64,000 bases of DNA from an uncultured Bacteroidales bacterium (lineage in GTDB: Bacteria; Bacteroidota; Bacteroidia; Bacteroidales; P3), in the NCBI GenBank assembly GCA_900318275.1, contig ONJY01000017.1:1-64000 (forward strand). Reading direction: 5' to 3'. A program made the position numbers and the translations under genes. Below are positions 1-64,000 of this stretch, one piece after another. The first letter of the stretch is position 1, and each line of letters opens with the position of its first letter. The notes under the pieces are model-generated. The model had not been told where the DNA came from. It searched no databases and saw nothing but the letters and a program-made list of their open reading frames with translations.

Positions 1-113
1 GTCAACGATGTCAGGAATTTGTCAACTTGTCCAAGAAAACAAGTGACAACCATATCAGGAAAAGGATAAAAAAATGTCAACCAAAATCAGTAAAAGACAA
101 ATGCCCAACTCGA

Positions 114-284
114 GCGTTACAGCGTTACAGCGTTACAGTTCGAAAAAAGGGTATCCTCAAATAGCAAAATTGGAGTAAAATCTATGTAACTAATTATATA
201 TTATATATTTATATATAAATATATAGATTTTTTCCTATTATAGATTACCTAAAAAAGAACTGTAACGCTGTAACGCTGTAACGC
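114..284. repeat. 28-bp perfect inverted repeat built from 8-bp tandem units
   Basis: Positions 114-141 contain the 8-mer GCGTTACA three times in tandem followed by GTTC. Positions 257-284 are the exact reverse complement over all 28 bases. The 115-bp spacer is very AT-rich (TATATA runs). The arms could form a cruciform or a transcribed hairpin. No function is recognised. Confidence 0.9.
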
Positions 285-390
285 CCCTACAGCAGCCACA
301 CATCACCCCATCTATAACATGTTGTCATACAGCATTTACCAAAGGCAAAAATCCGCTTTGCCCCAATTTTACTGACTTTTCAGGTCCTTA

Positions 391-423
391 ACGGCTACTA
401 GACGGCTAGTAAACGGCTAGTAG
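391..423. repeat. Three 11-bp tandem repeats (element A)
   Basis: Three consecutive 11-mers are seen: ACGGCTACTAG, ACGGCTAGTAA and ACGGCTAGTAG. The reverse complement of the unit, read in another register (GCCGTTTACTA), differs by one base from the unit repeated at 11721-11753. The two loci therefore carry the same kind of repeat in opposite orientation. Confidence 0.85.
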
Positions 424-465
424 ACCCTATGAAGTGATATCCGTTTAAAGGGGTGATTTGTGACG

Positions 466-594
466 GGTGAACGGTGAACTTCTGTGTTGGGGAGAATATA
501 TAGAACTATAATTAATAAAAGAAGTAGTACGAATTTTCTTCTTCTTTAAGAAATAGAGCTGTTTATAGATGAAATTCACTGTTCACCGTTCACC
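466..594. repeat. 14-bp inverted repeat of 7-bp tandem units
   Basis: Positions 466-479 (GGTGAACGGTGAAC, two 7-mers) are exactly reverse-complementary to 581-594. The spacer of about 100 bp is AT-rich. The layout matches the element at 114-284: short tandem units, inverted arms and an AT-rich middle. Confidence 0.8.
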
Positions 595-632
595 GGTGGA
601 GGTGACGGGAATGCGTTTCAAAGATTATTTTT

Positions 633-663
633 TTTGTTGATTTGATAATTATTCGTATCTTTG
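633..663 (+). promoter_or_regulatory. Bacteroidota-type promoter for the rod RNA
   Basis: TTTG at 633-636 and TATCTTTG at 656-663 (consensus TAnnTTTG) are separated by 19 bases, the usual Bacteroidota sigma-ABfr spacing. Transcription would begin near 670, exactly where the predicted RNA rod begins. Confidence 0.75.
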
Positions 664-669
664 CACCGT

Positions 670-915
670 CATTCGTTAGGGATGACAGACATATAAATAA
701 GACGTTGTAGACGTTTTATCTGCGGCTCTATAGAATCTGGTAAATTCGTAATCATCCGCACGATAAAGCAACAGTCAACGTCCATTGGTGCGTATATACA
801 GTTTTGTATATATCGTCAGCGTGGGCTTCGGCGTTGCTTATCCTCGGATGATGGGCACACCAGAGCCTTATAGAGCGGGATAAGTAACGAAAGTTGATGT
901 CCGCGCTTCTTTTTT
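670..915 (+). ncRNA. Rod-shaped structured RNA, possible 6S-like RNA or long 5' leader
   Basis: Collinear helices can be drawn by eye: 672-678 with 885-891 (7 bp), 716-720 with 879-883, 725-732 with 869-876 (8 bp), 736-741 with 859-864, 751-758 with 845-852 (8 bp), 762-772 with 833-842 (10 bp, one bulged A), and an apical hairpin at 792-799/806-813. The 5' end expected from the promoter at 633-663 falls at the base of the rod. A run of six T follows at 910-915. A long rod broken by internal loops and started from its own promoter suggests a stand-alone RNA such as 6S RNA. It could instead be the 5' leader of the gene at 963. I do not recognise a specific Rfam family. Confidence 0.5.
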
Positions 916-962
916 ATGTGTTTATTGAACGGGAGTATTAACCTTTAAAAACAATAAACAAC

Positions 963-3020
963 ATGAAGAAAAGACTATTCCTTTTGATTGCCGCTTTAAT
1001 GGCGATAGGGCAAAATGCTATTGCCTACGATTTCTCGGCTGTCGCTCCGTCGGGGCAGACGCTGTATTACAAAATTATTGACTCGGTTAATCATTACGTA
1101 ATGCTTACACCCCAAAAAGATACATTAATTCAAGATAATCCGTATTCTACCATACTCTCTGGCATATCACTATGGGAACACGACTTTAAACCGACAGGCG
1201 CTTTGGTTTTGCCAGAAACTGTATCATACAATGCAACGACTTATACTGTTCGTGCAGTTGGTCCTCTTGCTTTTTGGAATTGTCCGATTATTTCTGTTGT
1301 GATGCCAAATACAATAGATAGTTTGTATATTGGTGCTTTTCTTGATTGTTCTTATTTAACAAGTGTCACCTTCTCGAATTCCCTACGATACATTGGCTGG
1401 TATGCTTTATGTAATTGTATGTTGGGCGATGTTGTGCTACCATCGTCGGTTCGCGTGTTAGATTATCGTTCATTGATGGGTTCGTATATCACTAATATTA
1501 CTTTGAATGACTCCATTCAAAACTTAGAGATAGAATGCTTGGCAGATAATCAATTTACATCATTATTTATTCCTGCTTCAGTTAATAATATTGGAGGAAA
1601 TGTCGGACATAGTAATGCACTTACATCTATTGTCGTCGATTCCAATAATCCTTATTATGATAGCCGTAACAATTGCAATGCTATAATCAATAAAATGGAT
1701 GAGTTAATAATGGGTTGTAGTAGCACAATTATACCTGATGGCGTTATTAGTTTAGCAGAAGATGCATTTACGGGCTGCACCTGGGAGACGTTTGTTCTGC
1801 CAAGTTCTGTAATAAACATAAACCTTTCTGGAGTTCATGTTCATAAACTCGTTATTAGTTCACCTCAAGTATGTATTAGTTGGTTTATGTTGTATTGGGG
1901 GAGTTTGGATACTATTCAGTTCCTTACAGATACCCCTCCAATTCATATGATAGGCTGTCTAGATGATATTGAAGTTAGATATGGAACCCCTATTATAGTT
2001 CCATGTAATACTTTATCGGCTTACCAATCAGCACCTGTATGGAGTAATTTCACAAACATTAGCGAACTTGGTGCTCCGCAGATTACAGTAAACGCCGAAC
2101 ATGGCACTGCTATTGTGGAGAATCATCCTACCTGCGGCAACGATACTGCTACCGTAAGCGCTACCGCTGACAGCAACTACCACTTTGTCGGCTGGAGCGA
2201 CGGCAGCACGCAGAACCCTTACACACTTGTACTGACGGGAAATACTACCCTCACTGCTATCTTCGCTATAGACAGCGTATTGGTCAGAGCCACTCCAGCC
2301 AATCCCCTCAAAGGTGCGGTAATGGGTGGTGGCGTGGTGCCCTTAAACAGCACGACTACACTTACCGCCATCCCCTCGGGTAGCAATATTTTCCTTACCT
2401 GGAGTAACGGTGTGACGGACAACCCATATACGCTCACCGTCAACTCCGACACAACGCTGCAGGCCTACTTCACTCTGCCGGACACCCTTATTTTCCGCGA
2501 CACCATCAACCACTATATCCACGACACCACTTTCGTCAACAACTATGTGCACGACACGATGATACAGTTCGTGAACCAGTACATTCACGACACAACCTAT
2601 ATCAACAACTATGTGCACGACACCGTCAGGATGACCACGCAGATGTTCGACACCACAATTGTGAATGTCTATCATTTCGACACCGCTATCTACAATACCT
2701 ACCACTTCGACACGCTGATTGTCAACAACCATTACTACGACACCGTCTATATCACCACTCATCACTACGACACCATTTATATCACCGAGCAGGGTATTGG
2801 TGACGTGGATGGCATAAATGCCAAGGTTTACTCCAGCAACGGTCAGGTGGTTGTTGAGGGCGCTAATGGCAACATGGTGACACTCTACGATGTCTCCGGC
2901 CGTGTGCTGGCCGCAAAGCAAGACGATTACGCGCCGATGCGTTTCGATGCGCCTGCCACAGGCACCTATATGATTAAGATTGGCGCCTATCCCGCCCGCA
3001 AGGTGGTGGTGATAAGATGA
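963..3020 (+). CDS. BspA-type leucine-rich-repeat surface protein with T9SS sorting domain
   Basis: This 685-residue protein is predicted to be secreted to the cell surface. Residues 1-21 form a signal peptide. About 75-290 carry irregular BspA-like LRR_5 repeats (recurring I/V-x-x-V-x-x-P and A-F-x-x-C patterns). About 375-500 hold two repeats of the divergent InlB-B/Flg_new type (HFVGWSDG, FLTWSNG). About 505-608 form a stalk of nine roughly 10-residue units, each with a (H/F/Y)DT core. About 609-685 look like a type A T9SS C-terminal domain (VTLYDVSGRVL near the middle, PARKVVVIR at the end). Such proteins are exported by T9SS and anchored or released after cleavage of the tail; the ligand is unknown. 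The LRR part is much richer in A+T than the stalk and tail, which suggests a mosaic origin. No clear promoter lies between 916 and 962. Confidence 0.8.
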   Translation: MKKRLFLLIAALMAIGQNAIAYDFSAVAPSGQTLYYKIIDSVNHYVMLTPQKDTLIQDNPYSTILSGISLWEHDFKPTGALVLPETVSYNATTYTVRAVGPLAFWNCPIISVVMPNTIDSLYIGAFLDCSYLTSVTFSNSLRYIGWYALCNCMLGDVVLPSSVRVLDYRSLMGSYITNITLNDSIQNLEIECLADNQFTSLFIPASVNNIGGNVGHSNALTSIVVDSNNPYYDSRNNCNAIINKMDELIMGCSSTIIPDGVISLAEDAFTGCTWETFVLPSSVININLSGVHVHKLVISSPQVCISWFMLYWGSLDTIQFLTDTPPIHMIGCLDDIEVRYGTPIIVPCNTLSAYQSAPVWSNFTNISELGAPQITVNAEHGTAIVENHPTCGNDTATVSATADSNYHFVGWSDGSTQNPYTLVLTGNTTLTAIFAIDSVLVRATPANPLKGAVMGGGVVPLNSTTTLTAIPSGSNIFLTWSNGVTDNPYTLTVNSDTTLQAYFTLPDTLIFRDTINHYIHDTTFVNNYVHDTMIQFVNQYIHDTTYINNYVHDTVRMTTQMFDTTIVNVYHFDTAIYNTYHFDTLIVNNHYYDTVYITTHHYDTIYITEQGIGDVDGINAKVYSSNGQVVVEGANGNMVTLYDVSGRVLAAKQDDYAPMRFDAPATGTYMIKIGAYPARKVVVIR

Positions 3021-3053
3021 TGCGCTATTGAACGATAACCCCTACAGGATAAG

Positions 3054-3086
3054 ACCCCTGCGGAGACCCACAGGGGTTTTTCTTTT
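3054..3086 (+). terminator. Rho-independent terminator after the LRR protein
   Basis: A 7-bp stem (ACCCCTG at 3054-3060 with CAGGGGT at 3071-3077) is followed by a T-rich run to 3086. It lies between convergent genes. Just beyond it, the 13-mer ACGATAATTAACG occurs twice (about 3110 and 3131). Confidence 0.8.
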
Positions 3087-3178
3087 ACAATCTGATTGAG
3101 AAAAAATTGACGATAATTAACGGCTATTTACGATAATTAACGTAAAAAAGAGTTCGCGGCAATTCGCGTTAAAATAGG

Positions 3179-6100
3179 TCACGCCGACAGCAGCCGCAGC
3201 TGCTCCAAGGCGGCGGCGATGGTCTTGACGTTGGCGATGCTGAGGCTCAGGCGCTCGGGGCTCTCTTTCAACGTGGCGCGGCGCGGGTAGGTCTGTATGT
3301 AGTTTATCAGCTTCGTGAAGTTGCCGCTCTGGTAGAAGGGGCTCTGCTGGTTGCTCACCAGATGGCACACCATGCGGTCTTGCTTGAGTATCAGCTTCTC
3401 TATGCCGAAGGCTTTGGCCGTGCGGCGCAGGGTGATGGTGCTGATGAGCTCGTCGACGCACGCAGGCACAGGCCCGAAGCGGTCCTCCAAGCGGCTGCGG
3501 TAGGCGGCGAGTTCCTCTTCTGTCTGCAGGTCATTCAGCTCCTTGTACAGCAGCAGTCGCTCGCTGACGGAAGTGACGTAGTCGTCGGGCAGCAGCACCT
3601 CGAGGTCGGTCTCTATGGTGCACTCGCGCACATACTCCTGCTTCTCCTCGGCTTCGGCGGCGAAGAGCTCGCGGAAGTCGCTCTCCTTCAGCTCCTCGAT
3701 GGCTTCGTTGAGTATCTTGTGGTACATGTCGTAGCCCACCTCGCTGATGAATCCTGACTGCTCGGCGCCGAGTATGTTGCCTGCACCGCGTATGTCGAGG
3801 TCGCGCATGGCGATGTTGAAGCCGCTGCCTATGGTGGAGAACTCCTCGATGGCCTTCAGACGCCGCTGTGCGTCGGGCGTAAGCGTCATATAAGAAGGTA
3901 TGAGGAGGTAGCAGAAAGCCTTGCGGTTCGAACGCCCCACGCGCCCGCGCATCTGGTGCAGGTCGCTTAGGCCGAACTGGTGGGCGTTGTTGATAATCAT
4001 GGTGTTGGCGTTCGGTATGTCGAGACCGTTCTCCACTATCGAGGTGGCCACCAGCACGTCGATGTCGCCTTCGAGGAAGTGCATCAGCGTCTCCTCGGCT
4101 TCCTTGCCGTCCATGCGTCCGTGGGCCATTGCCACGCGTGCGTCGGGCACCAGCCTCTGCACGAGGCCCGCCATCTCCGGCAGGTTCTCCACGCGGTTGC
4201 TGATGAAGAAGGTCTGTCCGCCGCGGTTCATCTCGTACATGATGGCGTCGCGTATCAGCTCCTCGCTGAAGTCGGAGAGCTCGGTCTCAATGGGTTGGCG
4301 GTTGGGTGGCGGCGTCTGTATGACGCTCAGGTCGCGTGCCCCCATGAGCGAGAACTGCAGCGTTCGCGGTATCGGCGTCGCCGTCAGCGTCAGGCAGTCG
4401 ACGCCCACCTTCATCTGCTTCAGTTTCTCTTTGGCGCTGACGCCGAATTTCTGCTCCTCGTCGATGATGAAGAGTCCGAGGTCCTTGAATTTCAGGTCTT
4501 TGTTGAGTATGGCGTGGGTGCCTATGAGTATGTCTATCTTGCCGTCGGCCAGGTCTTTGATTATCTGGTTGCGCTCCTTTGTGGTGCGGAAGCGGTTGAT
4601 GTAGTCGACCCTCACGGGCATGTCCTTGAGGCGCTGGCTGAAGGTGTTGTAGTGTTGGAAAGCGAGCACCGTAGATGGCACGAGCACAGCCACTTGCTTC
4701 GAGTCGCAGCAGGCCTTGAAGGCTGCGCGGATGGCCACCTCGGTCTTGCCGAAGCCTACGTCGCCGCACACCAGGCGGTCCATCGGGGCGCGCTCTTCCA
4801 TGTCGTGCTTCACGGCCAACGTAGCCTTGAGCTGGTCGGGGGTGTCTTCGTATATGAAGCTGGCTTCCAGCTGCTCCTGCAGGTAGCCGTCGGCGCTGAA
4901 GGCGAACCCCTGGCTGGCCTTGCGCTTGGCGTAGAGGGCTATGAGGTCTTTGGCGATGTCCTTCACCTGCCGCTTGGTCTTCTGCTTGAGCACCTGCCAG
5001 GTGTTGCTGCCCAGGCGGTTGAGTGTCGGCGTCTCGCCCTCGCGACCCACATAGCGGCTTATCTTGTGCAGGCCGTGTATGCTGATGTACAGCACGTCGT
5101 TGTTCTTGTATACCAGGCGTATAAGCTCCTGGCTCTTGCCGTTGGTGGTCACCTTCTCAAGACCCGAGAAGCGTCCGACGCCGTAGTCGATGTGCGTCAC
5201 GAAGTCGCCCGGCTTCAGCTCAAAGAGCTCCTTGAGGGTCATCGCCTCGTGGGCGGCGCTGAGGTTCTTGACGGTGTACTTGTGGTAGCGCTCGAATATC
5301 TCGTGGTCGGTGTAGCAGAGCACCCGCTCGCTGTGGTCGACGAAGCCGTGCGAGAGGTTGAAGGTGGTGAGTGTTAAGTGGCCGGTATCCAGTAGGTTGC
5401 CGTCTTGTGTGGCGTCGCTCTGCAGCGACCCCTGCTCGCTCAGCACCTTCTGCAGGCGCTTCTCCTGACTTTCGTTGCTCACCGTGATAATCAGGCGGTA
5501 ACCCTCGTCGGCACGCTGCCGCAGGTTCTTTATCAGCATGTCGAACTGCTTGTTGAACACCGGCTGCGGTTCGCTGACGGTCGACAGGCGTTCCTCGTTG
5601 CTGAAGTAGTGGCTGTTGCCATATTCCACGATGTTCAGCTCCAGCAGCTTGTGCAGGAACTCGTTGGCTGTGGCGCTCATCTCGTCGGGCTTGGGCAGGG
5701 TGCCTGCTATGGGGTGTGCGGTGTCGGCCAGGCGTGCGTCGTAGGCCTTGCGCGTCTCGTCGTGAAGCGCGTCGACGCGTTGCGCCACCTGCAACAGGCT
5801 CTGGCACCACACGATGTCGCTGCCGCTGAAGTACTCCAGCAGCGTCACGCGGCGTTCGGGCACCTTCTGCGCGTCGGTCATATTGTCCATGCGCGGCACG
5901 ATGTCCACCTTGTCAAGCTGCTTCACAGAGAGCTGAGTGGCAGCGTCGTAGGTGCGCAGCGAGTCGACGCTGTCGTCGAAGAACTCAACGCGGTAGGGCA
6001 GGTCGGAGGCGTAGGAGAAGACGTCCACGATGCCGCCGCGCACGGCGTACTGGCCGGGTTCCACCACGAAGTCCTCGCGCTCGAAGCCCATCTCCTGCAG

Positions 6101-6577
6101 CCGGTCCACCACCTCCCACATGTCTCTGTGTTCGCCGCGACGCAGGTGCAACGTGTTTGCCGTCAGCGTGTTGCTGCCTACGACCTTCTCGCTCAGCGCC
6201 TCGGGGTAGCTCACCACCACCACGGGCTCGCCGCCGCTCATGGCTTTCAGCACCTCGCTGCGCATCAGCACGTTGGCATTCTCCGTCTGCTCGGCGTCAT
6301 AGCTGTAGGCCTTGCGGTAGGAGGTGGGGAAGAGCATCACCTGCGGCCCGTCGGGCAGCAGCGCTTCGAGGTCGTTGCCTATGTAGTAGGCGTCGTCCTT
6401 GGTGGGCGCCACAACCAGCTGGTTGACAGTGGGCTTCTTGACGGCGAGGGCTGCCGTAACCACAGCGGGCAACGACCCCGTCAGGCCGTCCACATGCAGG
6501 CGCGCCCCGCGCCCGTCAAGCTTGGCGGCAAGGGCGGCGACAAGCGCGCTGTCGGCATATAGTTCGTTCAGTATCAT
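3179..6577 (-). CDS. mfd: Transcription-repair coupling factor Mfd
   Basis: This 1132-residue protein has the usual Mfd length. Mfd is a cytoplasmic ATP-dependent translocase that removes RNA polymerase stalled at DNA damage and recruits UvrA. The N-terminal third is the UvrB-like region. A CarD-like RNA-polymerase-interaction domain follows near residues 450-520 (GDFVTHIDYGVGRFSGL). The SF2 helicase motor has Walker A GDVGFGKTE near 604 and the DEEQ box in IIDEEQKFGV, then the RecG-like motif GRVGRSNRKAFCYLL. The TRCF C-terminal domain ends the protein. The start is ATG at 6577 with an upstream minus-strand promoter at 6634-6641. It is a single-gene unit, divergent from porX. uvrA, its repair partner, is at 13404. 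Confidence 0.95.
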   Translation of the reverse strand: MILNELYADSALVAALAAKLDGRGARLHVDGLTGSLPAVVTAALAVKKPTVNQLVVAPTKDDAYYIGNDLEALLPDGPQVMLFPTSYRKAYSYDAEQTENANVLMRSEVLKAMSGGEPVVVVSYPEALSEKVVGSNTLTANTLHLRRGEHRDMWEVVDRLQEMGFEREDFVVEPGQYAVRGGIVDVFSYASDLPYRVEFFDDSVDSLRTYDAATQLSVKQLDKVDIVPRMDNMTDAQKVPERRVTLLEYFSGSDIVWCQSLLQVAQRVDALHDETRKAYDARLADTAHPIAGTLPKPDEMSATANEFLHKLLELNIVEYGNSHYFSNEERLSTVSEPQPVFNKQFDMLIKNLRQRADEGYRLIITVSNESQEKRLQKVLSEQGSLQSDATQDGNLLDTGHLTLTTFNLSHGFVDHSERVLCYTDHEIFERYHKYTVKNLSAAHEAMTLKELFELKPGDFVTHIDYGVGRFSGLEKVTTNGKSQELIRLVYKNNDVLYISIHGLHKISRYVGREGETPTLNRLGSNTWQVLKQKTKRQVKDIAKDLIALYAKRKASQGFAFSADGYLQEQLEASFIYEDTPDQLKATLAVKHDMEERAPMDRLVCGDVGFGKTEVAIRAAFKACCDSKQVAVLVPSTVLAFQHYNTFSQRLKDMPVRVDYINRFRTTKERNQIIKDLADGKIDILIGTHAILNKDLKFKDLGLFIIDEEQKFGVSAKEKLKQMKVGVDCLTLTATPIPRTLQFSLMGARDLSVIQTPPPNRQPIETELSDFSEELIRDAIMYEMNRGGQTFFISNRVENLPEMAGLVQRLVPDARVAMAHGRMDGKEAEETLMHFLEGDIDVLVATSIVENGLDIPNANTMIINNAHQFGLSDLHQMRGRVGRSNRKAFCYLLIPSYMTLTPDAQRRLKAIEEFSTIGSGFNIAMRDLDIRGAGNILGAEQSGFISEVGYDMYHKILNEAIEELKESDFRELFAAEAEEKQEYVRECTIETDLEVLLPDDYVTSVSERLLLYKELNDLQTEEELAAYRSRLEDRFGPVPACVDELISTITLRRTAKAFGIEKLILKQDRMVCHLVSNQQSPFYQSGNFTKLINYIQTYPRRATLKESPERLSLSIANVKTIAAALEQLRLLSA

Positions 6578-6633
6578 TCAATGCACGCATTATCAGGCGA
6601 CAACGCCTGCTGCCGCCTGTTGGTTTCGTCCTG

Positions 6634-6641
6634 CAAAGATA
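6634..6641 (-). promoter_or_regulatory. Putative -7 element of mfd
   Basis: The minus strand reads TATCTTTG here, matching TAnnTTTG, about 57-64 bases upstream of the mfd start. A good -33 TTTG at the expected distance is not visible. The rest of the 6578-6847 spacer shows nothing else recognisable, and no clear promoter for porX. Confidence 0.5.
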
Positions 6642-6847
6642 CGCAAAAAAACCGAAACGCCGTGTATGAAAATATGTATTCCCTATATATTTACCCATCA
6701 GCAGAACCCCCGACACCCCTCTGTTCCTCTGATGTTTCCTCCTTATTTCGACGATAAGTGTCTGTCTGCAGGGTGGTAAAAATGATGGCTTCGCGGCACA
6801 ATAATAGCGGCGGTTTGTCGTTATAAGAAGGAAAAACTGCCAGAACC

Positions 6848-8401
6848 ATGAACATCACCATTCTTTGGGCCGACGACGAGATTGAGCTGTTGAAGCCTCA
6901 TATACTGTTTCTTAAGGATAAAGGCTACGATGTGGTGCCCGTATGCTCGGGGCGCGACGCGATAGACGAGATTGAGGCTTCGGTGCCCGACTTGGTGTTC
7001 CTCGACGAGCAGATGCCCGGCCTCAGCGGCATTGACACTCTGAAGGTTATCAAGGAGCGCTGGCCGCAGCTGCCGGTGGTGATGATTACCAAGAGCGAGG
7101 AGGAGCACATCATGGAGGACGCCCTCGGCGGCAAGATTTCCGACTACCTCATCAAGCCCGTCAATCCGAGCCAGATTCTGCTCACGGTGAAGAAACACAC
7201 CGAGATGCGGCGCCTGCAGAGCGAGCACTCGACGATGAACTACCAGCAGCAGTTCCGTGAGATTGGCATGCAGCTCGGCGGCCGGATGAGCCACGAGGAG
7301 TGGGTGGAGATGTACAAGAAGCTTGTATACTGGGAGATAGAGCTTGCCGGCACCGACGACCCGTCAATACACGAGATATTCATGTCGCAGAAGGAGGAGG
7401 CCAACCGGCAGTATTGCCGCTTCTACGAGGAGCACTACCGCGACTGGCTCGGCGGGGTGGGAGAGAAGCCGGTGATGAGCACTACGGTGCTTAAAGAGAG
7501 GCTCTTCCCGCTGCTCAAGGATGAACGTCCCACGTTCCTCATTGTCATCGACAATTTCCGCTACGACCAATGGAAGTACGTGCAGCCGCTCGTGGAGCAG
7601 AACTTCCGCGTGGAGCGCGACGACATCTACTACACCATCCTGCCCACGACTACCCAGTTTGCCCGCAACGCTATGTTCGCAGGCTTGATGCCCAGCGAGA
7701 TAGAACGCAAGTACCCACAGTATTGGGTCAACGAGGACGAGGAAGGCTACAAGAACCAGTACGAGAACGAACTGCTCGACGAGCAGCTGCGCCGCCACGG
7801 GCTCGGCATCAAGCACACCTACAACAAGGTGCTCAACGCGCAGTATGGCAAACGCCTCGTCGACCGCCTGCCCGAATTGATGCGCGCGCCGCTTAACGTT
7901 ATCATATACAACTTTATAGATATGTTGAGCCACGCGCGTACCGACAGCGACATCGTGCGCGAGCTGGCCGAGGACGAGAAGGCCTACCGCTCGCTGACGC
8001 TCTCGTGGCTCGAGCATTCGCCGCTGATGGAGATGCTGCAGGCGCTGGCCGAGAAGGACGTCAACGTCATCATCACCACCGATCACGGGTCGGTGCGCAT
8101 CGACCGCCCCGTGCGCGTCAAAGGCGACCGAGGCGTGAGCGTCAACCTGCGCTACAAGCAAGGACGCCTGCTCGACTACAACCCGAAGGAAGTCTTTGAG
8201 ATTAAGGACCCTGCGACGATTTTCCTGCCGCGCCGGCACGTCACCTCGCCCTACATCTTCTGCCACGAGAACGACTTCTTCGCCTATCCGAACAACTACA
8301 ATGAATACGTAAAATACTATACGTCAACGTTCCAGCACGGCGGCATCTCGATGGAGGAGACGCTCGTGCCGTTCATCATCATGCGTCCGAAAAATCAATA
8401 A
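6848..8401 (+). CDS. porX: T9SS response regulator PorX (receiver plus PglZ domain)
   Basis: This 517-residue protein has an N-terminal CheY-like receiver: acidic pair D9/D10, phospho-acceptor D53 in FLDEQMPG, T81 and K103 in LIKP. A linker leads to a PglZ/alkaline-phosphatase-like domain carrying FLIVIDNFRYDQW, PTTTQFARNAMF, TTDHGSVR and FQHGGISMEETLVPF, which match the metal ligands of that superfamily. This is the architecture of PorX, which in Porphyromonas works with the sensor kinase PorY and the sigma factor SigP to control T9SS genes. No porY lies in this window. The next gene begins 11 bases downstream, so the two are probably co-transcribed. Confidence 0.93.
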   Translation: MNITILWADDEIELLKPHILFLKDKGYDVVPVCSGRDAIDEIEASVPDLVFLDEQMPGLSGIDTLKVIKERWPQLPVVMITKSEEEHIMEDALGGKISDYLIKPVNPSQILLTVKKHTEMRRLQSEHSTMNYQQQFREIGMQLGGRMSHEEWVEMYKKLVYWEIELAGTDDPSIHEIFMSQKEEANRQYCRFYEEHYRDWLGGVGEKPVMSTTVLKERLFPLLKDERPTFLIVIDNFRYDQWKYVQPLVEQNFRVERDDIYYTILPTTTQFARNAMFAGLMPSEIERKYPQYWVNEDEEGYKNQYENELLDEQLRRHGLGIKHTYNKVLNAQYGKRLVDRLPELMRAPLNVIIYNFIDMLSHARTDSDIVRELAEDEKAYRSLTLSWLEHSPLMEMLQALAEKDVNVIITTDHGSVRIDRPVRVKGDRGVSVNLRYKQGRLLDYNPKEVFEIKDPATIFLPRRHVTSPYIFCHENDFFAYPNNYNEYVKYYTSTFQHGGISMEETLVPFIIMRPKNQ

Positions 8402-8412
8402 ACAATAATAAT

Positions 8413-9798
8413 ATGAGTCTTATAAAGAGTATTTCCGGTATCCGTGGCACCATCGGAGGTGTTGCAGGTGAGGGCCTTAGCCCTATCGATGTCGTCAAGT
8501 TCACGTCGGCTTTCGCCACCTTCCTGCAGAAGCAGAACGGCGCCAAGCGCCTGCGTCTGGCTGTGGGCCGCGACGCACGCCTCAGCGGCGCTATGGTCGA
8601 CCGCCTCGTTGTCGGCACCCTTCAGGGTATGGGTATCGACGTGCTTGAGACAGGCCTGAGCACCACGCCGACCACCGAGATGACTGTCATCGACGCCCAT
8701 TGCGACGGCGGCATCATCATCACCGCCAGCCACAATCCCAAGCATTGGAACGCCCTTAAGCTGCTGAACGCCAAGGGCGAATTTATCAACGATGCCGAGG
8801 GCAAGGAGGTTCTCCGCCTGGCCGAGAGCGGCGAAGTGCGCTACGCCGAGGTCGACGACCTGGGGCAGGTCACAGTCGAGGAGGATTGGATTGACCGTCA
8901 CATACAGCGTGTCCTCGCTCTGCCGCAGGTTGACCGCGAGGCCATCGCCAAAGCCGACTTCAAGGTGGCCGTTGACGCCGTCAACTCGACCGGCGGTTTG
9001 GCTATACCGCGACTGCTGCGCGCCCTGGGTGTGAAGCGTGTCGTGGAGCTCAACTGTGAGCCGACAGGCCATTTCGCCCACAATCCTGAGCCTATACCGC
9101 AGAACCTCACCCAGATAGCTGATGCTGTGGCGCACGAGAAATGCGACCTCGGCATTGTCGTTGACCCCGATGTCGACCGCCTCGCGCTGGTGTGCGAAAC
9201 CGGTGAGATGTTCGGTGAGGAGTACACGCTGGTCAGCGTTGCCGACTATGTGCTGCAGCACACTCCCGGCAACACCGTGAGCAACCTCTCGTCGAGCCGC
9301 GCCCTGCGCGACGTCACACGCCGCTATGCCGGCTGCTCCTATGCCGCTTCGGCGGTGGGCGAAGTCAACGTCACCACCCTCATGAAGGCCACCAACGCCA
9401 TTATCGGCGGTGAAGGCAACGGCGGTGTCATCTATCCCGAGTTGCACTATGGGCGCGACGCCCTCGTCGGCGTGGCCCTCTTCCTTACGCTTCTTGCCAA
9501 GAAAGGCATGAAGGTGAGTGAGTTGAGACGCACTTACCCCGAGTATGTCATCTCGAAGAACCGCAAGGACCTCACCCCCGACATGGATGTGGACTCCCTG
9601 CTGGCCAAGGTCGCGGCGCTGTACAAGAGCCAGAGTGGCAGCGAGGTGAGTACCGTCGACGGCGTTAAGATCGACTTTGAGGATGGCTGGGTGCACCTGC
9701 GCAAGAGCAACACCGAGCCCATCATACGCATCTACAGCGAGGCTGCCACCGAGGAGCGTGCCAACGAGCTCGCCCGTCAGGTGATGGAGCAGATATGA
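8413..9798 (+). CDS. glmM: Phosphoglucosamine mutase / alpha-D-phosphohexomutase
   Basis: This 461-residue protein belongs to the alpha-D-phosphohexomutase family, which moves a phosphate between C1 and C6 of hexose phosphates. GlmM makes glucosamine-1-phosphate for UDP-GlcNAc and the cell wall. The phosphoserine loop is TASHNPKHWNALK with S106. The metal site is DPDVDRLAL (DxDxDR). The sugar-binding loop is GGEGNGGVIYPELHYGRDA. The C-terminal phosphate-binding motif is RKSNTEPIIRIYSEA. In Bacteroidota such proteins are usually annotated glmM, but the motifs do not exclude phosphomannomutase/phosphoglucomutase activity. It follows porX by 11 bases. Confidence 0.85.
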   Translation: MSLIKSISGIRGTIGGVAGEGLSPIDVVKFTSAFATFLQKQNGAKRLRLAVGRDARLSGAMVDRLVVGTLQGMGIDVLETGLSTTPTTEMTVIDAHCDGGIIITASHNPKHWNALKLLNAKGEFINDAEGKEVLRLAESGEVRYAEVDDLGQVTVEEDWIDRHIQRVLALPQVDREAIAKADFKVAVDAVNSTGGLAIPRLLRALGVKRVVELNCEPTGHFAHNPEPIPQNLTQIADAVAHEKCDLGIVVDPDVDRLALVCETGEMFGEEYTLVSVADYVLQHTPGNTVSNLSSSRALRDVTRRYAGCSYAASAVGEVNVTTLMKATNAIIGGEGNGGVIYPELHYGRDALVGVALFLTLLAKKGMKVSELRRTYPEYVISKNRKDLTPDMDVDSLLAKVAALYKSQSGSEVSTVDGVKIDFEDGWVHLRKSNTEPIIRIYSEAATEERANELARQVMEQI

Positions 9799-9823
9799 TC
9801 CAACCCCGCTGGATAGAATGATT

Positions 9824-9853
9824 AAAGGGAGCTGCAATGATGCGGCTCCCTTT
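9824..9853. terminator. Palindromic terminator between convergent genes
   Basis: AAAGGGAGC at 9824-9832 pairs with GCTCCCTTT at 9845-9853 (9 bp, 12-base loop). It lies between the glmM stop and the end of the convergent dksA-like gene, so it may serve both. The T tract is short. Confidence 0.6.
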
Positions 9854-9878
9854 GCGTTATTAAGAGATTTGAAGGTTC

Positions 9879-10283
9879 TTAGCGACGTTTCTTGCTGGCC
9901 TCCTTGGCCTCGACGGTCATGGTGGCGTGGGGGACGATGCGCAGGCGCTCTTTGGGGATGAGTTTGCCCGTTGCCTGGCAGATGCCGTAGGTGCCGTTCT
10001 CGATGCGTATGAGGGCGGCGCGGAGGTCGCGGATGAACTTCTGCTGGCGCGCGGCGAGCTTCTGGTTCTCCTCTTTCAGCAGCACGTTGCTGCCCTCCTC
10101 GAGGGTCTTGAAGGTGGGGGCGGTATCGCTGGCTTCGTTTTCGTTGCCGGCAACGGCCTGCTGCAGCATCTCAAGATCTTTCTCGGCTTTGGCTATCTTC
10201 TCAAGTATTAATTCTTTGAACTCCTGTAGCTCCTCGGCGGAGTAACGGTTCTTCTCGACTGTAGGTACCACTTTCTTTGCCAT
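9879..10283 (-). CDS. DksA/TraR-family RNA polymerase-binding regulator, zinc-less
   Basis: This 134-residue protein starts at ATG 10283 (MAKKVVPTVEKN). The reading frame runs further upstream, but an AAAGGAAAG ribosome-binding site and a promoter at 10304-10311 favour this start. A coiled coil covers about residues 18-75. The C-terminal DksA signature is GTYGICQATGKLIPKERL. DksA proteins reach into the secondary channel of RNA polymerase and act with ppGpp. In DksA the globular domain has four cysteines; here only the cysteine of GIC is kept, as is common in Bacteroidota homologues. The acidic coiled-coil tip is not obvious. Confidence 0.85.
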   Translation of the reverse strand: MAKKVVPTVEKNRYSAEELQEFKELILEKIAKAEKDLEMLQQAVAGNENEASDTAPTFKTLEEGSNVLLKEENQKLAARQQKFIRDLRAALIRIENGTYGICQATGKLIPKERLRIVPHATMTVEAKEASKKRR

Positions 10284-10303
10284 AATCTTTCCTTTCTTTT
10301 GTG

Positions 10304-10311
10304 CAAAAGTA
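10304..10311 (-). promoter_or_regulatory. Putative -7 element of the dksA-like gene
   Basis: The minus strand reads TACTTTTG (TAnnTTTG) 21 bases upstream of the chosen ATG. This argues against using the longer upstream reading frame. Confidence 0.55.
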
Positions 10312-10350
10312 TATATATTTTCCGATATGGGGTTGCGAAAAGTATCAACA

Positions 10351-10884
10351 CTATTTGTTAGTATCGCCGATGTATAGGTCAATCAGGCCGTTAGGAGCTG
10401 TGATGTAGATGGTTTTATTTGTGCGGTCGACGTTGTCGATGACCTCGTCGATGACCGGAATGAGTATCTCGGTGCCGTTTTTCATCACCTGGAAGAGTGG
10501 CTGTGCGGGGTATTCGATGACCTGCTCGATGGTGCCTATGTCGCCGTGCTGGCTGTCTACGACGCGGAATCCCACCACTTCGTGGAAGTAGAAGCGGTTG
10601 CCGTCAAGCTTCGGGAGGAGCGAGAGCGGCAGGTAGAGGTCGTGTCCCACGAGGGCGCCGGCCTGCTCGGGGGTGAGGTCCTCGAAGGTGGCTATGGCCT
10701 TGTTGCCGTTGATGTTGTCGATGCGGAAGAAGTGTGGCACGAGCTGGCCTTTGATCTCGACGAAGGCGGAGTCGAGGTCGAGGTAGTCTTCGGGGCTGTC
10801 GACGTCGAGGAAGAGCACGAGCTGTCCTTTGACGCCCCAGGGCTTGGTGATGCGTCCGAGGCAGTAACATTCATTGATATTCAT
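10351..10884 (-). CDS. rimM: Ribosome maturation factor RimM
   Basis: This 177-residue protein has the normal RimM length. RimM binds S19 and assists maturation of the 30S subunit head. The N-terminal RimM beta-barrel contains GRITKPWGVKGQLVL. The C-terminal PRC-barrel region contains YFHEVVGFRVVD and ILIPVIDEVIDNVD. The gene sits downstream of rpsP, the usual partner, but a hairpin terminator (10925-10962) lies between them. Expression may therefore depend on read-through, or on a weak promoter in the spacer (the T run itself reads TATTTTTTG on the minus strand). Confidence 0.93.
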   Translation of the reverse strand: MNINECYCLGRITKPWGVKGQLVLFLDVDSPEDYLDLDSAFVEIKGQLVPHFFRIDNINGNKAIATFEDLTPEQAGALVGHDLYLPLSLLPKLDGNRFYFHEVVGFRVVDSQHGDIGTIEQVIEYPAQPLFQVMKNGTEILIPVIDEVIDNVDRTNKTIYITAPNGLIDLYIGDTNK

Positions 10885-10924
10885 GCCCCATTAACGCCGG
10901 CGTCTCTTTTTTATTGTCGGCGTG

Positions 10925-10962
10925 CAAAAAATAAGGCTTCCTGCCGTGTGGCGGGAAGCCTT
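10925..10962 (-). terminator. Terminator or attenuator between rpsP and rimM
   Basis: A 13-bp stem (10933-10945 with 10950-10962, one mismatch) has a 4-base loop. On the minus strand it is followed by a six-T run (10926-10931). It is well placed to stop transcription after rpsP. Confidence 0.85.
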
Positions 10963-10982
10963 GTGCTTTGGTTGATCAAGTG

Positions 10983-11540
10983 TTAAGCCTCGGCGGGAGC
11001 CTCTTCGGCGGCGGGGGCGTCGCCCTCGGCGTTCTCGGCGGCTTCGGCAGCGGCCTTGGCGGCGGCTTCAGCCTCGGCGGCAGCCTGACGCTTGGCGGCG
11101 ACGGCGGCGGCCTTCTGCTCGTTGGCTTTCTTCTCGGCCTCGAGACGAGCCTTGCGGGTGTTGCGGGCATCGTTCTCGATGTCGCTGCGCTTGCTGTTTA
11201 TCTTGGCCTCTTTGGCCTGCATCCACTCGTTGAAGCGGACGTCGGCCTGCTCCTGGCTGATGGCACCTTTCTCGACGCCGATCTGGAGGTGGCGGCGGAG
11301 GAGGACACCCTTGTAGGAGAGTATGCGACGTGCGGTGTCGCTGGGTTGGGCGCCATTCTTGACCCATTCGACGGCGCGGTCGAAGTTGAGGTCGATGGTG
11401 GCGGGGTTGGTCAGCGGATTGTAGGTGCCAAGCTTCTCGATAAATTTACCATCGCGAGGTGCACGACCATCCGCAACAACGATATGGTAGAAAGGCTGGT
11501 TCTTTTTACCATGGCGCTGAAGTCTAATTCTTGCTGGCAT
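10983..11540 (-). CDS. rpsP: 30S ribosomal protein S16 with Ala/Glu-rich tail
   Basis: This 185-residue protein begins with the S16 core (PARIRLQRHGKKNQPFYHI, then LGTYNP). The core is about 80 residues in most bacteria. Here it is followed by a basic stretch and a long Ala/Lys/Glu-rich, probably helical extension from about residue 120, ending in GDAPAAEEAPAEA. Extended S16 proteins are usual in Bacteroidota. S16 is an early-binding protein of the 30S subunit. The promoter is at 11594-11601. Confidence 0.95.
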   Translation of the reverse strand: MPARIRLQRHGKKNQPFYHIVVADGRAPRDGKFIEKLGTYNPLTNPATIDLNFDRAVEWVKNGAQPSDTARRILSYKGVLLRRHLQIGVEKGAISQEQADVRFNEWMQAKEAKINSKRSDIENDARNTRKARLEAEKKANEQKAAAVAAKRQAAAEAEAAAKAAAEAAENAEGDAPAAEEAPAEA

Positions 11541-11593
11541 AATTGTTTGATTTTAAATTGTTTGTTGATAATTGTTGTTTTGTTAACAGATTG

Positions 11594-11601
11594 CAAAGAT
11601 A
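11594..11601 (-). promoter_or_regulatory. Putative -7 element of rpsP
   Basis: The minus strand reads TATCTTTG, matching TAnnTTTG, giving a 5' untranslated region of roughly 45-50 bases. The leader is AT-rich with a repeated TTGTTTGTTGATAATTG-like pattern. No strong -33 is seen. Confidence 0.6.
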
Positions 11602-11861
11602 CAACTTTTTCCGAAACTGGAGAAATTTTTTTGATGAAATGTGTTTTTGTGGTGGTTCCGACCCGTAAGGCGGCAGTTTGGACTTAGGTGTTATGGGTTG
11701 GTTTTGCATGGGGTGTTGTGGCCGTTTAGTAGCCGTTTAGTAGCCGTTTAGGACGGGTTTAGGTGGGGTTGATATTGTGAGGCGATGGAACTGCTGGTCT
11801 TTTTTGTGGAGGTTGGATGGCGGGTCGGGATGGATTTGGTGGAGTGTGGTGTCGATTTTTT
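11602..11861. other. Intergenic spacer with an 11-bp repeat array
   Basis: This spacer between the divergent rpsP promoter and the promoter at 11862 has no convincing gene. A reading frame that continues upstream from the gene at 11914 is rejected because the promoter lies inside it. It contains the 11-bp tandem array at 11721-11753 and a G/T-rich stretch beyond it. Confidence 0.7.
11721..11753. repeat. Three 11-bp tandem repeats (element B)
   Basis: The units are GCCGTTTAGTA, GCCGTTTAGTA and GCCGTTTAGGA, in perfect 11-bp register. They lie about 110 bp upstream of a promoter. The unit is nearly the reverse complement of element A at 391-423. Confidence 0.9.
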
Positions 11862-11892
11862 TTTGTCAGGTCGGAAAAAATGTGTATCTTTG
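11862..11892 (+). promoter_or_regulatory. Promoter of the secreted protein at 11914
   Basis: TTTG at 11862-11865 and TATCTTTG at 11885-11892 are 19 bases apart. The context (T tract, G-T/G-CAGG, CGGAAAAAA, GTGTATnTTTGCA) closely resembles the promoter at 62071-62103. Confidence 0.8.
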
Positions 11893-11913
11893 CATTTTAA
11901 AATATTATGCTAT

Positions 11914-13386
11914 ATGAGAAAGAGTGTATTGTTGTTCACGATGATATGCGTTGCCGTGTGTGGCGTGCAGGCCCAGCAGCGGATAGAGGTGCAGAAGAAC
12001 CTTGAGGGCAAGAAGCTGGATGCCGCCTTTGTGCGCGAGGCTAGATACCTTGGCCAGTATGACGGGCTTTATTGCTTTGTCGGCGACGGCTACAAGCATC
12101 GCAAGCGCCTTGTGCTCGTGGATCACAATATGGAGCCGCTGCGTGTGATGGAGATGCCCGAGAGCAGCGCCAACTGCGACGTGATGGCCAGCAGCATCAG
12201 CGGCAGCACGGTGAGTATGTTGCTGGTTGACAACGACCCGCGCGGGCAGGCTCTGGTGTTCAGGGGGTGCTATGATTTGGACAGCATGCGTCCGGCCGAG
12301 GGCGGCAGGGGTTTGGAATTGCTTGATTCTGTACCCTTTGGCCGCAACGACCGCTGCCTTGTGTGGGCAGGCACGTCGCCCAACGCGCGCTACAACGGCA
12401 TAGTTATGATTGTGGAGTTTACCGACCGCAAGCAGTATACCGCCAAGGCTGTGCTTTTCGACGCGCAGATGAAGGAGGTGTGGCACTACGACTACGCTAT
12501 GGGGTCGATGAACGACCTGAAGGTCACCGACGACGGTTCCATAGTGACCCTGGGTTATGAGATAGAGGGCGAGGAGACGCATTTTGTGTTCAACATCATG
12601 GACGCCAAGCGTGGCGACACCTATGACGCCGTCATCAAGTGCGACCCGATACGTGAGCTGAAGCTCGCCGGAGTGCTTGGCAGCCATATCATGGCTGTGG
12701 GCCTCTTCAACCCGTGGGAGGCACACACGGGCAGTAATGTCTGCGGCGGTGTCGTGGGCCTGTCGTTCGACAAGGATTCGGCCATACTCACGGGCTTCAC
12801 GATGAGGCCTTTCCAGAACGAGGATATCAACATAATGTACAACACGAAGACCAAGAAGGTGCAGCGTGAGCAGGAGGTGGAGCTGGTGTCGGTCGTGGGT
12901 ACGGTGATGACCCAGGAGGGTGCCGTTGTGGCCGTTGGACGCAACTACAGCCGCGAGAATATCGAGGACAACGGCAGCGTGACTTACTCCTACCACCGCG
13001 TGGGTCTTCACCTGGTGTCGGTGGACACGCTGGGGCATGTGCGGTGGGCGCGCAACATCAGGCGCAACGACATGCAGAAGAAAAACGACAACATGCTCAA
13101 TGTGTCGCTGCTGCAGAACAATGGCCGCACATATATCATGAAGTCGGAGAACAAAAAGTATCCCGCCATATACGACATTGCCAAGGAGGCCAAGGAATTC
13201 AAGGTCGGCTCTAAGGGCAACCTGGTGCTCTACAGCATCGGCAGAGAGGGCGATGTGGAGAAGAGCGTCATAGAGCGCAAGACTCCCTACAGCCTGGTGC
13301 GCAGCTTGGTGCGCCCCGACGGTGTGATGGCGTTGTACACGCAGGACGGCAGTCGCACGCGTGTGGTCGAACTGAGGGTGAAATGA
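11914..13386 (+). CDS. Secreted protein of unknown function
   Basis: The start is ATG 11914 (MRKSVLLFTMICVAVCGVQA), chosen because it gives a clean signal peptide cleaved at VQA-QQ and lies just after the promoter at 11862-11892. The mature protein of about 470 residues shows repeated short beta-strand patterns with charged turns (for example RLVLVDHNMEPLRV, FTDRKQYTAKAVLFDAQMKEVW). These suggest a propeller-like fold, but I recognise no family. There is no T9SS tail. It ends 17 bases before uvrA, with no terminator between, so the two may be co-transcribed. Confidence 0.75.
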   Translation: MRKSVLLFTMICVAVCGVQAQQRIEVQKNLEGKKLDAAFVREARYLGQYDGLYCFVGDGYKHRKRLVLVDHNMEPLRVMEMPESSANCDVMASSISGSTVSMLLVDNDPRGQALVFRGCYDLDSMRPAEGGRGLELLDSVPFGRNDRCLVWAGTSPNARYNGIVMIVEFTDRKQYTAKAVLFDAQMKEVWHYDYAMGSMNDLKVTDDGSIVTLGYEIEGEETHFVFNIMDAKRGDTYDAVIKCDPIRELKLAGVLGSHIMAVGLFNPWEAHTGSNVCGGVVGLSFDKDSAILTGFTMRPFQNEDINIMYNTKTKKVQREQEVELVSVVGTVMTQEGAVVAVGRNYSRENIEDNGSVTYSYHRVGLHLVSVDTLGHVRWARNIRRNDMQKKNDNMLNVSLLQNNGRTYIMKSENKKYPAIYDIAKEAKEFKVGSKGNLVLYSIGREGDVEKSVIERKTPYSLVRSLVRPDGVMALYTQDGSRTRVVELRVK

Positions 13387-13403
13387 CAAGGTGGCGTTGA
13401 GTT

Positions 13404-16178
13404 ATGGATATAGAAATCAAAGGTGCGCGGGCCAATAACCTGAAGAATGTCGACGTCACGCTGCCGCAAGGCAAGCTTGTGGTGGTGACGGGTTTGAGCG
13501 GCAGCGGCAAGTCGAGTCTTGCCTTCGACACTCTCTTCGCCGAAGGGCAGCGCCGCTACGTGGAGAGTATGAGCTCCTACGCGCGCCAGTTCCTGGGTCG
13601 CATGACGAAGCCCGATGTCGACTACATACACGGGTTGGCGCCGGCGGTGGCCATAGAGCAGAAGGTGAACACCGGCAACCCGCGCTCGACGGTGGGCACG
13701 CAGACGGAGATTTACGAGTACCTGAAGCTGATGTACGCCCGTGTGGGCCGCACCTTCTCGCCGGTGAGCGGTGTGGAGGTGAAGCGCCACTCGGTGAGCG
13801 ACGTGGTCGACTATATACAGGCTTTCGCCGACGGCACGAGGGTGATGATACTGTCGCCGCTGACTGACAGCAAGGAGCGCCCGCTGGAGAGCCAGATAAA
13901 GATACTGCACCAGGAAGGCTACCAGCGCGTAATGGTCAAAGGCACGGTGGTGCGCATCGAGGACCTCGACACCGTGAAGCTCGAAGGAAGCGTGCGGCTG
14001 GTGATTGACCGTGTGGAGGTACGCCATGCCGACGACGCGCAGGCCGCCCGTGTGGCCGAGAGCGTGCAGAGTGCCTTCTTCGAAGGTCGCGGCGAGTGCG
14101 TGGTGTCGGCCGACGGTGCCGAGGCCACCTTCAGCAACCGCTTCGAGGCCGACGGCATCACCTTCGAGAAGCCCAACCCCAATTTCTTCTCCTTCAACAA
14201 CCCCTACGGTGCCTGCCCCACATGCCAAGGGTACGGCAGCGTGATAGGCATCGACGAGAACCTCGTGGTGCCCAACAAGAGCCGTTCGGTATACGACAAC
14301 GCCATCGTGTGCTGGAACGGCGACAAGATGCAGGACGTCAAGCGTGAGTTCATACGCCATGCGGCGGTGATAGACTTTCCGATACACAAGCCCTACTACG
14401 AGCTGAGCGACGAGCAGAAGGACATCCTCTGGCACGGCGACGGCGTGTGGGAGGGCATCGACGGTTTCTTCCGCTGGGTGGAGAGCCAGGCCTACAAGAT
14501 ACAATACCGCGTCATGCTGTCGCGCTATCGTGGCCGCACGGTGTGTCCCGATTGTCACGGACGACGGCTGCGCAAAGACGCCGACTATGTGAAGGTTGGC
14601 GGCCGCAGCATCAGCGAGGTGGTGGCGATGCCTGTCACCGAGGTGAAAGAGTGGATAGAGAGTCTCGCCGCGCAGATGACGCCTGCCGAGCTGAAGGCCA
14701 CCGAGCGCCTGCGCACCGAGCTGCACAACCGTGTGGGATACCTGCTCGACGTGGGCCTTGGCTACCTCACTCTGAACCGCGAGAGCCGCAGCCTCAGCGG
14801 TGGCGAGAGCCAGAGGATAAACCTGGCTACGTCGCTGGGGTCGTCGCTGGTGGGCTCGATGTACATACTCGACGAACCGTCGATAGGTCTGCACAGCCGC
14901 GACACCGAGCGCCTGATAGGGGTGCTCAAGCAGTTGCGCGACCTCGGCAACACGGTCATCGTTGTGGAGCATGACGAAGACATAATACGGTCGGCCGACT
15001 ACCTCATAGACATAGGACCAGGTGCCGGGCGCCTTGGCGGCGAGGTGGTCTTCGCCGGCGAACCGTCGGCCCTGAAGAACGCCAAGAACTCGCTCACAGC
15101 CGACTATATACTTGGGCGCAAGACCATCCCTGTGCCCGCCGAACGCCGCAAGTGGCGCGACAGGATAAGCATACACGGTGCCTACGCCAACAACCTCAAG
15201 CGCGTGGATGTGGACATACCGCTCGGCGTGCTGACGGTGGTCACAGGCGTGAGCGGCAGCGGCAAGAGCACGCTGATACGCCAGGTGCTATACGATGTGA
15301 TGCAGCGCCGCATGGAGGGCAACAGCGACTATGTGGGCTCGTGCGTGGCCCTCGACGGCGACGTGGGGCGTGTCTCGGCGGTGGAGCTCGTTGACCAGAA
15401 CCCCATAGGGCGCTCCTCACGCAGCAATCCCGCCACCTACATGAAGGTCTTCGACGAGGTGCGCACACTCTATGCCCAGCAGCCGTTGGCAAAGGCCCGC
15501 GGCTACAAGAGCGGCTTCTTCTCTTTCAACGTCGAGGGTGGCCGCTGCGACGCCTGCGAGGGCGAGGGCTACGTCACCGTGAGCATGCAGTTCATGAGCG
15601 ACGTGCACCTGCTCTGCGAGGAGTGTCACGGGAGCCGCTACAAGGACGAAGCCCTTGAGGTACTGTATAAAGGCAAGAACATAAGCGAGATACTTGAGAT
15701 GACTGTCGACCAGGCGCTCGACTTCTTCGACGCTGACGAGACGCGCAGCATATACAGCCGCTTGAAACCCCTGCAGGATGTAGGCTTGGGCTATCTCAAG
15801 CTTGGTCAGTCGAGTAGCTCGCTCAGCGGCGGTGAAGCACAACGCATAAAACTGGCGGCCTACCTCGTCAAGGGTAATGCCGAGGACAAGCCCATGCTGT
15901 TCATCTTCGACGAGCCCTCTACAGGTCTGCACTTCCACGATATACGCAAGCTGCTGGCGGCCTTTGACCGCCTCATCGAGCGTGGCCACAGCATCGTTGT
16001 CATTGAGCACCACCACGACATCATCAAGTGTGCCGACTGGGTCATTGACCTTGGCCCCGAGGGTGGCGACGGCGGCGGCAACATAGTCTTCGCCGGCAAG
16101 CCGGAAGAACTGGCCAAATGCAAGGAGTCTTACACCGCACGGTGTCTCAAACTGGATAACAAAGGGAAAAAGAAATAG
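13404..16178 (+). CDS. uvrA: Excinuclease ABC subunit UvrA
   Basis: This 924-residue protein has the usual UvrA length. UvrA is the damage-sensing ATPase of nucleotide excision repair; it loads UvrB and is recruited by Mfd. There are two ABC ATPase modules: Walker A GLSGSGKSS near residue 31 and GVSGSGKST near 615, signature LSGGE twice, and Walker B with LDEPSIGLH and FDEPSTGLH. Zinc-binding cysteine pairs are present (CPTCQGYG, CPDCHGRR, CDACEGEGY with CEECHGSRY). It follows the secreted unknown and is 4 bases upstream of the membrane-protein gene at 16183. Confidence 0.97.
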   Translation: MDIEIKGARANNLKNVDVTLPQGKLVVVTGLSGSGKSSLAFDTLFAEGQRRYVESMSSYARQFLGRMTKPDVDYIHGLAPAVAIEQKVNTGNPRSTVGTQTEIYEYLKLMYARVGRTFSPVSGVEVKRHSVSDVVDYIQAFADGTRVMILSPLTDSKERPLESQIKILHQEGYQRVMVKGTVVRIEDLDTVKLEGSVRLVIDRVEVRHADDAQAARVAESVQSAFFEGRGECVVSADGAEATFSNRFEADGITFEKPNPNFFSFNNPYGACPTCQGYGSVIGIDENLVVPNKSRSVYDNAIVCWNGDKMQDVKREFIRHAAVIDFPIHKPYYELSDEQKDILWHGDGVWEGIDGFFRWVESQAYKIQYRVMLSRYRGRTVCPDCHGRRLRKDADYVKVGGRSISEVVAMPVTEVKEWIESLAAQMTPAELKATERLRTELHNRVGYLLDVGLGYLTLNRESRSLSGGESQRINLATSLGSSLVGSMYILDEPSIGLHSRDTERLIGVLKQLRDLGNTVIVVEHDEDIIRSADYLIDIGPGAGRLGGEVVFAGEPSALKNAKNSLTADYILGRKTIPVPAERRKWRDRISIHGAYANNLKRVDVDIPLGVLTVVTGVSGSGKSTLIRQVLYDVMQRRMEGNSDYVGSCVALDGDVGRVSAVELVDQNPIGRSSRSNPATYMKVFDEVRTLYAQQPLAKARGYKSGFFSFNVEGGRCDACEGEGYVTVSMQFMSDVHLLCEECHGSRYKDEALEVLYKGKNISEILEMTVDQALDFFDADETRSIYSRLKPLQDVGLGYLKLGQSSSSLSGGEAQRIKLAAYLVKGNAEDKPMLFIFDEPSTGLHFHDIRKLLAAFDRLIERGHSIVVIEHHHDIIKCADWVIDLGPEGGDGGGNIVFAGKPEELAKCKESYTARCLKLDNKGKKK

Positions 16179-16182
16179 CATC

Positions 16183-16686
16183 ATGGAGAAATACATCAAG
16201 TCAATACGCCGTTCGGCCAACACGGGCCTCTGGGTTTCTGTTGGTGTGGTCATTGTGTCGGCGTTATACACACTTGTCAGCCATTACCGTTTCTACGCGT
16301 CGCAGCACACGACCCGATGGATGCTTGTTGCAGGCAGCATCCTGGCGGTGTTGGCAGTGAGTATGGCCCTGCTCGTCATACGCAAGCAGATACCCGCCTT
16401 GCGGCAGGCCGAGAGCCTGGAAGCAAAGCTGAGTGGCTACGCACAGCATATCCGCTCGCTCTATATGTCGATGATGGTTGTTGTGCTTCTCATCTGCGCC
16501 TTCATGGTGCTCTCGGCACAGAACGTGCTGCTCATGCTCGCAATGGTGGCCACGCTGATGCTCTTCCTGGCATACCCCAACATCTACCGCATGAAGGTGG
16601 AGCTCGGCCTCAGCGACGACGAGATGCGGACGCTCTTCGGCGATAGATATATCCCTGACGGCAAGGAGAACAATGACAAGGAGTGA
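16183..16686 (+). CDS. Small integral membrane protein of unknown function
   Basis: This 167-residue protein has about four membrane segments (roughly residues 16-35, 47-67, 90-108 and 110-128) and a charged tail (LSDDEMRTLFGDRYIPDGKENNDKE). I recognise no family. It begins 4 bases after uvrA and overlaps mnmE by 14 bases, so it is probably translated with them as an operon. Nothing in the sequence ties it to repair or tRNA modification. Confidence 0.75.
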   Translation: MEKYIKSIRRSANTGLWVSVGVVIVSALYTLVSHYRFYASQHTTRWMLVAGSILAVLAVSMALLVIRKQIPALRQAESLEAKLSGYAQHIRSLYMSMMVVVLLICAFMVLSAQNVLLMLAMVATLMLFLAYPNIYRMKVELGLSDDEMRTLFGDRYIPDGKENNDKE

Positions 16687-18010
16687 CACCATAGCTGCCA
16701 TTTCCACCCCCGCCGGTGTCGGTGGTATCGCCGTAGTGCGTGTCAGCGGTACCGACGCGCTGCCCTGTGTGCTCAGGCACCTCTCTGTAGCGACTCTTGA
16801 GGACCGCCACGCCACATACTGCCGCTTCGACGACCTCGACGACGTTGTGGCCGTCTATTTTCCCAAAGGCTATACCGGTGAGCCCACCGTTGAGATCTCA
16901 TGTCACGGGTCACTCTACGTGCAGCAGGCCATGCTGCAGACGCTCGTCGATGATGGCGCACGTATGGCCGAGCCAGGCGAGTTCACTATGCGTGCCTTCC
17001 GCAACGGCCGCCTCAACCTGTCGCAGGCCGAGGCTGTGGCCGACCTCATCGACGCCGTCACCCCAACCCAACACCAGTTGGCCGTCAGCCAGCTCCGTGG
17101 CGGATATGCCGACGAATTGAAAGCCCTCCGGCAGCAACTCCTTGACCTCACCTCGCTCCTCGAGCTGGAGCTCGACTTCAGCCAGGAAGATGTCGAGTTC
17201 GCCAATCGTTCGCAGCTCATACATCTGGTCGGAAGCCTCAGTTTGCGCATCAATAGTTTGCGCAACTCATTCCGTCTCGGCAACGCCCTTAAACGTGGCA
17301 TCCCTACGGCCATCATAGGACGTCCCAATGCCGGCAAGTCATCCCTGCTCAATGCCCTGCTGGCCGACGACCGAGCCATCGTGAGCCCCATTGCCGGCAC
17401 CACCCGCGATACCGTCGAGGAGACCTTTTCCATCGGCGGCTTTACCTTCCGCCTCATCGACACGGCCGGCCTGCACCAGACCGACGACCCGCTTGAGAAT
17501 CTTGGCATAAAACGATCCATCGCCGCCGCTGCCCAGGCCGACATCATACTCTATGTCCACGACGCCACACGTTCGTTCTCCGATGCTCTCGCCGACATGC
17601 AGTCGCTGCAGGATGCCGGCGTCAGCCTCGAGGGCAAGCACCTTTGGATTGTCAATAACAAGATGGACCTCCCAGATGCTGTCAACCCCACACCCGGCGT
17701 CGGCATCGCCGTCTCTGCCACCCAGGGCACCGGTCTTGACAGGCTCCGGCAGGTGATGGTCGACGCCGTTAGCTGCGACAAAGCCGCCTCCAGCGATATT
17801 CTCCTAACCAACGCCCGCCACTATGACGCCCTTGGCCGTGCCGACGCCGCCCTGCGACAAGTGGCCGCCGCGCTCACTCAGGGTATCCCTGCCGACCTCG
17901 TCGCCGTCGACCTACGCGACGCCCTCTATCATCTCGGCTCCATAACCGGCGAGGTGGTGCCTGACGACATCCTCGGCAACATATTCTCACGCTTTTGCAT
18001 CGGTAAATAA
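16673..18010 (+). CDS. mnmE: tRNA modification GTPase MnmE
   Basis: This 445-residue protein works with MnmG to add the cmnm5 group to U34 of certain tRNAs, using a folate. The N-terminal TrmE domain starts DTIAAISTPAGVGGIAVVRVSG. A helical domain is split around the G domain. The G domain carries G1 GRPNAGKSS near residue 218, then GTTRDTVEE, DTAGLHQTDD and NNKMD. The conserved C-terminus FCIGK, with the catalytic cysteine, is intact. It overlaps the previous gene by 14 bases and is 9 bases upstream of the next. Confidence 0.97.
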   Translation: MTRSDTIAAISTPAGVGGIAVVRVSGTDALPCVLRHLSVATLEDRHATYCRFDDLDDVVAVYFPKGYTGEPTVEISCHGSLYVQQAMLQTLVDDGARMAEPGEFTMRAFRNGRLNLSQAEAVADLIDAVTPTQHQLAVSQLRGGYADELKALRQQLLDLTSLLELELDFSQEDVEFANRSQLIHLVGSLSLRINSLRNSFRLGNALKRGIPTAIIGRPNAGKSSLLNALLADDRAIVSPIAGTTRDTVEETFSIGGFTFRLIDTAGLHQTDDPLENLGIKRSIAAAAQADIILYVHDATRSFSDALADMQSLQDAGVSLEGKHLWIVNNKMDLPDAVNPTPGVGIAVSATQGTGLDRLRQVMVDAVSCDKAASSDILLTNARHYDALGRADAALRQVAAALTQGIPADLVAVDLRDALYHLGSITGEVVPDDILGNIFSRFCIGK

Positions 18011-18019
18011 TATATCGTC

Positions 18020-19420
18020 ATGAAACGAATATCCATAATCCCACTCCTGTTAATCCCGCTTCTGGCTGTGGCCAAACCCGGTTACAAAATCACCCTGCAG
18101 GTGGACGGCTGCAAGGATAGCGCCGTCCTTATGGGTTACTATATGGCGCAGGACCGCTATGTGATAGACACCGCCTACAACAACGGTCGCGGCAAGTTCG
18201 TCTTCAAGGGTGACAATGAGCTCCTCCCGGGCCTCTATTTCTTCACCAACAACACGGACCGCTTCGTCGAGTTTGCCGTCTATCATGAGAAGCCCAACTT
18301 CACCTTCCGCACCGACCACCGCAACTGGACGACAAACATGACGGTCAAAGGCTCGCGCCAGAACGAGGTGCTCTTCAATTACCAGCGTGCCAGCGACAAA
18401 TACTACCAGGAGATGCTTGCCGCCAAGAGTAGCATGGACTCCGCTGACTTTGCCGTCAGCATGCAGCGCATCACCGCAGGCATGGACAGCCTCAGGCTTG
18501 CCCTCTATGCCGACCACCCCGACGCCATGGTGGCCAAGATGATACACTCCACCACTGTGGTCGAGGACGAGGTGCCCACCACTCACCCCGACGGCACACC
18601 CCTCTCGCAGCGCGAGCGTTACGACTACCTTATGGCGCACTATTTCGACCACATGCCACTCGACGACGACTTCATCATCCGCACCCCCAAGGAGATATTC
18701 TACCGCCGCTACAACGACTACACCGACAAGTACATGCGCGGCCTTCCTCCTGACAGGATCTGCCCGCTGCTCGACACCATCATCGACCGCGCCGAGCCCG
18801 CCCCCGAGGTCTACCGCTGGCTTATCAACAACCTCACTGAGAAGTATCTGCAGTCAAATATTATGGTTTACGACGAGGTCTATGTCCACCTGGTGCTGCG
18901 CTATTTTGCCACAGGCAAGGTCACATGGCTCTCGCCCTCGTCAATAGACATGAACGTGGAACGCGCCACCAAGTGGGAGCGTCTGCTCGTCGGCCGCGAG
19001 GCCCCCGAGCTGATACTCTTCGACACCCTCCGCCGCGCCCATTCGCTGCACCGCATGCCCGGCCGCTACACCCTGCTGCTTTTCTGGAGCCCCACCTGCG
19101 GCCATTGCCGCGAGGTCATCCCAGCCCTCTACAAGGCCTTCAACGAGGTGGCCGACTCGCTCGACATGACGGCCTTCGCCATCCTCACAGAACCCGATGA
19201 GGTGACGCTCGGCAAGTGGAAGAAGTTCCTCGCCGACCACGACATCACCAACCCTCGCTGGGTCAACCTCAACGGTGCCGAAGCCAACGTTGACTGGCGT
19301 GAGGTATACGACATCGAGACCACACCGCAGGTCTACCTCATTGGCAACAAGGAACACCGCTTCCTCGCCAAGAAGCTCAACGCCCAGCTCTTCACAGAGA
19401 TTTGCAAGACACTAAAATAA
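18020..19420 (+). CDS. Exported thioredoxin-like protein (DUF4369/DUF5106 type)
   Basis: This 466-residue protein begins with a signal peptide (MKRISIIPLLLIPLLAVA). The N-terminal beta-rich part resembles DUF4369 (KITLQVDGCKDSAVLMGYY, FKGDNELLPGLYFF). A helical middle resembles DUF5106. The C-terminal thioredoxin/redoxin fold has an active-site CGHC at about residue 360 (WSPTCGHCREVIPAL) and a cis-proline segment (IETTPQVYLI). It is likely a periplasmic thiol-disulfide protein; partner unknown. It lies in a run with mnmE upstream and the M3 peptidase 9 bases downstream. Confidence 0.8.
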   Translation: MKRISIIPLLLIPLLAVAKPGYKITLQVDGCKDSAVLMGYYMAQDRYVIDTAYNNGRGKFVFKGDNELLPGLYFFTNNTDRFVEFAVYHEKPNFTFRTDHRNWTTNMTVKGSRQNEVLFNYQRASDKYYQEMLAAKSSMDSADFAVSMQRITAGMDSLRLALYADHPDAMVAKMIHSTTVVEDEVPTTHPDGTPLSQRERYDYLMAHYFDHMPLDDDFIIRTPKEIFYRRYNDYTDKYMRGLPPDRICPLLDTIIDRAEPAPEVYRWLINNLTEKYLQSNIMVYDEVYVHLVLRYFATGKVTWLSPSSIDMNVERATKWERLLVGREAPELILFDTLRRAHSLHRMPGRYTLLLFWSPTCGHCREVIPALYKAFNEVADSLDMTAFAILTEPDEVTLGKWKKFLADHDITNPRWVNLNGAEANVDWREVYDIETTPQVYLIGNKEHRFLAKKLNAQLFTEICKTLK

Positions 19421-19429
19421 TAATATGAT

Positions 19430-21454
19430 ATGAAACGTACATTAATCATCGCCGCTGCGGCAACAATGCTGCTCGCCGGCTGCAAAGACAAGAAAAACAT
19501 GGACAACCCGTTCTTCAGCAAGTGGGACACCCCCTATGAGATCCCAGACTTCTCACGCATCAAGACCGAGCACTACATGCCTGCTTTCATGGAGGGTATG
19601 AAGCAGCAGAAAGAATGGATAGACAACATCGCCAACAACAGCGAGGAACCCACCTTTGGAAATACGATTATCCCGTACGAGTACAGTGGCGAATTGCTGC
19701 AGACCGTGAGTGCGGTGTTCTTCAATCTGAGCGAGTGCGAGAATAGCCCCGAGATGGAGGCTATCGAGGAGGAGGTGACGCCCCTGCTCTCGGCTCACGG
19801 AGACGACATTGCCCTCAACGCCAAGCTCTTCGCTCGCATCAAGGCCGTCTACGACCAGCGCGAAAGCCTCGACCTCAACCCCGAGCAGATGCGCCTCGTT
19901 GAGGAGACCTACAAGGGCTTCGTGCGCGGTGGCGCCAATGTGCCCGAAGAGCAGCAAGCACGCTTCCGCGAGCTCAACGAGCAGATTGCCTCGCTCACTA
20001 TGCGCTTCGCACAGAACGTCTTGAAGGCCACCAACGCTTATGTCAAAGAACTGCCTGACGGCACCAAGGTGACCCTCGACATGCCCACATGGGAGCCCTT
20101 CATGCAGACCTGCCCCGACCGCAAGCTCCGCGAGGAGGTGTGGCACGCCTTCACCGACCGCTGCAAGGACGGTGAGTTCGACAACACCAAGATCATTGAC
20201 ACCCTGGTAAATCTGCGCCTCGAACGCGCCAACATCCTCGGCTTCCCCACCCATGCCGACTGGGTGCTCGACGACTGCCTCGCCAAGACGCCCGCCGCCG
20301 TCTACGACTGCCTCAACGCCATTTGGGGACCCGCCCTCAAGGTTGCCAAACAGGAGCGCGACCTCTACCAGCGCATGCTTGAGAAGGACGAGCCCGGTGC
20401 CAAACTCCAGCCTTGGGATTGGCGCTACTATGCTGAGAAATACCGCGTTGAGAAGTACAGCCTCGACGACGCCGTCGTGCGTCCCTACTTCTGCCTCGAC
20501 AGCGTGCGCGAGGGCGCCTTCATGGTAGCCAACCGCCTCTACGGCCTCACCTTCACCGAGCGTACCGACCTGCCCACCTATGACAAGGAGGCCCGCTGCT
20601 TCGAAGTCAAGGACGGCGAACAGACCATCGGTATCCTTTATATGGACTTCCATCCCCGCGCCTCCAAGCGCAGCGGCGCCTGGATGACCGAGTTCCGCGG
20701 CCAGCATATCGACCGCAAGACTGGCGAGAACGTCATCCCCATCATCCAGGTGGTCTGCAACTTCACCAAACCTACGGCTGACAAGCCGTCGCTCCTCAAC
20801 TTCGACGAGAGCGAGACCCTTTTCCACGAGTTCGGCCACGCCCTTCACGGCCTGCTCAGCAAGTGCACCTACCCCTCGCTGGCAGGCACCAACGTGCCGC
20901 GCGACTTCGTCGAGCTGCCCTCGCAAGTGATGGAGAACTGGTGCCGCCACCCGCAGGTGATGAAGATGTATGCCCATAACTATCTCACCGGCGAGGCCAT
21001 TCCCGACGAGCTCATCAAGAAGATCGCCGCCGCCCAGACCTATGGCCAGGGCTTCATGACCACCGAGCTCCTCGCTGCCTCGCTGCTCGACATGAACTAC
21101 TACAGCATCAAGGAGAAGCAGCACATCGACCCGATAGCCTTCGAGGAAGAATACCTCAACGGCATAGGCCTCATCCCCGAAATAATCAGCCGCTACCGCA
21201 GCCCCTACTTCCAGCATATCTTCACCACGGGCTATGATGCCGGCTACTACAGCTATACGTGGACGGCCATCCTCGATGCCGACGCCTTCGAGGCTTTCGC
21301 CGAGAGCGGCGACCTCTTCAACCCCGAGCTCGCCAAGAAGTTCCGCCACCTCCTCGAGAGCGGCAACACCGTTGAGCCCATGGCACTCTACCGCGCCTTC
21401 CGCGGCAAAGACCCCAGCCCCAAGGCTTTACTCAAACGCAAAGGCATGCTCTAA
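19430..21454 (+). CDS. M3-family zinc peptidase, lipoprotein (Dcp/oligopeptidase A type)
   Basis: This 674-residue protein is predicted to be a lipoprotein (signal MKRTLIIAAAATMLLAGC, lipobox LAGC), so it is an envelope peptidase. The M3 zinc site is LFHEFGHALHGLLS near residue 466, with the downstream glutamate and Y/H-rich region typical of thimet/Dcp peptidases (PSQVMENWC; TGYDAGYYSYTW). Members cut dipeptides or short peptides; dipeptidyl carboxypeptidase is the closest by length and layout. It is the last gene of the plus-strand run and is followed by a strong terminator. Confidence 0.88.
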   Translation: MKRTLIIAAAATMLLAGCKDKKNMDNPFFSKWDTPYEIPDFSRIKTEHYMPAFMEGMKQQKEWIDNIANNSEEPTFGNTIIPYEYSGELLQTVSAVFFNLSECENSPEMEAIEEEVTPLLSAHGDDIALNAKLFARIKAVYDQRESLDLNPEQMRLVEETYKGFVRGGANVPEEQQARFRELNEQIASLTMRFAQNVLKATNAYVKELPDGTKVTLDMPTWEPFMQTCPDRKLREEVWHAFTDRCKDGEFDNTKIIDTLVNLRLERANILGFPTHADWVLDDCLAKTPAAVYDCLNAIWGPALKVAKQERDLYQRMLEKDEPGAKLQPWDWRYYAEKYRVEKYSLDDAVVRPYFCLDSVREGAFMVANRLYGLTFTERTDLPTYDKEARCFEVKDGEQTIGILYMDFHPRASKRSGAWMTEFRGQHIDRKTGENVIPIIQVVCNFTKPTADKPSLLNFDESETLFHEFGHALHGLLSKCTYPSLAGTNVPRDFVELPSQVMENWCRHPQVMKMYAHNYLTGEAIPDELIKKIAAAQTYGQGFMTTELLAASLLDMNYYSIKEKQHIDPIAFEEEYLNGIGLIPEIISRYRSPYFQHIFTTGYDAGYYSYTWTAILDADAFEAFAESGDLFNPELAKKFRHLLESGNTVEPMALYRAFRGKDPSPKALLKRKGML

Positions 21455-21470
21455 GGCATTCGCCGATACA

Positions 21471-21512
21471 AGACGAGGGGAGCGACACAGCGTCGCTCCC
21501 CTCGTCTTTTTT
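21471..21512 (+). terminator. Strong terminator after the M3 peptidase
   Basis: A perfect 16-bp stem (21471-21486 with 21492-21507) has a 5-base loop and a T run to 21512. It lies between convergent genes and may also block antisense entry from the ABC gene. Confidence 0.9.
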
Positions 21513-21535
21513 GACATGACTCAGAAAGGGATGGG

Positions 21536-23245
21536 TCAGATTCGCGGGATGGCGTCGATGAGAGTGCGCGTGTATTCCGTCTGCGGGTTGTTGAAGATGG
21601 CATCGGCGGTGCCGCTCTCGACGATCTTTCCTTTTTGCATCACCATGATGCGGTCGGCCATGTAGTGCACCACGCTGAGGTCGTGGGTGATGAAGAGGTA
21701 GGTGTAGTGGTACTGCTCCTTGAGGTCGTTGAGCAGGTTGAGCACTTGGGCCTGCACGCTGACGTCGAGGGCCGAGACACTCTCGTCGCACACCACCATC
21801 TCTGGCTGTAGGATGAGAGCGCGGGCTATGCACACGCGTTGCCGCTGGCCGCCGCTGAGCTCGTGGGGGTAACGGCTGTACCACTCGGCGCGCAGTCCCA
21901 CTTGGTCCATGAGTTCCAGCACCTTGCTGCGGTCGCCGTCGCCGTGTACCGTCAGCGGCTCGCGTATGGCGTCGCCGATGGTTATGCGCGGGTTGAGACT
22001 GGAGTAGGGGTCTTGGAAGATGATCTGCAGTTTGGGGCGTATGGCGCGTAGCTGCTTGGCGCTAAGCTGGTTGAGGGGCGTGCCGCGATAGCTCACGCTG
22101 CCTGCCGAGCTCTCGATGAGGCGCAGCATGGCGCGTCCCAGGGTGCTCTTGCCGCAGCCGCTCTCGCCCACAAGGCCGAGGGTCTCACCTTCCATGATGT
22201 CGAAGGTAATGCCGTCGACGCCCTTCAGAGTCTGCAGCGGCCGGCCGAAGAGACTGCGCTTCAGCGTGTAGGTGACGTCGAGGTTGCGGACCTCTAACAG
22301 TTTGGAATTGTGGGTGTTGGATGTTGGATTGCTTGCATTGGGCTCTCCTGGCCCCGTCTGTATGGATTCGGAATCGGCCAGATAGTCTTCTACCGTCGGC
22401 AGGCGGCGTGGACGGCTGTCGAGGGGTGGGCGGCAGGCCAGCAGACCTTTGGTGTAGGGCTCATGGGGCGAGTGAAGTATCTGGTCGGCAGGCCCTTGCT
22501 CCATCACCTTGCCGCGGTACATCACCATGATGTCGTCGGCCACCTGGGCTATGACGCCGAGGTCGTGGGTGATGAAGATTATGCTGGTGCCGTGTTTCTC
22601 CTGCAGCTGGCTGAGCAGCTTGAGGATGGTCTTCTGCACCGTCACGTCGAGGGCCGTGGTGGGCTCGTCGGCAATGAGTATGTCGGGGTTGTTGATCAGC
22701 GCCATGGCTATCATCACGCGCTGTTTCTGGCCGCCGCTGATCTCGTGGGGGTAGCTTTCGAAAATCTTTTCTGGGCGGGGAAAGAGCACCTCTTCGAAGA
22801 GCTTGATAACGCGCTCCTTGGCTGTCTGCTTGTCGCTTCCGTCGTTCCCATCGTGGGCATGCATCATCTCCAGCACCTGCTCGCCGCATTTCTGCACGGG
22901 GTTGAGGCTCGTCATGGGCTCCTGGAATATCATGCTGATGCGTTTGCCGCGTATGCCGCGCATCTCGTCGTCGCCGAGTGTCAGCAGCTCTTCATCAGAT
23001 AGCTTTGCGCTGCCGCTCACCGTGGCGGTCTTAGGGAGCAGGCCCATGAGCGCCAACGTGCTCACGCTCTTGCCGCTGCCGCTCTCGCCGACGATGCCCA
23101 GCGTACGTCCGCGCTGCAGCGTGAAGTTGACATCGTCCACTACCGTCCGCCCGTCGAAGGCGACGGTCAGCCCTTTTACTTCAAGAATGGTATTGTTCTT
23201 ATTCACAAAGAATATAACGCTATGCAGACTTAAAAATTTTGCCAA
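21536..23245 (-). CDS. ABC transporter ATP-binding protein with two ATPase domains (peptide-type)
   Basis: This 569-residue protein has two ABC ATPase domains of the oligopeptide/dipeptide (Dpp/Opp, YejF/GsiA) type. Domain 1 is about residues 18-275 ([27 protein letters not shown]). Domain 2 is about 318-560 ([26 protein letters not shown]; the usual Walker B E after D is kept in CDES). The linker near 290-315 is rich in N/S/T and is encoded by a GTTGGAT-like micro-repeat. No permease or binding-protein gene is adjacent. The start is uncertain: ATG 23245 gives a non-homologous 17-residue lead; GTG at 23206 ([10 protein letters not shown]) would start just before the domain. Confidence 0.85.
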
Positions 23246-23268
23246 TCATAAAAAAATGTGTATATTTG
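23238..23268 (+). promoter_or_regulatory. Promoter of rocD
   Basis: TTTG at 23238-23241 and TATATTTG at 23261-23268 are separated by 19 bases. The expected transcription start near 23275 rules out the ATG at 23258 as the rocD start and supports ATG 23315. Confidence 0.85.
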
Positions 23269-23314
23269 CACCGCCTTAACAAAAGAGAATGTTAACACTA
23301 AAAACAATACAACT

Positions 23315-24535
23315 ATGACAAAATCAGAACAATTCATGGAGATGGAAGCCAAGTATGGCGCCCATAACTATCATCCGCTGCCCGTTGTGCTTGCCAAAGG
23401 CGAGGGCGCTTTCGTGTGGGATTGCGAAGGCAAGAAGTACTACGACTTCCTCTCGGCCTACTCCGCCGTCAACCAGGGGCACTGCCACCCGAAGATTGTC
23501 AAGGCTATGTGCGACCAGGCCCACGAGCTGACCCTCAGCAGCCGCGCTTTCTACAACAACTGCCTGGGTGAGTGGGAGAAATATGTCACCGAGTACTTCG
23601 GCTACGACAAGGTGCTGCCTATGAACACCGGCGCCGAAGCCGACGAGACGGCCCTGAAGCTGGCCCGCCGCTGGGGTGTGGTCAAGAAAGGCATTCCCAA
23701 CGACGAAGTGATGATTGTCTGCTGCGAGGGTAACTTCCACGGCCGCACCATCACCATCATCACCATGAGCAACGACCCCGAGAGCTACGCCAACTACGGC
23801 CCCATGACTCCCGGCTTCCTGCGCATACCCTACAATGATCCCGACGCCCTTGAGAAATGCCTGGCCGAACACGGCAAGAAGGTTGCCGGCTTCCTCGTGG
23901 AGCCCATCCAGGGTGAGGCCGGTGTCTATGTGCCTGACGAGGGTTACCTCAAGAAGTGCTACGACATCTGCAAGAAATACAACGTCCTGTTTATGGCCGA
24001 CGAGGTGCAGTGCGGTATCGCCCGTACCGGCAAGATGCTCGCTTGCGACCACGAAGGCGTGCGACCCGACCTGCTCATCCTCGGCAAGGCTCTCGGTGGC
24101 GGCGTGATGCCTGTCAGCGCCGTTCTGGCCGATGACGACATCATGCTGAACATCAAGCCCGGTGAGCATGGCTCTACCTTCGGTGGCAACCCCATCGCCG
24201 CCAAGGTCTCCATCGCCGCCCTGCAGGTTATCAAGGAGGAGCACCTCATGGAGAACGCCGAGCGCCTCGGCAAGATCTTCCGCGAGGAGATGAGCAACTT
24301 CAAGAGCCCGATGATCGAGAAGGTGCGCGGCAAAGGCCTGCTCAACGCCATCATCATCAAGCCCCACAACGGCAAAGAGGCATGGGATGTGTGCCTGAAG
24401 ATGCGCGACCTCGGCGTCCTCGCCAAGCCGACCCATCAGCACATCATCCGCTTCGCTCCCCCGCTGGTCATCACCGAGGAGCAGCTGCGCGCCGCCATGG
24501 AGCTCATCAAGGAGGCCATCAAGTCGTTTGAATAA
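23315..24535 (+). CDS. rocD: Ornithine aminotransferase
   Basis: This 406-residue PLP-dependent class III aminotransferase starts at ATG 23315 ([15 protein letters not shown]). It converts ornithine and 2-oxoglutarate to glutamate semialdehyde and glutamate, linking arginine and proline metabolism. Seen motifs are [15 protein letters not shown] near the N-terminus, [25 protein letters not shown], the aspartate in [13 protein letters not shown], and the PLP lysine in ILGKALGGG. These fit ornithine aminotransferase better than acetylornithine aminotransferase, in particular the [10 protein letters not shown] segment. It has its own promoter. Confidence 0.92.
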
Positions 24536-24539
24536 TCAG

Positions 24540-24606
24540 CTGTAAGTTTTAAACTGTAAGTTTTAAGTGGCTGTGCCGACCGCGTCAGTCTACTTAAAAC
24601 TTACAG
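24540..24606. repeat. Tandem and inverted 14-15 bp repeat after rocD
   Basis: CTGTAAGTTTTAAA at 24540-24553 is followed directly by CTGTAAGTTTTAAG at 24554-24567. Positions 24592-24606 are the exact reverse complement of 24554-24568. It can form a 15-bp hairpin with a 23-base loop but has no T run, so it is not a classical terminator. Confidence 0.85.
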
Positions 24607-24630
24607 CTCACAGCTTAATACATTAAAAAT

Positions 24631-25242
24631 ATGGAAGAACAGACCTTCAACCCCAACAAGGCAGAGATGCCGCGTAACTCAGAGATACGCCGCTCCGCCC
24701 GTTATGCCCTGAAGGGCAACTGGACACAGGCCGTGCTGGCCACGCTGGTGTTCTCGCTTATCACTGCCGCAGCCGGCTCCATCCCCTTTGCGGGACTGCT
24801 GGTAGTGTGCCCGCTGCAGTTCGGTTTCATGATCTGCTTCCTGCGCCTCGTGCGTGGTGAAGACAGTTCAGAGATGGTTGGCGACCAGTTCAGCGTGTTC
24901 AACAGGTATGGCCGCGTCCTCGGCACGTCGTTGCTGATGGCGCTCTATATCCTGCTGTGGTGCCTGTTGTTCATCGTTCCCGGCATCGTGAAGAGCTATG
25001 CCTACGCCATGACGCCCTACGTGATGAACGATCGTCCCGACCTGGATGCCGACGACTGCATCCACGAGAGCCGCATGATGATGAAAGGTTACAAGTGGAA
25101 ACTCTTCTGCTTGGACCTGAGCTTCATAGGCTGGGCGATACTCTGCATCTTCACGCTGGGTATTGGCCTCCTCTGGCTGCAGCCTTACATTGAGGCTTCG
25201 CACGCCAAGTTCTACGAGGAGCTGAAGGCCCGTCGGGCATAA
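24631..25242 (+). CDS. DUF975-family membrane protein
   Basis: This 203-residue integral membrane protein has about four membrane segments. Family features seen are the N-terminal R-x-A-x-x-ALKGNW stretch, the Y-A-x-x-P-Y-V-M-N-D-R-P segment, ESRMMMKGYKWKLFCLDLSFIGW and the terminal GIGLLWLQPYI. DUF975 proteins are of unknown function and occur across Firmicutes and Bacteroidota. It is convergent with the M23 peptidase, whose stop is 3 bases away. Confidence 0.85.
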   Translation: MEEQTFNPNKAEMPRNSEIRRSARYALKGNWTQAVLATLVFSLITAAAGSIPFAGLLVVCPLQFGFMICFLRLVRGEDSSEMVGDQFSVFNRYGRVLGTSLLMALYILLWCLLFIVPGIVKSYAYAMTPYVMNDRPDLDADDCIHESRMMMKGYKWKLFCLDLSFIGWAILCIFTLGIGLLWLQPYIEASHAKFYEELKARRA

Positions 25243-25245
25243 AGC

Positions 25246-26925
25246 CTAACGTATAATCGTAAACGTCCTGCGCGTCAGGTTGCCGCATCCGTCGACAACC
25301 TCGACGCGCAGGTCGTTTTTACCGCCCTGTAGCTTTCCTGTGGTGTCGATGAACAAGGTGGCGCTCTTGCCGTCATATTCGGCCAGAACCCACTTGCCGT
25401 TAAGGTAGCAGTTGTAGGTATCCACGCCAGCCAGATTGTCGCCTATCTTTATACGCAGTGTCTTTGATTTCAGGCGCTTGTCTTCGCTGAAGTTCACCGC
25501 GCGCACCGTGGGCGCCGTGGTGTCGGCCAGCAGCGCAAAGGTGCCGAAGTCTCGCACCGAGGCGCTGTAGTAGCCCCCTTCGCAGGTAGTCTTGTAGGCG
25601 TTGACGCGCTTGCCGTTGATGCGCACCACCGTCACTTTGGCGGGGTCGATATCCTGTGGCACAGCCCCTTTGATGCTTATCTTATAATGTATATGTGGCG
25701 GTATCTTGTTGATTACAGGCTCGATGGAGCATACTGGAGAGAGGTATCCGGCGTCCATGCGGCAAGTTGTAGCCAGCCGGTCATCTGCATAGAGGCAGTA
25801 AGGCGGCAGCTCGGCGCTGAATGCCGGGTGTTTAAGGCTGGCGACCTCGCTGTAACGCACCGCCTTGCCGTCGGTGGCGCTATGTTCTTGTGTGGTTGAC
25901 GCTGACGTCGAGATGTTTACGGTAATTGTGCGTTCGTCGACGTTGTCGTGGATGTCGTATGCCCGCACCTGTATCTTGTGTCTGCTCCGGGGTGCAAGAC
26001 GGAAGATGCCGTCACCTTGGCGCACTGGTATCCAGTCGCCTTCGGCCCCCGGCAGCGCACGCGTGAGGATGTATCCCTGACGCTGTGCCTCAAAGGCTGG
26101 ATAGTCGACCAATGCGTTGATAACCCGACTGTTCTCGAGGACGAAGCTCTCGATGGTGTACATGAAGAAGAGCTCGTCGTCGAGATACACCTCAATGCGC
26201 TCGGGACCGTTCTTGGGTGTCGACCCCTCGGCGGCGTCGGTGGCATATATGCCGAGGCAGAATGGGCCGTCGACGGTGGCAGTGTTCTCTTTACCAACGT
26301 CATAGCTACGTCCGATGCTGTTTCCCACCATTGGGTAGATGCGCAAGCCGCGGATGGCTGGTTTCATGCTGTCGCGGTATGGAATGCCGAAGAGTAACGG
26401 GTTGATGGTGCGGCCCGTACCCGTCTCGCGGAGCTCGAAGTGCAGGTGCGGCCCTGCGCTGCCGCCGGTGTTGCCGCTGAGAGCCACCATCTGTCCTTTG
26501 CGCACGGGTAGCAACCCCTCGGGCACGTCCTCCACGATGCTGTACGACTGCGCCTTATATTGCTGTTCTTTCACCCAGCGACCTATCGGGCCGACGTAGT
26601 CGCTGAGGTGCATATACACGCTTGTATAGCCGTTAGGGTGCTTGATATACAATATCTTGCCGCCGCCCCAAGGCGATACGCTCACGCGGCTCACATAGCC
26701 GTCGGCCACCGCCAGCACGGGGAGCCCTACGGCACCGCCGGTGCGGATGTCGAGGCCGGAGTGGAAGTGTCCTATGCGGCTCTCGGCGAATGTGGCGGAG
26801 AGGCCCAGGTCGCCCTTCAGCGGGCTGCCGAAGTATCCCTGCGGAAGCTCTTGGGTGTGGAGAGTAGAGAGTGGAAAGTGGAGAGCGAGGCAGGCGCAGA
26901 CCAATATTTTTAGCAGGTATTTCAT
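25246..26925 (-). CDS. Secreted M23-family metallopeptidase (LytM domain)
   Basis: This 559-residue protein has a signal peptide ending near residue 24. The LytM/M23 zinc peptidase domain lies at about residues 30-180, with ligands in HFHSGLDIR (HxxxD), YMHLSDYVG and HLHFELRET. Beta-rich domains fill the rest. M23 enzymes cut peptidoglycan cross-bridges. The signal-peptide end (FPLSTLHT) is encoded by a GAGAGTGGAAAGTGGAGAG micro-repeat. The ATG overlaps the stop of the fucosidase upstream by 4 bases, so they are co-transcribed. Confidence 0.88.
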   Translation of the reverse strand: MKYLLKILVCACLALHFPLSTLHTQELPQGYFGSPLKGDLGLSATFAESRIGHFHSGLDIRTGGAVGLPVLAVADGYVSRVSVSPWGGGKILYIKHPNGYTSVYMHLSDYVGPIGRWVKEQQYKAQSYSIVEDVPEGLLPVRKGQMVALSGNTGGSAGPHLHFELRETGTGRTINPLLFGIPYRDSMKPAIRGLRIYPMVGNSIGRSYDVGKENTATVDGPFCLGIYATDAAEGSTPKNGPERIEVYLDDELFFMYTIESFVLENSRVINALVDYPAFEAQRQGYILTRALPGAEGDWIPVRQGDGIFRLAPRSRHKIQVRAYDIHDNVDERTITVNISTSASTTQEHSATDGKAVRYSEVASLKHPAFSAELPPYCLYADDRLATTCRMDAGYLSPVCSIEPVINKIPPHIHYKISIKGAVPQDIDPAKVTVVRINGKRVNAYKTTCEGGYYSASVRDFGTFALLADTTAPTVRAVNFSEDKRLKSKTLRIKIGDNLAGVDTYNCYLNGKWVLAEYDGKSATLFIDTTGKLQGGKNDLRVEVVDGCGNLTRRTFTIIR

Positions 26926-28355
26926 TGGGCTTTCGAGTTATAGAGTGCTATGCGGTTGATTATGGGTGGTGCCAGAGCGTTGAAGCGCAGCTCCAGATGG
27001 TCGGTACGCCAGCGTTTGTCGTTGTCGCAGCGGATGATACGCTTGTAACCCACTGTGGTGCAGAGTGGGTGCTCCGGTGATGTCTGCAGGCTTATGCCGT
27101 CGCCTTCGTCGATGGCGAGGTTGACCATGGTAACGCGCTGCCCAAGAGGTATGTACTCTTGTATTACGATGATGTCGAACTCTGTGACAGAGTCGAGGTC
27201 GATGGTCAGGGTGGCGTCGTTAGAGGCAGCTGCCCAGTAGGTGTGGTAGGCGGTGTCCAGGACATTGTCGGCACGGTAGCGGCGTCCGCGCAGATGTTCG
27301 CCGTGGGCGACACCGCATTGGGCTATATCGTGAGCGAAGATGCGGTCGCGCTCGGCGCGGAAGGCCACAAGCACGGCGCTGTCTTCGGCGGGGATAAGGC
27401 CTCGGCTGTCGGGCGGTACATTCAATAGTAACAGCGCGTTACGTCCGATGCTGTTGTAGTATATCTCCATCAGCTCGTCCACTGTCTTGGGATGCTCGTC
27501 GGCATGCCAGAACCAGCCGGGGCGAATGCTGATGTCGGCCTCGGCCGGTATCCAGCTCTTGCCACCCTGTCTGCCATGCATCAGCAAGTCACTTGAGGGG
27601 TTGCCGGTGCCTGGTTCACAGCCGTCTACATCTATCGTGCTCCAGCACGTCTCGCCGGCTTTGCCCTCTTCGTTGCCCACCCAACGGCATCCGGGACCTA
27701 CGTCGCTGAAGACAAGGGCGTTGGGTTGCAGGCGTGCCACCGTTGCGTTGAAGCGATCCCAGTCGTATTTCTGCCGTTTCCCGTTGGGTCCTTCTCCATT
27801 GGCGCCGTCGAACCACTGCTCGTATATGTCATGGTATGAAGACAATACCTCTTTGAGAGTCGCCACGAAGCGGTCGTTGTACTGTGGCGTGCCGTAGGTG
27901 CTGTCGTGGCGGTCCCAAGGCGAGAGATAGAAGCCAGCTTTGACCCGTCCGCGGCATGCATCGGTGAATTCTCGCAGCACATCGCCATGTCCTTCATTCC
28001 ATGGACTTTGAGTCACTGTGTGACTGCTGTATGTCGAAGGCCAAAGGCAGAAACCGTCGTGGTGCTTGGCGGTGAGGATGATGCCTTTCATGCCGGCCTG
28101 CTCGGCCACGTCGACCCACTGGCGGCAGTCCAATGCCGTGGGGTTGAACAGCGACTCGGCCTCGTCGCCGGAGCCCCACTCGGCACCCGTGAAGGTGTTG
28201 GGACCGAAATGGCAGAACATGTTTATCTCCATGCGCTGCCATGCCAGCTGCGCACCGGTAGGCACAGGTCCGTAAGGCTCTGGCACAGGCGAGTTGCATG
28301 CCGCCAAGAGCAGCATGGAGGTGACTAATGATTTGGTAATGTGGTGTGTGCGCAT
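26922..28355 (-). CDS. Alpha-L-fucosidase lipoprotein (GH29)
   Basis: This protein of about 477 residues starts at ATG 28355, chosen because it gives a lipoprotein signal (MLLLAAC). A longer in-frame start exists at 28409 but would overlap the upstream gene. GH29 features are WQRMEINMFCHFGPNTF, GIILTAKHHDGFCLWPS, SPWDRHDSTYG, WFDGANGEG (the aspartate is the expected nucleophile) and the long catalytic-domain length, followed by a beta-sandwich (IDLDSVTEFDIIVIQEYIPLGQRV). It removes L-fucose from host or plant glycans at the cell surface. It is co-transcribed with the M23 peptidase. Confidence 0.9.
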   Translation of the reverse strand: MRTHHITKSLVTSMLLLAACNSPVPEPYGPVPTGAQLAWQRMEINMFCHFGPNTFTGAEWGSGDEAESLFNPTALDCRQWVDVAEQAGMKGIILTAKHHDGFCLWPSTYSSHTVTQSPWNEGHGDVLREFTDACRGRVKAGFYLSPWDRHDSTYGTPQYNDRFVATLKEVLSSYHDIYEQWFDGANGEGPNGKRQKYDWDRFNATVARLQPNALVFSDVGPGCRWVGNEEGKAGETCWSTIDVDGCEPGTGNPSSDLLMHGRQGGKSWIPAEADISIRPGWFWHADEHPKTVDELMEIYYNSIGRNALLLLNVPPDSRGLIPAEDSAVLVAFRAERDRIFAHDIAQCGVAHGEHLRGRRYRADNVLDTAYHTYWAAASNDATLTIDLDSVTEFDIIVIQEYIPLGQRVTMVNLAIDEGDGISLQTSPEHPLCTTVGYKRIIRCDNDKRWRTDHLELRFNALAPPIINRIALYNSKAQ

Positions 28356-28371
28356 TTCCGTCGGGGAAGGG

Positions 28372-28887
28372 TTAAAGGTGTGTGCCCCAACGGTCGTAAT
28401 TCGTCGCAATTGGCTCGTAGTGTATTCGCTCCTTGTTCTTTATGACCCATTTTACGGGCCATCCCTTCTCTATGATGCTGTTGTGCTCGCGAAGTATGGT
28501 GATCATGCGCCTCTGGTGCGTCACGAAGCGCTTGCGGTCGTCGGCGATACTGTCCATAATCACCATGTATTCAGAGGGGTCGAACTCAATGTTGTTGTCC
28601 AGAATCCAGTTGAGCATGGTGTCGTCGTCCATGTACTCGTCGATGAGGTTCGGGTAGATGTTGTTGAACGAGCGACGGTGCTCCTCGCTGAGGCCGCAGT
28701 GCTGTTTTATCTCGCGCCAGATGTGGTCGTAGGTGCTCTCGAGAATCTTGCGATGGGCCTCGGCCTCGTTGCGTAGGTTGCGCTCGCGGCGGTTGTAGTG
28801 CATCGAAAGAAATATCAGCACAATGCCAAAAGGCACGGCGACGAACACTACAAATAGCACGAAGAAAACTATAAGATAGCCAATCAC
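28372..28887 (-). CDS. Small membrane-anchored protein of unknown function
   Basis: This 171-residue protein has one N-terminal membrane segment (residues 2-28) followed by a charged, mostly helical domain. It starts at GTG 28887. The arrangement and a few segments (AHRKILESTYDHIW, IYPNLIDEYM, RRMITILREHNSIIE) recall LemA-like proteins, but I cannot confirm that family. It is the first gene of the minus-strand group leading to the fucosidase, with a promoter at 28926-28933. A poly-C tract lies about 50 bases upstream of that promoter. Confidence 0.65.
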   Translation of the reverse strand: MIGYLIVFFVLFVVFVAVPFGIVLIFLSMHYNRRERNLRNEAEAHRKILESTYDHIWREIKQHCGLSEEHRRSFNNIYPNLIDEYMDDDTMLNWILDNNIEFDPSEYMVIMDSIADDRKRFVTHQRRMITILREHNSIIEKGWPVKWVIKNKERIHYEPIATNYDRWGTHL

Positions 28888-28925
28888 AGCACTTTATATT
28901 GTTTTGCCCTTATCGTTCGAAAATG

Positions 28926-28933
28926 CAAATATA
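28926..28933 (-). promoter_or_regulatory. Putative -7 element of the gene at 28372-28887
   Basis: The minus strand reads TATATTTG (TAnnTTTG), 39-46 bases upstream of the GTG start. No clear -33 is present, which leaves room for an activator or for influence from the nearby homopolymer tract. Confidence 0.6.
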
Positions 28934-28975
28934 CGAAATATTTTTCACTTTTGGGGTGTGCGCTGAAAAAAAGCC

Positions 28976-29007
28976 TTTTTTTTTCCCCCCCCCCCCCCCC
29001 CCCCCCC
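28976..29007. repeat. Homopolymer tract: 9 T then 23 C
   Basis: An uninterrupted run of nine T (28976-28984) is followed by twenty-three C (28985-29007). Long poly-C/G runs in bacteria are prone to slipped-strand length change. It lies between two divergent genes. The exact length is also at risk of sequencing or assembly error. Confidence 0.85.
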
Positions 29008-29223
29008 AGTGTGAGGCTGTAGGAAGGCCGAAGGGGATCCGAATGGGCCGTAGGGGAAATGTGTGGAAAAACGCCGAAAAATGGTGTGAAAATTGCTGAA
29101 ACTGGGTGCCTGCAAGGCTTTTTTGCAAGGCGGATATGTTGTGGGAGTGAAAAATAATTGTCTGGTTGACTGCTTGTTGCAAAATATTTTTCGGAAAAAT
29201 GCGTGAGAATGGAAAATAATTCG

Positions 29224-29231
29224 TAATATTG
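29224..29231 (+). promoter_or_regulatory. Weak candidate promoter of porP
   Basis: TAATATTG differs from TAnnTTTG at one position. It lies 24 bases before the porP ATG. No good -33 is seen. Confidence 0.35.
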
Positions 29232-29254
29232 CAAATTAATTATAGGCATGTAAT

Positions 29255-30268
29255 ATGACTGAAATGAAGTTGAAAAAGAAGCTAAAATGCGCGCTGTTCG
29301 GTCTGGTGCTGCTGGCATCGGGAAGTGTTGGCGCACAAGACGTTGGCTTCTCTCAGTTCTACGCCAACCCACTCTATCTGAACCCAGCTTTCGCCGGTAC
29401 CGCCGTTGCTCCGCGCATCTCCCTCACATACCGCGGCCAGTGGCCTGGATTGGTTAGTGCTTTTACCACTGTGTCAGCATCATACGACCAGTATGTCCCA
29501 GACTTGCATGGTGGCCTCGGCGTCATCGTTATGACCGACCGTGTGGGCGACCATGGGGCGCTCTCCACCAACTCGTTGGGAGCCATGTATGCCTTCAACT
29601 TCCGTGTCTCGCGTACGGTGAACATTAGCGCCGGCCTTCAGGTGTCGGTGATGAACACCAATCTACGCTGGGACGAGAACCTGCGTTTCCCTGAACAGAT
29701 ACACCCCGAATACGGCTTTATCTTCCAGAACACTGTGCAACCGCCCGACAAGACCAGCAAGTGGTCTGTCGACTTCAGCGCCGGTGCCGTGGCTTACGGC
29801 AGCAAGTGGTATGCCGGCGTCGCTGCCGCCCATCTGACGCAACCTAACGTGGCTTTCTACTCTGAATCGCCTCTGCCTATGAAGTTTACCGTCCATGCCG
29901 GCGGTCTCATCAATGTCTCCGAAGAGGAGCGCCGTCAGTCGTCGCTCGGCTTTGGCTCGCCCATCATCTCGCCCAACATCGTCTATCAGATGCAGGGTGG
30001 TATGCACTACTTCAACTACGGTGTCTACCTCGACTGGATGCCATTCCTGGTGGGTGTGTGGTTCCGCAACGGCATTGAGAACGCTGACGCCTTCATCTTC
30101 CAGGTTGGCGTGCAGCAGGATTACTTCAAGGTGGGATACAGCTACGATGTGACCGTCAGCAAGTTGGCTAACAGTACGGCAGGTGCGCACGAGGTTTCGC
30201 TTGGTGTGATGCTACCCGTGCCCGAGCAGAAGAAGAAAGTTCGTGCCATACGCTGCCCGTCCTTCTAA
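29255..30268 (+). CDS. PorP/SprF-family T9SS outer-membrane protein
   Basis: This 337-residue protein has a signal peptide (cleavage near VGA-QD) and a beta-barrel pattern. PorP/SprF signatures are QDVGFSQFYANPLYLNPAFAGT, YRGQWPGL, and SYDQYVPDLHGGLGV, with alternating strands ending in the C-terminal barrel. PorP/SprF proteins act with T9SS and its gliding-type lipoproteins at the outer membrane. The gldJ-like gene follows 113 bases downstream. An alternative start, ATG 29264, is equally plausible. Genomes often carry several PorP/SprF paralogues, so equivalence to P. gingivalis PorP is not claimed. Confidence 0.85.
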   Translation: MTEMKLKKKLKCALFGLVLLASGSVGAQDVGFSQFYANPLYLNPAFAGTAVAPRISLTYRGQWPGLVSAFTTVSASYDQYVPDLHGGLGVIVMTDRVGDHGALSTNSLGAMYAFNFRVSRTVNISAGLQVSVMNTNLRWDENLRFPEQIHPEYGFIFQNTVQPPDKTSKWSVDFSAGAVAYGSKWYAGVAAAHLTQPNVAFYSESPLPMKFTVHAGGLINVSEEERRQSSLGFGSPIISPNIVYQMQGGMHYFNYGVYLDWMPFLVGVWFRNGIENADAFIFQVGVQQDYFKVGYSYDVTVSKLANSTAGAHEVSLGVMLPVPEQKKKVRAIRCPSF

Positions 30269-30381
30269 GGCGGAAGGTGAGGATGAATGGTACGGGGAAT
30301 GTTAAATAAAATTAATGATGAAACAAAAACGCACTTATTGCGTTACAAAGTGATAGAAACGAATAATACAAAAAATAAAAT

Positions 30382-31959
30382 ATGAAGATTGTCAGATTTT
30401 CATTCATGGCCGTTGCAGCATTGATGCTGCTGGCCTCGTGCGGCAACAAAGCCGGCCGTTCAAGCACGACTGGTTGGGACTACAACAACCCCGAATGGGG
30501 CGGCTTCGAAGTCTCCGGTGAAGGCGAGCAGGGCACAGCCCCCGGCTTGGTGTTCATCGAGGGTGGTTCGTTTGTCATGGGCCACGTCACCGAGGACACC
30601 CGCTACAAGTGGGACAATGTTGCTCATACCGTCACCGTGTCGTCGTTTTACATCGACGAGTGCGAGGTGAACAACCGTCAGTACCGCGAGTTCGTCTACT
30701 GGATGAACCGTGCCTACGGCGAGGAATACAGCGAGAAGGTGCGTGCCATCTATCCCGACACCGCAACCTGGCGCGACAAACTGGCCTGGCGTGAGAGCTT
30801 CGTGGAGCACTACTTCCAGAGTCCGTCCTATGACGAGTATCCCGTCGTGGGCGTCAGCTGGGAGCAGGCCACCAAGTTCTGCACCTGGCGTACCGACCGT
30901 CTGAACGAGAAGGTTCTTGTCGACCGTGGCATCCTGATGCTTGACCAGGAGAACATTGGTTCAAACGCTTTCCAGACCGATGTCTATCTCGCCGGACGTT
31001 ACGAAGGTGAGGTGCGTGAGGGTCTCGAAGACCTGAACCCCGCCGCTGGTGGCGAGGAGCGTCAGGTGCGTAGGACCGACGGTATCCTGTATCCCTATTA
31101 CCGACTGCCGACAGAGGCCGAGTGGGAGTTTGCCGCCATTGGTCTGATTGGCAACACCTACGACGAGCGTGTCGTGGAGCACAAGAGCTATCCTTGGGCT
31201 GGTCAGAGCCTACGCTCGGCCAACAAGAAATACTACGGTCAGTTCCTGGCCAACTTCAAGCGTTCGCGCGGCGACGCCATGGGTATTGCCGGCAACCTGA
31301 ACGACGGTTGGGACTACACCTGCCCCGTGAAGTGGTACTTCCCCAACGACTACGGTCTGTACAACATGGCCGGCAATGTCAGCGAGTGGTGCATGGACGT
31401 CTATCGTAAGGTTGTAAACCCCCGCGGTGGCGAAGACATCGACCCGTTCCGTGGTAACATCTACCGCACTTATGAGGTCGACGAAGACGGTGAGGTGCTC
31501 ATCGGCGAGGACGGCATGATAGCCTACAAGGATGCTCCTGCCGACTATAACCGCCGCAACTACCGCCAGGCCAACAATGTGAACTACCTCGACGGTGACC
31601 GTGCCTCCAACCTCGGCACCGACGGTTGGCAGCCTGCCGAAGTAGACAACGGCGATGAAGAGGAAGGCGAAGAGGCCGCCTATGCGGAAGAAGAAAGCGA
31701 AGACGAGGAGAACGTCAGCGCCGAGAGCGAGGACGATATGTGGACAAATAACATGTATCGTCGCAAATCCGACAACCAGAAAGAGTCGCCCAGTTCGTCG
31801 ATGGTGAACAATAAGGTTCGCGTCGTCAAGGGCGGCAGCTGGAAAGACCGCGCCTACTACCTGCAGTCGAGCACGCGTCGCTTCTACGACCAGGACAAGG
31901 GAACCGCATGGATTGGCTTCCGTTGCGCCATGGACCGTCTTGGCTCGCGCACCAAGTAA
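30382..31959 (+). CDS. gldJ: GldJ-type gliding/T9SS lipoprotein
   Basis: This 525-residue lipoprotein (lipobox LLASC) has a sulfatase-modifying-factor (FGE-like) fold: PGLVFIEGGSFVMG, SFYIDECEVNNRQYREF, YPVVGVSWEQATKFCTWRTDR, YRLPTEAEWEFAAIGL, YGLYNMAGNVSEWCMDVYR, VVKGGSWKDRAY and IGFRCAMDRLG. From memory of the families, the TGWDYNNPEWGGF start and the KGGSWKDRAY...GFRCAMDR end match GldJ better than the paralogue GldK/PorK. The absence of porL/M/N downstream agrees. Residues about 425-460 form a very acidic insert (many D/E). GldJ is needed for gliding and T9SS stability in Flavobacterium. Upstream is porP/sprF; a terminator follows. Confidence 0.82.
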   Translation: MKIVRFSFMAVAALMLLASCGNKAGRSSTTGWDYNNPEWGGFEVSGEGEQGTAPGLVFIEGGSFVMGHVTEDTRYKWDNVAHTVTVSSFYIDECEVNNRQYREFVYWMNRAYGEEYSEKVRAIYPDTATWRDKLAWRESFVEHYFQSPSYDEYPVVGVSWEQATKFCTWRTDRLNEKVLVDRGILMLDQENIGSNAFQTDVYLAGRYEGEVREGLEDLNPAAGGEERQVRRTDGILYPYYRLPTEAEWEFAAIGLIGNTYDERVVEHKSYPWAGQSLRSANKKYYGQFLANFKRSRGDAMGIAGNLNDGWDYTCPVKWYFPNDYGLYNMAGNVSEWCMDVYRKVVNPRGGEDIDPFRGNIYRTYEVDEDGEVLIGEDGMIAYKDAPADYNRRNYRQANNVNYLDGDRASNLGTDGWQPAEVDNGDEEEGEEAAYAEEESEDEENVSAESEDDMWTNNMYRRKSDNQKESPSSSMVNNKVRVVKGGSWKDRAYYLQSSTRRFYDQDKGTAWIGFRCAMDRLGSRTK

Positions 31960-31989
31960 AAGAGTACAATGCTTATTGGCAGATAAAAA

Positions 31990-32028
31990 GGGCGGCTTCT
32001 AAGGCTTTATTAGAAGCCGTCCGTTTTT
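31990..32028 (+). terminator. Terminator after gldJ, abutting the next start codon
   Basis: A 12-bp stem (31990-32001 with 32011-32022, one G-T) has a 9-base loop and a T run at 32024-32028. The next ATG is at 32033, only 4 bases beyond, leaving no room for a separate promoter between them. Confidence 0.8.
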
Positions 32029-32032
32029 GTGG

Positions 32033-33547
32033 ATGAAGACAAAAGGTGTCATAATACTGCTGTTGTCGCTGTTGGGGGTGGCTACCGTTGCCCGGTCGCA
32101 GAAACTCATAGAGTACACTTCGGGCATGGGGTCGCGCGACCCGCAGCAGACTTCGGTGTGGATATTGTACCAGGATGTCGTGGCTACGCACGAGGGTATG
32201 ACCCTTTATGCCGACTCGGCGCACTATGACACTGAGCGCAACAGTTTTACGGCTTTCCGTGACATCGTCATCAAGCTTAGCGACACCACCACCATCTATG
32301 GCGACAGGTTATTCTATGACGGCAACACGCGTGTGATTGACATTTGGGCCGACACGGTGGTGCTCATTGACGGTGGGAATGTGCTGAAGGCCAACCACCT
32401 GACCTACGAGCGCAACACCTCGACAGCGTACTATGACGAGTGGGGACACGGTACCAGCGCCGACCGCACCCTCGACAGCCGCAAGGGGCAGTACAACTCG
32501 GCAATCAAGGTGTTCTATATCTATGACGATGTGCAGCTTACCGACTCCACTATGCGGTTAGTGACAGACACGCTGGTGTATACCACCGACGACCAGATAG
32601 CCCATTTCCGCAGCGCTACGCATATCTACAGCGACTCGTCGCTGATCTACAGCGAGCTGGGCGATTACAACACAGATACACGCTTTGCCAGTTCGTACCA
32701 TGCCTCGCATGTCGAGAACCAGGGACACATGATTGACAGCGACACGCTTTACTATGACGAAGTTGCAGGGTTCGGCAGAGCCTACGGCAATGTGAAAATC
32801 AAGGACATGGACAACGACATCACCTGTTCGGGGCGCTATGGCGAGACTCACCGCAAGCGCCGCTACTCCTATGTCACCGACAGTGCTCATGTGCTATTCG
32901 TCGACGCCGGCGATTCATTGTTCCTGCATGGCGACACAGTATACCTCACCACCGACACTGCCAACCGCCTCTCTACCGTCAGGGCAAACTACCATGTGAA
33001 GGTCTACCGCCGTGACGCCCAGGCTATGTGCGACTCAGCGTTCTACAACGCCACAGACTCAATGCTTACGCTCTACAGAGACCCTGTTGTGTGGTACGAG
33101 CACTACCAGTGTACGGCCGACACCATTGAACTGCACCATGACACATCGGGAGTGAAGATTGTCTACCTGCGAACCAATTGCTTCGCTGTGGAGCAGGTTG
33201 ACCTCAATAAGTTCAACCAGTTGAAAGGACGCCAAGGTGTGGTGTACTTCCGTAGCGGAGAACCTCTGTACGCCGATATACTTAGCAACGCCCAGATGGT
33301 GTATTACATCACTGACGACGGTCCTGACGGCAATCCGCAACTGGTGGGCGCCAATGTGGGAGTGGGCACGGATATGCGCATATATTTCGACACCACGCAT
33401 GCTGCTTCGCGTGTGGTGACCTACGACAAACCTGATATGCAGACATATCCGGTCATGGAGTTTCCAGAAGAGATGCAGCGTCTGCCCGACTTCCGATGGC
33501 TGACGGCTCGTAGGCCGCGGTCGCCGGAAGATGTATTCAGGTGGTGA
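32033..33547 (+). CDS. OstA/LptA-like periplasmic protein
   Basis: This 504-residue protein has a signal peptide (MKTKGVIILLLSLLGVATVARS-QK). It has repeated OstA-type beta-jellyroll strands of the form Y-x-D-x-A-x-Y-x-x-x and V-x-D-T-L-V-Y, recurring D-S/D-T steps such as YADSAHYDTERN, MIDSDTLYYDE and MCDSAFYNATD. Proteins of this family (LptA, LptC, LptD N-domain) carry lipopolysaccharide across the periplasm; this longer form is frequent in Bacteroidota, with an unproved role. I placed the start at ATG 32033; a TTG two codons upstream lies inside the terminator T run. It must be transcribed by read-through or from inside gldJ. Confidence 0.8.
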   Translation: MKTKGVIILLLSLLGVATVARSQKLIEYTSGMGSRDPQQTSVWILYQDVVATHEGMTLYADSAHYDTERNSFTAFRDIVIKLSDTTTIYGDRLFYDGNTRVIDIWADTVVLIDGGNVLKANHLTYERNTSTAYYDEWGHGTSADRTLDSRKGQYNSAIKVFYIYDDVQLTDSTMRLVTDTLVYTTDDQIAHFRSATHIYSDSSLIYSELGDYNTDTRFASSYHASHVENQGHMIDSDTLYYDEVAGFGRAYGNVKIKDMDNDITCSGRYGETHRKRRYSYVTDSAHVLFVDAGDSLFLHGDTVYLTTDTANRLSTVRANYHVKVYRRDAQAMCDSAFYNATDSMLTLYRDPVVWYEHYQCTADTIELHHDTSGVKIVYLRTNCFAVEQVDLNKFNQLKGRQGVVYFRSGEPLYADILSNAQMVYYITDDGPDGNPQLVGANVGVGTDMRIYFDTTHAASRVVTYDKPDMQTYPVMEFPEEMQRLPDFRWLTARRPRSPEDVFRW

Positions 33548-33657
33548 ATGGGTGACATTGGTTTAAGTGTCATTTTGTCACTGTGTGACAATATGTCAGT
33601 CAAGACTGCCGTGGCAGCCTTTTTGTATTATATAGGTATAAAAACCAACAAAACGAC
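33548..33657 (+). promoter_or_regulatory. TGTCA/TGACA palindrome array plus sigma-54-like promoter before grpE
   Basis: TTGTCAC-TGT-GTGACAA at 33575-33591 is a perfect 7+7 palindrome. It is flanked by TGACA and TGTCA words at about 33553 and 33568, and ATGTCAG at 33593. Then TGGCAGC-CTTT-TTGTA at 33612-33627 matches the sigma-54 pattern TGGCACG-N4-TTGCW in the TGGCA block, in spacing and in TTG-A, with C to T at the -12 GC. An enhancer-type activator site followed by a sigma-54 promoter would be the natural reading. A simple repressor operator is an alternative. No TAnnTTTG promoter is visible here. Confidence 0.45.
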
Positions 33658-34215
33658 ATGAGTAAGAAAGAACATAATACCGCCGAGGCGGAAGAGAAAC
33701 AGGAACAGGATGTGGAACATCCTGTGGAACAGGCTGAAGAGCAAGTCGAAGAGCAGGCCGCTGAGGCTGCCGAAGCCACTGAGGCCGACAAAGTCCAGGA
33801 GCTTGGCGAGAAGTTGGCGGCACTGAACGACAAATATCTGCGCCTGTATTCCGAGTATGAGAACTACCGTAAACGCACCAATCAGGAAAAGGCCGACTTG
33901 CTTCTCAACGGCAGCCGTGAGATGATGAAGGCTGTGTTGCCCGTGATAGACGACTTTGAACGTGCGTTGGCAGCTACCGATAACGAAGAGGGTGTGAAGT
34001 TGATATACAATAAGATGATGAAAATCCTCGAGCAAAAGGGTCTTAAGGCCATGGATGTGAAAGGGGAGAAGTTTGACGAGAACCTGCACGAGGCCATCAC
34101 GCGTATACCCGCTGCCGCAGAAGAGCAGAAGGGTACCGTCGTCGATGTGGTGGAGAAAGGCTACTACCTCAACGACAAGGTGCTGCGCTATGCCAAGGTG
34201 GTGGTGGCGTTTTGA
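33658..34215 (+). CDS. grpE: Nucleotide exchange factor GrpE
   Basis: This 185-residue protein has the usual length. GrpE releases ADP from DnaK. An acidic, Glu-rich N-terminal third (residues 5-45) is followed by the long coiled coil (KLAALNDKYLRLYSEYENYRKRTNQE) and the beta-domain, with ILEQKGLKAM and NLHEAITRIPA conserved near the C-terminus. dnaJ follows 40 bases downstream, separated by a micro-repeat. dnaK is not in the window. Confidence 0.95.
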   Translation: MSKKEHNTAEAEEKQEQDVEHPVEQAEEQVEEQAAEAAEATEADKVQELGEKLAALNDKYLRLYSEYENYRKRTNQEKADLLLNGSREMMKAVLPVIDDFERALAATDNEEGVKLIYNKMMKILEQKGLKAMDVKGEKFDENLHEAITRIPAAAEEQKGTVVDVVEKGYYLNDKVLRYAKVVVAF

Positions 34216-34255
34216 GAGTTGAGAGTTAAAAGTTAAGAGTTAGGAGTATAGAGTT
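34214..34255. repeat. GAGTTAA-type micro-repeat between grpE and dnaJ
   Basis: The spacer is made almost wholly of variants of a 7-8 base word: GAGAGTT, GAGAGTT, AAAAGTT, AAGAGTT, AGGAGTA, TAGAGTT. Comparable word runs occur at 45950-45980, 53606-53640 and 54212-54243, and inside three genes. Confidence 0.8.
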
Positions 34256-35404
34256 ATGGCAAAGAGAGATTACTATGAAGTGCTTGGTGTGGATAAGAAC
34301 GCCACGCCTGAAGAATTGAAGAAGGCTTACCGCAAGCTTGCCTTGCAGTATCACCCTGACCGCAACCCCGGCGACAAGGAGGCCGAGGAGAAGTTCAAAG
34401 AGGCTGCCGAGGCTTATGATGTGCTTAGCAATCCTGACAAGAAAGCCCGTTATGACCAGTTCGGTATGGCCGGCATGGATGGCGCCTATGGTCAGGGGGG
34501 CATGAATATGGACGACATATTCTCTCAGTTCGGTAGTATTTTCGGCGACTTGTTCGGTGGTGGCTTTCGTACCGGCTTCACCGGTTTCGGTGGCGGTGGT
34601 GCCGCCCGTCGTGTTTTGCGCGGTAGCAACTTGCGCATCAAGGTCAAGCTGACACTTGAGGAGATTGACCGCGGATGTGAGAAGAAGATTAAGGTGAGCA
34701 AGTATGTGCCCTGCAAGACTTGTGGCGGCAGCGGTGCACGCGACGGCAATACAGAGACCTGTCCGCATTGCCACGGTACAGGTGTTGTGACAGAGACAAA
34801 ACGCACTATGCTGGGCATGATGCAGACGCAGAGTGCCTGCCCGCAGTGCGGTGGCGAAGGTCGTATTGTGAAAGACAAGTGTCACGACTGCCACGGTGAT
34901 GGAATAGTGAAGAGCGATGAGATAATCACCATAAAGATACCTGCGGGAGTGCAGGACGGAATGCAGCTGGTCATGCAGGGACAGGGCAACGCCGCGCCGC
35001 GCGGCGGCATCGCAGGCGATTTGATTGTGCTTGTAGAGGAACTGGAGCATGAAACCTTTGAGCGTCAGGATGCCAACCTATACTATAATGCATTCATAAC
35101 ATTCAGCGACGCTGCTTTGGGTGCGTCGGTGGAGATACCGACACTGAACGGGAAGGTGAAGATAAAGGTGGAACCCGGCACGCCGTCGGGTCGTGTGGTG
35201 CGTCTGCGCGGCAAGGGATTGCCGATATTAAACGGCTACGGTCGCGGAGATCTGCTGGTGTGCCTCAATGTGTGGGTGCCGAAGTCGCTTGACAAAGAGG
35301 AGAAGAAAATACTTGAGGACTTGCAGAAACATAATAATTTCCAGCCGAACCCGACAAAGCAGGAGAAAGGTTTCTTTGACAAGATGAAGGAGATGTTCAA
35401 CTGA
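34256..35404 (+). CDS. dnaJ: Chaperone DnaJ
   Basis: This 382-residue protein has all type I DnaJ parts: the J domain with the HPD motif (YHPDRNPGD near residue 33), a Gly/Phe-rich linker, four zinc-finger repeats ([32 protein letters not shown]) and the C-terminal substrate-binding domains. It delivers unfolded proteins to DnaK and stimulates its ATPase. Its stop overlaps the start of the DUF2851 gene by one base. Confidence 0.97.
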
Positions 35405-36684
35405 TGACTGAGGCGTTCTTGCAGTACGTGTGGCAGCATCAGTTGCTCGACCACGGGCTGACCACCGTTGATGGCCAGCCTGTTGTCGTCTTGCGTGCTG
35501 GTGAACTAAATCGCGATGCGGGCCCGGATTTCTTCAATGCAAGAGTGCGTGTCGGAGACGTGGAATGGGCTGGCAACGTGGAAGTCCATATACATACGTC
35601 AGATTGGGATGCGCACCGTCATGCGCAGGATGCAGCATACAATAATGTGGTGCTTCATGTTGTTTATGAGCATGATTGTGAGATAAAACTTCAGAGTGGT
35701 CGAGTGCCGCCGACGGTTGAGCTAAAGAACTATCTACCTCCTGCGGTAGTGTCCAACTACGAGGCGTTGATGAGCCCTGACGGTGATTATGCAGTGCCGT
35801 GTGGGAAAAGAGTAGGGGATGTGCCGCAGTTTATGATAAAGTCTTTCCTCGACAGGCTCTTGGCTGAACGCATCATGGCAAAAACAGAGACGGCACGCCG
35901 CCTGCTCGAAGAGAGTCATGGTGGTTGGGAGCAGGCATGTTATTGGCTTGTGGCCCGCTATTTTGGCGGCAAGGTCAATGCGTTGCCTTTCGAGATGTTG
36001 GCTAAGGCCACCGACCAGCGTTTGTTGGCTCGTTGGAAGGACAACCAACGCAGGGTTGAAGCCGTTCTTATGGGACAGGCTGGTTTGCTCGAAGGGTACT
36101 TCGAAGATGAATATCCACGTCTGCTGCAGAAAGACTATGGTGCGTTGAAAGTGGGTACCGGTATGAACTCCATGGGCGGATACCTATGGCGGTTCTATTG
36201 TCTGCGCCCGTCGAGTTTTCCTACAATCCGCATCAGCCAATTTGCGCAGATGCTTTCAACAACTTCCAGTCTTTTCTCAACGCTGCTCGACATTCACGAT
36301 GTCAAGGAAATGTTGAAGATGTTTGACCAAAGCGCTGCCGAGTATTGGAACAATCATTACCGTTTTGACACTGCAACAGAAAAACAGACGGTGAAGCACG
36401 TTGGCAAGATGCAGGCGCAGTTGCTCATTATCAATGCGTGGGTCCCGCTGTTGTTCCTTTACGGTATCGTACATGGACAAGAAAAGTACAAGGAGCAGGC
36501 TGTGGAACTACTGAATCAGCTGCCTGCTGAGGATAATGCAGTGATGCGAAGATGGTGCCAGTATGGCATAAAACCCAATAACGCAGCCGAGAGTCAAGCG
36601 TTGTTGCAGCTTGAAAACAACTATTGCAAAAACCGCAAATGCTTAGAGTGCGGTATAGGCTTTCAAATACTTAAGCACAAATGA
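35404..36684 (+). CDS. DUF2851-family protein
   Basis: This 426-residue protein matches the Bacteroidota DUF2851 family by its opening (TEAFLQYVWQHQLL) and by AGELNRDAGPDFFNARV, WAGNVEVHIHTSDWDAHRHA and NNVVLHVVYEHD. The conserved D/E/H residues in a beta-rich N-terminal block resemble a nuclease-like core, but this is inference. The C-terminus has a CRNRKCLECGIG-like cysteine motif (CKNRKCLECGIG). It is translationally coupled to dnaJ (TGATG) and to murF-alr (ATGA). Confidence 0.85.
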   Translation: MTEAFLQYVWQHQLLDHGLTTVDGQPVVVLRAGELNRDAGPDFFNARVRVGDVEWAGNVEVHIHTSDWDAHRHAQDAAYNNVVLHVVYEHDCEIKLQSGRVPPTVELKNYLPPAVVSNYEALMSPDGDYAVPCGKRVGDVPQFMIKSFLDRLLAERIMAKTETARRLLEESHGGWEQACYWLVARYFGGKVNALPFEMLAKATDQRLLARWKDNQRRVEAVLMGQAGLLEGYFEDEYPRLLQKDYGALKVGTGMNSMGGYLWRFYCLRPSSFPTIRISQFAQMLSTTSSLFSTLLDIHDVKEMLKMFDQSAAEYWNNHYRFDTATEKQTVKHVGKMQAQLLIINAWVPLLFLYGIVHGQEKYKEQAVELLNQLPAEDNAVMRRWCQYGIKPNNAAESQALLQLENNYCKNRKCLECGIGFQILKHK

Positions 36685-39137
36685 AAATATCAGAGATTGG
36701 TACGGTTATAAAGCCCGTGGATGAACATGTCGCTATGCCGGAAGGTGAAGTGATGCATCTGCTCACCGACAGCAGGCATCTCGCAGAACCGCAGGGAACG
36801 CTATTTTTTGCTATTGTTACAAGGCGTAATAGTGGTGTGAAATACATAGATGAGTTGTACCGGAAGGGGGTGAGGTCGTTCGTTGTGCCAAGAGATTGTA
36901 ACATCGTGTATGACGATGCTAATATCTGGCGTGTCAATGACGTGGTACTGGCTTTGCAGCTTATTGTAGCAAGACATAGGGATCAGTTCAATATTCCGGT
37001 AATAGGTATTACGGGTAGTAACGGCAAGACGATAGTAAAGGACTGGTTGGTGCAGATGCTCGTGTCTGACGGGCAGGTGGTGTCAAGTCCTAAGAGTTAT
37101 AATTCTCAGATAGGAGTACCGCTGTCTGTGTGGCAAATGTGCGATAAAGACAAGATAGGTGTCTTTGAGGCAGGTATATCAGAAGCTGGTGAAATGCCGA
37201 GATTACAAAAGGTGATAAAGCCTACGGTGGGAATATTCACCAATATCGGTCAGGCACATGACGAGAATTTCCTAACTCGTGGACAGAAGATTGCAGAGAA
37301 GTTGCAGCTATTTACCCATTGTGAAACCTTAATCTATTGTTTGGACCATCGGGATATACATTCTGCCATAAGTGGTATAGAGAACTTTCGTCGTGTCCGC
37401 CTCTTCACGTGGGGGCATAGCGATGAAGCTGACGTGAAGCTTCTCGGAGTGAAGGTGAATCAGGGATGTTCTGTACTTGATGTGGAGTATAAGGGTACCG
37501 GCATGCAAGTATCCATTCCGTTTGTCGACAGGGCTTCGCAGGAGAATGCTATGCATTGCATTGCTATGATGTTGTATCTTGGGTGCTCGGCCAACACCAT
37601 CGTGGAGCGATGTTCAAAGTTAACTCCTGTTGAAATGCGCCTTGAGATGAATGAGGCTACCGGCAATTGTACGCTCATCAATGATAGCTATTCGCTGGAT
37701 ATTAACTCGCTTAATATTGCTTTAGATTATCTCGGACATATTAATCAGCATAATAACAAGGTGTTAATCATCAGTGATTTTATGCAGACTGGTATGACTG
37801 ATGCTGAGCTATATTCCCAGGTGGCATCGCTTGTGCAACAGCGTGGTATTACAAAGCTTATAGCCATCGGTGAGGCTTTGGGACGCAGTAAGTCGTTGTT
37901 TGACGGCATAGAGGCTACGTTTTATTCTACGACTCAAGATTTTATTGATAAATATAATGTTGACCTTCTGCAGGACAGCACGATTTTGCTGAAGGGAGCG
38001 CGTGTTTTCGGCTTTGAGCGTATAGCCAAGTTGCTTCAAAAAAAGAATCATGAGACAGTATTGGAAGTAAACATCGGCGCTTTGATACACAACCTTAACT
38101 ATTATCGAGCCAGACTAAAGCCAGCGACGAAGCTTATGGCTATGGTTAAAGCATCCAGCTATGGCGCGGGTAGGGTTGAGGTGGCATCTGCCTTGCAGTA
38201 TTGCGGTGTGGATTATCTGACTGTGGCTTATGCTGACGAGGGTGTAGATTTGCGTCGTGGTGGCATACATCTTCCTATTATGGTCATGAATCCGGAGGAA
38301 GCATCTTTTGACGATATTATTCATTATCGCCTCGAACCAGACATTTATTCGTTCCGTATATTGGATTTATTTGCCAGTCGTCTGCAACTATTGTCATTGG
38401 GTAGTCCCTACCCGGTGCATATTGAATTTGACACAGGTATGCACCGTCTTGGTTTTTGTGGTGAGGATGTGGAGTCGTTGCTTGAAAAACTTGAGAGTCT
38501 GAAAGATGTATTGAGGGTGACAAGTGTCTTCACGCATTTGGCATGCGCCGATGAACCATCGAAGGATGATTTTACGCGAACACAAATTGCCCGGTTCAAA
38601 GAGTGGAGCATCAAACTGCCAGGGATTAAGCATATTCTTAATTCCTCGGGTATAACCAGGTTCCCGGAAGCACAGCTGGATATGGTTCGCCTGGGTATTG
38701 GCCTTTACGGTGTGAGTCCGGAACCTGATGTACAGAGTAGTCTCAAGCAGGTCAGCCGCCTTGTGACACTCATTTCGCAGGTCAAAGATATTCCTGCAGG
38801 AGACACTGTCGGCTATGGTTGCCGCTGGCGTGCTGCACGTCCGTCCCGTATAGCTATCATAACCATAGGCTATGCTGACGGTCTTTATCGTAGCCTAGGC
38901 CATGGACGAGGTAATGTCTTAGTCAATGGCAAAGAGGCTCCGATTGTTGGTACTATATGCATGGATATGTGTTTTATTGATGTAACGGGTGTGGATTGTC
39001 GAGAGGGGGACCGTGTTATAATATTTGGAGAAGGCGACCTGTTGCAACGCAATGCAGAAGCTGCAGGCACAATACCGTATGAGCTGCTCACTGCTGTATC
39101 CCCAAGAGTCAAACGTGTGTACTATCATGAGGAATAG
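36681..39137 (+). CDS. Bifunctional MurF ligase / alanine racemase
   Basis: This 818-residue protein is a MurF-Alr fusion as known in Bacteroidota. Residues 1-455 are a Mur ligase with P-loop ITGSNGKTIVKDW near 110-122 and later ligase motifs (GEMPRLQKVIKPTVGIFTN). Residues 456-818 are a PLP alanine racemase: PLP lysine K490 in MVKASSYGAG, catalytic Y712 in VGYGCRW, and the substrate-side segment GTICMDMCFID. Racemase makes D-alanine; MurF adds D-Ala-D-Ala to the UDP-muramoyl tripeptide. A second, stand-alone MurF is encoded at 43470-44759, so the MurF part here may have another or a regulatory role. It overlaps DUF2851 by 4 bases. Confidence 0.93.
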   Translation: MKISEIGTVIKPVDEHVAMPEGEVMHLLTDSRHLAEPQGTLFFAIVTRRNSGVKYIDELYRKGVRSFVVPRDCNIVYDDANIWRVNDVVLALQLIVARHRDQFNIPVIGITGSNGKTIVKDWLVQMLVSDGQVVSSPKSYNSQIGVPLSVWQMCDKDKIGVFEAGISEAGEMPRLQKVIKPTVGIFTNIGQAHDENFLTRGQKIAEKLQLFTHCETLIYCLDHRDIHSAISGIENFRRVRLFTWGHSDEADVKLLGVKVNQGCSVLDVEYKGTGMQVSIPFVDRASQENAMHCIAMMLYLGCSANTIVERCSKLTPVEMRLEMNEATGNCTLINDSYSLDINSLNIALDYLGHINQHNNKVLIISDFMQTGMTDAELYSQVASLVQQRGITKLIAIGEALGRSKSLFDGIEATFYSTTQDFIDKYNVDLLQDSTILLKGARVFGFERIAKLLQKKNHETVLEVNIGALIHNLNYYRARLKPATKLMAMVKASSYGAGRVEVASALQYCGVDYLTVAYADEGVDLRRGGIHLPIMVMNPEEASFDDIIHYRLEPDIYSFRILDLFASRLQLLSLGSPYPVHIEFDTGMHRLGFCGEDVESLLEKLESLKDVLRVTSVFTHLACADEPSKDDFTRTQIARFKEWSIKLPGIKHILNSSGITRFPEAQLDMVRLGIGLYGVSPEPDVQSSLKQVSRLVTLISQVKDIPAGDTVGYGCRWRAARPSRIAIITIGYADGLYRSLGHGRGNVLVNGKEAPIVGTICMDMCFIDVTGVDCREGDRVIIFGEGDLLQRNAEAAGTIPYELLTAVSPRVKRVYYHEE

Positions 39138-39189
39138 ACGACGCAAAATGAAACATTTTTCTGTCTTTTTGCGTTAATAAGACTGTTTT

Positions 39190-42100
39190 ATGAAGAAGAT
39201 TGCACTTGAAGATTTGGGCGAAATTTTCGCCAAGGAAATGAATATTAGGGCAGATATAGTGCCTGTTATTGATGAAGGTGATGAAGATTTGCTCCTCAAC
39301 GATAATACTATTGAGGATGAAATGCCGGTATTGCCTGTGATGGATCAGGTTCTCCTACCTGGTGTTATACTGCCTATTGCTGCCAGTCGCGAGAAGTCGC
39401 GCCATTTGCTTGATGACATAAAAGGTTCCAATCGTCATATTCTCGTATTCACGCAGAGTAACAAGGCCGAAGATCCGACGGAATATGACTTGTATCATGT
39501 TGGTGTTGTGGCCAAGGTACTTAAGGTGTTTGAATTCAAGAAAGATATCACTATAGCGGTATTGCAGGGTGTTATGCGCTGTCACTCGCTTGTGATTCAT
39601 CGTGCATTCCCTTATATGCTGGGTCATGTAGTGCTTGCACCGGAGATAGATGCAGGTATGCATACTCCCGCCTTTAAGCGTAAGGTTAAACGCCTTCGCA
39701 GTCAATATAGTGATCTTCTGCACATCCGTATGCCGGATGACGAGATTGGCTCAATGGTCAGTGGCATTGGGAGCGACAAGATATTCATTAACTTTGCTGC
39801 TTCTCACATGGAACTTGACGCGCATGAGAAATATGAGTTTCTGGCTTGTGAGAGTTATACAGAGCGTGTCGACAAGATGTTGGCGCAGATGGGTACTCTT
39901 AAGGGTTTAGAGGAATTGCGTCGAGAGATTGACGATAAGACACGTGATGTTATTGGCAAGCAGCAGCGCGAGTACTACCTACGTCACCAGATGGATGTCA
40001 TTCAAGAAGAACTTGGAGGACCGTCTGATGGTGTTATGTCTACATCAGATCACGACGAGCTTGCAAAGCGTGCAGAGAAGATGCAATGGAGCAAGTCTGT
40101 TAAGGAGGTTTTTGACAAAGAGCTTGCCAAGATGAGCCGAATACCGCAGATGTCACCAGACTATTCGATGCAGCTTAACTATCTTGAAATGTTGTTGGAC
40201 CTTCCGTGGGACAAGGTCGTTGAGGAAAGTTATGACCTTAAAGCTGCACGTGGTATACTTGATGCCGATCACTATGGTATAGACAAGGTTAAAGATCGTA
40301 TTATAGAGTATCTTGCTGTCATGAAACGGCAGGAGGAGCGCGGAGTTGCCAGAAAGGCTCAGGTCCTGTGCCTTGTCGGCCCTCCGGGTACCGGCAAGAC
40401 GTCTGTCTGCCGTAGCATTGCCGCCGCCATGCACCGTCCCTATCGACGTGTTGCGCTTGGTGGACTTCACGATGAGGCAGAGATACGCGGCCACCGCCGC
40501 ACTTACATTGGTGCTATGCCTGGCCGAATAATTCAAGAATTGGCAAAGGCTGGAGCTTCCAATCCTGTCTTTGTTCTTGACGAGGTGGACAAAGTGCAGC
40601 GAAACAACTTCACCGGAGATCCTTCGTCGGCACTTCTTGAAGTGTTGGATCCCGAACAGAACTGTCGTTTCCATGATAATTATCTCGGTGTGGATTACGA
40701 CCTGTCGCGTGTGTTCTTTATTGCTACGGCAAATAACATCTCTGATATTCAGCCGGCTCTGCTTGACCGAATGGAGGTCATTGACTTCAGCGGCTATGTT
40801 CTTGAGGAGAAAGAGCAGATTGCGCAGCGCCACCTGCTGCCACGCATAATGAAGGAGAATGCGTTAGACCGCCGTTCTTTCAAGCTCGACAACGCCAACC
40901 TCGATGTAGTCATCAATGACTATACCCGTGAGGGGGGCGTTAGGCAATTGGAGAAGCAACTCTCTAAGCTTGTACGCCACCGCATCGTGGAGATAGAGCA
41001 AGGGGCGCGTCCCAAGAGCGGAGTGACCCCTGATGAGATAAAAAAAGTCCTCGGTCTTCCTATTCACAATAGTTCCGTCGCCCAGCGCATGCCGCGTGAG
41101 GGCGTGGTCACAGGTCTTGCCTGGACCCCTGTGGGCGGCGAGATCCTCTTTATCGAGAGTTCTCTTAGCAAAGGCAAAGGCACTCTTACGATGACGGGAA
41201 ACCTTGGCGATGTAATGAAGGAGTCGACAACGTTGGCTTTCGAGTATCTGAAGTCCAACGCAAAGGAGCTCGGAGTAAATGAATCCACCATCTCTTCAAG
41301 CAATATACATATCCATGTCCCCGAGGGAGCGACCCCCAAGGATGGCCCATCGGCTGGTATAACTATTTTTATCGCCATGCTTTCTGCCTTTACCCATAGC
41401 GAGGTTCGTCCCAATGTCGCTATGACCGGAGAAATAACCTTACGCGGTGATGTTACACCTGTAGGTGGTATCAAGGAGAAGGTGCTCGCTGCCAAGCGTG
41501 CCGGGATCACGGACATTATTCTTTGCTCTGATAATCGCCGAGATGTCGAAGAGATAAATGCTTCATATATTTCAGGGCTGAATTTTCACTATATAGACAC
41601 TATCTCTCAGGCAATCCCTCTTGCTATCAATGCAAAAAGGGGAAAGACAACTGTTGCCAAGCGTAAGACAACGACGTCGGCACGCAAAACAGCAAAAAAT
41701 CTTCTGCTATTGTTGTTTGTGCTTGCCTCATTCCTAAGCCCACTAAAAGCACAGCAATCGGCATTTAGCGCCACACAGCAGAAAATGGCCCTCTTGCCGG
41801 GAGAAGTAGGAAATGTGTCCATTGTTGACGGTAATCTGTATTGTTATGCCTCTGAAGTGCTGCTTCTTGCCCAGCGTAGTGGTGAGCAGCTTCTTGGCTT
41901 CTGGGCAGATACTACATTTGTTCGCCTCGCTGATAATATAGAGTACGTAGTGCGCCATCCTGGTACTGGAGACCTTTATTTTACACAGCGCAATAAGCAT
42001 GGAGTGTCTTATCTGTTTTGTTATCGTCATCCGGAGGGCAAGAAAGGTAGGGTGAAGAAAGTGCGTATGGGGTCGATGTCTGTTGAGCATCCAACGTTCA

Positions 42101-43164
42101 CCACCGACGGCCGTATTATGATTTTTTCTTCACAAGACAGTCGTAGGTCCTTTGGTGGGTATGACCTCTGGTATTCTGTCTACGAAGATGGGCGCTGGTC
42201 GCGACCGACCAACCTTGGCAATCGTATCAATACCGAGTATGATGAGGTTACGCCATCAATTTATCGAGACTGCCTGCTCTTTTCATCCAATGGTCAAGAT
42301 GCTGATCATGCTTACCTTAACATCTATTCTACACGTCTGATCTCGGATCGTGTTACTGGCGATACAATCGGCATGTTGCAGATTGGCCGTTGCCGCGTCC
42401 AAAAACTCCCAGAGCCACTTAATAGTCCAGATGCCGACGACTTCGATATGGTTGTTGACACTGCTAGAAACTATGGTTACTGGGTGTCAAAGCGTGTTGA
42501 GAGTGACAGTGACTCTCAGCTCTATTCATTTACTGGGGGGCTTGACGGTGTTCTTCTATGGGGTCGTGTTCTTGACAAGTATGACACTCCGCTCCAAGGG
42601 GTTAATGTTGTTGCTGCTCAGAATGGCGTTCCGCTGTGCACAACAGTCACGGATTCCGATGGCTTCTATCATCTCTATCTGCAAAGCGAGCAGTATTATG
42701 AGCTTACGTTTGCCCTGCACGGCTATTTTGTGTCTTACGAATCGGTAAACACCGCCAAGTCAGACGATGAGTTCCTTATTGCCGAACAGCGGCTGGATGT
42801 TGCTATAGATAAGCTCCTTCTTGATCAGCGCATCTATTATTCAGACCTTTTCGGCCCCAATGTAGACCTTGAGCTTAGCGATTATGGCAAGACCCAGCTT
42901 GAGCCGCTTGTCCGTTTTCTGACAGACAATCCTGATATAGAGGTCTCTCTCTCGCTTACCAATGACATCACCGATGATGCCGCTTTCAACCGTCACCTCA
43001 CCGACCACCGTCTGCATACCCTCCAAGGGTATCTTTATAGCATCCTGCCTCCCACTGTCAGTTTGAAGCTCGACAATGCATGTGCTGGGCCTTCAGGCTG
43101 TTCATCAGCCACGGGTCTCTCGCGTCTGGTTGTTGTCCTTCACGACCCGGCGACGAAAGAATAA
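39190..43164 (+). CDS. lon: Lon protease fused to a PorE-like envelope protein
   Basis: This protein has 1324 residues in one frame. Residues 1-837 are a complete Lon: the N-terminal LAN domain, Walker A GPPGTGKT near 397-404, [11 protein letters not shown], and a Ser-Lys protease with S721 (DGPSAG) and K764 (GGIKEK). Residues 815-837 are Lys/Arg-rich. Residues 838-854 are hydrophobic and end LSPLKA-QQ, like a signal peptide with a cleavage site. Residues 855-1324 look like a secreted protein: PD40/propeller strands ([27 protein letters not shown]) near 965-1080, a carboxypeptidase-regulatory-like domain ([17 protein letters not shown]) near 1125-1200, and a degenerate OmpA-like end ([32 protein letters not shown]). 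This order resembles the T9SS protein PorE without its TPR. No stop codon or plausible ATG separates the halves. A terminator follows. Confidence 0.88.
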
Positions 43165-43189
43165 GAGCCGTGTTTATGCTATAAAATAA

Positions 43190-43222
43190 AACAGCATCTA
43201 TGTATAGGTGCTGTTTTTTTTG
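43190..43222 (+). terminator. Terminator after lon
   Basis: An 11-bp stem (43190-43200 with 43205-43215, one G-T) has a 4-base loop and a T run to 43221. It separates the lon transcript from the convergent tRNA gene. Confidence 0.9.
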
Positions 43223-43253
43223 TTTGTGAGAGTGTTGTGTAAATAAAAAAAAG

Positions 43254-43327
43254 TCGGGGTGAAAAGACTCGAACTTTCGACCCCTTGCACCCCATGCAAG
43301 TGCGCTAGCCAACTGCGCCACACCCCG
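43254..43327 (-). tRNA. tRNA-Pro (anticodon GGG)
   Basis: This 74-base cloverleaf is read on the minus strand: acceptor stem CGGGGTG/CACCCCG (perfect, with the C1-G72 pair typical of tRNA-Pro), D stem GCGC/GCGC, anticodon stem CTTGC/GCAAG with loop ATGGGGT (anticodon GGG, then G37), T loop TTCGAGT, and discriminator A. The CCA end is not encoded. A strong promoter lies upstream at 43364-43394. Confidence 0.93.
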
Positions 43328-43363
43328 AACTTTTTGTCAGCTTCCTTTCGCTGAAATCGGGTG

Positions 43364-43394
43364 CAAAAATACTACTTTTTTCCGATATGGCAAA
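43364..43394 (-). promoter_or_regulatory. Promoter of tRNA-Pro
   Basis: On the minus strand TTTG (43391-43394) and TATTTTTG (43364-43371) are 19 bases apart. The start would be about 30 bases upstream of the mature tRNA 5' end. Confidence 0.85.
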
Positions 43395-43469
43395 ATCTTT
43401 TTTTGCGTCAATGCTTTGGTTTTTTTATCTTTTGTTGATTTACAGTTTGTTGTGCTGCTAATTTTTTAG

Positions 43470-44759
43470 TCAAAGAAACTCCTCGAGGGTCCAAAGCCGG
43501 TTGGAGTTGGAGCCTTTGATGAGTATTGTATAGCCTTTTGGACCCCATTCTTTCAGCAGAGTGATGGCCTCTTCGGTGGTGTTTACGTGTTTTGTATTGT
43601 TTGTCAGGCTGATGCCGTCAAATTCGGGGCCTATGAGCAGGCAATAGTCAAGGTGGCTTTTGGCGAGAGTATCGACGAGGCGTTGGTGCTCTTCGAGTGA
43701 TGTACTGCCGAGTTCACGCATCGCGCCAATAATAGCTGCTTTGTGTGGTGCTTTTATGTCAGAGAAAGCCCTGAGTGCTGCTGCCATTGATGAAGGGTTG
43801 GCGTTGTAGCAGTCGAGGTATAAGTTGTTGTTGGCGGTCTCTTTCCACTGCGAGCGTTGGTTGGCTGGAGTGTAAGCTTCGATGGCTTCCTTGATGTCCC
43901 AAGGCTCTACGCCGAAGTGAAGACCCACGGCGACAGCTGCCATTGCATTGTCGAAGTTGTATGCGCCAAGGAGATGGCTGTGGGTGTTATAGACATTGTC
44001 GCCCACCTCGAAGTAGAAATGCATGTAGGGGTCGCTGCCCACGTATGTTCCACGAGTGTCGGCTTCTGCCGAGCTGCCGTATGTCAGGTGGTGGTCAATG
44101 TTTTTTGCTATAGGCATCAGGTGCTCGTTGTCGGCGTTGACAAAGACAAGCCCGTTTTTTGCCGCGAGGTGGCGGTAAAGTTCTGTTTTTGTACGTATAA
44201 CCCCATCAAAGCTCCCGAAGCCTTCCAGGTGTGCGCGTCCAACGTTGGTGATGAGGCCGCAGTCGGGGTCAGCAATACTGCACAGACCGGCAATCTCCCC
44301 TGGGTGGTTGGCCCCCATCTCTACAATGGCTATCTGGGTGTCGGCGGGAATGGCGAGTATCGTTAAAGGCACACCGAGGTGGTTGTTGAAGTTGCCGGCT
44401 GTCGCCGAGGTTTTGTAGCGTCGTGCCAGCACGGCGTGTACGAGTTCCTTTGTCGTGGTCTTGCCGTTTGTGCCGGTTATGCCTATGACGGGTATTGTCA
44501 AGTGGCGTCGGTGTTCGCGTGCCAGCTCCTGCAGTGTGGCGAGCACGTCTGGCACCACGATGCAGCGGTCGTCGACCTTGTACTGAGGGTCGCTGATGAC
44601 GCAGAGTGCGGCGCCCTGCTCAAGTGCCTGCGGTGCGAAAGCGTTGCCGTCGAAGTTTGCGCCGCGGAAGGCGAAGAATATACATCCCGGGGTGATTTCC
44701 CTCGAGTCTGTAGTTACGTGACGGCTTGCAAGATATGCGTTGTAAAGTTTATCTATCAT
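43470..44759 (-). CDS. murF: UDP-N-acetylmuramoyl-tripeptide--D-alanyl-D-alanine ligase MurF
   Basis: This 429-residue Mur ligase is of usual length. Motifs are TTDSREITPGCIFFAFRG, the ATP loop GITGTNGKTTTKELV near residue 103, FNNHLGVPLTIL, EMGANHPGEIAGLC, GRAHLEGFGS, and the C-terminal YNANPSSMAAALRAF. It adds D-Ala-D-Ala to the peptidoglycan precursor. It overlaps the lipoprotein gene upstream by 4 bases (ATGA) and is the last gene of the long minus-strand run. It is the more canonical of the two MurF copies here. Confidence 0.93.
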   Translation of the reverse strand: MIDKLYNAYLASRHVTTDSREITPGCIFFAFRGANFDGNAFAPQALEQGAALCVISDPQYKVDDRCIVVPDVLATLQELAREHRRHLTIPVIGITGTNGKTTTKELVHAVLARRYKTSATAGNFNNHLGVPLTILAIPADTQIAIVEMGANHPGEIAGLCSIADPDCGLITNVGRAHLEGFGSFDGVIRTKTELYRHLAAKNGLVFVNADNEHLMPIAKNIDHHLTYGSSAEADTRGTYVGSDPYMHFYFEVGDNVYNTHSHLLGAYNFDNAMAAVAVGLHFGVEPWDIKEAIEAYTPANQRSQWKETANNNLYLDCYNANPSSMAAALRAFSDIKAPHKAAIIGAMRELGSTSLEEHQRLVDTLAKSHLDYCLLIGPEFDGISLTNNTKHVNTTEEAITLLKEWGPKGYTILIKGSNSNRLWTLEEFL

Positions 44760-45259
44760 GGTATTGATGGCAATATTTCCTGTTCAAAGATGTCGCGACG
44801 TATGATGCGGTAATGAGGGTTATAGGCGGCCTTGAAGGCGGCGCTGTGGCTGACCACGTATCTGGGGTCTGGTGTGGGCAGACCTTCCGCGCTGCGCACC
44901 ATGGCGTCGGCCAGTTGTTCGGCGGTGATGGCGCCGTGCTGTACAAGGCTTAGGTTCACGCGCACGAAGTTGCTGTCGCACAGAGTGTATTCGTAGGGAG
45001 GCATGCCGCTTGGGCTGTCCATTGTTTCAAACTCTGCGGTGATGTAGCGCAAGGCTGCGGTGGAGTCGGTGAGCAGGTGTCCGGGTCCGTATAGGTCTTG
45101 GAAGACCATCTTGTATAGGTCTGTGGGTTCTGCTGCCGGGTATTGCTCTGAGTATGCAATAAGGGCTTCTGCGCAGCTGCTGCATGCTGTCTCGTGTGTC
45201 TTTTGCTGGCAAGAGACAAGCATGACGACTGCAAACAAGACGGTGGCTGTCTTTTTCAT
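44756..45259 (-). CDS. Small lipoprotein of unknown function
   Basis: This 167-residue protein starts at ATG 45259 (MKKTATVLFAVVMLVSC, lipobox LVSC). The frame is open much further upstream, but that part lies over tatC in another frame and has no coding character. The mature part has conserved-looking segments (YKMVFQDLYGPGHLL, RVNLSLVQHG, DPRYVVSHSAAFKAAYNPHYRII). I do not recognise the family. It is coupled by 4-base overlaps to tatC upstream and murF downstream. Confidence 0.75.
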   Translation of the reverse strand: MKKTATVLFAVVMLVSCQQKTHETACSSCAEALIAYSEQYPAAEPTDLYKMVFQDLYGPGHLLTDSTAALRYITAEFETMDSPSGMPPYEYTLCDSNFVRVNLSLVQHGAITAEQLADAMVRSAEGLPTPDPRYVVSHSAAFKAAYNPHYRIIRRDIFEQEILPSIP

Positions 45260-45948
45260 TGTTCTGTATGTTTTACTATCAGTATGCTTAATTCCCACAG
45301 CAGGTATATCGGCACCGACACCAGCGCCAGCGTGAAGGGGTCGCCGGTGGGGGTGATGACGGCCGCGATGATGACGATGGCCACTATGGCGTGGCGGCGG
45401 TATTTCTTCATGAAGTCGGCCTTGAGCACCCCGATTTTGGCCAGCAGCCAGCAGAGCACCGGCAGTTCGAACACCACCCCCATCACCAGGCTCATGACTC
45501 CCAGTACGGAGATATAGCTCGACAGCGTGATGGTGTTGGCGACATCGGCGCTCACTTGGTAGCCGCCGAGGAAGCGAACGGTGATAGGGAATATGACGAA
45601 GTAGTTCAAGGCTATGCCTGCCAGAAAGAGCAGATAGCCTGTCGCCACAGCCCTTATGGCCACATGTCGTTCGGTGCTGTAAAGCCCCGGAGCGACAAAG
45701 GCGAAGAGCTGGTAGATAATGTATGGCGAGACTAAGAGCAGTCCAGCCCATAAGGCCACGCGCATGTGAGTGAGAAACTGCTGCGTGAGCTCCACGTTGA
45801 TGAGCTGCATGTCGGCGGGTTTTGGGTGTAGGATGACGGAGAAGAGGGCGTCCTTGAAGCAGAAGCAGCCCACGGCCGCCACCACGGCCGCCAGCAGCAC
45901 ATACCAGATGCGCCGCCGCAACTCGTCAAGGTGCTCCCAGAAAGTCAA
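45256..45948 (-). CDS. tatC: Sec-independent translocase subunit TatC
   Basis: This 230-residue protein has six membrane segments. TatC motifs are TFWEHLDELRRR at the N-terminus, the P-rich first loop, the FAFVAPGLY segment, FELPVLCWLL and VIAAVITPTGDPFTL. TatC binds twin-arginine signals and with TatA moves folded proteins across the inner membrane. The start appears to be TTG at 45948, exactly where TatC should begin. A GTTGAAAATT micro-repeat lies immediately upstream. tatA is 33 bases upstream. Confidence 0.93.
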   Translation of the reverse strand: MTFWEHLDELRRRIWYVLLAAVVAAVGCFCFKDALFSVILHPKPADMQLINVELTQQFLTHMRVALWAGLLLVSPYIIYQLFAFVAPGLYSTERHVAIRAVATGYLLFLAGIALNYFVIFPITVRFLGGYQVSADVANTITLSSYISVLGVMSLVMGVVFELPVLCWLLAKIGVLKADFMKKYRRHAIVAIVIIAAVITPTGDPFTLALVSVPIYLLWELSILIVKHTEQ

Positions 45949-45949
45949 G

Positions 45950-45980
45950 GAAGTTGAAAATTGAAAGTTGAAAATTGAAG
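45950..45980. repeat. GTTGAAAATTGAA micro-repeat between tatA and tatC
   Basis: The plus strand reads GTTGAAAATTGAAA, GTTGAAAATTGAA and GATT in succession, filling nearly all of the spacer. The run ends against the TTG start of tatC. Confidence 0.8.
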
Positions 45981-45981
45981 A

Positions 45982-46170
45982 TTATTTGTCTTCAGTTTTC
46001 GTTTCATCTTTCTTTTCATCGTCGGGAACGCCATTCACACCGTCCTTGAAACTTTTGACGCCCTTGCCGAGGCCTTTCATCAGCTCGGGAATTTTCTTGC
46101 CACCGAAGAGTAGCAGGATGGCGAAAACAATAATAAGAATCTCCCAAGGAAATACATTTAATAGTCTCAT
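45982..46170 (-). CDS. tatA: Sec-independent translocase subunit TatA
   Basis: This 62-residue protein has one N-terminal membrane helix ([21 protein letters not shown]), the FGG hinge, an amphipathic helix ([16 protein letters not shown]) and an acidic/basic tail. It is a TatA/E type. No separate TatB is seen, as in many TatAC-only systems. It overlaps the Tat-exported reductase gene upstream by 4 bases, tying substrate and transporter together. Confidence 0.93.
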
Positions 46171-47558
46171 ACCAATGAATCTTTAAGTTTGTTTGTATAA
46201 TCTTCAATTATGCGCATCTTGTCGGGGATGGCAATATGTTGTGGGCAGTGCGTAAGGCATTCGCCGCAGTTGATGCAGTGGTCGGCCTGGCGCAGCCGCG
46301 CGATGCTTTTGTCATACGTGGTGAGGAATGCGCGTCGGGCACGGCGGTATTCGCGCTGCTCCACGGTGCCTTCGGTGGCGATGTTGCCATCCATGAGGCT
46401 TTTGTTGTAGAAGGAAAAGATGCCGGGTATATCCAGGCCGTAGGGGCACGGCATGCAATACTGGCACGAGGTGCATGGAATGGCAGGGTAGTGGGCGAAC
46501 TCGTCGGCCACGCGTTCCAGCAGCTGCATCTGTGTCTCGCTGAGTGGCAGTACGGGGCAGTGGCTGCGCACGTTGTCTTCCACGTGTTCCATGGCGCTCA
46601 TGCCGCTGAGCGACGTCATGATGCGTGGGAACATGCCGAGGTAGCGGAACGCCCATGACGCGAGGCTTCGGTCAGGCTCGCTGGCCTTGAGCTGTTTGGC
46701 CATGGCGTCGTTGAGTGTCGCCAGTCGGCCGCCGAGCAGCGGTTCCATAATGACTATCGGTATCTCGCGCTTGTCGAGCTCTGTGTATAGGTGTTCTGCA
46801 TTGACGTTCTCGGGCTCTATCTCGTGGGCATAGTGCCAGTCGACATAATTCATTTGAATCTGGGCAAAGTCCCAGTGGTACTTGTCGTGAAGCGCCACCA
46901 CCTTGTCGAACTCGCTCTGTTCGCCGTGGAACGACCACCCGAGGTTACGTATGCGACCTTTCTCGCGCTCTTCCATCAGGAAGTCGAGCATACCGTTGTC
47001 CACAAAGCGTTTCTCAAAGTCGCTCTTGCCGTCGGGGTCCACACCGCCGAAGGAGTGCAGCAGGTAGTAGTCGATATGGTCCACTTGCAGGTTGGTGAAC
47101 GACTTCTCGTACATCTCCATGCTGGCTTCGCGTGTCCAGTTGCGGAAGTTGCTCAGCTTGGTGGCTACGAGCCATTTCTCTCTCGGGTGACGGCTGAGGG
47201 CTATGCCTGTGGCCGTCTCTGACATACCCTTGAGGTATACAGGGGCTGTGTCGTAGTAGTTCACGCCATGCTCCATGGCATAGTCCACCATGCGGTTGAT
47301 AAGCTCCTGGTCAAGCACCGCGTTGGGGTCTTTGCGCAGGTCGCCGCCGCCCTCTACTGGCAGTCGCATCATGCCGAAGCCCAGCAGGCTCACCTGCTGG
47401 CCGTGGGCGTCGCTGCGGTAGGTCATGCTGCCTTCCGGCACAGGGCCTGCCGCATACCCTTCAGCCTTTGTGGCGTTGGGGTGGTCGCAGCCTGCCGCCA
47501 TAGCGGCTCCCGCTACGGCGGCTCCGGCCAATCCTTTGAGAAATGCTCGTCTTTCCAT
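46167..47558 (-). CDS. Tat-exported aldo/keto reductase with ferredoxin domain
   Basis: This 463-residue protein starts at ATG 47558 and has a twin-arginine signal ([21 protein letters not shown]). The aldo/keto reductase barrel contains [10 protein letters not shown], the Asp/Tyr region [22 protein letters not shown] and [10 protein letters not shown]. The C-terminal third has cysteine clusters [13 protein letters not shown] and [12 protein letters not shown] for iron-sulfur centres. Such Bacteroidota proteins are of unknown substrate. It is directly followed by tatA-tatC and preceded by yitT-like and NapH/G-like genes, which fits a periplasmic redox enzyme. Confidence 0.9.
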
Positions 47559-47568
47559 TGTATTTTGG

Positions 47569-48570
47569 TTATCGCTTGTCAACTTGCTCCTTGAGCTGTT
47601 TGCGCTTCTTGCCGCTCGCCCAGAGGCCGTAGACCTCGCTCACGTTGCCGGCGGTGGAGAAGGCTTCGATCTTCTGGTCCTTCATCCATGCCAGTATCTT
47701 GCTGAACTCGTCCTTGTTGAGCAGCACCTCAAGCTCAATGCTCTTCTCGCCGCTGTAGCCGCCGGTGACCTCATAGAGGGTGCAGCCGCGGTGCAGTTCG
47801 TTGATGATGTACTGGCGTATGCGCTCGTAGTCTTTGCTGACGATGCAGAGTCGCTTGTGGTTGTTGAGTGTGGCGGTGAAGTAGTCGACCACCAGGCCGT
47901 TGATCCACGTGCCGATGAGGCCGATGATGACCATGCGGAAGGGGTTGATGGCGAAGGCTGTGCAGCAGATGACGGCGCCGGCTATGGACACCGAGGCGCC
48001 GATGTCGAAGTGCAGATACTTGTTCACAATCTTGGCCAGGATGTCGAGGCCGCCCGTCGAGGCGTTGATGCTGAACATCAGGGCCTGTGCGGCGCTGAGC
48101 AGCAGCACGAAGCAGCAGAGGTCGAGCCACGGGTCGCCCATGATGGAGGCCGAGCCGGTGATGGGGTTGGGGTTGGCCAGAATGTACTCGCCGGCGGCGT
48201 TCTTGGCATCCCACGGCAGTATCTTGGCCCACAGGTCGGCCAAGGGGCCGAGGATGAGGGCCGTGTAGACGGTCTTGGCTCCGAACTCCTTGTTGATGAG
48301 CAGGAAAGCCAGTATCAGCAGCACTATGTTGATGACCATTATCAAGGTGCCGAGCGAGATGTAGATGCCCATGCCCTCGAATATCTTGGTCAGAACGATG
48401 GAGAGACCGCTGATTGTGCCGATGATAAGCTTGCTCGGCACGAGGAAGTAATAGACGGCGGCTGCTGTCACGGCCATGCCCAGCGTCATGATGATCAGTT
48501 CTTTCCAGAATTTCCAAGTACCCATGTACTTGACGAAATCAGTCAGAGTTTGTTTGATGTTGAAGCTCAT
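47569..48570 (-). CDS. YitT-family membrane protein (DUF161/DUF2179)
   Basis: This 333-residue protein starts at ATG 48570 (MSFNIKQTL); a longer frame to 48615 would run into the upstream gene and is rejected. About six membrane segments are followed by a cytoplasmic DUF2179 domain with GCTLYEVTGGYSGEKSIELEVLLNKDEFSKIL. The first part has the YitT motif YYFLVPSKLIIGTISGLSIVL. The function of the family is not settled. It lies between the iron-sulfur protein (22 bases upstream) and the reductase (10 bases downstream). Confidence 0.88.
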   Translation of the reverse strand: MSFNIKQTLTDFVKYMGTWKFWKELIIMTLGMAVTAAAVYYFLVPSKLIIGTISGLSIVLTKIFEGMGIYISLGTLIMVINIVLLILAFLLINKEFGAKTVYTALILGPLADLWAKILPWDAKNAAGEYILANPNPITGSASIMGDPWLDLCCFVLLLSAAQALMFSINASTGGLDILAKIVNKYLHFDIGASVSIAGAVICCTAFAINPFRMVIIGLIGTWINGLVVDYFTATLNNHKRLCIVSKDYERIRQYIINELHRGCTLYEVTGGYSGEKSIELEVLLNKDEFSKILAWMKDQKIEAFSTAGNVSEVYGLWASGKKRKQLKEQVDKR

Positions 48571-48592
48571 GTTTGTGTTATTTTTGTTGTTT

Positions 48593-49957
48593 TCAGATTT
48601 CTGTGTGTATCTCACGGCCTTCGACGTAGATGGCTGTCATGGGGCGTGCCGGGCAGTAGTACTCGCAGGCTCCGCATCCGAGGCAGCGGGCCTCGTTGAC
48701 GGCGGGCTTGCCGTCCACCATGCTGATGGCCGCCGAGGGGCAGTGGCGCGCGCATGTGCCGCAGCCTATGCAGTTGTCTTTCAGCACCACGGCCACACCG
48801 ATGCTGATGGCCGTCTTCTCCTCTTTGCTTATGGGTTTTATTGCGCCCGAGGGGCACACCTCGCTGCAGCGTGTGCAGGCCATGCGGCAGTAGCCGTCGG
48901 TGTAGTTCATCTCCGGCTGCATCAGGCTCTCCAGCTTGGTGGAGGGGCGCAGCACCTTCTCTGGGCACTGGCTCACACACAGCTGGCAAGACGTGCAGCG
49001 AGTGCCGAAATTCTTGAGGCTCTTCGAGCCGAAAGGCTTGACGGGAGTCTTGCGCAGCGGCACCTGCTTGTCCATCATCGCCGCCAGGCCGCCGTCGAGT
49101 TTCTGCTCCTGGGCCTGCACGGCCATCGCGGCGCCTACGGCCACCGTGCCGGCCACAAACTTGCGGCGGCTGCCGTCCACCTCGTCCTTACCCGTCGGCT
49201 TCGTGGCTTTCCGGCCGAAGCTTATGGCGCCGGCCTTGCACTCGCCGATGCAATCCATGCAGTCAACGCAGCGGCTCAGGTCGACGCTCTTGGTGTCGAT
49301 GTCTATGCACATAGCCTTGCAGCGGTGCTCACACTTGCGGCAGCCGGCGCACTTGTTGGCGTCGATGTGGATGCCGAAGAGGCTGTGGCGGCTTATCAGG
49401 CCCAGCAGCGTGCCCACGGGGCACAGGGTGTTGCACCAGATGCGACCCATCGTGAAGCTCATCAGGCCGATGACCACCAGCGTGACTATCGCCACCCATT
49501 GAGCCACTCCCGTTGCGTGCAGGCCCGTCACCATGCGGGCATAGGCGCTGTAGGGCGCTATCAGCGCGGCTATGCTGCCCATGCCCACCAGCATTGCCAG
49601 CACGAAGAGCACCAGCACCGTGTAGCGCATCGCGTTGGCGGCTTTGGCATAGCGGTAGGGGCGCTTCTTGCCGTAGATGAGTCGGTGGGCCCAGACGAAG
49701 AGGTCCTGGAACACACCCATCGGGCACACCACCGAGCAGTAGGCGCGGCCTATCAGAAGCGTCACCACCAATATGGCGACGACAACCACCACGTTGAGCG
49801 CCAGGATGGCGGGCAGCAGCTGCACCTTCGGCATCCAGCCGAACCACTGGCGCAGCCAGCCTCCCTCGATGGCGTTGCCGCCAAGCAGCAGCGCCGTGAT
49901 GCCAAGCAGCATGACGGCTCCAAGGATTATGCGTATGACTTTTAACGACTTCTGCAT
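48593..49957 (-). CDS. NapH/NapG-like iron-sulfur membrane protein with internal Tat-like signal
   Basis: This 454-residue protein starts with a NapH/CcoG-like membrane part (about four helices; RAYCSVVCPMGVFQD and RIWCNTLCPVGTLLG). Cytoplasmic 4Fe-4S clusters follow (CAGCRKCEHRCKAMC, CVDCMDCIGEC). At about residues 265-285 is an internal twin-arginine-like signal (GSRRKFVAGTVAVGAAMA). After it come further ferredoxin clusters as in NapG (CTSCQLCVSQCP, CTRCSEVCP, CIGCGTCARHCP, CLGCGACEYYCP). It looks like a fusion of NapH-type and NapG-type quinol-oxidising parts; no nitrate reductase is nearby. It may pass electrons to periplasmic enzymes such as the reductase downstream (inference). Confidence 0.85.
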   Translation of the reverse strand: MQKSLKVIRIILGAVMLLGITALLLGGNAIEGGWLRQWFGWMPKVQLLPAILALNVVVVVAILVVTLLIGRAYCSVVCPMGVFQDLFVWAHRLIYGKKRPYRYAKAANAMRYTVLVLFVLAMLVGMGSIAALIAPYSAYARMVTGLHATGVAQWVAIVTLVVIGLMSFTMGRIWCNTLCPVGTLLGLISRHSLFGIHIDANKCAGCRKCEHRCKAMCIDIDTKSVDLSRCVDCMDCIGECKAGAISFGRKATKPTGKDEVDGSRRKFVAGTVAVGAAMAVQAQEQKLDGGLAAMMDKQVPLRKTPVKPFGSKSLKNFGTRCTSCQLCVSQCPEKVLRPSTKLESLMQPEMNYTDGYCRMACTRCSEVCPSGAIKPISKEEKTAISIGVAVVLKDNCIGCGTCARHCPSAAISMVDGKPAVNEARCLGCGACEYYCPARPMTAIYVEGREIHTEI

Positions 49958-49981
49958 ATTGTATCGCTTTTTTCTGTTATC

Positions 49982-50824
49982 TTATTTCTTCAGCATGGCA
50001 TACACCGCCAAGCCGGCCACACTCTTGATGCCTGTCTTGCGGGTGATGCTCTTGCGGTGGGTGTTCACCGTGTTCACAGCGATGTTGAGCCTTGAGGCTA
50101 TCTCCTTGCTGCTCAGACCCTGCGCCACCAACTCCAGCACCTCCTGCTCGCGGTCGCTCAGCTGGTAGTCCTCAGGCGGCAGCAGCAGCAGCTCCTCGAT
50201 CATGGCGTGTTTCTCCAGGTCGCGGCTCAGCTGCATAATGTCGAACACCAGCTCCATCATCTCCTCGTTCAGGCGCTCGCCAGGTATGTACTTGTAGATA
50301 ATCTGGGTCAGGTCGTTGAGCTTGTCCTTGATGTTGTCGTGGCTCTTGATGTAATGGTCGCTTATGCGCTCGCCGCTGCGCATGTCCTCAAGCATCTGGT
50401 TCAGGTTGCGCTCCTCGTGGCGCACGTGGTCGCGCACCTCGCGGCAGTAGTCGGCGAAATATTTCTTCAGTATCGCCGCCGACTGTTCGCCCACATGCTC
50501 AACTATGTGGTTCAGATGGTGCTGCAGGTGGGGCAGGCGCTCCTCGGTGTAGTAGCGGTGGCTCGCCTGCAGGTGTTCTGCCACCAGGCGGCTGTCGATG
50601 CGGCCCAGCTCCTCGTCGTCGGGCGTGTAGTCGTCGAACGAGTAAATGTTGCACACCGCCAGGAACAGCGTCTCGTCGACCTCGCGTTCGCGGCACACGT
50701 CGCGCACGCTCTTGTCGCCGAAGCCCAGCGGTATACCGAAGCGGGGCAGCATCAGTATCAAGTCGTAGTTCGTCGCTATCATGTCGGCCATCTTCATGCG
50801 GCCTGTGAATATCGTTCTTCTCAT
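49982..50824 (-). CDS. RIC/YtfE-like di-iron domain fused to LuxR-type DNA-binding domain
   Basis: This 280-residue protein has an N-terminal segment (RFGIPLGFGDKSVRDVCREREVD) resembling the ScdA_N domain of RIC iron-sulfur repair proteins, with the usual cysteine pair lost. A hemerythrin-like four-helix domain follows, with candidate ligands in ASHRYY, LPHLQHHL, DHVRHEERNL, DHYIKSHDNI and LEKHAMIEELLLLP. Residues about 215-280 are a LuxR/GerE helix-turn-helix (LSDREQEVLELVAQGLSSKEIASRLNIA). It is likely a transcription factor sensing nitric oxide, oxygen or redox state (inference). It is first in the minus-strand run that includes the redox genes, and has its own promoter. Confidence 0.85.
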   Translation of the reverse strand: MRRTIFTGRMKMADMIATNYDLILMLPRFGIPLGFGDKSVRDVCREREVDETLFLAVCNIYSFDDYTPDDEELGRIDSRLVAEHLQASHRYYTEERLPHLQHHLNHIVEHVGEQSAAILKKYFADYCREVRDHVRHEERNLNQMLEDMRSGERISDHYIKSHDNIKDKLNDLTQIIYKYIPGERLNEEMMELVFDIMQLSRDLEKHAMIEELLLLPPEDYQLSDREQEVLELVAQGLSSKEIASRLNIAVNTVNTHRKSITRKTGIKSVAGLAVYAMLKK

Positions 50825-50869
50825 ATTATTATGCAGTTACGTGCCGCCGGCATATCGGCGTGCACACGG

Positions 50870-50903
50870 CAAAGATACGAAAAAAAAACAATATTGAAAC
50901 AAA
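50870..50903 (-). promoter_or_regulatory. Promoter of the RIC-LuxR gene
   Basis: On the minus strand TTTG (50900-50903) and TATCTTTG (50870-50877) are 22 bases apart, slightly long. The start would be about 40 bases upstream of the ATG. Confidence 0.6.
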
Positions 50904-50945
50904 ATAATATATATTTATACCGCTTTCCCCACGTATTTGGTACAG

Positions 50946-51040
50946 TCGTTCAATCATCGTTCAACCATCCTTCGACCATCGTTTAACCATTACATATGGT
51001 AGAAGGATGGTCGAAGGATGGTTGAACGATGGTCGAAATG
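50946..51040. repeat. Inverted array of 4+4 11-bp repeats (element C)
   Basis: The left block has four 11-mers in register: TCGTTCAATCA, TCGTTCAACCA, TCCTTCGACCA, TCGTTTAACCA (50946-50989). The right block, after 7 bases, has TGGTAGAAGGA, TGGTCGAAGGA, TGGTTGAACGA and TGGTCGAAATG (50997-51040). Positions 50956-50979 and 51007-51030 are exact reverse complements over 24 bases. It lies between divergent promoters, with 88 bases to the one downstream. Confidence 0.92.
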
Positions 51041-51127
51041 CCGTTCCAAGTACCTGCCGTGAGGGTGGGGATGGGGTGTGAAAAACATTATTCGGCAGCA
51101 GGTGGTCGGCAATTGGGAAATATTTTG

Positions 51128-51135
51128 TATATTTG
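51128..51135 (+). promoter_or_regulatory. Putative -7 element of the phosphatase gene
   Basis: TATATTTG (TAnnTTTG) lies 44 or 59 bases before the two possible ATGs. The -33 is poor. The preceding 90 bases align by eye with the region upstream of the promoter at 62071-62103. Confidence 0.65.
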
Positions 51136-51186
51136 CAGGAGGAAAAGGAACTGCACGATTGATATAATAAAATGATTTATAAGCCG

Positions 51187-52257
51187 ATGAAACGTTTTCT
51201 CTATGTGCTTTCGGCGGCGGCGTTGCTTTTTGCGGGCTGCTGCGACAAGAAGGTTGAATCGCCGCGCAACGTCATCCTGATTGTGGGCGACGGCATGGGT
51301 GTGGCCCAGGTGTATGCCTCGGTAGTGGCCGAGAAGGGCGACAACAGCGCCTTCCTGCGCTTCCCCTACAGCGGTTTTTCGCGCACCTATTCGCTCAACA
51401 AGTACCGCACCGACTCGGCTGCCGGCGGCACGGCCCTCACCACGGGCGAGAAGGTGGAGAACCGTCACGTGAACTGGGCTCCTGACTCGTCGCGCCACCG
51501 CACAATCTTCGACGATGCCATCGATGCCGGCAAGTCGACGGGATTCGTGGTCGTCAGCGACTGCTTGGACGCCACGCCTGCTTCGACCTATGGCCATGTG
51601 CCCTACCGCAAGATGTACGACACCCTGAGCCTGCAGCTGGCTCAGTGCCAGCATAGTGTGATGGTCGGTGGGGGGTACAGGTATTTCCTGCCCGAGAACC
51701 GCAAAGACGGCCTCGCGCCCCTCGATACCCTCGCCGCACGCGGCTACACGGTGGTGCGTACGCTCGACAGCCTCAAGGCTTTCGGTGGCGACCGCGTGGT
51801 GGGCCTGCTCTACGACGGCGACCCGCTGACGGAGCCCGAGCGCGGCGACGTGCTGCGTCCCGCCTCGATGAAAGCCATCGAGATGCTCAGCCGCAACCCC
51901 AAGGGTTTCACCATGATGATCGAGGGCTCGCAGATCGACTGGGCCTGCCACAACAACGACTCGGCCTACCTGCGTGCCGAGTTGGCCGACTTCGAGCTGA
52001 TGCTGCATGCCGTGCTCGACTGGGCCGAGAAGGACGGCCACACGCTGGTGGTTGTCACCGCCGACCACGAGACCGGCGGCCTCACGCTGCCCGATGGCGA
52101 CATCGAGGATGGCCTCAACGACTTCCGTTTCCTCTGGGGCAGCCATACGGGCTGCATGGTGCCGGTCTTCGCCTACGGCCCTGGCGCCGAGCGTTTCAGC
52201 GGCATACAGCAGAATACGGATATCCCGCGTAAGATACGCGAATTGATGGGTTGGTAA
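51187..52257 (+). CDS. Alkaline phosphatase-family lipoprotein
   Basis: This protein of about 356 residues starts at ATG 51187 (MKRFLYVLSAAALLFAGC, lipobox FAGC); an ATG at 51172 adds five residues. Alkaline phosphatase motifs are NVILIVGDGMGVAQV (metal Asp), the phosphoserine site DSAAGGTALTTG, IEGSQIDWACHNND and TADHETGG. It is shorter than E. coli PhoA (about 450 residues). It hydrolyses phosphate monoesters in the envelope. Its stop overlaps the ATG of the transporter gene (TAATG). Confidence 0.92.
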   Translation: MKRFLYVLSAAALLFAGCCDKKVESPRNVILIVGDGMGVAQVYASVVAEKGDNSAFLRFPYSGFSRTYSLNKYRTDSAAGGTALTTGEKVENRHVNWAPDSSRHRTIFDDAIDAGKSTGFVVVSDCLDATPASTYGHVPYRKMYDTLSLQLAQCQHSVMVGGGYRYFLPENRKDGLAPLDTLAARGYTVVRTLDSLKAFGGDRVVGLLYDGDPLTEPERGDVLRPASMKAIEMLSRNPKGFTMMIEGSQIDWACHNNDSAYLRAELADFELMLHAVLDWAEKDGHTLVVVTADHETGGLTLPDGDIEDGLNDFRFLWGSHTGCMVPVFAYGPGAERFSGIQQNTDIPRKIRELMGW

Positions 52258-53606
52258 TGATTAAGTTCTGTGTACGCATAGTGCAGCGCTGGCTGCCCGA
52301 GCCGTTCATCTTCGCCATACTGCTCACCTTTGTGGCCGCTGTGGTGGCCATGCCTGTGTGCAGCCAGTCGCCCGTCGAGGTGCTGGAGCACTGGGGCGGG
52401 GGAGTGTGGAACCTGCTGGCCTTCGCCATGCAGATGGCCTTGGTGTTGGTGTGTGGCAGCGCTCTGGCTGCGGCGCCGGCGGTGAAGCGCGGCATCGACG
52501 CCTTGGCGCGTGTGCCCAAGAGTCCTGCGGCGGCGATAGCGCTGGTGACGGTCGTCTCGGCGTTGGCCTGCTGGCTCAACTGGGGTTTCGGCCTCATCGT
52601 GGGCGTCATCTTCGCCAAGGCTATAGCGCGCCAGCTGCAGGGGGTGGACTACCGTCTGCTGATAGCGTCGGCCTACAGCGGCTTCGTGGTGTGGCATGCG
52701 GGCCTCTCGGGCTCGATACCCCTCACTATGGCCACACCGGGCGAGGCCTTGGTGAAGGCCACCAACGGCGCTCTGACGGCGCCGGTGCCGGTGAGCCAGA
52801 CCATCCTCGACCCGCACAACCTCGTCATGGTGCTGCTGGTAATCGTGGCCATCACCCTTGCCAACACGCTGATGCACCCAAGGCAGGGCGCTGTTACGGT
52901 GGATCCGGCTTTGCTTGAGGAAGGTGACAATGGGGTTAATAGGGATAAGGAGGTTAGTGAGCGCACGCCTGCGCAGAGGATGGAGTACAGTCCTGTTCTG
53001 TCGTGGCTGCTGGGCTTGCTGCTGCTGGCCTATCTGGTGTTACGCCTTGCTTTCCGCGGCGGCAGCGTCGACCTCGGCGCCGTCATCATGCTCTTCCTCT
53101 CGCTGGGTCTGCTGCTGCACGGCACGCCAATAGCCTATGTGCGCGCCTTCGGCAAGGCTGCCACGGGTGCCGCGGGCATAATACTGCAGTTCCCCTTCTA
53201 TGCGGGCATCATGGGCATCATCACCGGAGTGGGCGCCAGTGGCGTGAGTCTCGGCAACGTGCTGGCCGAGGGCTGCATACGTATCAGCAACCCTGTGACC
53301 TACCCGTTGCTGACTTTCCTCTGCGCCGCGCTGCTCAACCTCTTCGTGCCCTCGGGCGGGGGCCACTGGGCCATACAGGCGCCCATCATGTTCACCGCCG
53401 GTGCCGAGCTGGGTGTCGATGCCGGCCTTACGGGTACGGCTATCGCCTGGGGCGACGCCTGGACCAACCTCATACAGCCCTTCTGGGCGTTGCCGGCGCT
53501 GGCCATCGCTAAGCTCGATGCCAAGGACATCATGGGCTACTGTCTGATAGACTTGCTCATAACTGGCGTGATAATCTGCGGTGGGCTGATGGTGTGGGCG
53601 ATGTGA
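52257..53606 (+). CDS. Short-chain fatty acid transporter (AtoE family)
   Basis: This 449-residue integral membrane protein has about 11-12 helices. AtoE-family segments are RWLPEPFIFAILLTF near the start, LNWGFGLIVGVIFA, the GFVVWHAGLSGSIPLTMATPG stretch and FVPSGGGHWAIQAPI near the C-terminus. The family is linked to uptake of acetoacetate/butyrate-type acids; the substrate here is unproved. The start ATG overlaps the phosphatase stop, so both are translated from one message. Confidence 0.88.
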   Translation: MIKFCVRIVQRWLPEPFIFAILLTFVAAVVAMPVCSQSPVEVLEHWGGGVWNLLAFAMQMALVLVCGSALAAAPAVKRGIDALARVPKSPAAAIALVTVVSALACWLNWGFGLIVGVIFAKAIARQLQGVDYRLLIASAYSGFVVWHAGLSGSIPLTMATPGEALVKATNGALTAPVPVSQTILDPHNLVMVLLVIVAITLANTLMHPRQGAVTVDPALLEEGDNGVNRDKEVSERTPAQRMEYSPVLSWLLGLLLLAYLVLRLAFRGGSVDLGAVIMLFLSLGLLLHGTPIAYVRAFGKAATGAAGIILQFPFYAGIMGIITGVGASGVSLGNVLAEGCIRISNPVTYPLLTFLCAALLNLFVPSGGGHWAIQAPIMFTAGAELGVDAGLTGTAIAWGDAWTNLIQPFWALPALAIAKLDAKDIMGYCLIDLLITGVIICGGLMVWAM

Positions 53607-53649
53607 AGAGTTAGGAGTTTTGTGTTATGGATTAAGAATTAAGATATAT
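53607..53649. repeat. Micro-repeat spacer before apt
   Basis: GAAGAGTTAGGAGTTTTG and GGATTAAGAATTAAGATA consist of loose repeats of (A)AGAGTTA/GGATTAA words. They resemble the spacer between grpE and dnaJ. No promoter is seen, so apt is probably co-transcribed with the transporter. Confidence 0.5.
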
Positions 53650-54213
53650 ATGTTTGAAGACGTTATAAAACACTATCCGGATTTCCCGAAGCCGGGGATA
53701 GACTTCATCGATGTGCTGCCGTTCCTGCAGGACAAGAAAGCCTTTGCCGAGGCTGTTGCCGAGATTGACCGCTGCTGCACGGCGCCCAACGTGGCCACCG
53801 TGGAGGCCCGCGGCTTCCTGTTTGCGGCTCCGCTGCTATGCTGCTCGCAGAAGGTGGACACCATTGTGCCCATACGCAAGAAAGGCAAGCTGCCGCATGC
53901 CGATGGCGACTTGGTGAAGGTTAGCATCGAGAAGGAGTATGGCAGCGACGAGGTGTTCTACCGTCGCAGCGACCTGGCGGCGTGCACTGTCGCGGGCGAA
54001 ACCATCGAACTGACGCTGCTCGACGACCTGTTGGCCACCGGCGGCACGGCGCTGGGCATAGCGCAGGCGCTGAACGGCGAGGTAATTGGCGGTCGTCGCG
54101 TGGTGGTCAAGGAGTTCGTCTTTCTTGTGGAGCTGCCCGCACTGAAGGGCCGCAAGGTGCTTGAGGGCATAGCGCCGGTGCGCTCGCTCATGAGCCTAGA
54201 AGGGGTGGAGTAG
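53650..54213 (+). CDS. apt: Adenine phosphoribosyltransferase
   Basis: This 187-residue protein starts at ATG 53650 (MFEDVIKHYPDFPKPGIDFID), the normal Apt opening. The PRPP-binding loop is ELTLLDDLLATGGTA. VEARGFLFAAPLL and VPIRKKGKLP are the other family motifs. It converts adenine and PRPP to AMP for purine salvage. It is slightly longer than most Apt proteins (about 175). It is last in the phosphatase-transporter-apt group. Confidence 0.93.
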   Translation: MFEDVIKHYPDFPKPGIDFIDVLPFLQDKKAFAEAVAEIDRCCTAPNVATVEARGFLFAAPLLCCSQKVDTIVPIRKKGKLPHADGDLVKVSIEKEYGSDEVFYRRSDLAACTVAGETIELTLLDDLLATGGTALGIAQALNGEVIGGRRVVVKEFVFLVELPALKGRKVLEGIAPVRSLMSLEGVE

Positions 54214-54272
54214 AGAGTGGAGAGTGGAGAACGGAGAGAGGACAGTATTAGTTTTTTAGTTTCAGTATTTAG
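54212..54272. repeat. GAGAGTGGA micro-repeat between convergent genes
   Basis: AGAGAGTGG, AGAGTGGAG and AACGGAGAGAGG, then AGTATTAGTTT, AGTTTCAGTATTTAG and TTACAGTAGTTTAG, run together. No hairpin terminator is visible for either apt or the DUF456 gene. Confidence 0.6.
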
Positions 54273-54764
54273 TTACAGTAGTTTAGCTATTACCACTACC
54301 AGCAGGGCTATGCAGTAGACCAGCTTGAGTAGGGTGCCTGTGAGGAAGCCGAGGAAGGCTCCCCAAGCGGCTCGCAGGGCCGGCTGCCATTCGTGCTGGT
54401 TGATGTATTCGCCAATGAGTGCTCCGGCGAAGGGCCAGAAGATGACTCCTAGGAGGCCTTGAGGGCCGAAGGGCAGGCCTATGAATGAGATGACAAGCCC
54501 TATGTTGCAGCCCCAGATGCCGTATTTGCTGCCGCCGAGGCGCTTGGTGGAGAGCGACGGCACTACATAGTCGAGCACGGTGATGACGGCGGCGATTACG
54601 GCGGTGACGATGAGCATCGTGGCGCTCGTGGAGACATAGGGTGTCAGCGCTGCCAGGAGCAGGCCTACCCAGCTGACGGGAGGTCCCGGCAGGCCCGGGA
54701 TGACGGCGCCGGCGATGCCTATGGCAAGGCAGAGGAAGGCGAGGATTATAAGTACGGTGGACAT
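54273..54764 (-). CDS. DUF456-family membrane protein
   Basis: This 163-residue membrane protein has about four to five helices. DUF456 features are GIAGAVIPGLPGPPVSWVGLLL, DYVVPSLSTKRLGGSKYGIWG, and FIGLPFGPQGLLGVIFWPFAGALIGE. Function unknown. It is the last gene of the six-gene minus-strand run starting at 61800, 19 bases after the GNAT-HD gene. Confidence 0.88.
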   Translation of the reverse strand: MSTVLIILAFLCLAIGIAGAVIPGLPGPPVSWVGLLLAALTPYVSTSATMLIVTAVIAAVITVLDYVVPSLSTKRLGGSKYGIWGCNIGLVISFIGLPFGPQGLLGVIFWPFAGALIGEYINQHEWQPALRAAWGAFLGFLTGTLLKLVYCIALLVVVIAKLL

Positions 54765-54783
54765 TGTGGTTGACGGTTAATGG

Positions 54784-55881
54784 TTATTTTTTGGGGGAGG
54801 GGAGGAGGGTGGTGAAGAGGAGGCGTAGTTTTGTTTCGTCTTTTATCAGGGTGCGGAGTTCGGCCAGTGGGGCGGCATTGGGCGAGTCAGGCAGCCACAG
54901 CTTTATGTAACCGCCTTCGGCGTATTTCTCGTGCAGGTGGTCGATGCAGCGCTGCCAGTGTTGTTCGCTGTCGTAGTCGGGGTAGTGTGACAGGCTGTAC
55001 TCCACGGTGCGGCGCACGATGGTCTCGGGCTCCACGTCGCGGTCGGCTTCGGCGACGATGGCGCCCAGCAGGGAGCGGGGAGGTTCCTTGGCAGAGGCGC
55101 GATGGTCTTCGGCGGCCTGTGCTATCTGTTCCACCTCGTTGTCGGAGAACCACTGACGCAGGGCTTTGCAGTCTCTAATCATACGTCCGGAGGAGATGTG
55201 GTGTGTCTCACGGCCGTCGCGGAGGCCGATGTCGTGCATTGCGGCGGCGGCGAAGACCATAGGTGTAGGCTGCATTTGCATGGCGCGTGCTATGACGCGG
55301 CGTGCGTGGTCGCGGCGGTGTGCGGTGTCGAAGGTGTCGTATTGTGGCATCACGGACTCCTCCACCCATGCTTTGATGCTTGCGGGGACGGTGTCGTAGC
55401 GCCACCATTCGTAGGCTACGCGCGGGCTGCCGTCGGACATGTAGACAATGCCGCAGTAGACGAAGCCCTCGATGTCTGCCATGTGGCGCATGGCTGTGTT
55501 GCTGGCATGGGTGTCGAGGCGCAGATGGTCGCACTGCTGCTTGGCGTAGGCGAATGCTGTCGTGCCTATGTTGTGTCCGTCGGCGGTCTTTGCCATGCGG
55601 TGCACTGTAGCGTAGGCTGTTGAAGTGTCTATCCAGCGTCCATGCTCTATCAGTCCGTAGGTAGGTTCCACGCCTGGCACCACGGCGAAGGTGCCCACGG
55701 GTCTGCCGTTGCTCTCGATGATGCGAGAGGCGCCGCATGCAACGTCGGCGGCCACGTCATCGCGGGTGGGGTAGCCCACCCACTGTACGGTGTTGCCGTT
55801 GGCGCGCATGATGGTGCGCGAGTGGTCGTACATCCTTAGGACGGTGTCGATGTCGTCGGTTGTGGTGTGGCGTATCTGCAT
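54784..55881 (-). CDS. GNAT acetyltransferase / HD-domain fusion protein
   Basis: This 365-residue protein has two parts. Residues 1-155 resemble a GNAT N-acetyltransferase (IRHTTTDDIDTVLRMYDHSR, GRPVGTFAVVPG, DTHASNTAMRHMADIEGFVYCG). Residues 180-350 resemble an HD phosphohydrolase, with RRDHARRVIARAM, the metal site AAMHDIGLRDGRE, and EDHRAS. The GNAT acetyl-CoA loop (Q/RxxGxG/A) is not clear, so activity is uncertain. Substrates unknown. It is 2 bases after the patatin gene and in the same operon. Confidence 0.78.
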   Translation of the reverse strand: MQIRHTTTDDIDTVLRMYDHSRTIMRANGNTVQWVGYPTRDDVAADVACGASRIIESNGRPVGTFAVVPGVEPTYGLIEHGRWIDTSTAYATVHRMAKTADGHNIGTTAFAYAKQQCDHLRLDTHASNTAMRHMADIEGFVYCGIVYMSDGSPRVAYEWWRYDTVPASIKAWVEESVMPQYDTFDTAHRRDHARRVIARAMQMQPTPMVFAAAAMHDIGLRDGRETHHISSGRMIRDCKALRQWFSDNEVEQIAQAAEDHRASAKEPPRSLLGAIVAEADRDVEPETIVRRTVEYSLSHYPDYDSEQHWQRCIDHLHEKYAEGGYIKLWLPDSPNAAPLAELRTLIKDETKLRLLFTTLLPSPKK

Positions 55882-55883
55882 AG

Positions 55884-57944
55884 TCAGAATCGGTGGCCTA
55901 TGTTAAGGAACACATTTATTTTCTCTGTGCGGTTGCTGTAGCCGAGCCGCAGGTCTATAGGTCCGAAGAGGGTGTTGTAGCTGTAGCCTATCTGCATGCC
56001 GGTGACGGCGGGCTGCAGGGCCATCTCCATCAGTTCGTCGCTGTGCATTGCTGCTGCTGCGCGCAGTATCACGTAGTGGTTTCTGAGTATGTTGACCTGC
56101 AGTTGCAGCTGTGCCGCCGCGATGTAGCGGTTCATGTACTCAAGGTTGCCTATGCCTGCGAAGGGGAGCTGTTGCTCTATCTGTTGGCCGAACCATTCGC
56201 TGCCCACGGCGTTGCGGTATCCCATGGGTATGTCGCCGCCTATCAGCATACGAGTGTAGAACATAGGTTGGAGTGTGATGTAAGGCAGAGGGCTGATATT
56301 TGTGCGCAGGTGTACCAGAATGTCGTTGACACCTATCTGGCCCTTTATGCCTATGAGGTTGTCGGTGCGGTAATTGTAGGCTGCATGCATACGTGTGCCA
56401 AGTGTAGGGAAGTACCACTGGTTCTCGGTGTTGAGGTCTGCCGAAGCGCGGTAGGAGAAGTAGTGTCCGTTTTCCGTGCCTACGGTATCGGTGCCGAGTG
56501 ACAGCACGTTGCCGTAGTAGTTGAAGTAATCCCACCGCATGCCGGCCTGAATGGTGAAGTTCTTGAACTGGAAGTCCACGGGTGTGAAGTCGCCTTGGTG
56601 TTGGCGGTAGCGGAAGCTATATGTGCGGGTGCCGAAGGAGTAGATGTCTATGTCGTTATGTCGTAGAGTGTAGGCCAGGGTAGGGCTGAACACGCGCCGC
56701 GTGAATGCCGAGTATTCGATGCGGCCCACGATGCGGCGTCCCAGGCGCAGGGTGCCCTGCAGGGTCATAGGTATGCGTGTCTTTATTGGCAGCTTGCCGT
56801 TGAGCTGTATGGCGCCCATCTCCTCGCTGTCGAAGCGGAAGCCGGCGCTGACGATAGGGTTGGCCGGGCGAGTGTCTGTACGTTGCGGTCTTTTGTCGGG
56901 CACTGTCACCGTCGTGTCGTTGTCGGCCCTGAAGGAGGGCATAGTGTGAGTTACGGGCTTGTGCCGGCCGATGCTGCATGGCATGGTGGTGGTGCTCATG
57001 CCGTCGATAAGAGCCTTGAGAGCCAGGAGGTCGTCACGGTGACGAGCTGCCTCTTCGGCGCCACGTCTTATCAGAGTGTCGATTGCCGCGTGAGAGAAGC
57101 TTGCCGCCGAGTATCCGCTGACATCGACGCGCATCAGCACGTCGCTCATCTCGGTGTTTTCGACATATTTGTTCATGCAGTTGACGTCGATAATCTGGTT
57201 GAGCACCGTCATAGCGTCGCCTATATCCTCGGCGCGGAGGGGTGTGCTCTGCACGGTGACGCCGATGATGATGTCGGCGCCCATGTCGCGTGCCAAGTCG
57301 GCCGGGTAGTTGTTGCGCAGTCCGCCGTCGATGAGCACCATGTCGCCCATGCGCACTGGTGTGAAGACGCCTGGTATAGCCATTGAGGCGCGCATGGCGC
57401 GTACCAGGTATCCGCTACGGAAGACTACCTCGGTGTTTGTCACGATGTCTGTGGCCACGCAGGCGAATGGTATCGGCAGGCTGTCGAAGCTTATGCTGTC
57501 GAGGTATCCGGCGCAGAGTTTGCGGAAGAGTCTGTTGAGGTTACGTCCTCTGATGAGGCCGCCTTTCTCCGGGTTGTTGCTGCTGAGGCCGCGTATGATG
57601 GCGTATGTGTTCTGTTCCCCGCGTTGTCGCAGAGTCAAGGAGGTCTGGTCGGTGCGGTCGCTGAGCAGGAACGTCCAGTCTTGCGAGCGCACGAGTGAGT
57701 CAATGTAGTCGGTAGAGTGGCCTGTGCAGTACAGAGCCCCTATGAGTGCGCCGATGCTGGTGCCGCACACCATGTCTATAGGTATGCCGGCGTCCTCGAT
57801 GGCGCGCAGGGCGCTGATGTGTGCCATGCCTTTGGCGCCGCCGCCGCTGAGCACCACGGCCACTGTGGGGCGTTCCTTCTGTGGCTGTGCTGCCACAGCA
57901 AGAGTTAGGAGCAGTGTGGCGAGTATTGTCAGTATACGCTTCAT
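55884..57944 (-). CDS. Patatin-like phospholipase with C-terminal beta-barrel
   Basis: This 686-residue protein starts at ATG 57944 (MKRILTILATLLLTLAVAA, signal peptide). The frame is open far upstream, but that part overlaps the MATE gene in another frame and is discarded. The patatin domain is at about residues 25-320: oxyanion loop SGGGAKGMAH, nucleophile GTSIG, and dyad DGGLRNNYP. The C-terminal half (about 340-686) has alternating strands ending in INVFLNIGHRF, a 16-strand-like Omp85-type barrel as in PlpD-like type Vd systems. It overlaps the MATE gene upstream by 4 bases. Confidence 0.88.
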   Translation of the reverse strand: MKRILTILATLLLTLAVAAQPQKERPTVAVVLSGGGAKGMAHISALRAIEDAGIPIDMVCGTSIGALIGALYCTGHSTDYIDSLVRSQDWTFLLSDRTDQTSLTLRQRGEQNTYAIIRGLSSNNPEKGGLIRGRNLNRLFRKLCAGYLDSISFDSLPIPFACVATDIVTNTEVVFRSGYLVRAMRASMAIPGVFTPVRMGDMVLIDGGLRNNYPADLARDMGADIIIGVTVQSTPLRAEDIGDAMTVLNQIIDVNCMNKYVENTEMSDVLMRVDVSGYSAASFSHAAIDTLIRRGAEEAARHRDDLLALKALIDGMSTTTMPCSIGRHKPVTHTMPSFRADNDTTVTVPDKRPQRTDTRPANPIVSAGFRFDSEEMGAIQLNGKLPIKTRIPMTLQGTLRLGRRIVGRIEYSAFTRRVFSPTLAYTLRHNDIDIYSFGTRTYSFRYRQHQGDFTPVDFQFKNFTIQAGMRWDYFNYYGNVLSLGTDTVGTENGHYFSYRASADLNTENQWYFPTLGTRMHAAYNYRTDNLIGIKGQIGVNDILVHLRTNISPLPYITLQPMFYTRMLIGGDIPMGYRNAVGSEWFGQQIEQQLPFAGIGNLEYMNRYIAAAQLQLQVNILRNHYVILRAAAAMHSDELMEMALQPAVTGMQIGYSYNTLFGPIDLRLGYSNRTEKINVFLNIGHRF

Positions 57945-59281
57945 TCTGCTTGTCGGTAAATGTCTTTGTGCACCCGCAGAGCCTGCAGGAGGCCGCGCAG
58001 GGTGAGGTATACCATGAATGCCAGCCACAGCACGTTGTTCCAGGTATGTTCGTCGTTGTCGGCGTTGGTGTAAGCCTTCAGTCCGTAGTAGACGGCGAAG
58101 AAGGCTGCCGTAGCCACGAACATGGCGTTGCGCATGGTGCGTGTTGCCGTGGCGCCGATGAAGATGCCGTCGAAGAGGAATGCTGCGAAGCCGCATACCG
58201 GGATGACGAGCACCCATGTCATGTAGTCGCCTGCTGCGGCGATGACCTCTTGCTGGTCGGTGAAGATGTGCAGGAACTGGTTGCCGAAGGCGGCGTAGAG
58301 GCCTGTGAACACCACTGTCAGAGCCATGCCCCAGAGGATGAGCAGACGCACGGCGAGTTTCAGGTGGCGTTTCTGCTTGGCGCCTATGTGGCGTCCCACG
58401 AGGCTTTCGCCGGCGTAGGCGAAGCCGTCCATGATGTAGCTGAAGAGGGTGAAGAACTGCAGTAGCAGTGCGTCGACTGCCAGAATCTGGTCGCTGATGT
58501 GTGAAGAAGCTGCGGTGATGAAGGTGAAGACCCCTGACAGGCAGAGTGTGCGCAGGAAAATGTCGCCGTTGACTTTGAAGAATCGTCGCATGTCGTCCCA
58601 GCGCAGTGCGTCTTTGATTGTTGATAGGTTGATAAGTTGATAAGTTGATAGGTTGTCGCGGCGGAATTTGTTGCGGAGGAAGAGGATGCCGAGGGTGAGG
58701 CCCGAGTAGTTGGCCAGCACTGTGCCCAGTGCCACACCGAAGATGTCCCACTTGAGTACGATGACGAACAGCAATGAGAGGGCTATGTTGACGCAGTTCA
58801 GCACGATGGCTATCCACATTGGGGTCTTGGAGTCCTGCATGCCTATGAACCAACCCTTGATGGCGTAAAGCCCTAAGGTGGCGGGAGCAGCCCAGATGCG
58901 TACGAAGAAGTAGGTGAGAGCCAGCTTCAACACGTTGTTGCTGCTCTCGAAGATGTAGGGCACCGCCAACGATATGGGCCACTGCAATGCTATGAGCAAG
59001 AGGGCGATGGTCAGTGCTATGGCGCAGGCGCGGATGAGTATCTTCACGGCCTCGTCCCACCGTTCGGCGCCGAAGGCCTGTGCTGTGAAGCCGCTGGTGC
59101 CCATGCGCAGGAAGCCGAAGTTCCAATATATGAGGTTGAATATCTGTGTGCCGATGGCTATGGCGCCTATGTGGTCGCCCGACAGGTGTCCCACGATGGC
59201 CATGTCCACCATGCCGAGCAGCGGCACGGTGATGTTGGTCACTATGTTGGGCAGGGCGAGCCCCAGTATGCGTTTGTTCAT
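57941..59281 (-). CDS. MATE-family efflux transporter
   Basis: This 446-residue protein has 12 predicted helices. MATE features are ALPNIVTNITVPLLGMVDMAIVGHLSG at the N-terminus, MGTSGFTAQAFGA, and YMDGFAYAGESLVGRHIGA in the second half. MATE pumps export drugs or metabolites with Na+ or H+. An extra loop near residues 207-221 (NLSTYQLINLST) is encoded by a GTTGATAAGTTGATAG micro-repeat that appears inserted in frame. It is coupled by 4-base overlaps to the Omp28 gene upstream and the patatin gene downstream. Confidence 0.92.
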   Translation of the reverse strand: MNKRILGLALPNIVTNITVPLLGMVDMAIVGHLSGDHIGAIAIGTQIFNLIYWNFGFLRMGTSGFTAQAFGAERWDEAVKILIRACAIALTIALLLIALQWPISLAVPYIFESSNNVLKLALTYFFVRIWAAPATLGLYAIKGWFIGMQDSKTPMWIAIVLNCVNIALSLLFVIVLKWDIFGVALGTVLANYSGLTLGILFLRNKFRRDNLSTYQLINLSTIKDALRWDDMRRFFKVNGDIFLRTLCLSGVFTFITAASSHISDQILAVDALLLQFFTLFSYIMDGFAYAGESLVGRHIGAKQKRHLKLAVRLLILWGMALTVVFTGLYAAFGNQFLHIFTDQQEVIAAAGDYMTWVLVIPVCGFAAFLFDGIFIGATATRTMRNAMFVATAAFFAVYYGLKAYTNADNDEHTWNNVLWLAFMVYLTLRGLLQALRVHKDIYRQAE

Positions 59282-60129
59282 TGTATGTCGCTCTCGTCGC
59301 AGTTGATTATCTTGCGGCTCTCCTTCTCGGAGATGAAGGCCACTATGTGGCAGTTGGCCTTCACCACCTCTTCGGGCAGTGTGTAGTTGAAGTGGCCCTT
59401 GAGTGTTTCACCGGTTTTCCCCTCGACAGGAACATCCACGCCCCACACGTCGGTGATGATGTCGCGCAGCATGTGGTTGTGGGCGTAGTCGTTCACCAGT
59501 GCCGGAGAGTGTCCGGCCCAGTGCTGTTTGTATTTCAGCGAGTCTTCGGTGAGGACGAGAGTGAGCGACACGTCTTTGTTGACATCTTGGCGGAAGTCCA
59601 CCGTCACGTCGATGCCCACGGTGTTGCCCATAGCCGTTGCCGTCACGTTGAGGGCTACCTTGGTCCCTGCCGACATGGCCTCCAGTGCGTCGGTCTGCAC
59701 GGCCGTGAAAGCCGGAGCTCCGTTGTAGTCCTTTGTGCGGTTGAGCTTGCCGAACGGCAGAGCCATGCTGGTGCCGCCGCCGATGATAGTGGCCCACTGG
59801 TCGCCTTCAGGTGTGCTCATGTCGGGCTGTCCGCTGAAGGGCACGCCGTCGCCCCACGACGGGGTGATGGACACCATGACCAGTTTGTCGCCCAGTGCCT
59901 CGTGTGCGTTGTCGAGGAGATTGTCGGCATTGGGGCAGTTGGAGCATCGCGGGCCCGTGTATTTCTCCACGAAGGCACGCTGTACCGCCTCGGCCAGCGG
60001 GGCGGTCTCGGTCCAGATGGCTGCGGCGCCCGCATATTCCACGTAGCGCCCGTCGGCGTCGGGTTCTATCTTGTCGCATGCAGCGAACAGCAATGCCGCT
60101 GCCGCCAAAGTCATCATATACTTCTTCAT
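59278..60129 (-). CDS. Omp28-like lipoprotein
   Basis: This 283-residue lipoprotein (MKKYMMTLAAAALLFAAC) resembles Bacteroidota Omp28. A thioredoxin-like N-terminal half has VEKYTGPRCSNCPNAD with a CxxC motif, TPSWGDGVPF and LPFGKLNRT. A beta-rich half contains the NHMLRDIITDVWG segment. Omp28 is an outer-membrane surface protein of uncertain role. It lies 3 bases after the DUF6029 gene, a pairing common in this phylum as far as I recall. Confidence 0.85.
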   Translation of the reverse strand: MKKYMMTLAAAALLFAACDKIEPDADGRYVEYAGAAAIWTETAPLAEAVQRAFVEKYTGPRCSNCPNADNLLDNAHEALGDKLVMVSITPSWGDGVPFSGQPDMSTPEGDQWATIIGGGTSMALPFGKLNRTKDYNGAPAFTAVQTDALEAMSAGTKVALNVTATAMGNTVGIDVTVDFRQDVNKDVSLTLVLTEDSLKYKQHWAGHSPALVNDYAHNHMLRDIITDVWGVDVPVEGKTGETLKGHFNYTLPEEVVKANCHIVAFISEKESRKIINCDESDIQ

Positions 60130-60132
60130 CGC

Positions 60133-61800
60133 TTAAAAGCTTGTGGTTAAACTGATGGTCAATCCGTTGACTGCGGGCTGCGGGCGGCATACGCCGCCGA
60201 TGCATATCATGCCCTCGCGCTGTTTGCCGTAGCCCAGCTGGAAGCGAGTGGAGCCGCTGGTGTATCCGGCGCTGATGTTGTAGTAGTTGCCTATGCCGTC
60301 GTGGTAAGGCCACTGGTCGCTCAGCGAGACGAACCAGTTGCTGCCGATGTTCCACTCCACGAGGCCCATCAGCCAGTCGCCGTAGCGACGGTCGGCCAGG
60401 TGCGGGTCGGTGGCGTCGTAGCGGCTGTCGCTGCCCATCCATTCACCCTCGAAGCGCAGCGAGTGCTTCTTGCTGACCTTCCACGATAGGTCGGCGATGA
60501 CGATGTTGTTGTGCACCAGTGCGCGGCCGGGGTGGTTCTCCACCTCGGGGTTGAACACCTGGTAGGCGTAGGTGGCCGACAGCTTGACGCTCTTGCTGAG
60601 TTTGCGCGTTACCTCCAGCGATGCGTCGCCGTAGTACAGCGGGCCAAAACCTTTGCGCACCGTGTAGCCCTCGGTGCCCATACCGCCCGTGTGCACCGTG
60701 TCGAGGATGGCCACCACGGCACTGTTCACATGGATGTCCATGCCGTACTGGCCGCCGAGCCATGTGTCCTTCTTCACCTTCCACATCACGTCGCCCTGCA
60801 GGCCTTGCTCGCCGTTCACCTGAGTGGCGTATGGGTATACTGTCAGGAGCGAGTAGGTGTGGTTCTTGGTGATTGCCGGCAGGTAGTTGATGTACAGCAT
60901 CTCGCCGCCCATGCTGCGTTCCGACTTGAAGCCCATGTTGTCTATGCGCTTGGCCTGCAGAGAAGCGCTGAAGCCGCGCTGCGAGTAGCCGAAGTTGAGC
61001 AGCATTGCCTCGCCCTCGCGGTAGATGTATTCGTTGATGGCGTTGGGGTCCTGACCCTTGCGTGCATACTCTGCGTCGAGGTTCCATCCGCCGTAGCCGA
61101 GGGTGGCGCGTACTGCAAAGGCACCCACGTTCAGCGGGAGCTTAAGCTTGTACTCCGGGTCTTCGAGCGTGATAGTCTCGTCGTCCTGGTAGCGGCTCAC
61201 GAATCCTGCGCCTATGATGGCGCGCATCCTGGTGTCCTGCAGCGGTTTGACGGCCTCTACGATATTCACCTCGCCGTCCACGCCGCGCACCAATCCGTCG
61301 CCGAGGCCCCAGAAGTAGCGCTGGCGGCCCGTCAGTGCCTTGATGGTGATGCCTGCCAGTGGGCGCAATGTCACGTTCAAACCCAGCAGTGCGTTGTCAA
61401 GCCCCAGGTAGCGGTCCTCGTAGGCGCGCAGTACGAGGCCAGAGCCGAACTGCTCGTAGAAGTGGCCGGCGGTGACGCTCAGTAGCTTGCCGTTGTAGGC
61501 CACGAAGTAGTTGGCCAGCCCCTGGCCATGCCACTGCGGGTCGAAGCCCAGCAGGGGGTTCTGGTACATCTCGAAGCGCAGGCCGCCGCTGAAGTCGCCG
61601 TTGGTGTACATAATGTCGGCGCGGGCGTTGAGGCGCATCTTGTCTTCCATGTCCGAGGCGCCTATCGTGCTGTCGGCGCGGCTCATCTGGGCATCCATCT
61701 GCACGTTGCCGGTCACGTGGCCGCCCAGGATACCCTGGGCCTGCGAGGCAATGGTTAACGTCATAGTTGCCACTGCGACAATGACTTTTTTGATTGTCAT
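60133..61800 (-). CDS. DUF6029-family outer-membrane beta-barrel protein
   Basis: This 555-residue protein has a signal peptide (cleavage near SQA-QG). Family features are GHVTGNVQMDAQ, NARADIMYTNGDFSGGLRFEMYQNPLLGFDP and GHFYEQFGSGLVLRAYEDRYLGLDNAL. The rest is a series of amphipathic strands ending NGLTISLTTSF, a barrel-type C-terminus. Function unknown. It is the first gene of the six-gene minus-strand run and has a promoter at 61829-61836. Confidence 0.85.
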   Translation of the reverse strand: MTIKKVIVAVATMTLTIASQAQGILGGHVTGNVQMDAQMSRADSTIGASDMEDKMRLNARADIMYTNGDFSGGLRFEMYQNPLLGFDPQWHGQGLANYFVAYNGKLLSVTAGHFYEQFGSGLVLRAYEDRYLGLDNALLGLNVTLRPLAGITIKALTGRQRYFWGLGDGLVRGVDGEVNIVEAVKPLQDTRMRAIIGAGFVSRYQDDETITLEDPEYKLKLPLNVGAFAVRATLGYGGWNLDAEYARKGQDPNAINEYIYREGEAMLLNFGYSQRGFSASLQAKRIDNMGFKSERSMGGEMLYINYLPAITKNHTYSLLTVYPYATQVNGEQGLQGDVMWKVKKDTWLGGQYGMDIHVNSAVVAILDTVHTGGMGTEGYTVRKGFGPLYYGDASLEVTRKLSKSVKLSATYAYQVFNPEVENHPGRALVHNNIVIADLSWKVSKKHSLRFEGEWMGSDSRYDATDPHLADRRYGDWLMGLVEWNIGSNWFVSLSDQWPYHDGIGNYYNISAGYTSGSTRFQLGYGKQREGMICIGGVCRPQPAVNGLTISLTTSF

Positions 61801-61828
61801 ACTTTTTTGGTGTCTTTGTTATAAAATG

Positions 61829-61836
61829 CAAAAATA
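61829..61836 (-). promoter_or_regulatory. Putative -7 element of the DUF6029 operon
   Basis: The minus strand reads TATTTTTG (TAnnTTTG), 29-36 bases upstream of the ATG. No good -33 is found. Confidence 0.6.
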
Positions 61837-61940
61837 CAATTTTTTTCCAAAACGCGCGTTTTTTTTATAATTATGACTATTTTTTGGCTGGTGCCCCTAC
61901 GGCCCCAGTGTGGAGTCCCTACGGACCCCTATGGCATTTT

Positions 61941-62017
61941 TTCAGTAGTTCTTCAGTAGTATTTCAGTGTTCCACTGAAGAAATACTGAAGAACGATGGT
62001 CGAACGATGGTCGAAAT
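61941..62017. repeat. Seven 11-bp units in register (element D)
   Basis: The units in order are TTCAGTAGTTC, TTCAGTAGTAT, TTCAGTGTTCC, ACTGAAGAAAT, ACTGAAGAACG, ATGGTCGAACG and ATGGTCGAAAT. The fourth and fifth are roughly the reverse complement of the first three. The last two match the right-hand units of element C at 50997-51040, and both arrays end in TGGTCGAAATG followed by CCG. Confidence 0.92.
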
Positions 62018-62070
62018 GCCGGACTAACTCCCTGCCGGAAGGGCAGGGAAGAGGGGGCAAAACATTTTTT

Positions 62071-62103
62071 TTTGGCAGGGAACGGAAAAAAAGTGTATTT
62101 TTG
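62071..62103 (+). promoter_or_regulatory. Promoter of the beta-barrel gene at 62158
   Basis: TTTG at 62071-62074 and TATTTTTG at 62096-62103 are 21 bases apart. The context resembles the promoter at 11862-11892. Confidence 0.8.
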
Positions 62104-62157
62104 CATTTCGGAAAAAAATACAATTTAAAAACGATAACTCTAAAACACAATGCAATC

Positions 62158-62688
62158 ATGAAGAAAGCAATCCTCACTTTTGTGGCGGTCGTCATGCTTG
62201 GCGGCATGGCATTCTCGCAGATAAGTCTCGGCGGCCGTTTCTATGGCGGTCTCACCTCGGGCTTTGAGGCGTCGCTGCTCTACGGCATGGGTGGCAACAA
62301 CCGCATCGAGGCCGATTTCGGCGCCAGCTTTGGTGTGATGACCAAGACCTATGAAGACCTCAACATAAACGGCGTCCGTTACACCCACACCGGCAATCCC
62401 TCCTACTATGTGGTCGCCGCCACGGGCTCATACCAGTGGACCTTCAACATTGTCAAGGGCTTTGGCTGGTTTGTGGGTCCCGCTGCGCAGCTCGGCATGG
62501 GTTCCAACCACGACGGCGACTTCTACATGCGCTTGGCCGTGGGCGCCCAGGGCGGCGTGGAGTACAAGTTCGACTTCCCCTTGCAGGTGTCGCTTGACGT
62601 GCGCCCAATGCTTGACTTCATCCACCTTGCCAATCCCCGCTCGCTCTTTGACCTGGGCGTGGCCGCAGGTGTCCGTTATTGCTTCTAA
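62158..62688 (+). CDS. Small outer-membrane beta-barrel protein
   Basis: This 176-residue protein starts at ATG 62158 (MKKAILTFVAVVMLGGMAFS, signal peptide). Alternating strands with Gly/aromatic pattern (LGGRFYGGLTSGF, FGASFGVMTKTY, GVEYKFDFPLQVSLDVRPML) and the C-terminal GVRYCF suggest an eight-strand barrel of the OmpW/porin-like class. Function unknown. The ROK kinase gene begins 11 bases downstream. Confidence 0.78.
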   Translation: MKKAILTFVAVVMLGGMAFSQISLGGRFYGGLTSGFEASLLYGMGGNNRIEADFGASFGVMTKTYEDLNINGVRYTHTGNPSYYVVAATGSYQWTFNIVKGFGWFVGPAAQLGMGSNHDGDFYMRLAVGAQGGVEYKFDFPLQVSLDVRPMLDFIHLANPRSLFDLGVAAGVRYCF

Positions 62689-62699
62689 ACGACAAGACT

Positions 62700-63668
62700 A
62701 TGAAATATTCCATTGGAGTTGACATGGGTGGCACCAACACCGATATCGGGTTGGTGTCGGAGAACGGCAACATCATACAGCGCCGCACCATACCGACCAA
62801 CGCCTACACCGAGCTGGAGCCATACGTGCGCGACATGATGCGTGAGGTGGAGGACATGGTGAAGGAGCAGACGACCATAGACGGCATCGCCGTGCAGCTT
62901 GACGGCATAGGCATCGGCGCCCCTAACGGCAACTATTACACCGGTTGTGTGGACAATGCGCCGAACCTCACCATCAAGGGTGTGCTCGACTTCGGCAAGG
63001 AGATACACCGCTACCGCGACCTGCCGGTGGTGCTGAGCAACGACGCTAACGCCGCAGCCTACGGCGAGTACATCTACGGCGGTGCCCAGGGCCTGAAGCA
63101 CTTCATTATGTTCACACTGGGCACCGGTGTGGGCAGCGGCATCGTGATTGACGGCAAGCTGGTGCACGGCAGTACCGGCGGTGCCGGCGAGCTTGGCCAC
63201 AACATCCTCATACCTCACGGGCGCAAGTGCTCGTGCGGAAGGGAGGGCTGCTTGGAGACCTACACGTCGGCACGCGGCATCGTGCAGACCTATCTGGAGT
63301 TGCGCCGCGAGAACCCCGACCAGGAGCGTATGCTTAAGGAGGTGCCCGACGCGGAGATCAGCAGCAAGCTCATAGGCGAGGCGGCGCACCAGGGCGACCC
63401 TGTGGCGCTTAGGACCTGGGAGATTGTCGGCGACCAGCTGGGGCTGGCTATGGCCAACAGCGTCACCTTCTCGGCCCCGGAGGCCATCTTCCTTATGGGC
63501 GGCCCCACGCTGGTGGGCGAGCCCCTGCTGAGGCCTTTGCGTGCCGCCTTCGAGAAATACCTCTTGAACATCTATCAAGGCAGCTGCCAGATTCGTATGA
63601 GCGAGCTGAAGTCGAACGAGGTGGCCATACTCGGCGCCGCGGCATTGATAAAGATGCCCAGGGAATAG
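62700..63668 (+). CDS. ROK-family sugar kinase (glucokinase-like)
   Basis: This 322-residue protein starts at ATG 62700 (MKYSIGVDMGGTNTDIGLV, ATP-phosphate loop). ROK motifs are NDANAAAYGEY (catalytic Asp region), GTGVGSGIVIDGKLVHG, GELGHNILIPHGRKCSCGREGCLETY (zinc-binding CxCGxxGCxE) and FLMGGPTLVG. There is no DNA-binding domain, so it is a kinase, probably for glucose or another hexose. It is followed by a mannosidase gene, which fits sugar use after glycan breakdown. Confidence 0.9.
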   Translation: MKYSIGVDMGGTNTDIGLVSENGNIIQRRTIPTNAYTELEPYVRDMMREVEDMVKEQTTIDGIAVQLDGIGIGAPNGNYYTGCVDNAPNLTIKGVLDFGKEIHRYRDLPVVLSNDANAAAYGEYIYGGAQGLKHFIMFTLGTGVGSGIVIDGKLVHGSTGGAGELGHNILIPHGRKCSCGREGCLETYTSARGIVQTYLELRRENPDQERMLKEVPDAEISSKLIGEAAHQGDPVALRTWEIVGDQLGLAMANSVTFSAPEAIFLMGGPTLVGEPLLRPLRAAFEKYLLNIYQGSCQIRMSELKSNEVAILGAAALIKMPRE

Positions 63669-63704
63669 GAAAAGTTCAACCCACAAATAAATAAAAGCGT
63701 AGTT

Positions 63705-64000
63705 ATGAAAAAGACAGTCCTCCTCATGGCAGCAGCGTTGCTGTTCGTGGCCTGCGGCAAGCAGCCGCTGACCTCGTATGTCAACCCCTTGGTGGGCACC
63801 GATGGTCACGGCCACACGTTCCCCGGTGCCATAGTGCCTTTCGGCCAGATACAGCCCTCGCCCGACACGCGCTTGGAGGGCTGGGACGGCTGCAGCGCCT
63901 ACCACTACAGCGACGACACTGTCTATGGCTTCAGCCACACGCACCTCAGCGGCACGGGCTGCGAGGACTACGGTGACGTGCTACTGATGCCGGTGAGTGG
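63705..64000 (+). CDS. GH92-family alpha-mannosidase lipoprotein, N-terminal part
   Basis: The reading frame from ATG 63705 is cut by the window end (about 98 residues seen). It has a lipoprotein signal (MKKTVLLMAAALLFVAC). GH92 N-terminal motifs are YVNPLVGTDGHGHTFPGAIVPFG, QIQPSPDTR and YGFSHTHLSGTGCEDYGD. GH92 enzymes are calcium-dependent exo-alpha-mannosidases acting on N-glycans in Bacteroidota. It lies 36 bases after the ROK kinase. Confidence 0.9.
   Translation, partial: MKKTVLLMAAALLFVACGKQPLTSYVNPLVGTDGHGHTFPGAIVPFGQIQPSPDTRLEGWDGCSAYHYSDDTVYGFSHTHLSGTGCEDYGDVLLMPVS

Follow-up and report, generated by a model that had tools for sequence, protein, structure and literature searches.

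A 64,000-nucleotide stretch of DNA from an uncultured Bacteroidales bacterium (assembly GCA_900318275.1, contig ONJY01000017.1; referred to here as the window) was found to carry a gene in which a complete Lon protease is followed, in the same reading frame, by a PorE-like protein, with a stretch resembling a signal peptide between the two. We consider it probable, going by sequence comparisons, that this gene is a recent and selected in-frame fusion of two neighbouring genes, and that it encodes a polyprotein precursor which would be cut at A854|Q855.

A Lon protease and a PorE-like protein in one reading frame

A sequence-only reading of this DNA had described positions 39190-43164 as one open frame made up of a complete Lon, an internal signal-like stretch and a PorE-like protein, and our analysis confirmed this description (Table 1). 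The family profile TIGR00763 matched residues 46-808 with 794.7 bits against a cut-off of 608.05, which places the first half among the LonA proteases, and Pfam located the domains LON_substr_bdg (44-233), AAA (393-531), Lon_lid (555-606) and Lon_C (612-813). The motifs that we take to be the Walker, serine and GGIKEK lysine motifs are legible as well. Judged by its sequence the Lon half is a complete LonA, with predicted protease and ATPase activity, and both halves look functional.

One Lon above the family cut-off was observed in the genome that contains the window (G000, 88.6% complete) and one in the second genome that carries the fusion (G022, 98%), and in each case it was the fused one; the other Lon-family matches in these two genomes reached 28.9 bits at most. 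Since it is the sole Lon above the cut-off, the fused copy must supply Lon function, provided that this function is needed and that no copy is missing from the drafts. The gene upstream of lon, on the forward strand at 36681-39137, holds Mur ligase middle and alanine racemase domains in a single frame, a fusion that is usual in Bacteroidota.

Table 1. Features of the fused gene and its surroundings, in positions of the window
Feature	Position	Strand	Evidence or remark
Fused lon-porE-like gene, 1,324 aa	39190..43164	+	single ORF; same frame in G022
Lon protease, residues 1-808	39190..41613	+	TIGR00763, 794.7 bits; Pfam domains; residues 1-818 match solved Lon structures
Basic linker, residues 809-837	41614..41700	+	weak pairwise alignments to Lon tails of relatives
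Hydrophobic stretch of internal signal peptide, residues 838-854	41701..41751	+	hydropathy; conservation of Q855
PorE-like half, predicted to be exported, residues 855-1324	41752..43161	+	family profile and structure matches
PD40 propeller repeat	42088..42171	+	weak in window protein (E 0.03); 67/82 family members at E<=0.01
CarboxypepD_reg-like domain (CRD)	42559..42768	+	below Pfam cut-off in window protein; 80/82 members
OmpA-like C-terminal domain with D1259/N1267/R1274	42838..43143 (edges approximate)	+	profile match to 6top, E 4e-10
Run of six A (A6) at the junction	41694..41699	+	identical in G022
Out-of-frame (+1) ATG frame with basic residues	41630..41737	+	stops upstream of the mature part; probably a chance frame
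Tract of about 99% identity with G022, carrying the fusion	40270..45565		background mostly 80-95%

The second half resembles PorE

The best NCBIfam match of residues 855-1324 was PorE (NF052230), at 104-107 bits where the family cut-off is 600. As to an N-terminal TPR, the match starts at position 279 of 648 in the profile, and no TPR family was found among the matches of the second half or of 82 members of its family; nor is there a Cys within residues 838-870 that could form a lipobox. The fusion had been suggested to tie Lon to a part of the type IX secretion system (T9SS). We did not find support for this, given the missing TPR and lipobox, the low score, and the better PorE scores of three further contigs from this genome, namely C26 (two pieces, 135 and 284 bits), C20 and C16, none of them above the cut-off. 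The T9SS was evident in that genome from SprA (2,383 bits) and 42 tail-domain matches. Since PorE matches below the cut-off also occurred in 6 of 14 control genomes, such matches are unspecific. The second half is thus best described as PorE-like but not PorE, and a T9SS role for it is not supported.

The CRD and PD40 matches of the window protein fall below the Pfam cut-offs, and Pfam OmpA was matched in 9 of the 82 aligned members at E<=0.01, the window protein not being one of these. The profile of the family matched solved OmpA-like domains, including 6TOP, which is PorE (E 4e-10). The accessible part of PMC7192894 gives D576, N584 and R591 as residues with which PorE binds peptidoglycan, and D1259, N1267 and R1274 of the fused protein repeat their spacing of +8 and +15. 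Over 110 aligned sequences the D is conserved in 56, the N in 75 and the R in 109. From this similarity, the second half probably binds peptidoglycan via its OmpA-like domain.

The two genes are separate neighbours in relatives

All 120 available genomes of the genus, that of the window included, were searched for the pair. Seven genomes with only weak matches were set aside, and the remaining 113 yielded 116 places, as three of them had two each. A separate lon was located upstream on the same strand in 110 places, the two genes were fused in 2 (the window and G022), and 4 had no lon upstream. This bears out the proposal, made from the window sequence, of a recent fusion of neighbouring genes. 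The same reading had reckoned that relatives with two separate genes, together with evidence of an internal translation start here, would speak against its interpretation as a whole; the separate genes are indeed there, and evidence of an internal start in the window was not found.

From the lon stop to the second start, the 110 pairs showed a median distance of 7 nt, with 37 overlapping (25 of them by 4 nt), 60 at 0-60 nt and 13 beyond, including an unusual gap of 437 nt at L117; these figures are approximate because the second-gene starts were picked automatically and some are wrong, as at L114, while L086, L093, L094 and L103 lack a basic start. With few exceptions, Lon has a basic tail in the closest relatives, and the second gene there begins with a start codon and a signal peptide of its own. 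The two genes are in the same phase in 27 pairs, and in 17 of these (L060, L084, L097 and 14 other loci) the lon stop alone separates them, so that rare readthrough would yield the same kind of fusion protein. Two further candidate fusions were rejected. The long frame of G156 (open frame 1331) proved spurious, as lon ends there at a stop codon and the following ATG overlaps it by 4, and the apparent fusion at L185 was an alignment overrun over two genes, which we counted as separate.

The places without lon upstream are of different kinds. At L107 (G010) and L112 (G038) there is none in 4.1 kb and 5.8 kb upstream, respectively, and these are probably other paralogues. In contrast to most of the genus, the porE-like gene at L118 (G051) has no lon in the 2.4 kb that remain before its contig ends. 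At L135 (G073) a contig edge leaves 7 bases upstream, and L136 of the same genome does follow lon. Two lon/porE-like pairs on different contigs were seen in G177 (L181 and L195) and in G174 (L179 and L196), owing to either duplication or mixed bins.

An order-wide search for Lon (119 genomes, one per genus, G000 included) gave no other Lon frame longer than 904 aa among the matches listed. Outside the genus, 20 lon loci of the order were examined, including one of the same family, and none had a match of the PorE-like profile within about 3 kb downstream, as against all 5 genus controls (431-701 bits); the whole genome of the same-family G198 gave only weak matches, the best at 64.7 bits. It therefore seems that the pair is characteristic of the genus, and the fusion of a single lineage within it.

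The junction between the two halves

After Lon, the Lys/Arg/Thr-rich linker runs into a Leu-rich hydrophobic stretch of 17 residues, followed by QQSAF. The 21 residues preceding the stretch carry a charge of +8, where the separate relatives have a median of +2 and a maximum of +7. The mean Kyte-Doolittle value of the stretch over 12 residues is 3.12, and only 7 of 110 separate relatives score higher. Two proteins that are separate elsewhere are thus in one frame with a stretch between them that, by its composition, is like a signal peptide, which is what a polyprotein would contain. In relatives, Lon ends in a Lys/Arg-rich tail, of which the linker appears to be an in-frame homologue. Its alignment with the Lon tail of G076 is in frame and pairs VAKRK with AAKRN, and the bases of the 4-nt overlap of G076 are altered in the window, with gaps, both as seen in a weak pairwise alignment. 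A single change within such a 4-nt overlap can remove the stop and the start together.

The sequence-only reading had noted that no stop codon and no ATG with a basic region divides the halves. In frame this holds: from residue 790 onwards the first in-frame ATG encodes M866, which lies within the mature part, and the only in-frame codons before it that are usable as a start are ATT, CTG, ATA, ATC, TTG and GTG. Upstream of the hydrophobic stretch, as far back as residue 790, there is no ATG, GTG or TTG in frame. An ATG at 41630 had been missed in that reading; it is out of frame and opens a basic +1 frame with a stop at 41737. Scanning of 41500-41900 for sigma-70-like internal promoters, a class which does not include the Bacteroides-type promoters, revealed none.

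These starts bear on an alternative in which the DNA does hold the fusion, yet the cell makes the second half mostly as a protein of its own, either from a non-AUG internal start or from the ATG at 41630 with slippage on the A6 run. Relatives do start their second gene on its own, an ATC at residue 813 would keep the basic region, and the ATG with its basic +1 frame and the A6 run are both present. Against this, the region from residue 790 to the stretch has no in-frame ATG, GTG or TTG, a TTG or GTG start inside the stretch would lose the basic region, and the Lon tails of relatives resemble the in-frame linker rather than the +1 frame. An A6 run is also short for slippage. We regard separate production of the second half as fairly unlikely.

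A signal peptidase site resembling that of relatives is predicted at A854|Q855, and Q855 is kept in 90% of 110 aligned sequences, the window included. Were the chain never cut, it would remain in the inner membrane, with Lon on the inner side and the PorE-like domain on the outer side in contact with the wall. The same sequence evidence applies to such a protein, and the stretch is hydrophobic enough for an anchor, but the likeness of A854|Q855 to the site of relatives and the retention of Q855 speak for cutting, and we think an uncut chain quite improbable.

A second genome carries the same fusion

The same frame of 3,975 nt is present in G022 with no indels, three differing bases in the linker and one in the signal stretch, the differences near the junction falling in codons 822 (V to A), 826, 833 and 848. 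Since two genomes have the same frame with different junction bases, an assembly fault is probably not the source of the fusion. A sequencing or assembly error joining two frames could be imagined at the A6 homopolymer, where a one-base error would shift frames, and the relatives do have two genes and both assemblies are drafts, but an identical junction in two assemblies with different bases, for which the same mistake would have had to occur twice, makes such an error highly improbable.

Comparison of the window contig with G022 in bins of 500 bases gave identities mostly of 80-95%, rising to about 99% over some 5 kb from about 40,270 to 45,565. This tract contains the junction and looks like one of recent homologous recombination; being about 99% identical within a background of 80-95%, it indicates that the fusion was moved, or homogenised, by recombination. 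Also inside the tract, 3' of the fused gene and on the opposite strand, are a tRNA-Pro(ggg) at 43253-43327 and a gene at 43470-44759 that is MurF-like by eye. Identity with G022 is raised in a second region, at about 9000-12000, where five of six 500-base bins are at 96-99.4% and one is at 91.8%, so the two species seem to have swapped DNA more than once. As only two genomes carry the fusion, in a recombining lineage, the two carriers probably go back to a single event.

Over codons 360-1324, the two copies differ by 27 synonymous changes and 1 non-synonymous change (V822A). The codons of the Lon part within the tract account for 15 synonymous and 0 non-synonymous changes (P about 4e-10 to 1e-8) and those of the exported part for 9 and 0 (P about 2e-6 to 2e-5), while the linker and signal, which are short and have few changes, show 3 and 1 (P 0.06-0.12). 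These values were calculated for a transition bias (kappa) of 1-8, taking the fusion to predate the split of the copies and the changes to be independent. The 27:1 excess of synonymous changes points to purifying selection on both halves after fusion, and, even without an in-frame ATG of its own, the exported half is very likely still produced and of use. A dying or neutral fusion, whose exported half is no longer useful, would suit its confinement to one lineage but hardly the 9 synonymous against 0 non-synonymous changes of that half, and we give it very little credence.

Discussion

The reading that we favour, a selected fusion cut between A854 and Q855, can be put as follows. The ribosome would make Lon first, and Lon would stay in the cytoplasm. 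The basic tail of Lon, together with the Leu-rich stretch, would then act as an internal signal sequence for SRP/Sec, the basic side remaining cytoplasmic. The second half would be threaded across the inner membrane to the periplasm, and signal peptidase I would cut after A854 and free the PorE-like protein. Lon would keep a hydrophobic membrane segment at its C-terminus unless this were trimmed. The predicted orientation is right for an internal signal, with the basic side in the cytoplasm and the second half in the periplasm. A two-compartment protein, possibly cut by signal peptidase, had been one of the options raised from the window sequence, and it fits the conserved site, the strong hydrophobic core and the purifying selection on the exported half. 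Since an uncut exported tail on a hexameric cytoplasmic protease could do harm, cutting would need to be efficient.

A more far-reaching picture would be that the sole Lon shares a polyprotein with a wall-binding protein that is exported, is directed to the membrane by an internal signal as it is made, stays tethered to the inner membrane after the cut by what is left of its C-terminal segment, and has been spread between species by recombination. We put this forward tentatively, as it strikes us as somewhat doubtful in its entirety. If it were true, a bacterial Lon would have been turned into a membrane protease through gene fusion. The gene offers a natural experiment, in which a cytoplasmic housekeeping protease and a probably exported protein are coupled at a ratio of one to one, with selection acting on both. 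If the favoured reading is true, an internal signal sequence can work even when more than 800 residues of a cytoplasmic protein precede it, and neighbouring genes that are probably coupled can become one, with products for different compartments and neither of them lost. That most of the genus has retained the pair also hints that Lon and the envelope are linked in a way not studied so far.

Our literature search, of limited coverage, returned no report of a Lon fusion or of an internal-signal polyprotein of this arrangement. In Bradyrhizobium, FbcH is a precursor of cytochrome b and c1, which signal peptidase separates. In the lon-porE-like fusion, as in FbcH, two proteins share one frame and are joined by an internal signal peptide, here a putative one. 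The two proteins of FbcH belong to one complex and the first of them is integral to the membrane, whereas Lon is a protease of the cytoplasm, normally soluble, and is not known to be connected with the second half. The fused Lon has all the domains of the LonA proteases (TIGR00763), but unlike them it adds a C-terminal linker, a hydrophobic segment and a PorE-like protein of 470 residues. With PorE of the T9SS, as far as the accessible part of PMC7192894 describes it, the second half has in common the order of propeller-like, CRD and OmpA-like parts and the spacing of the peptidoglycan-binding residues; it differs from PorE in having no TPR match and no lipobox, in scoring far below the cut-off and in adjoining lon. 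The closest counterpart is the lon/porE-like pair of the genus itself, which has the same genes in the same order and on the same strand, but as two genes with their own starts in 110 of the 116 places.
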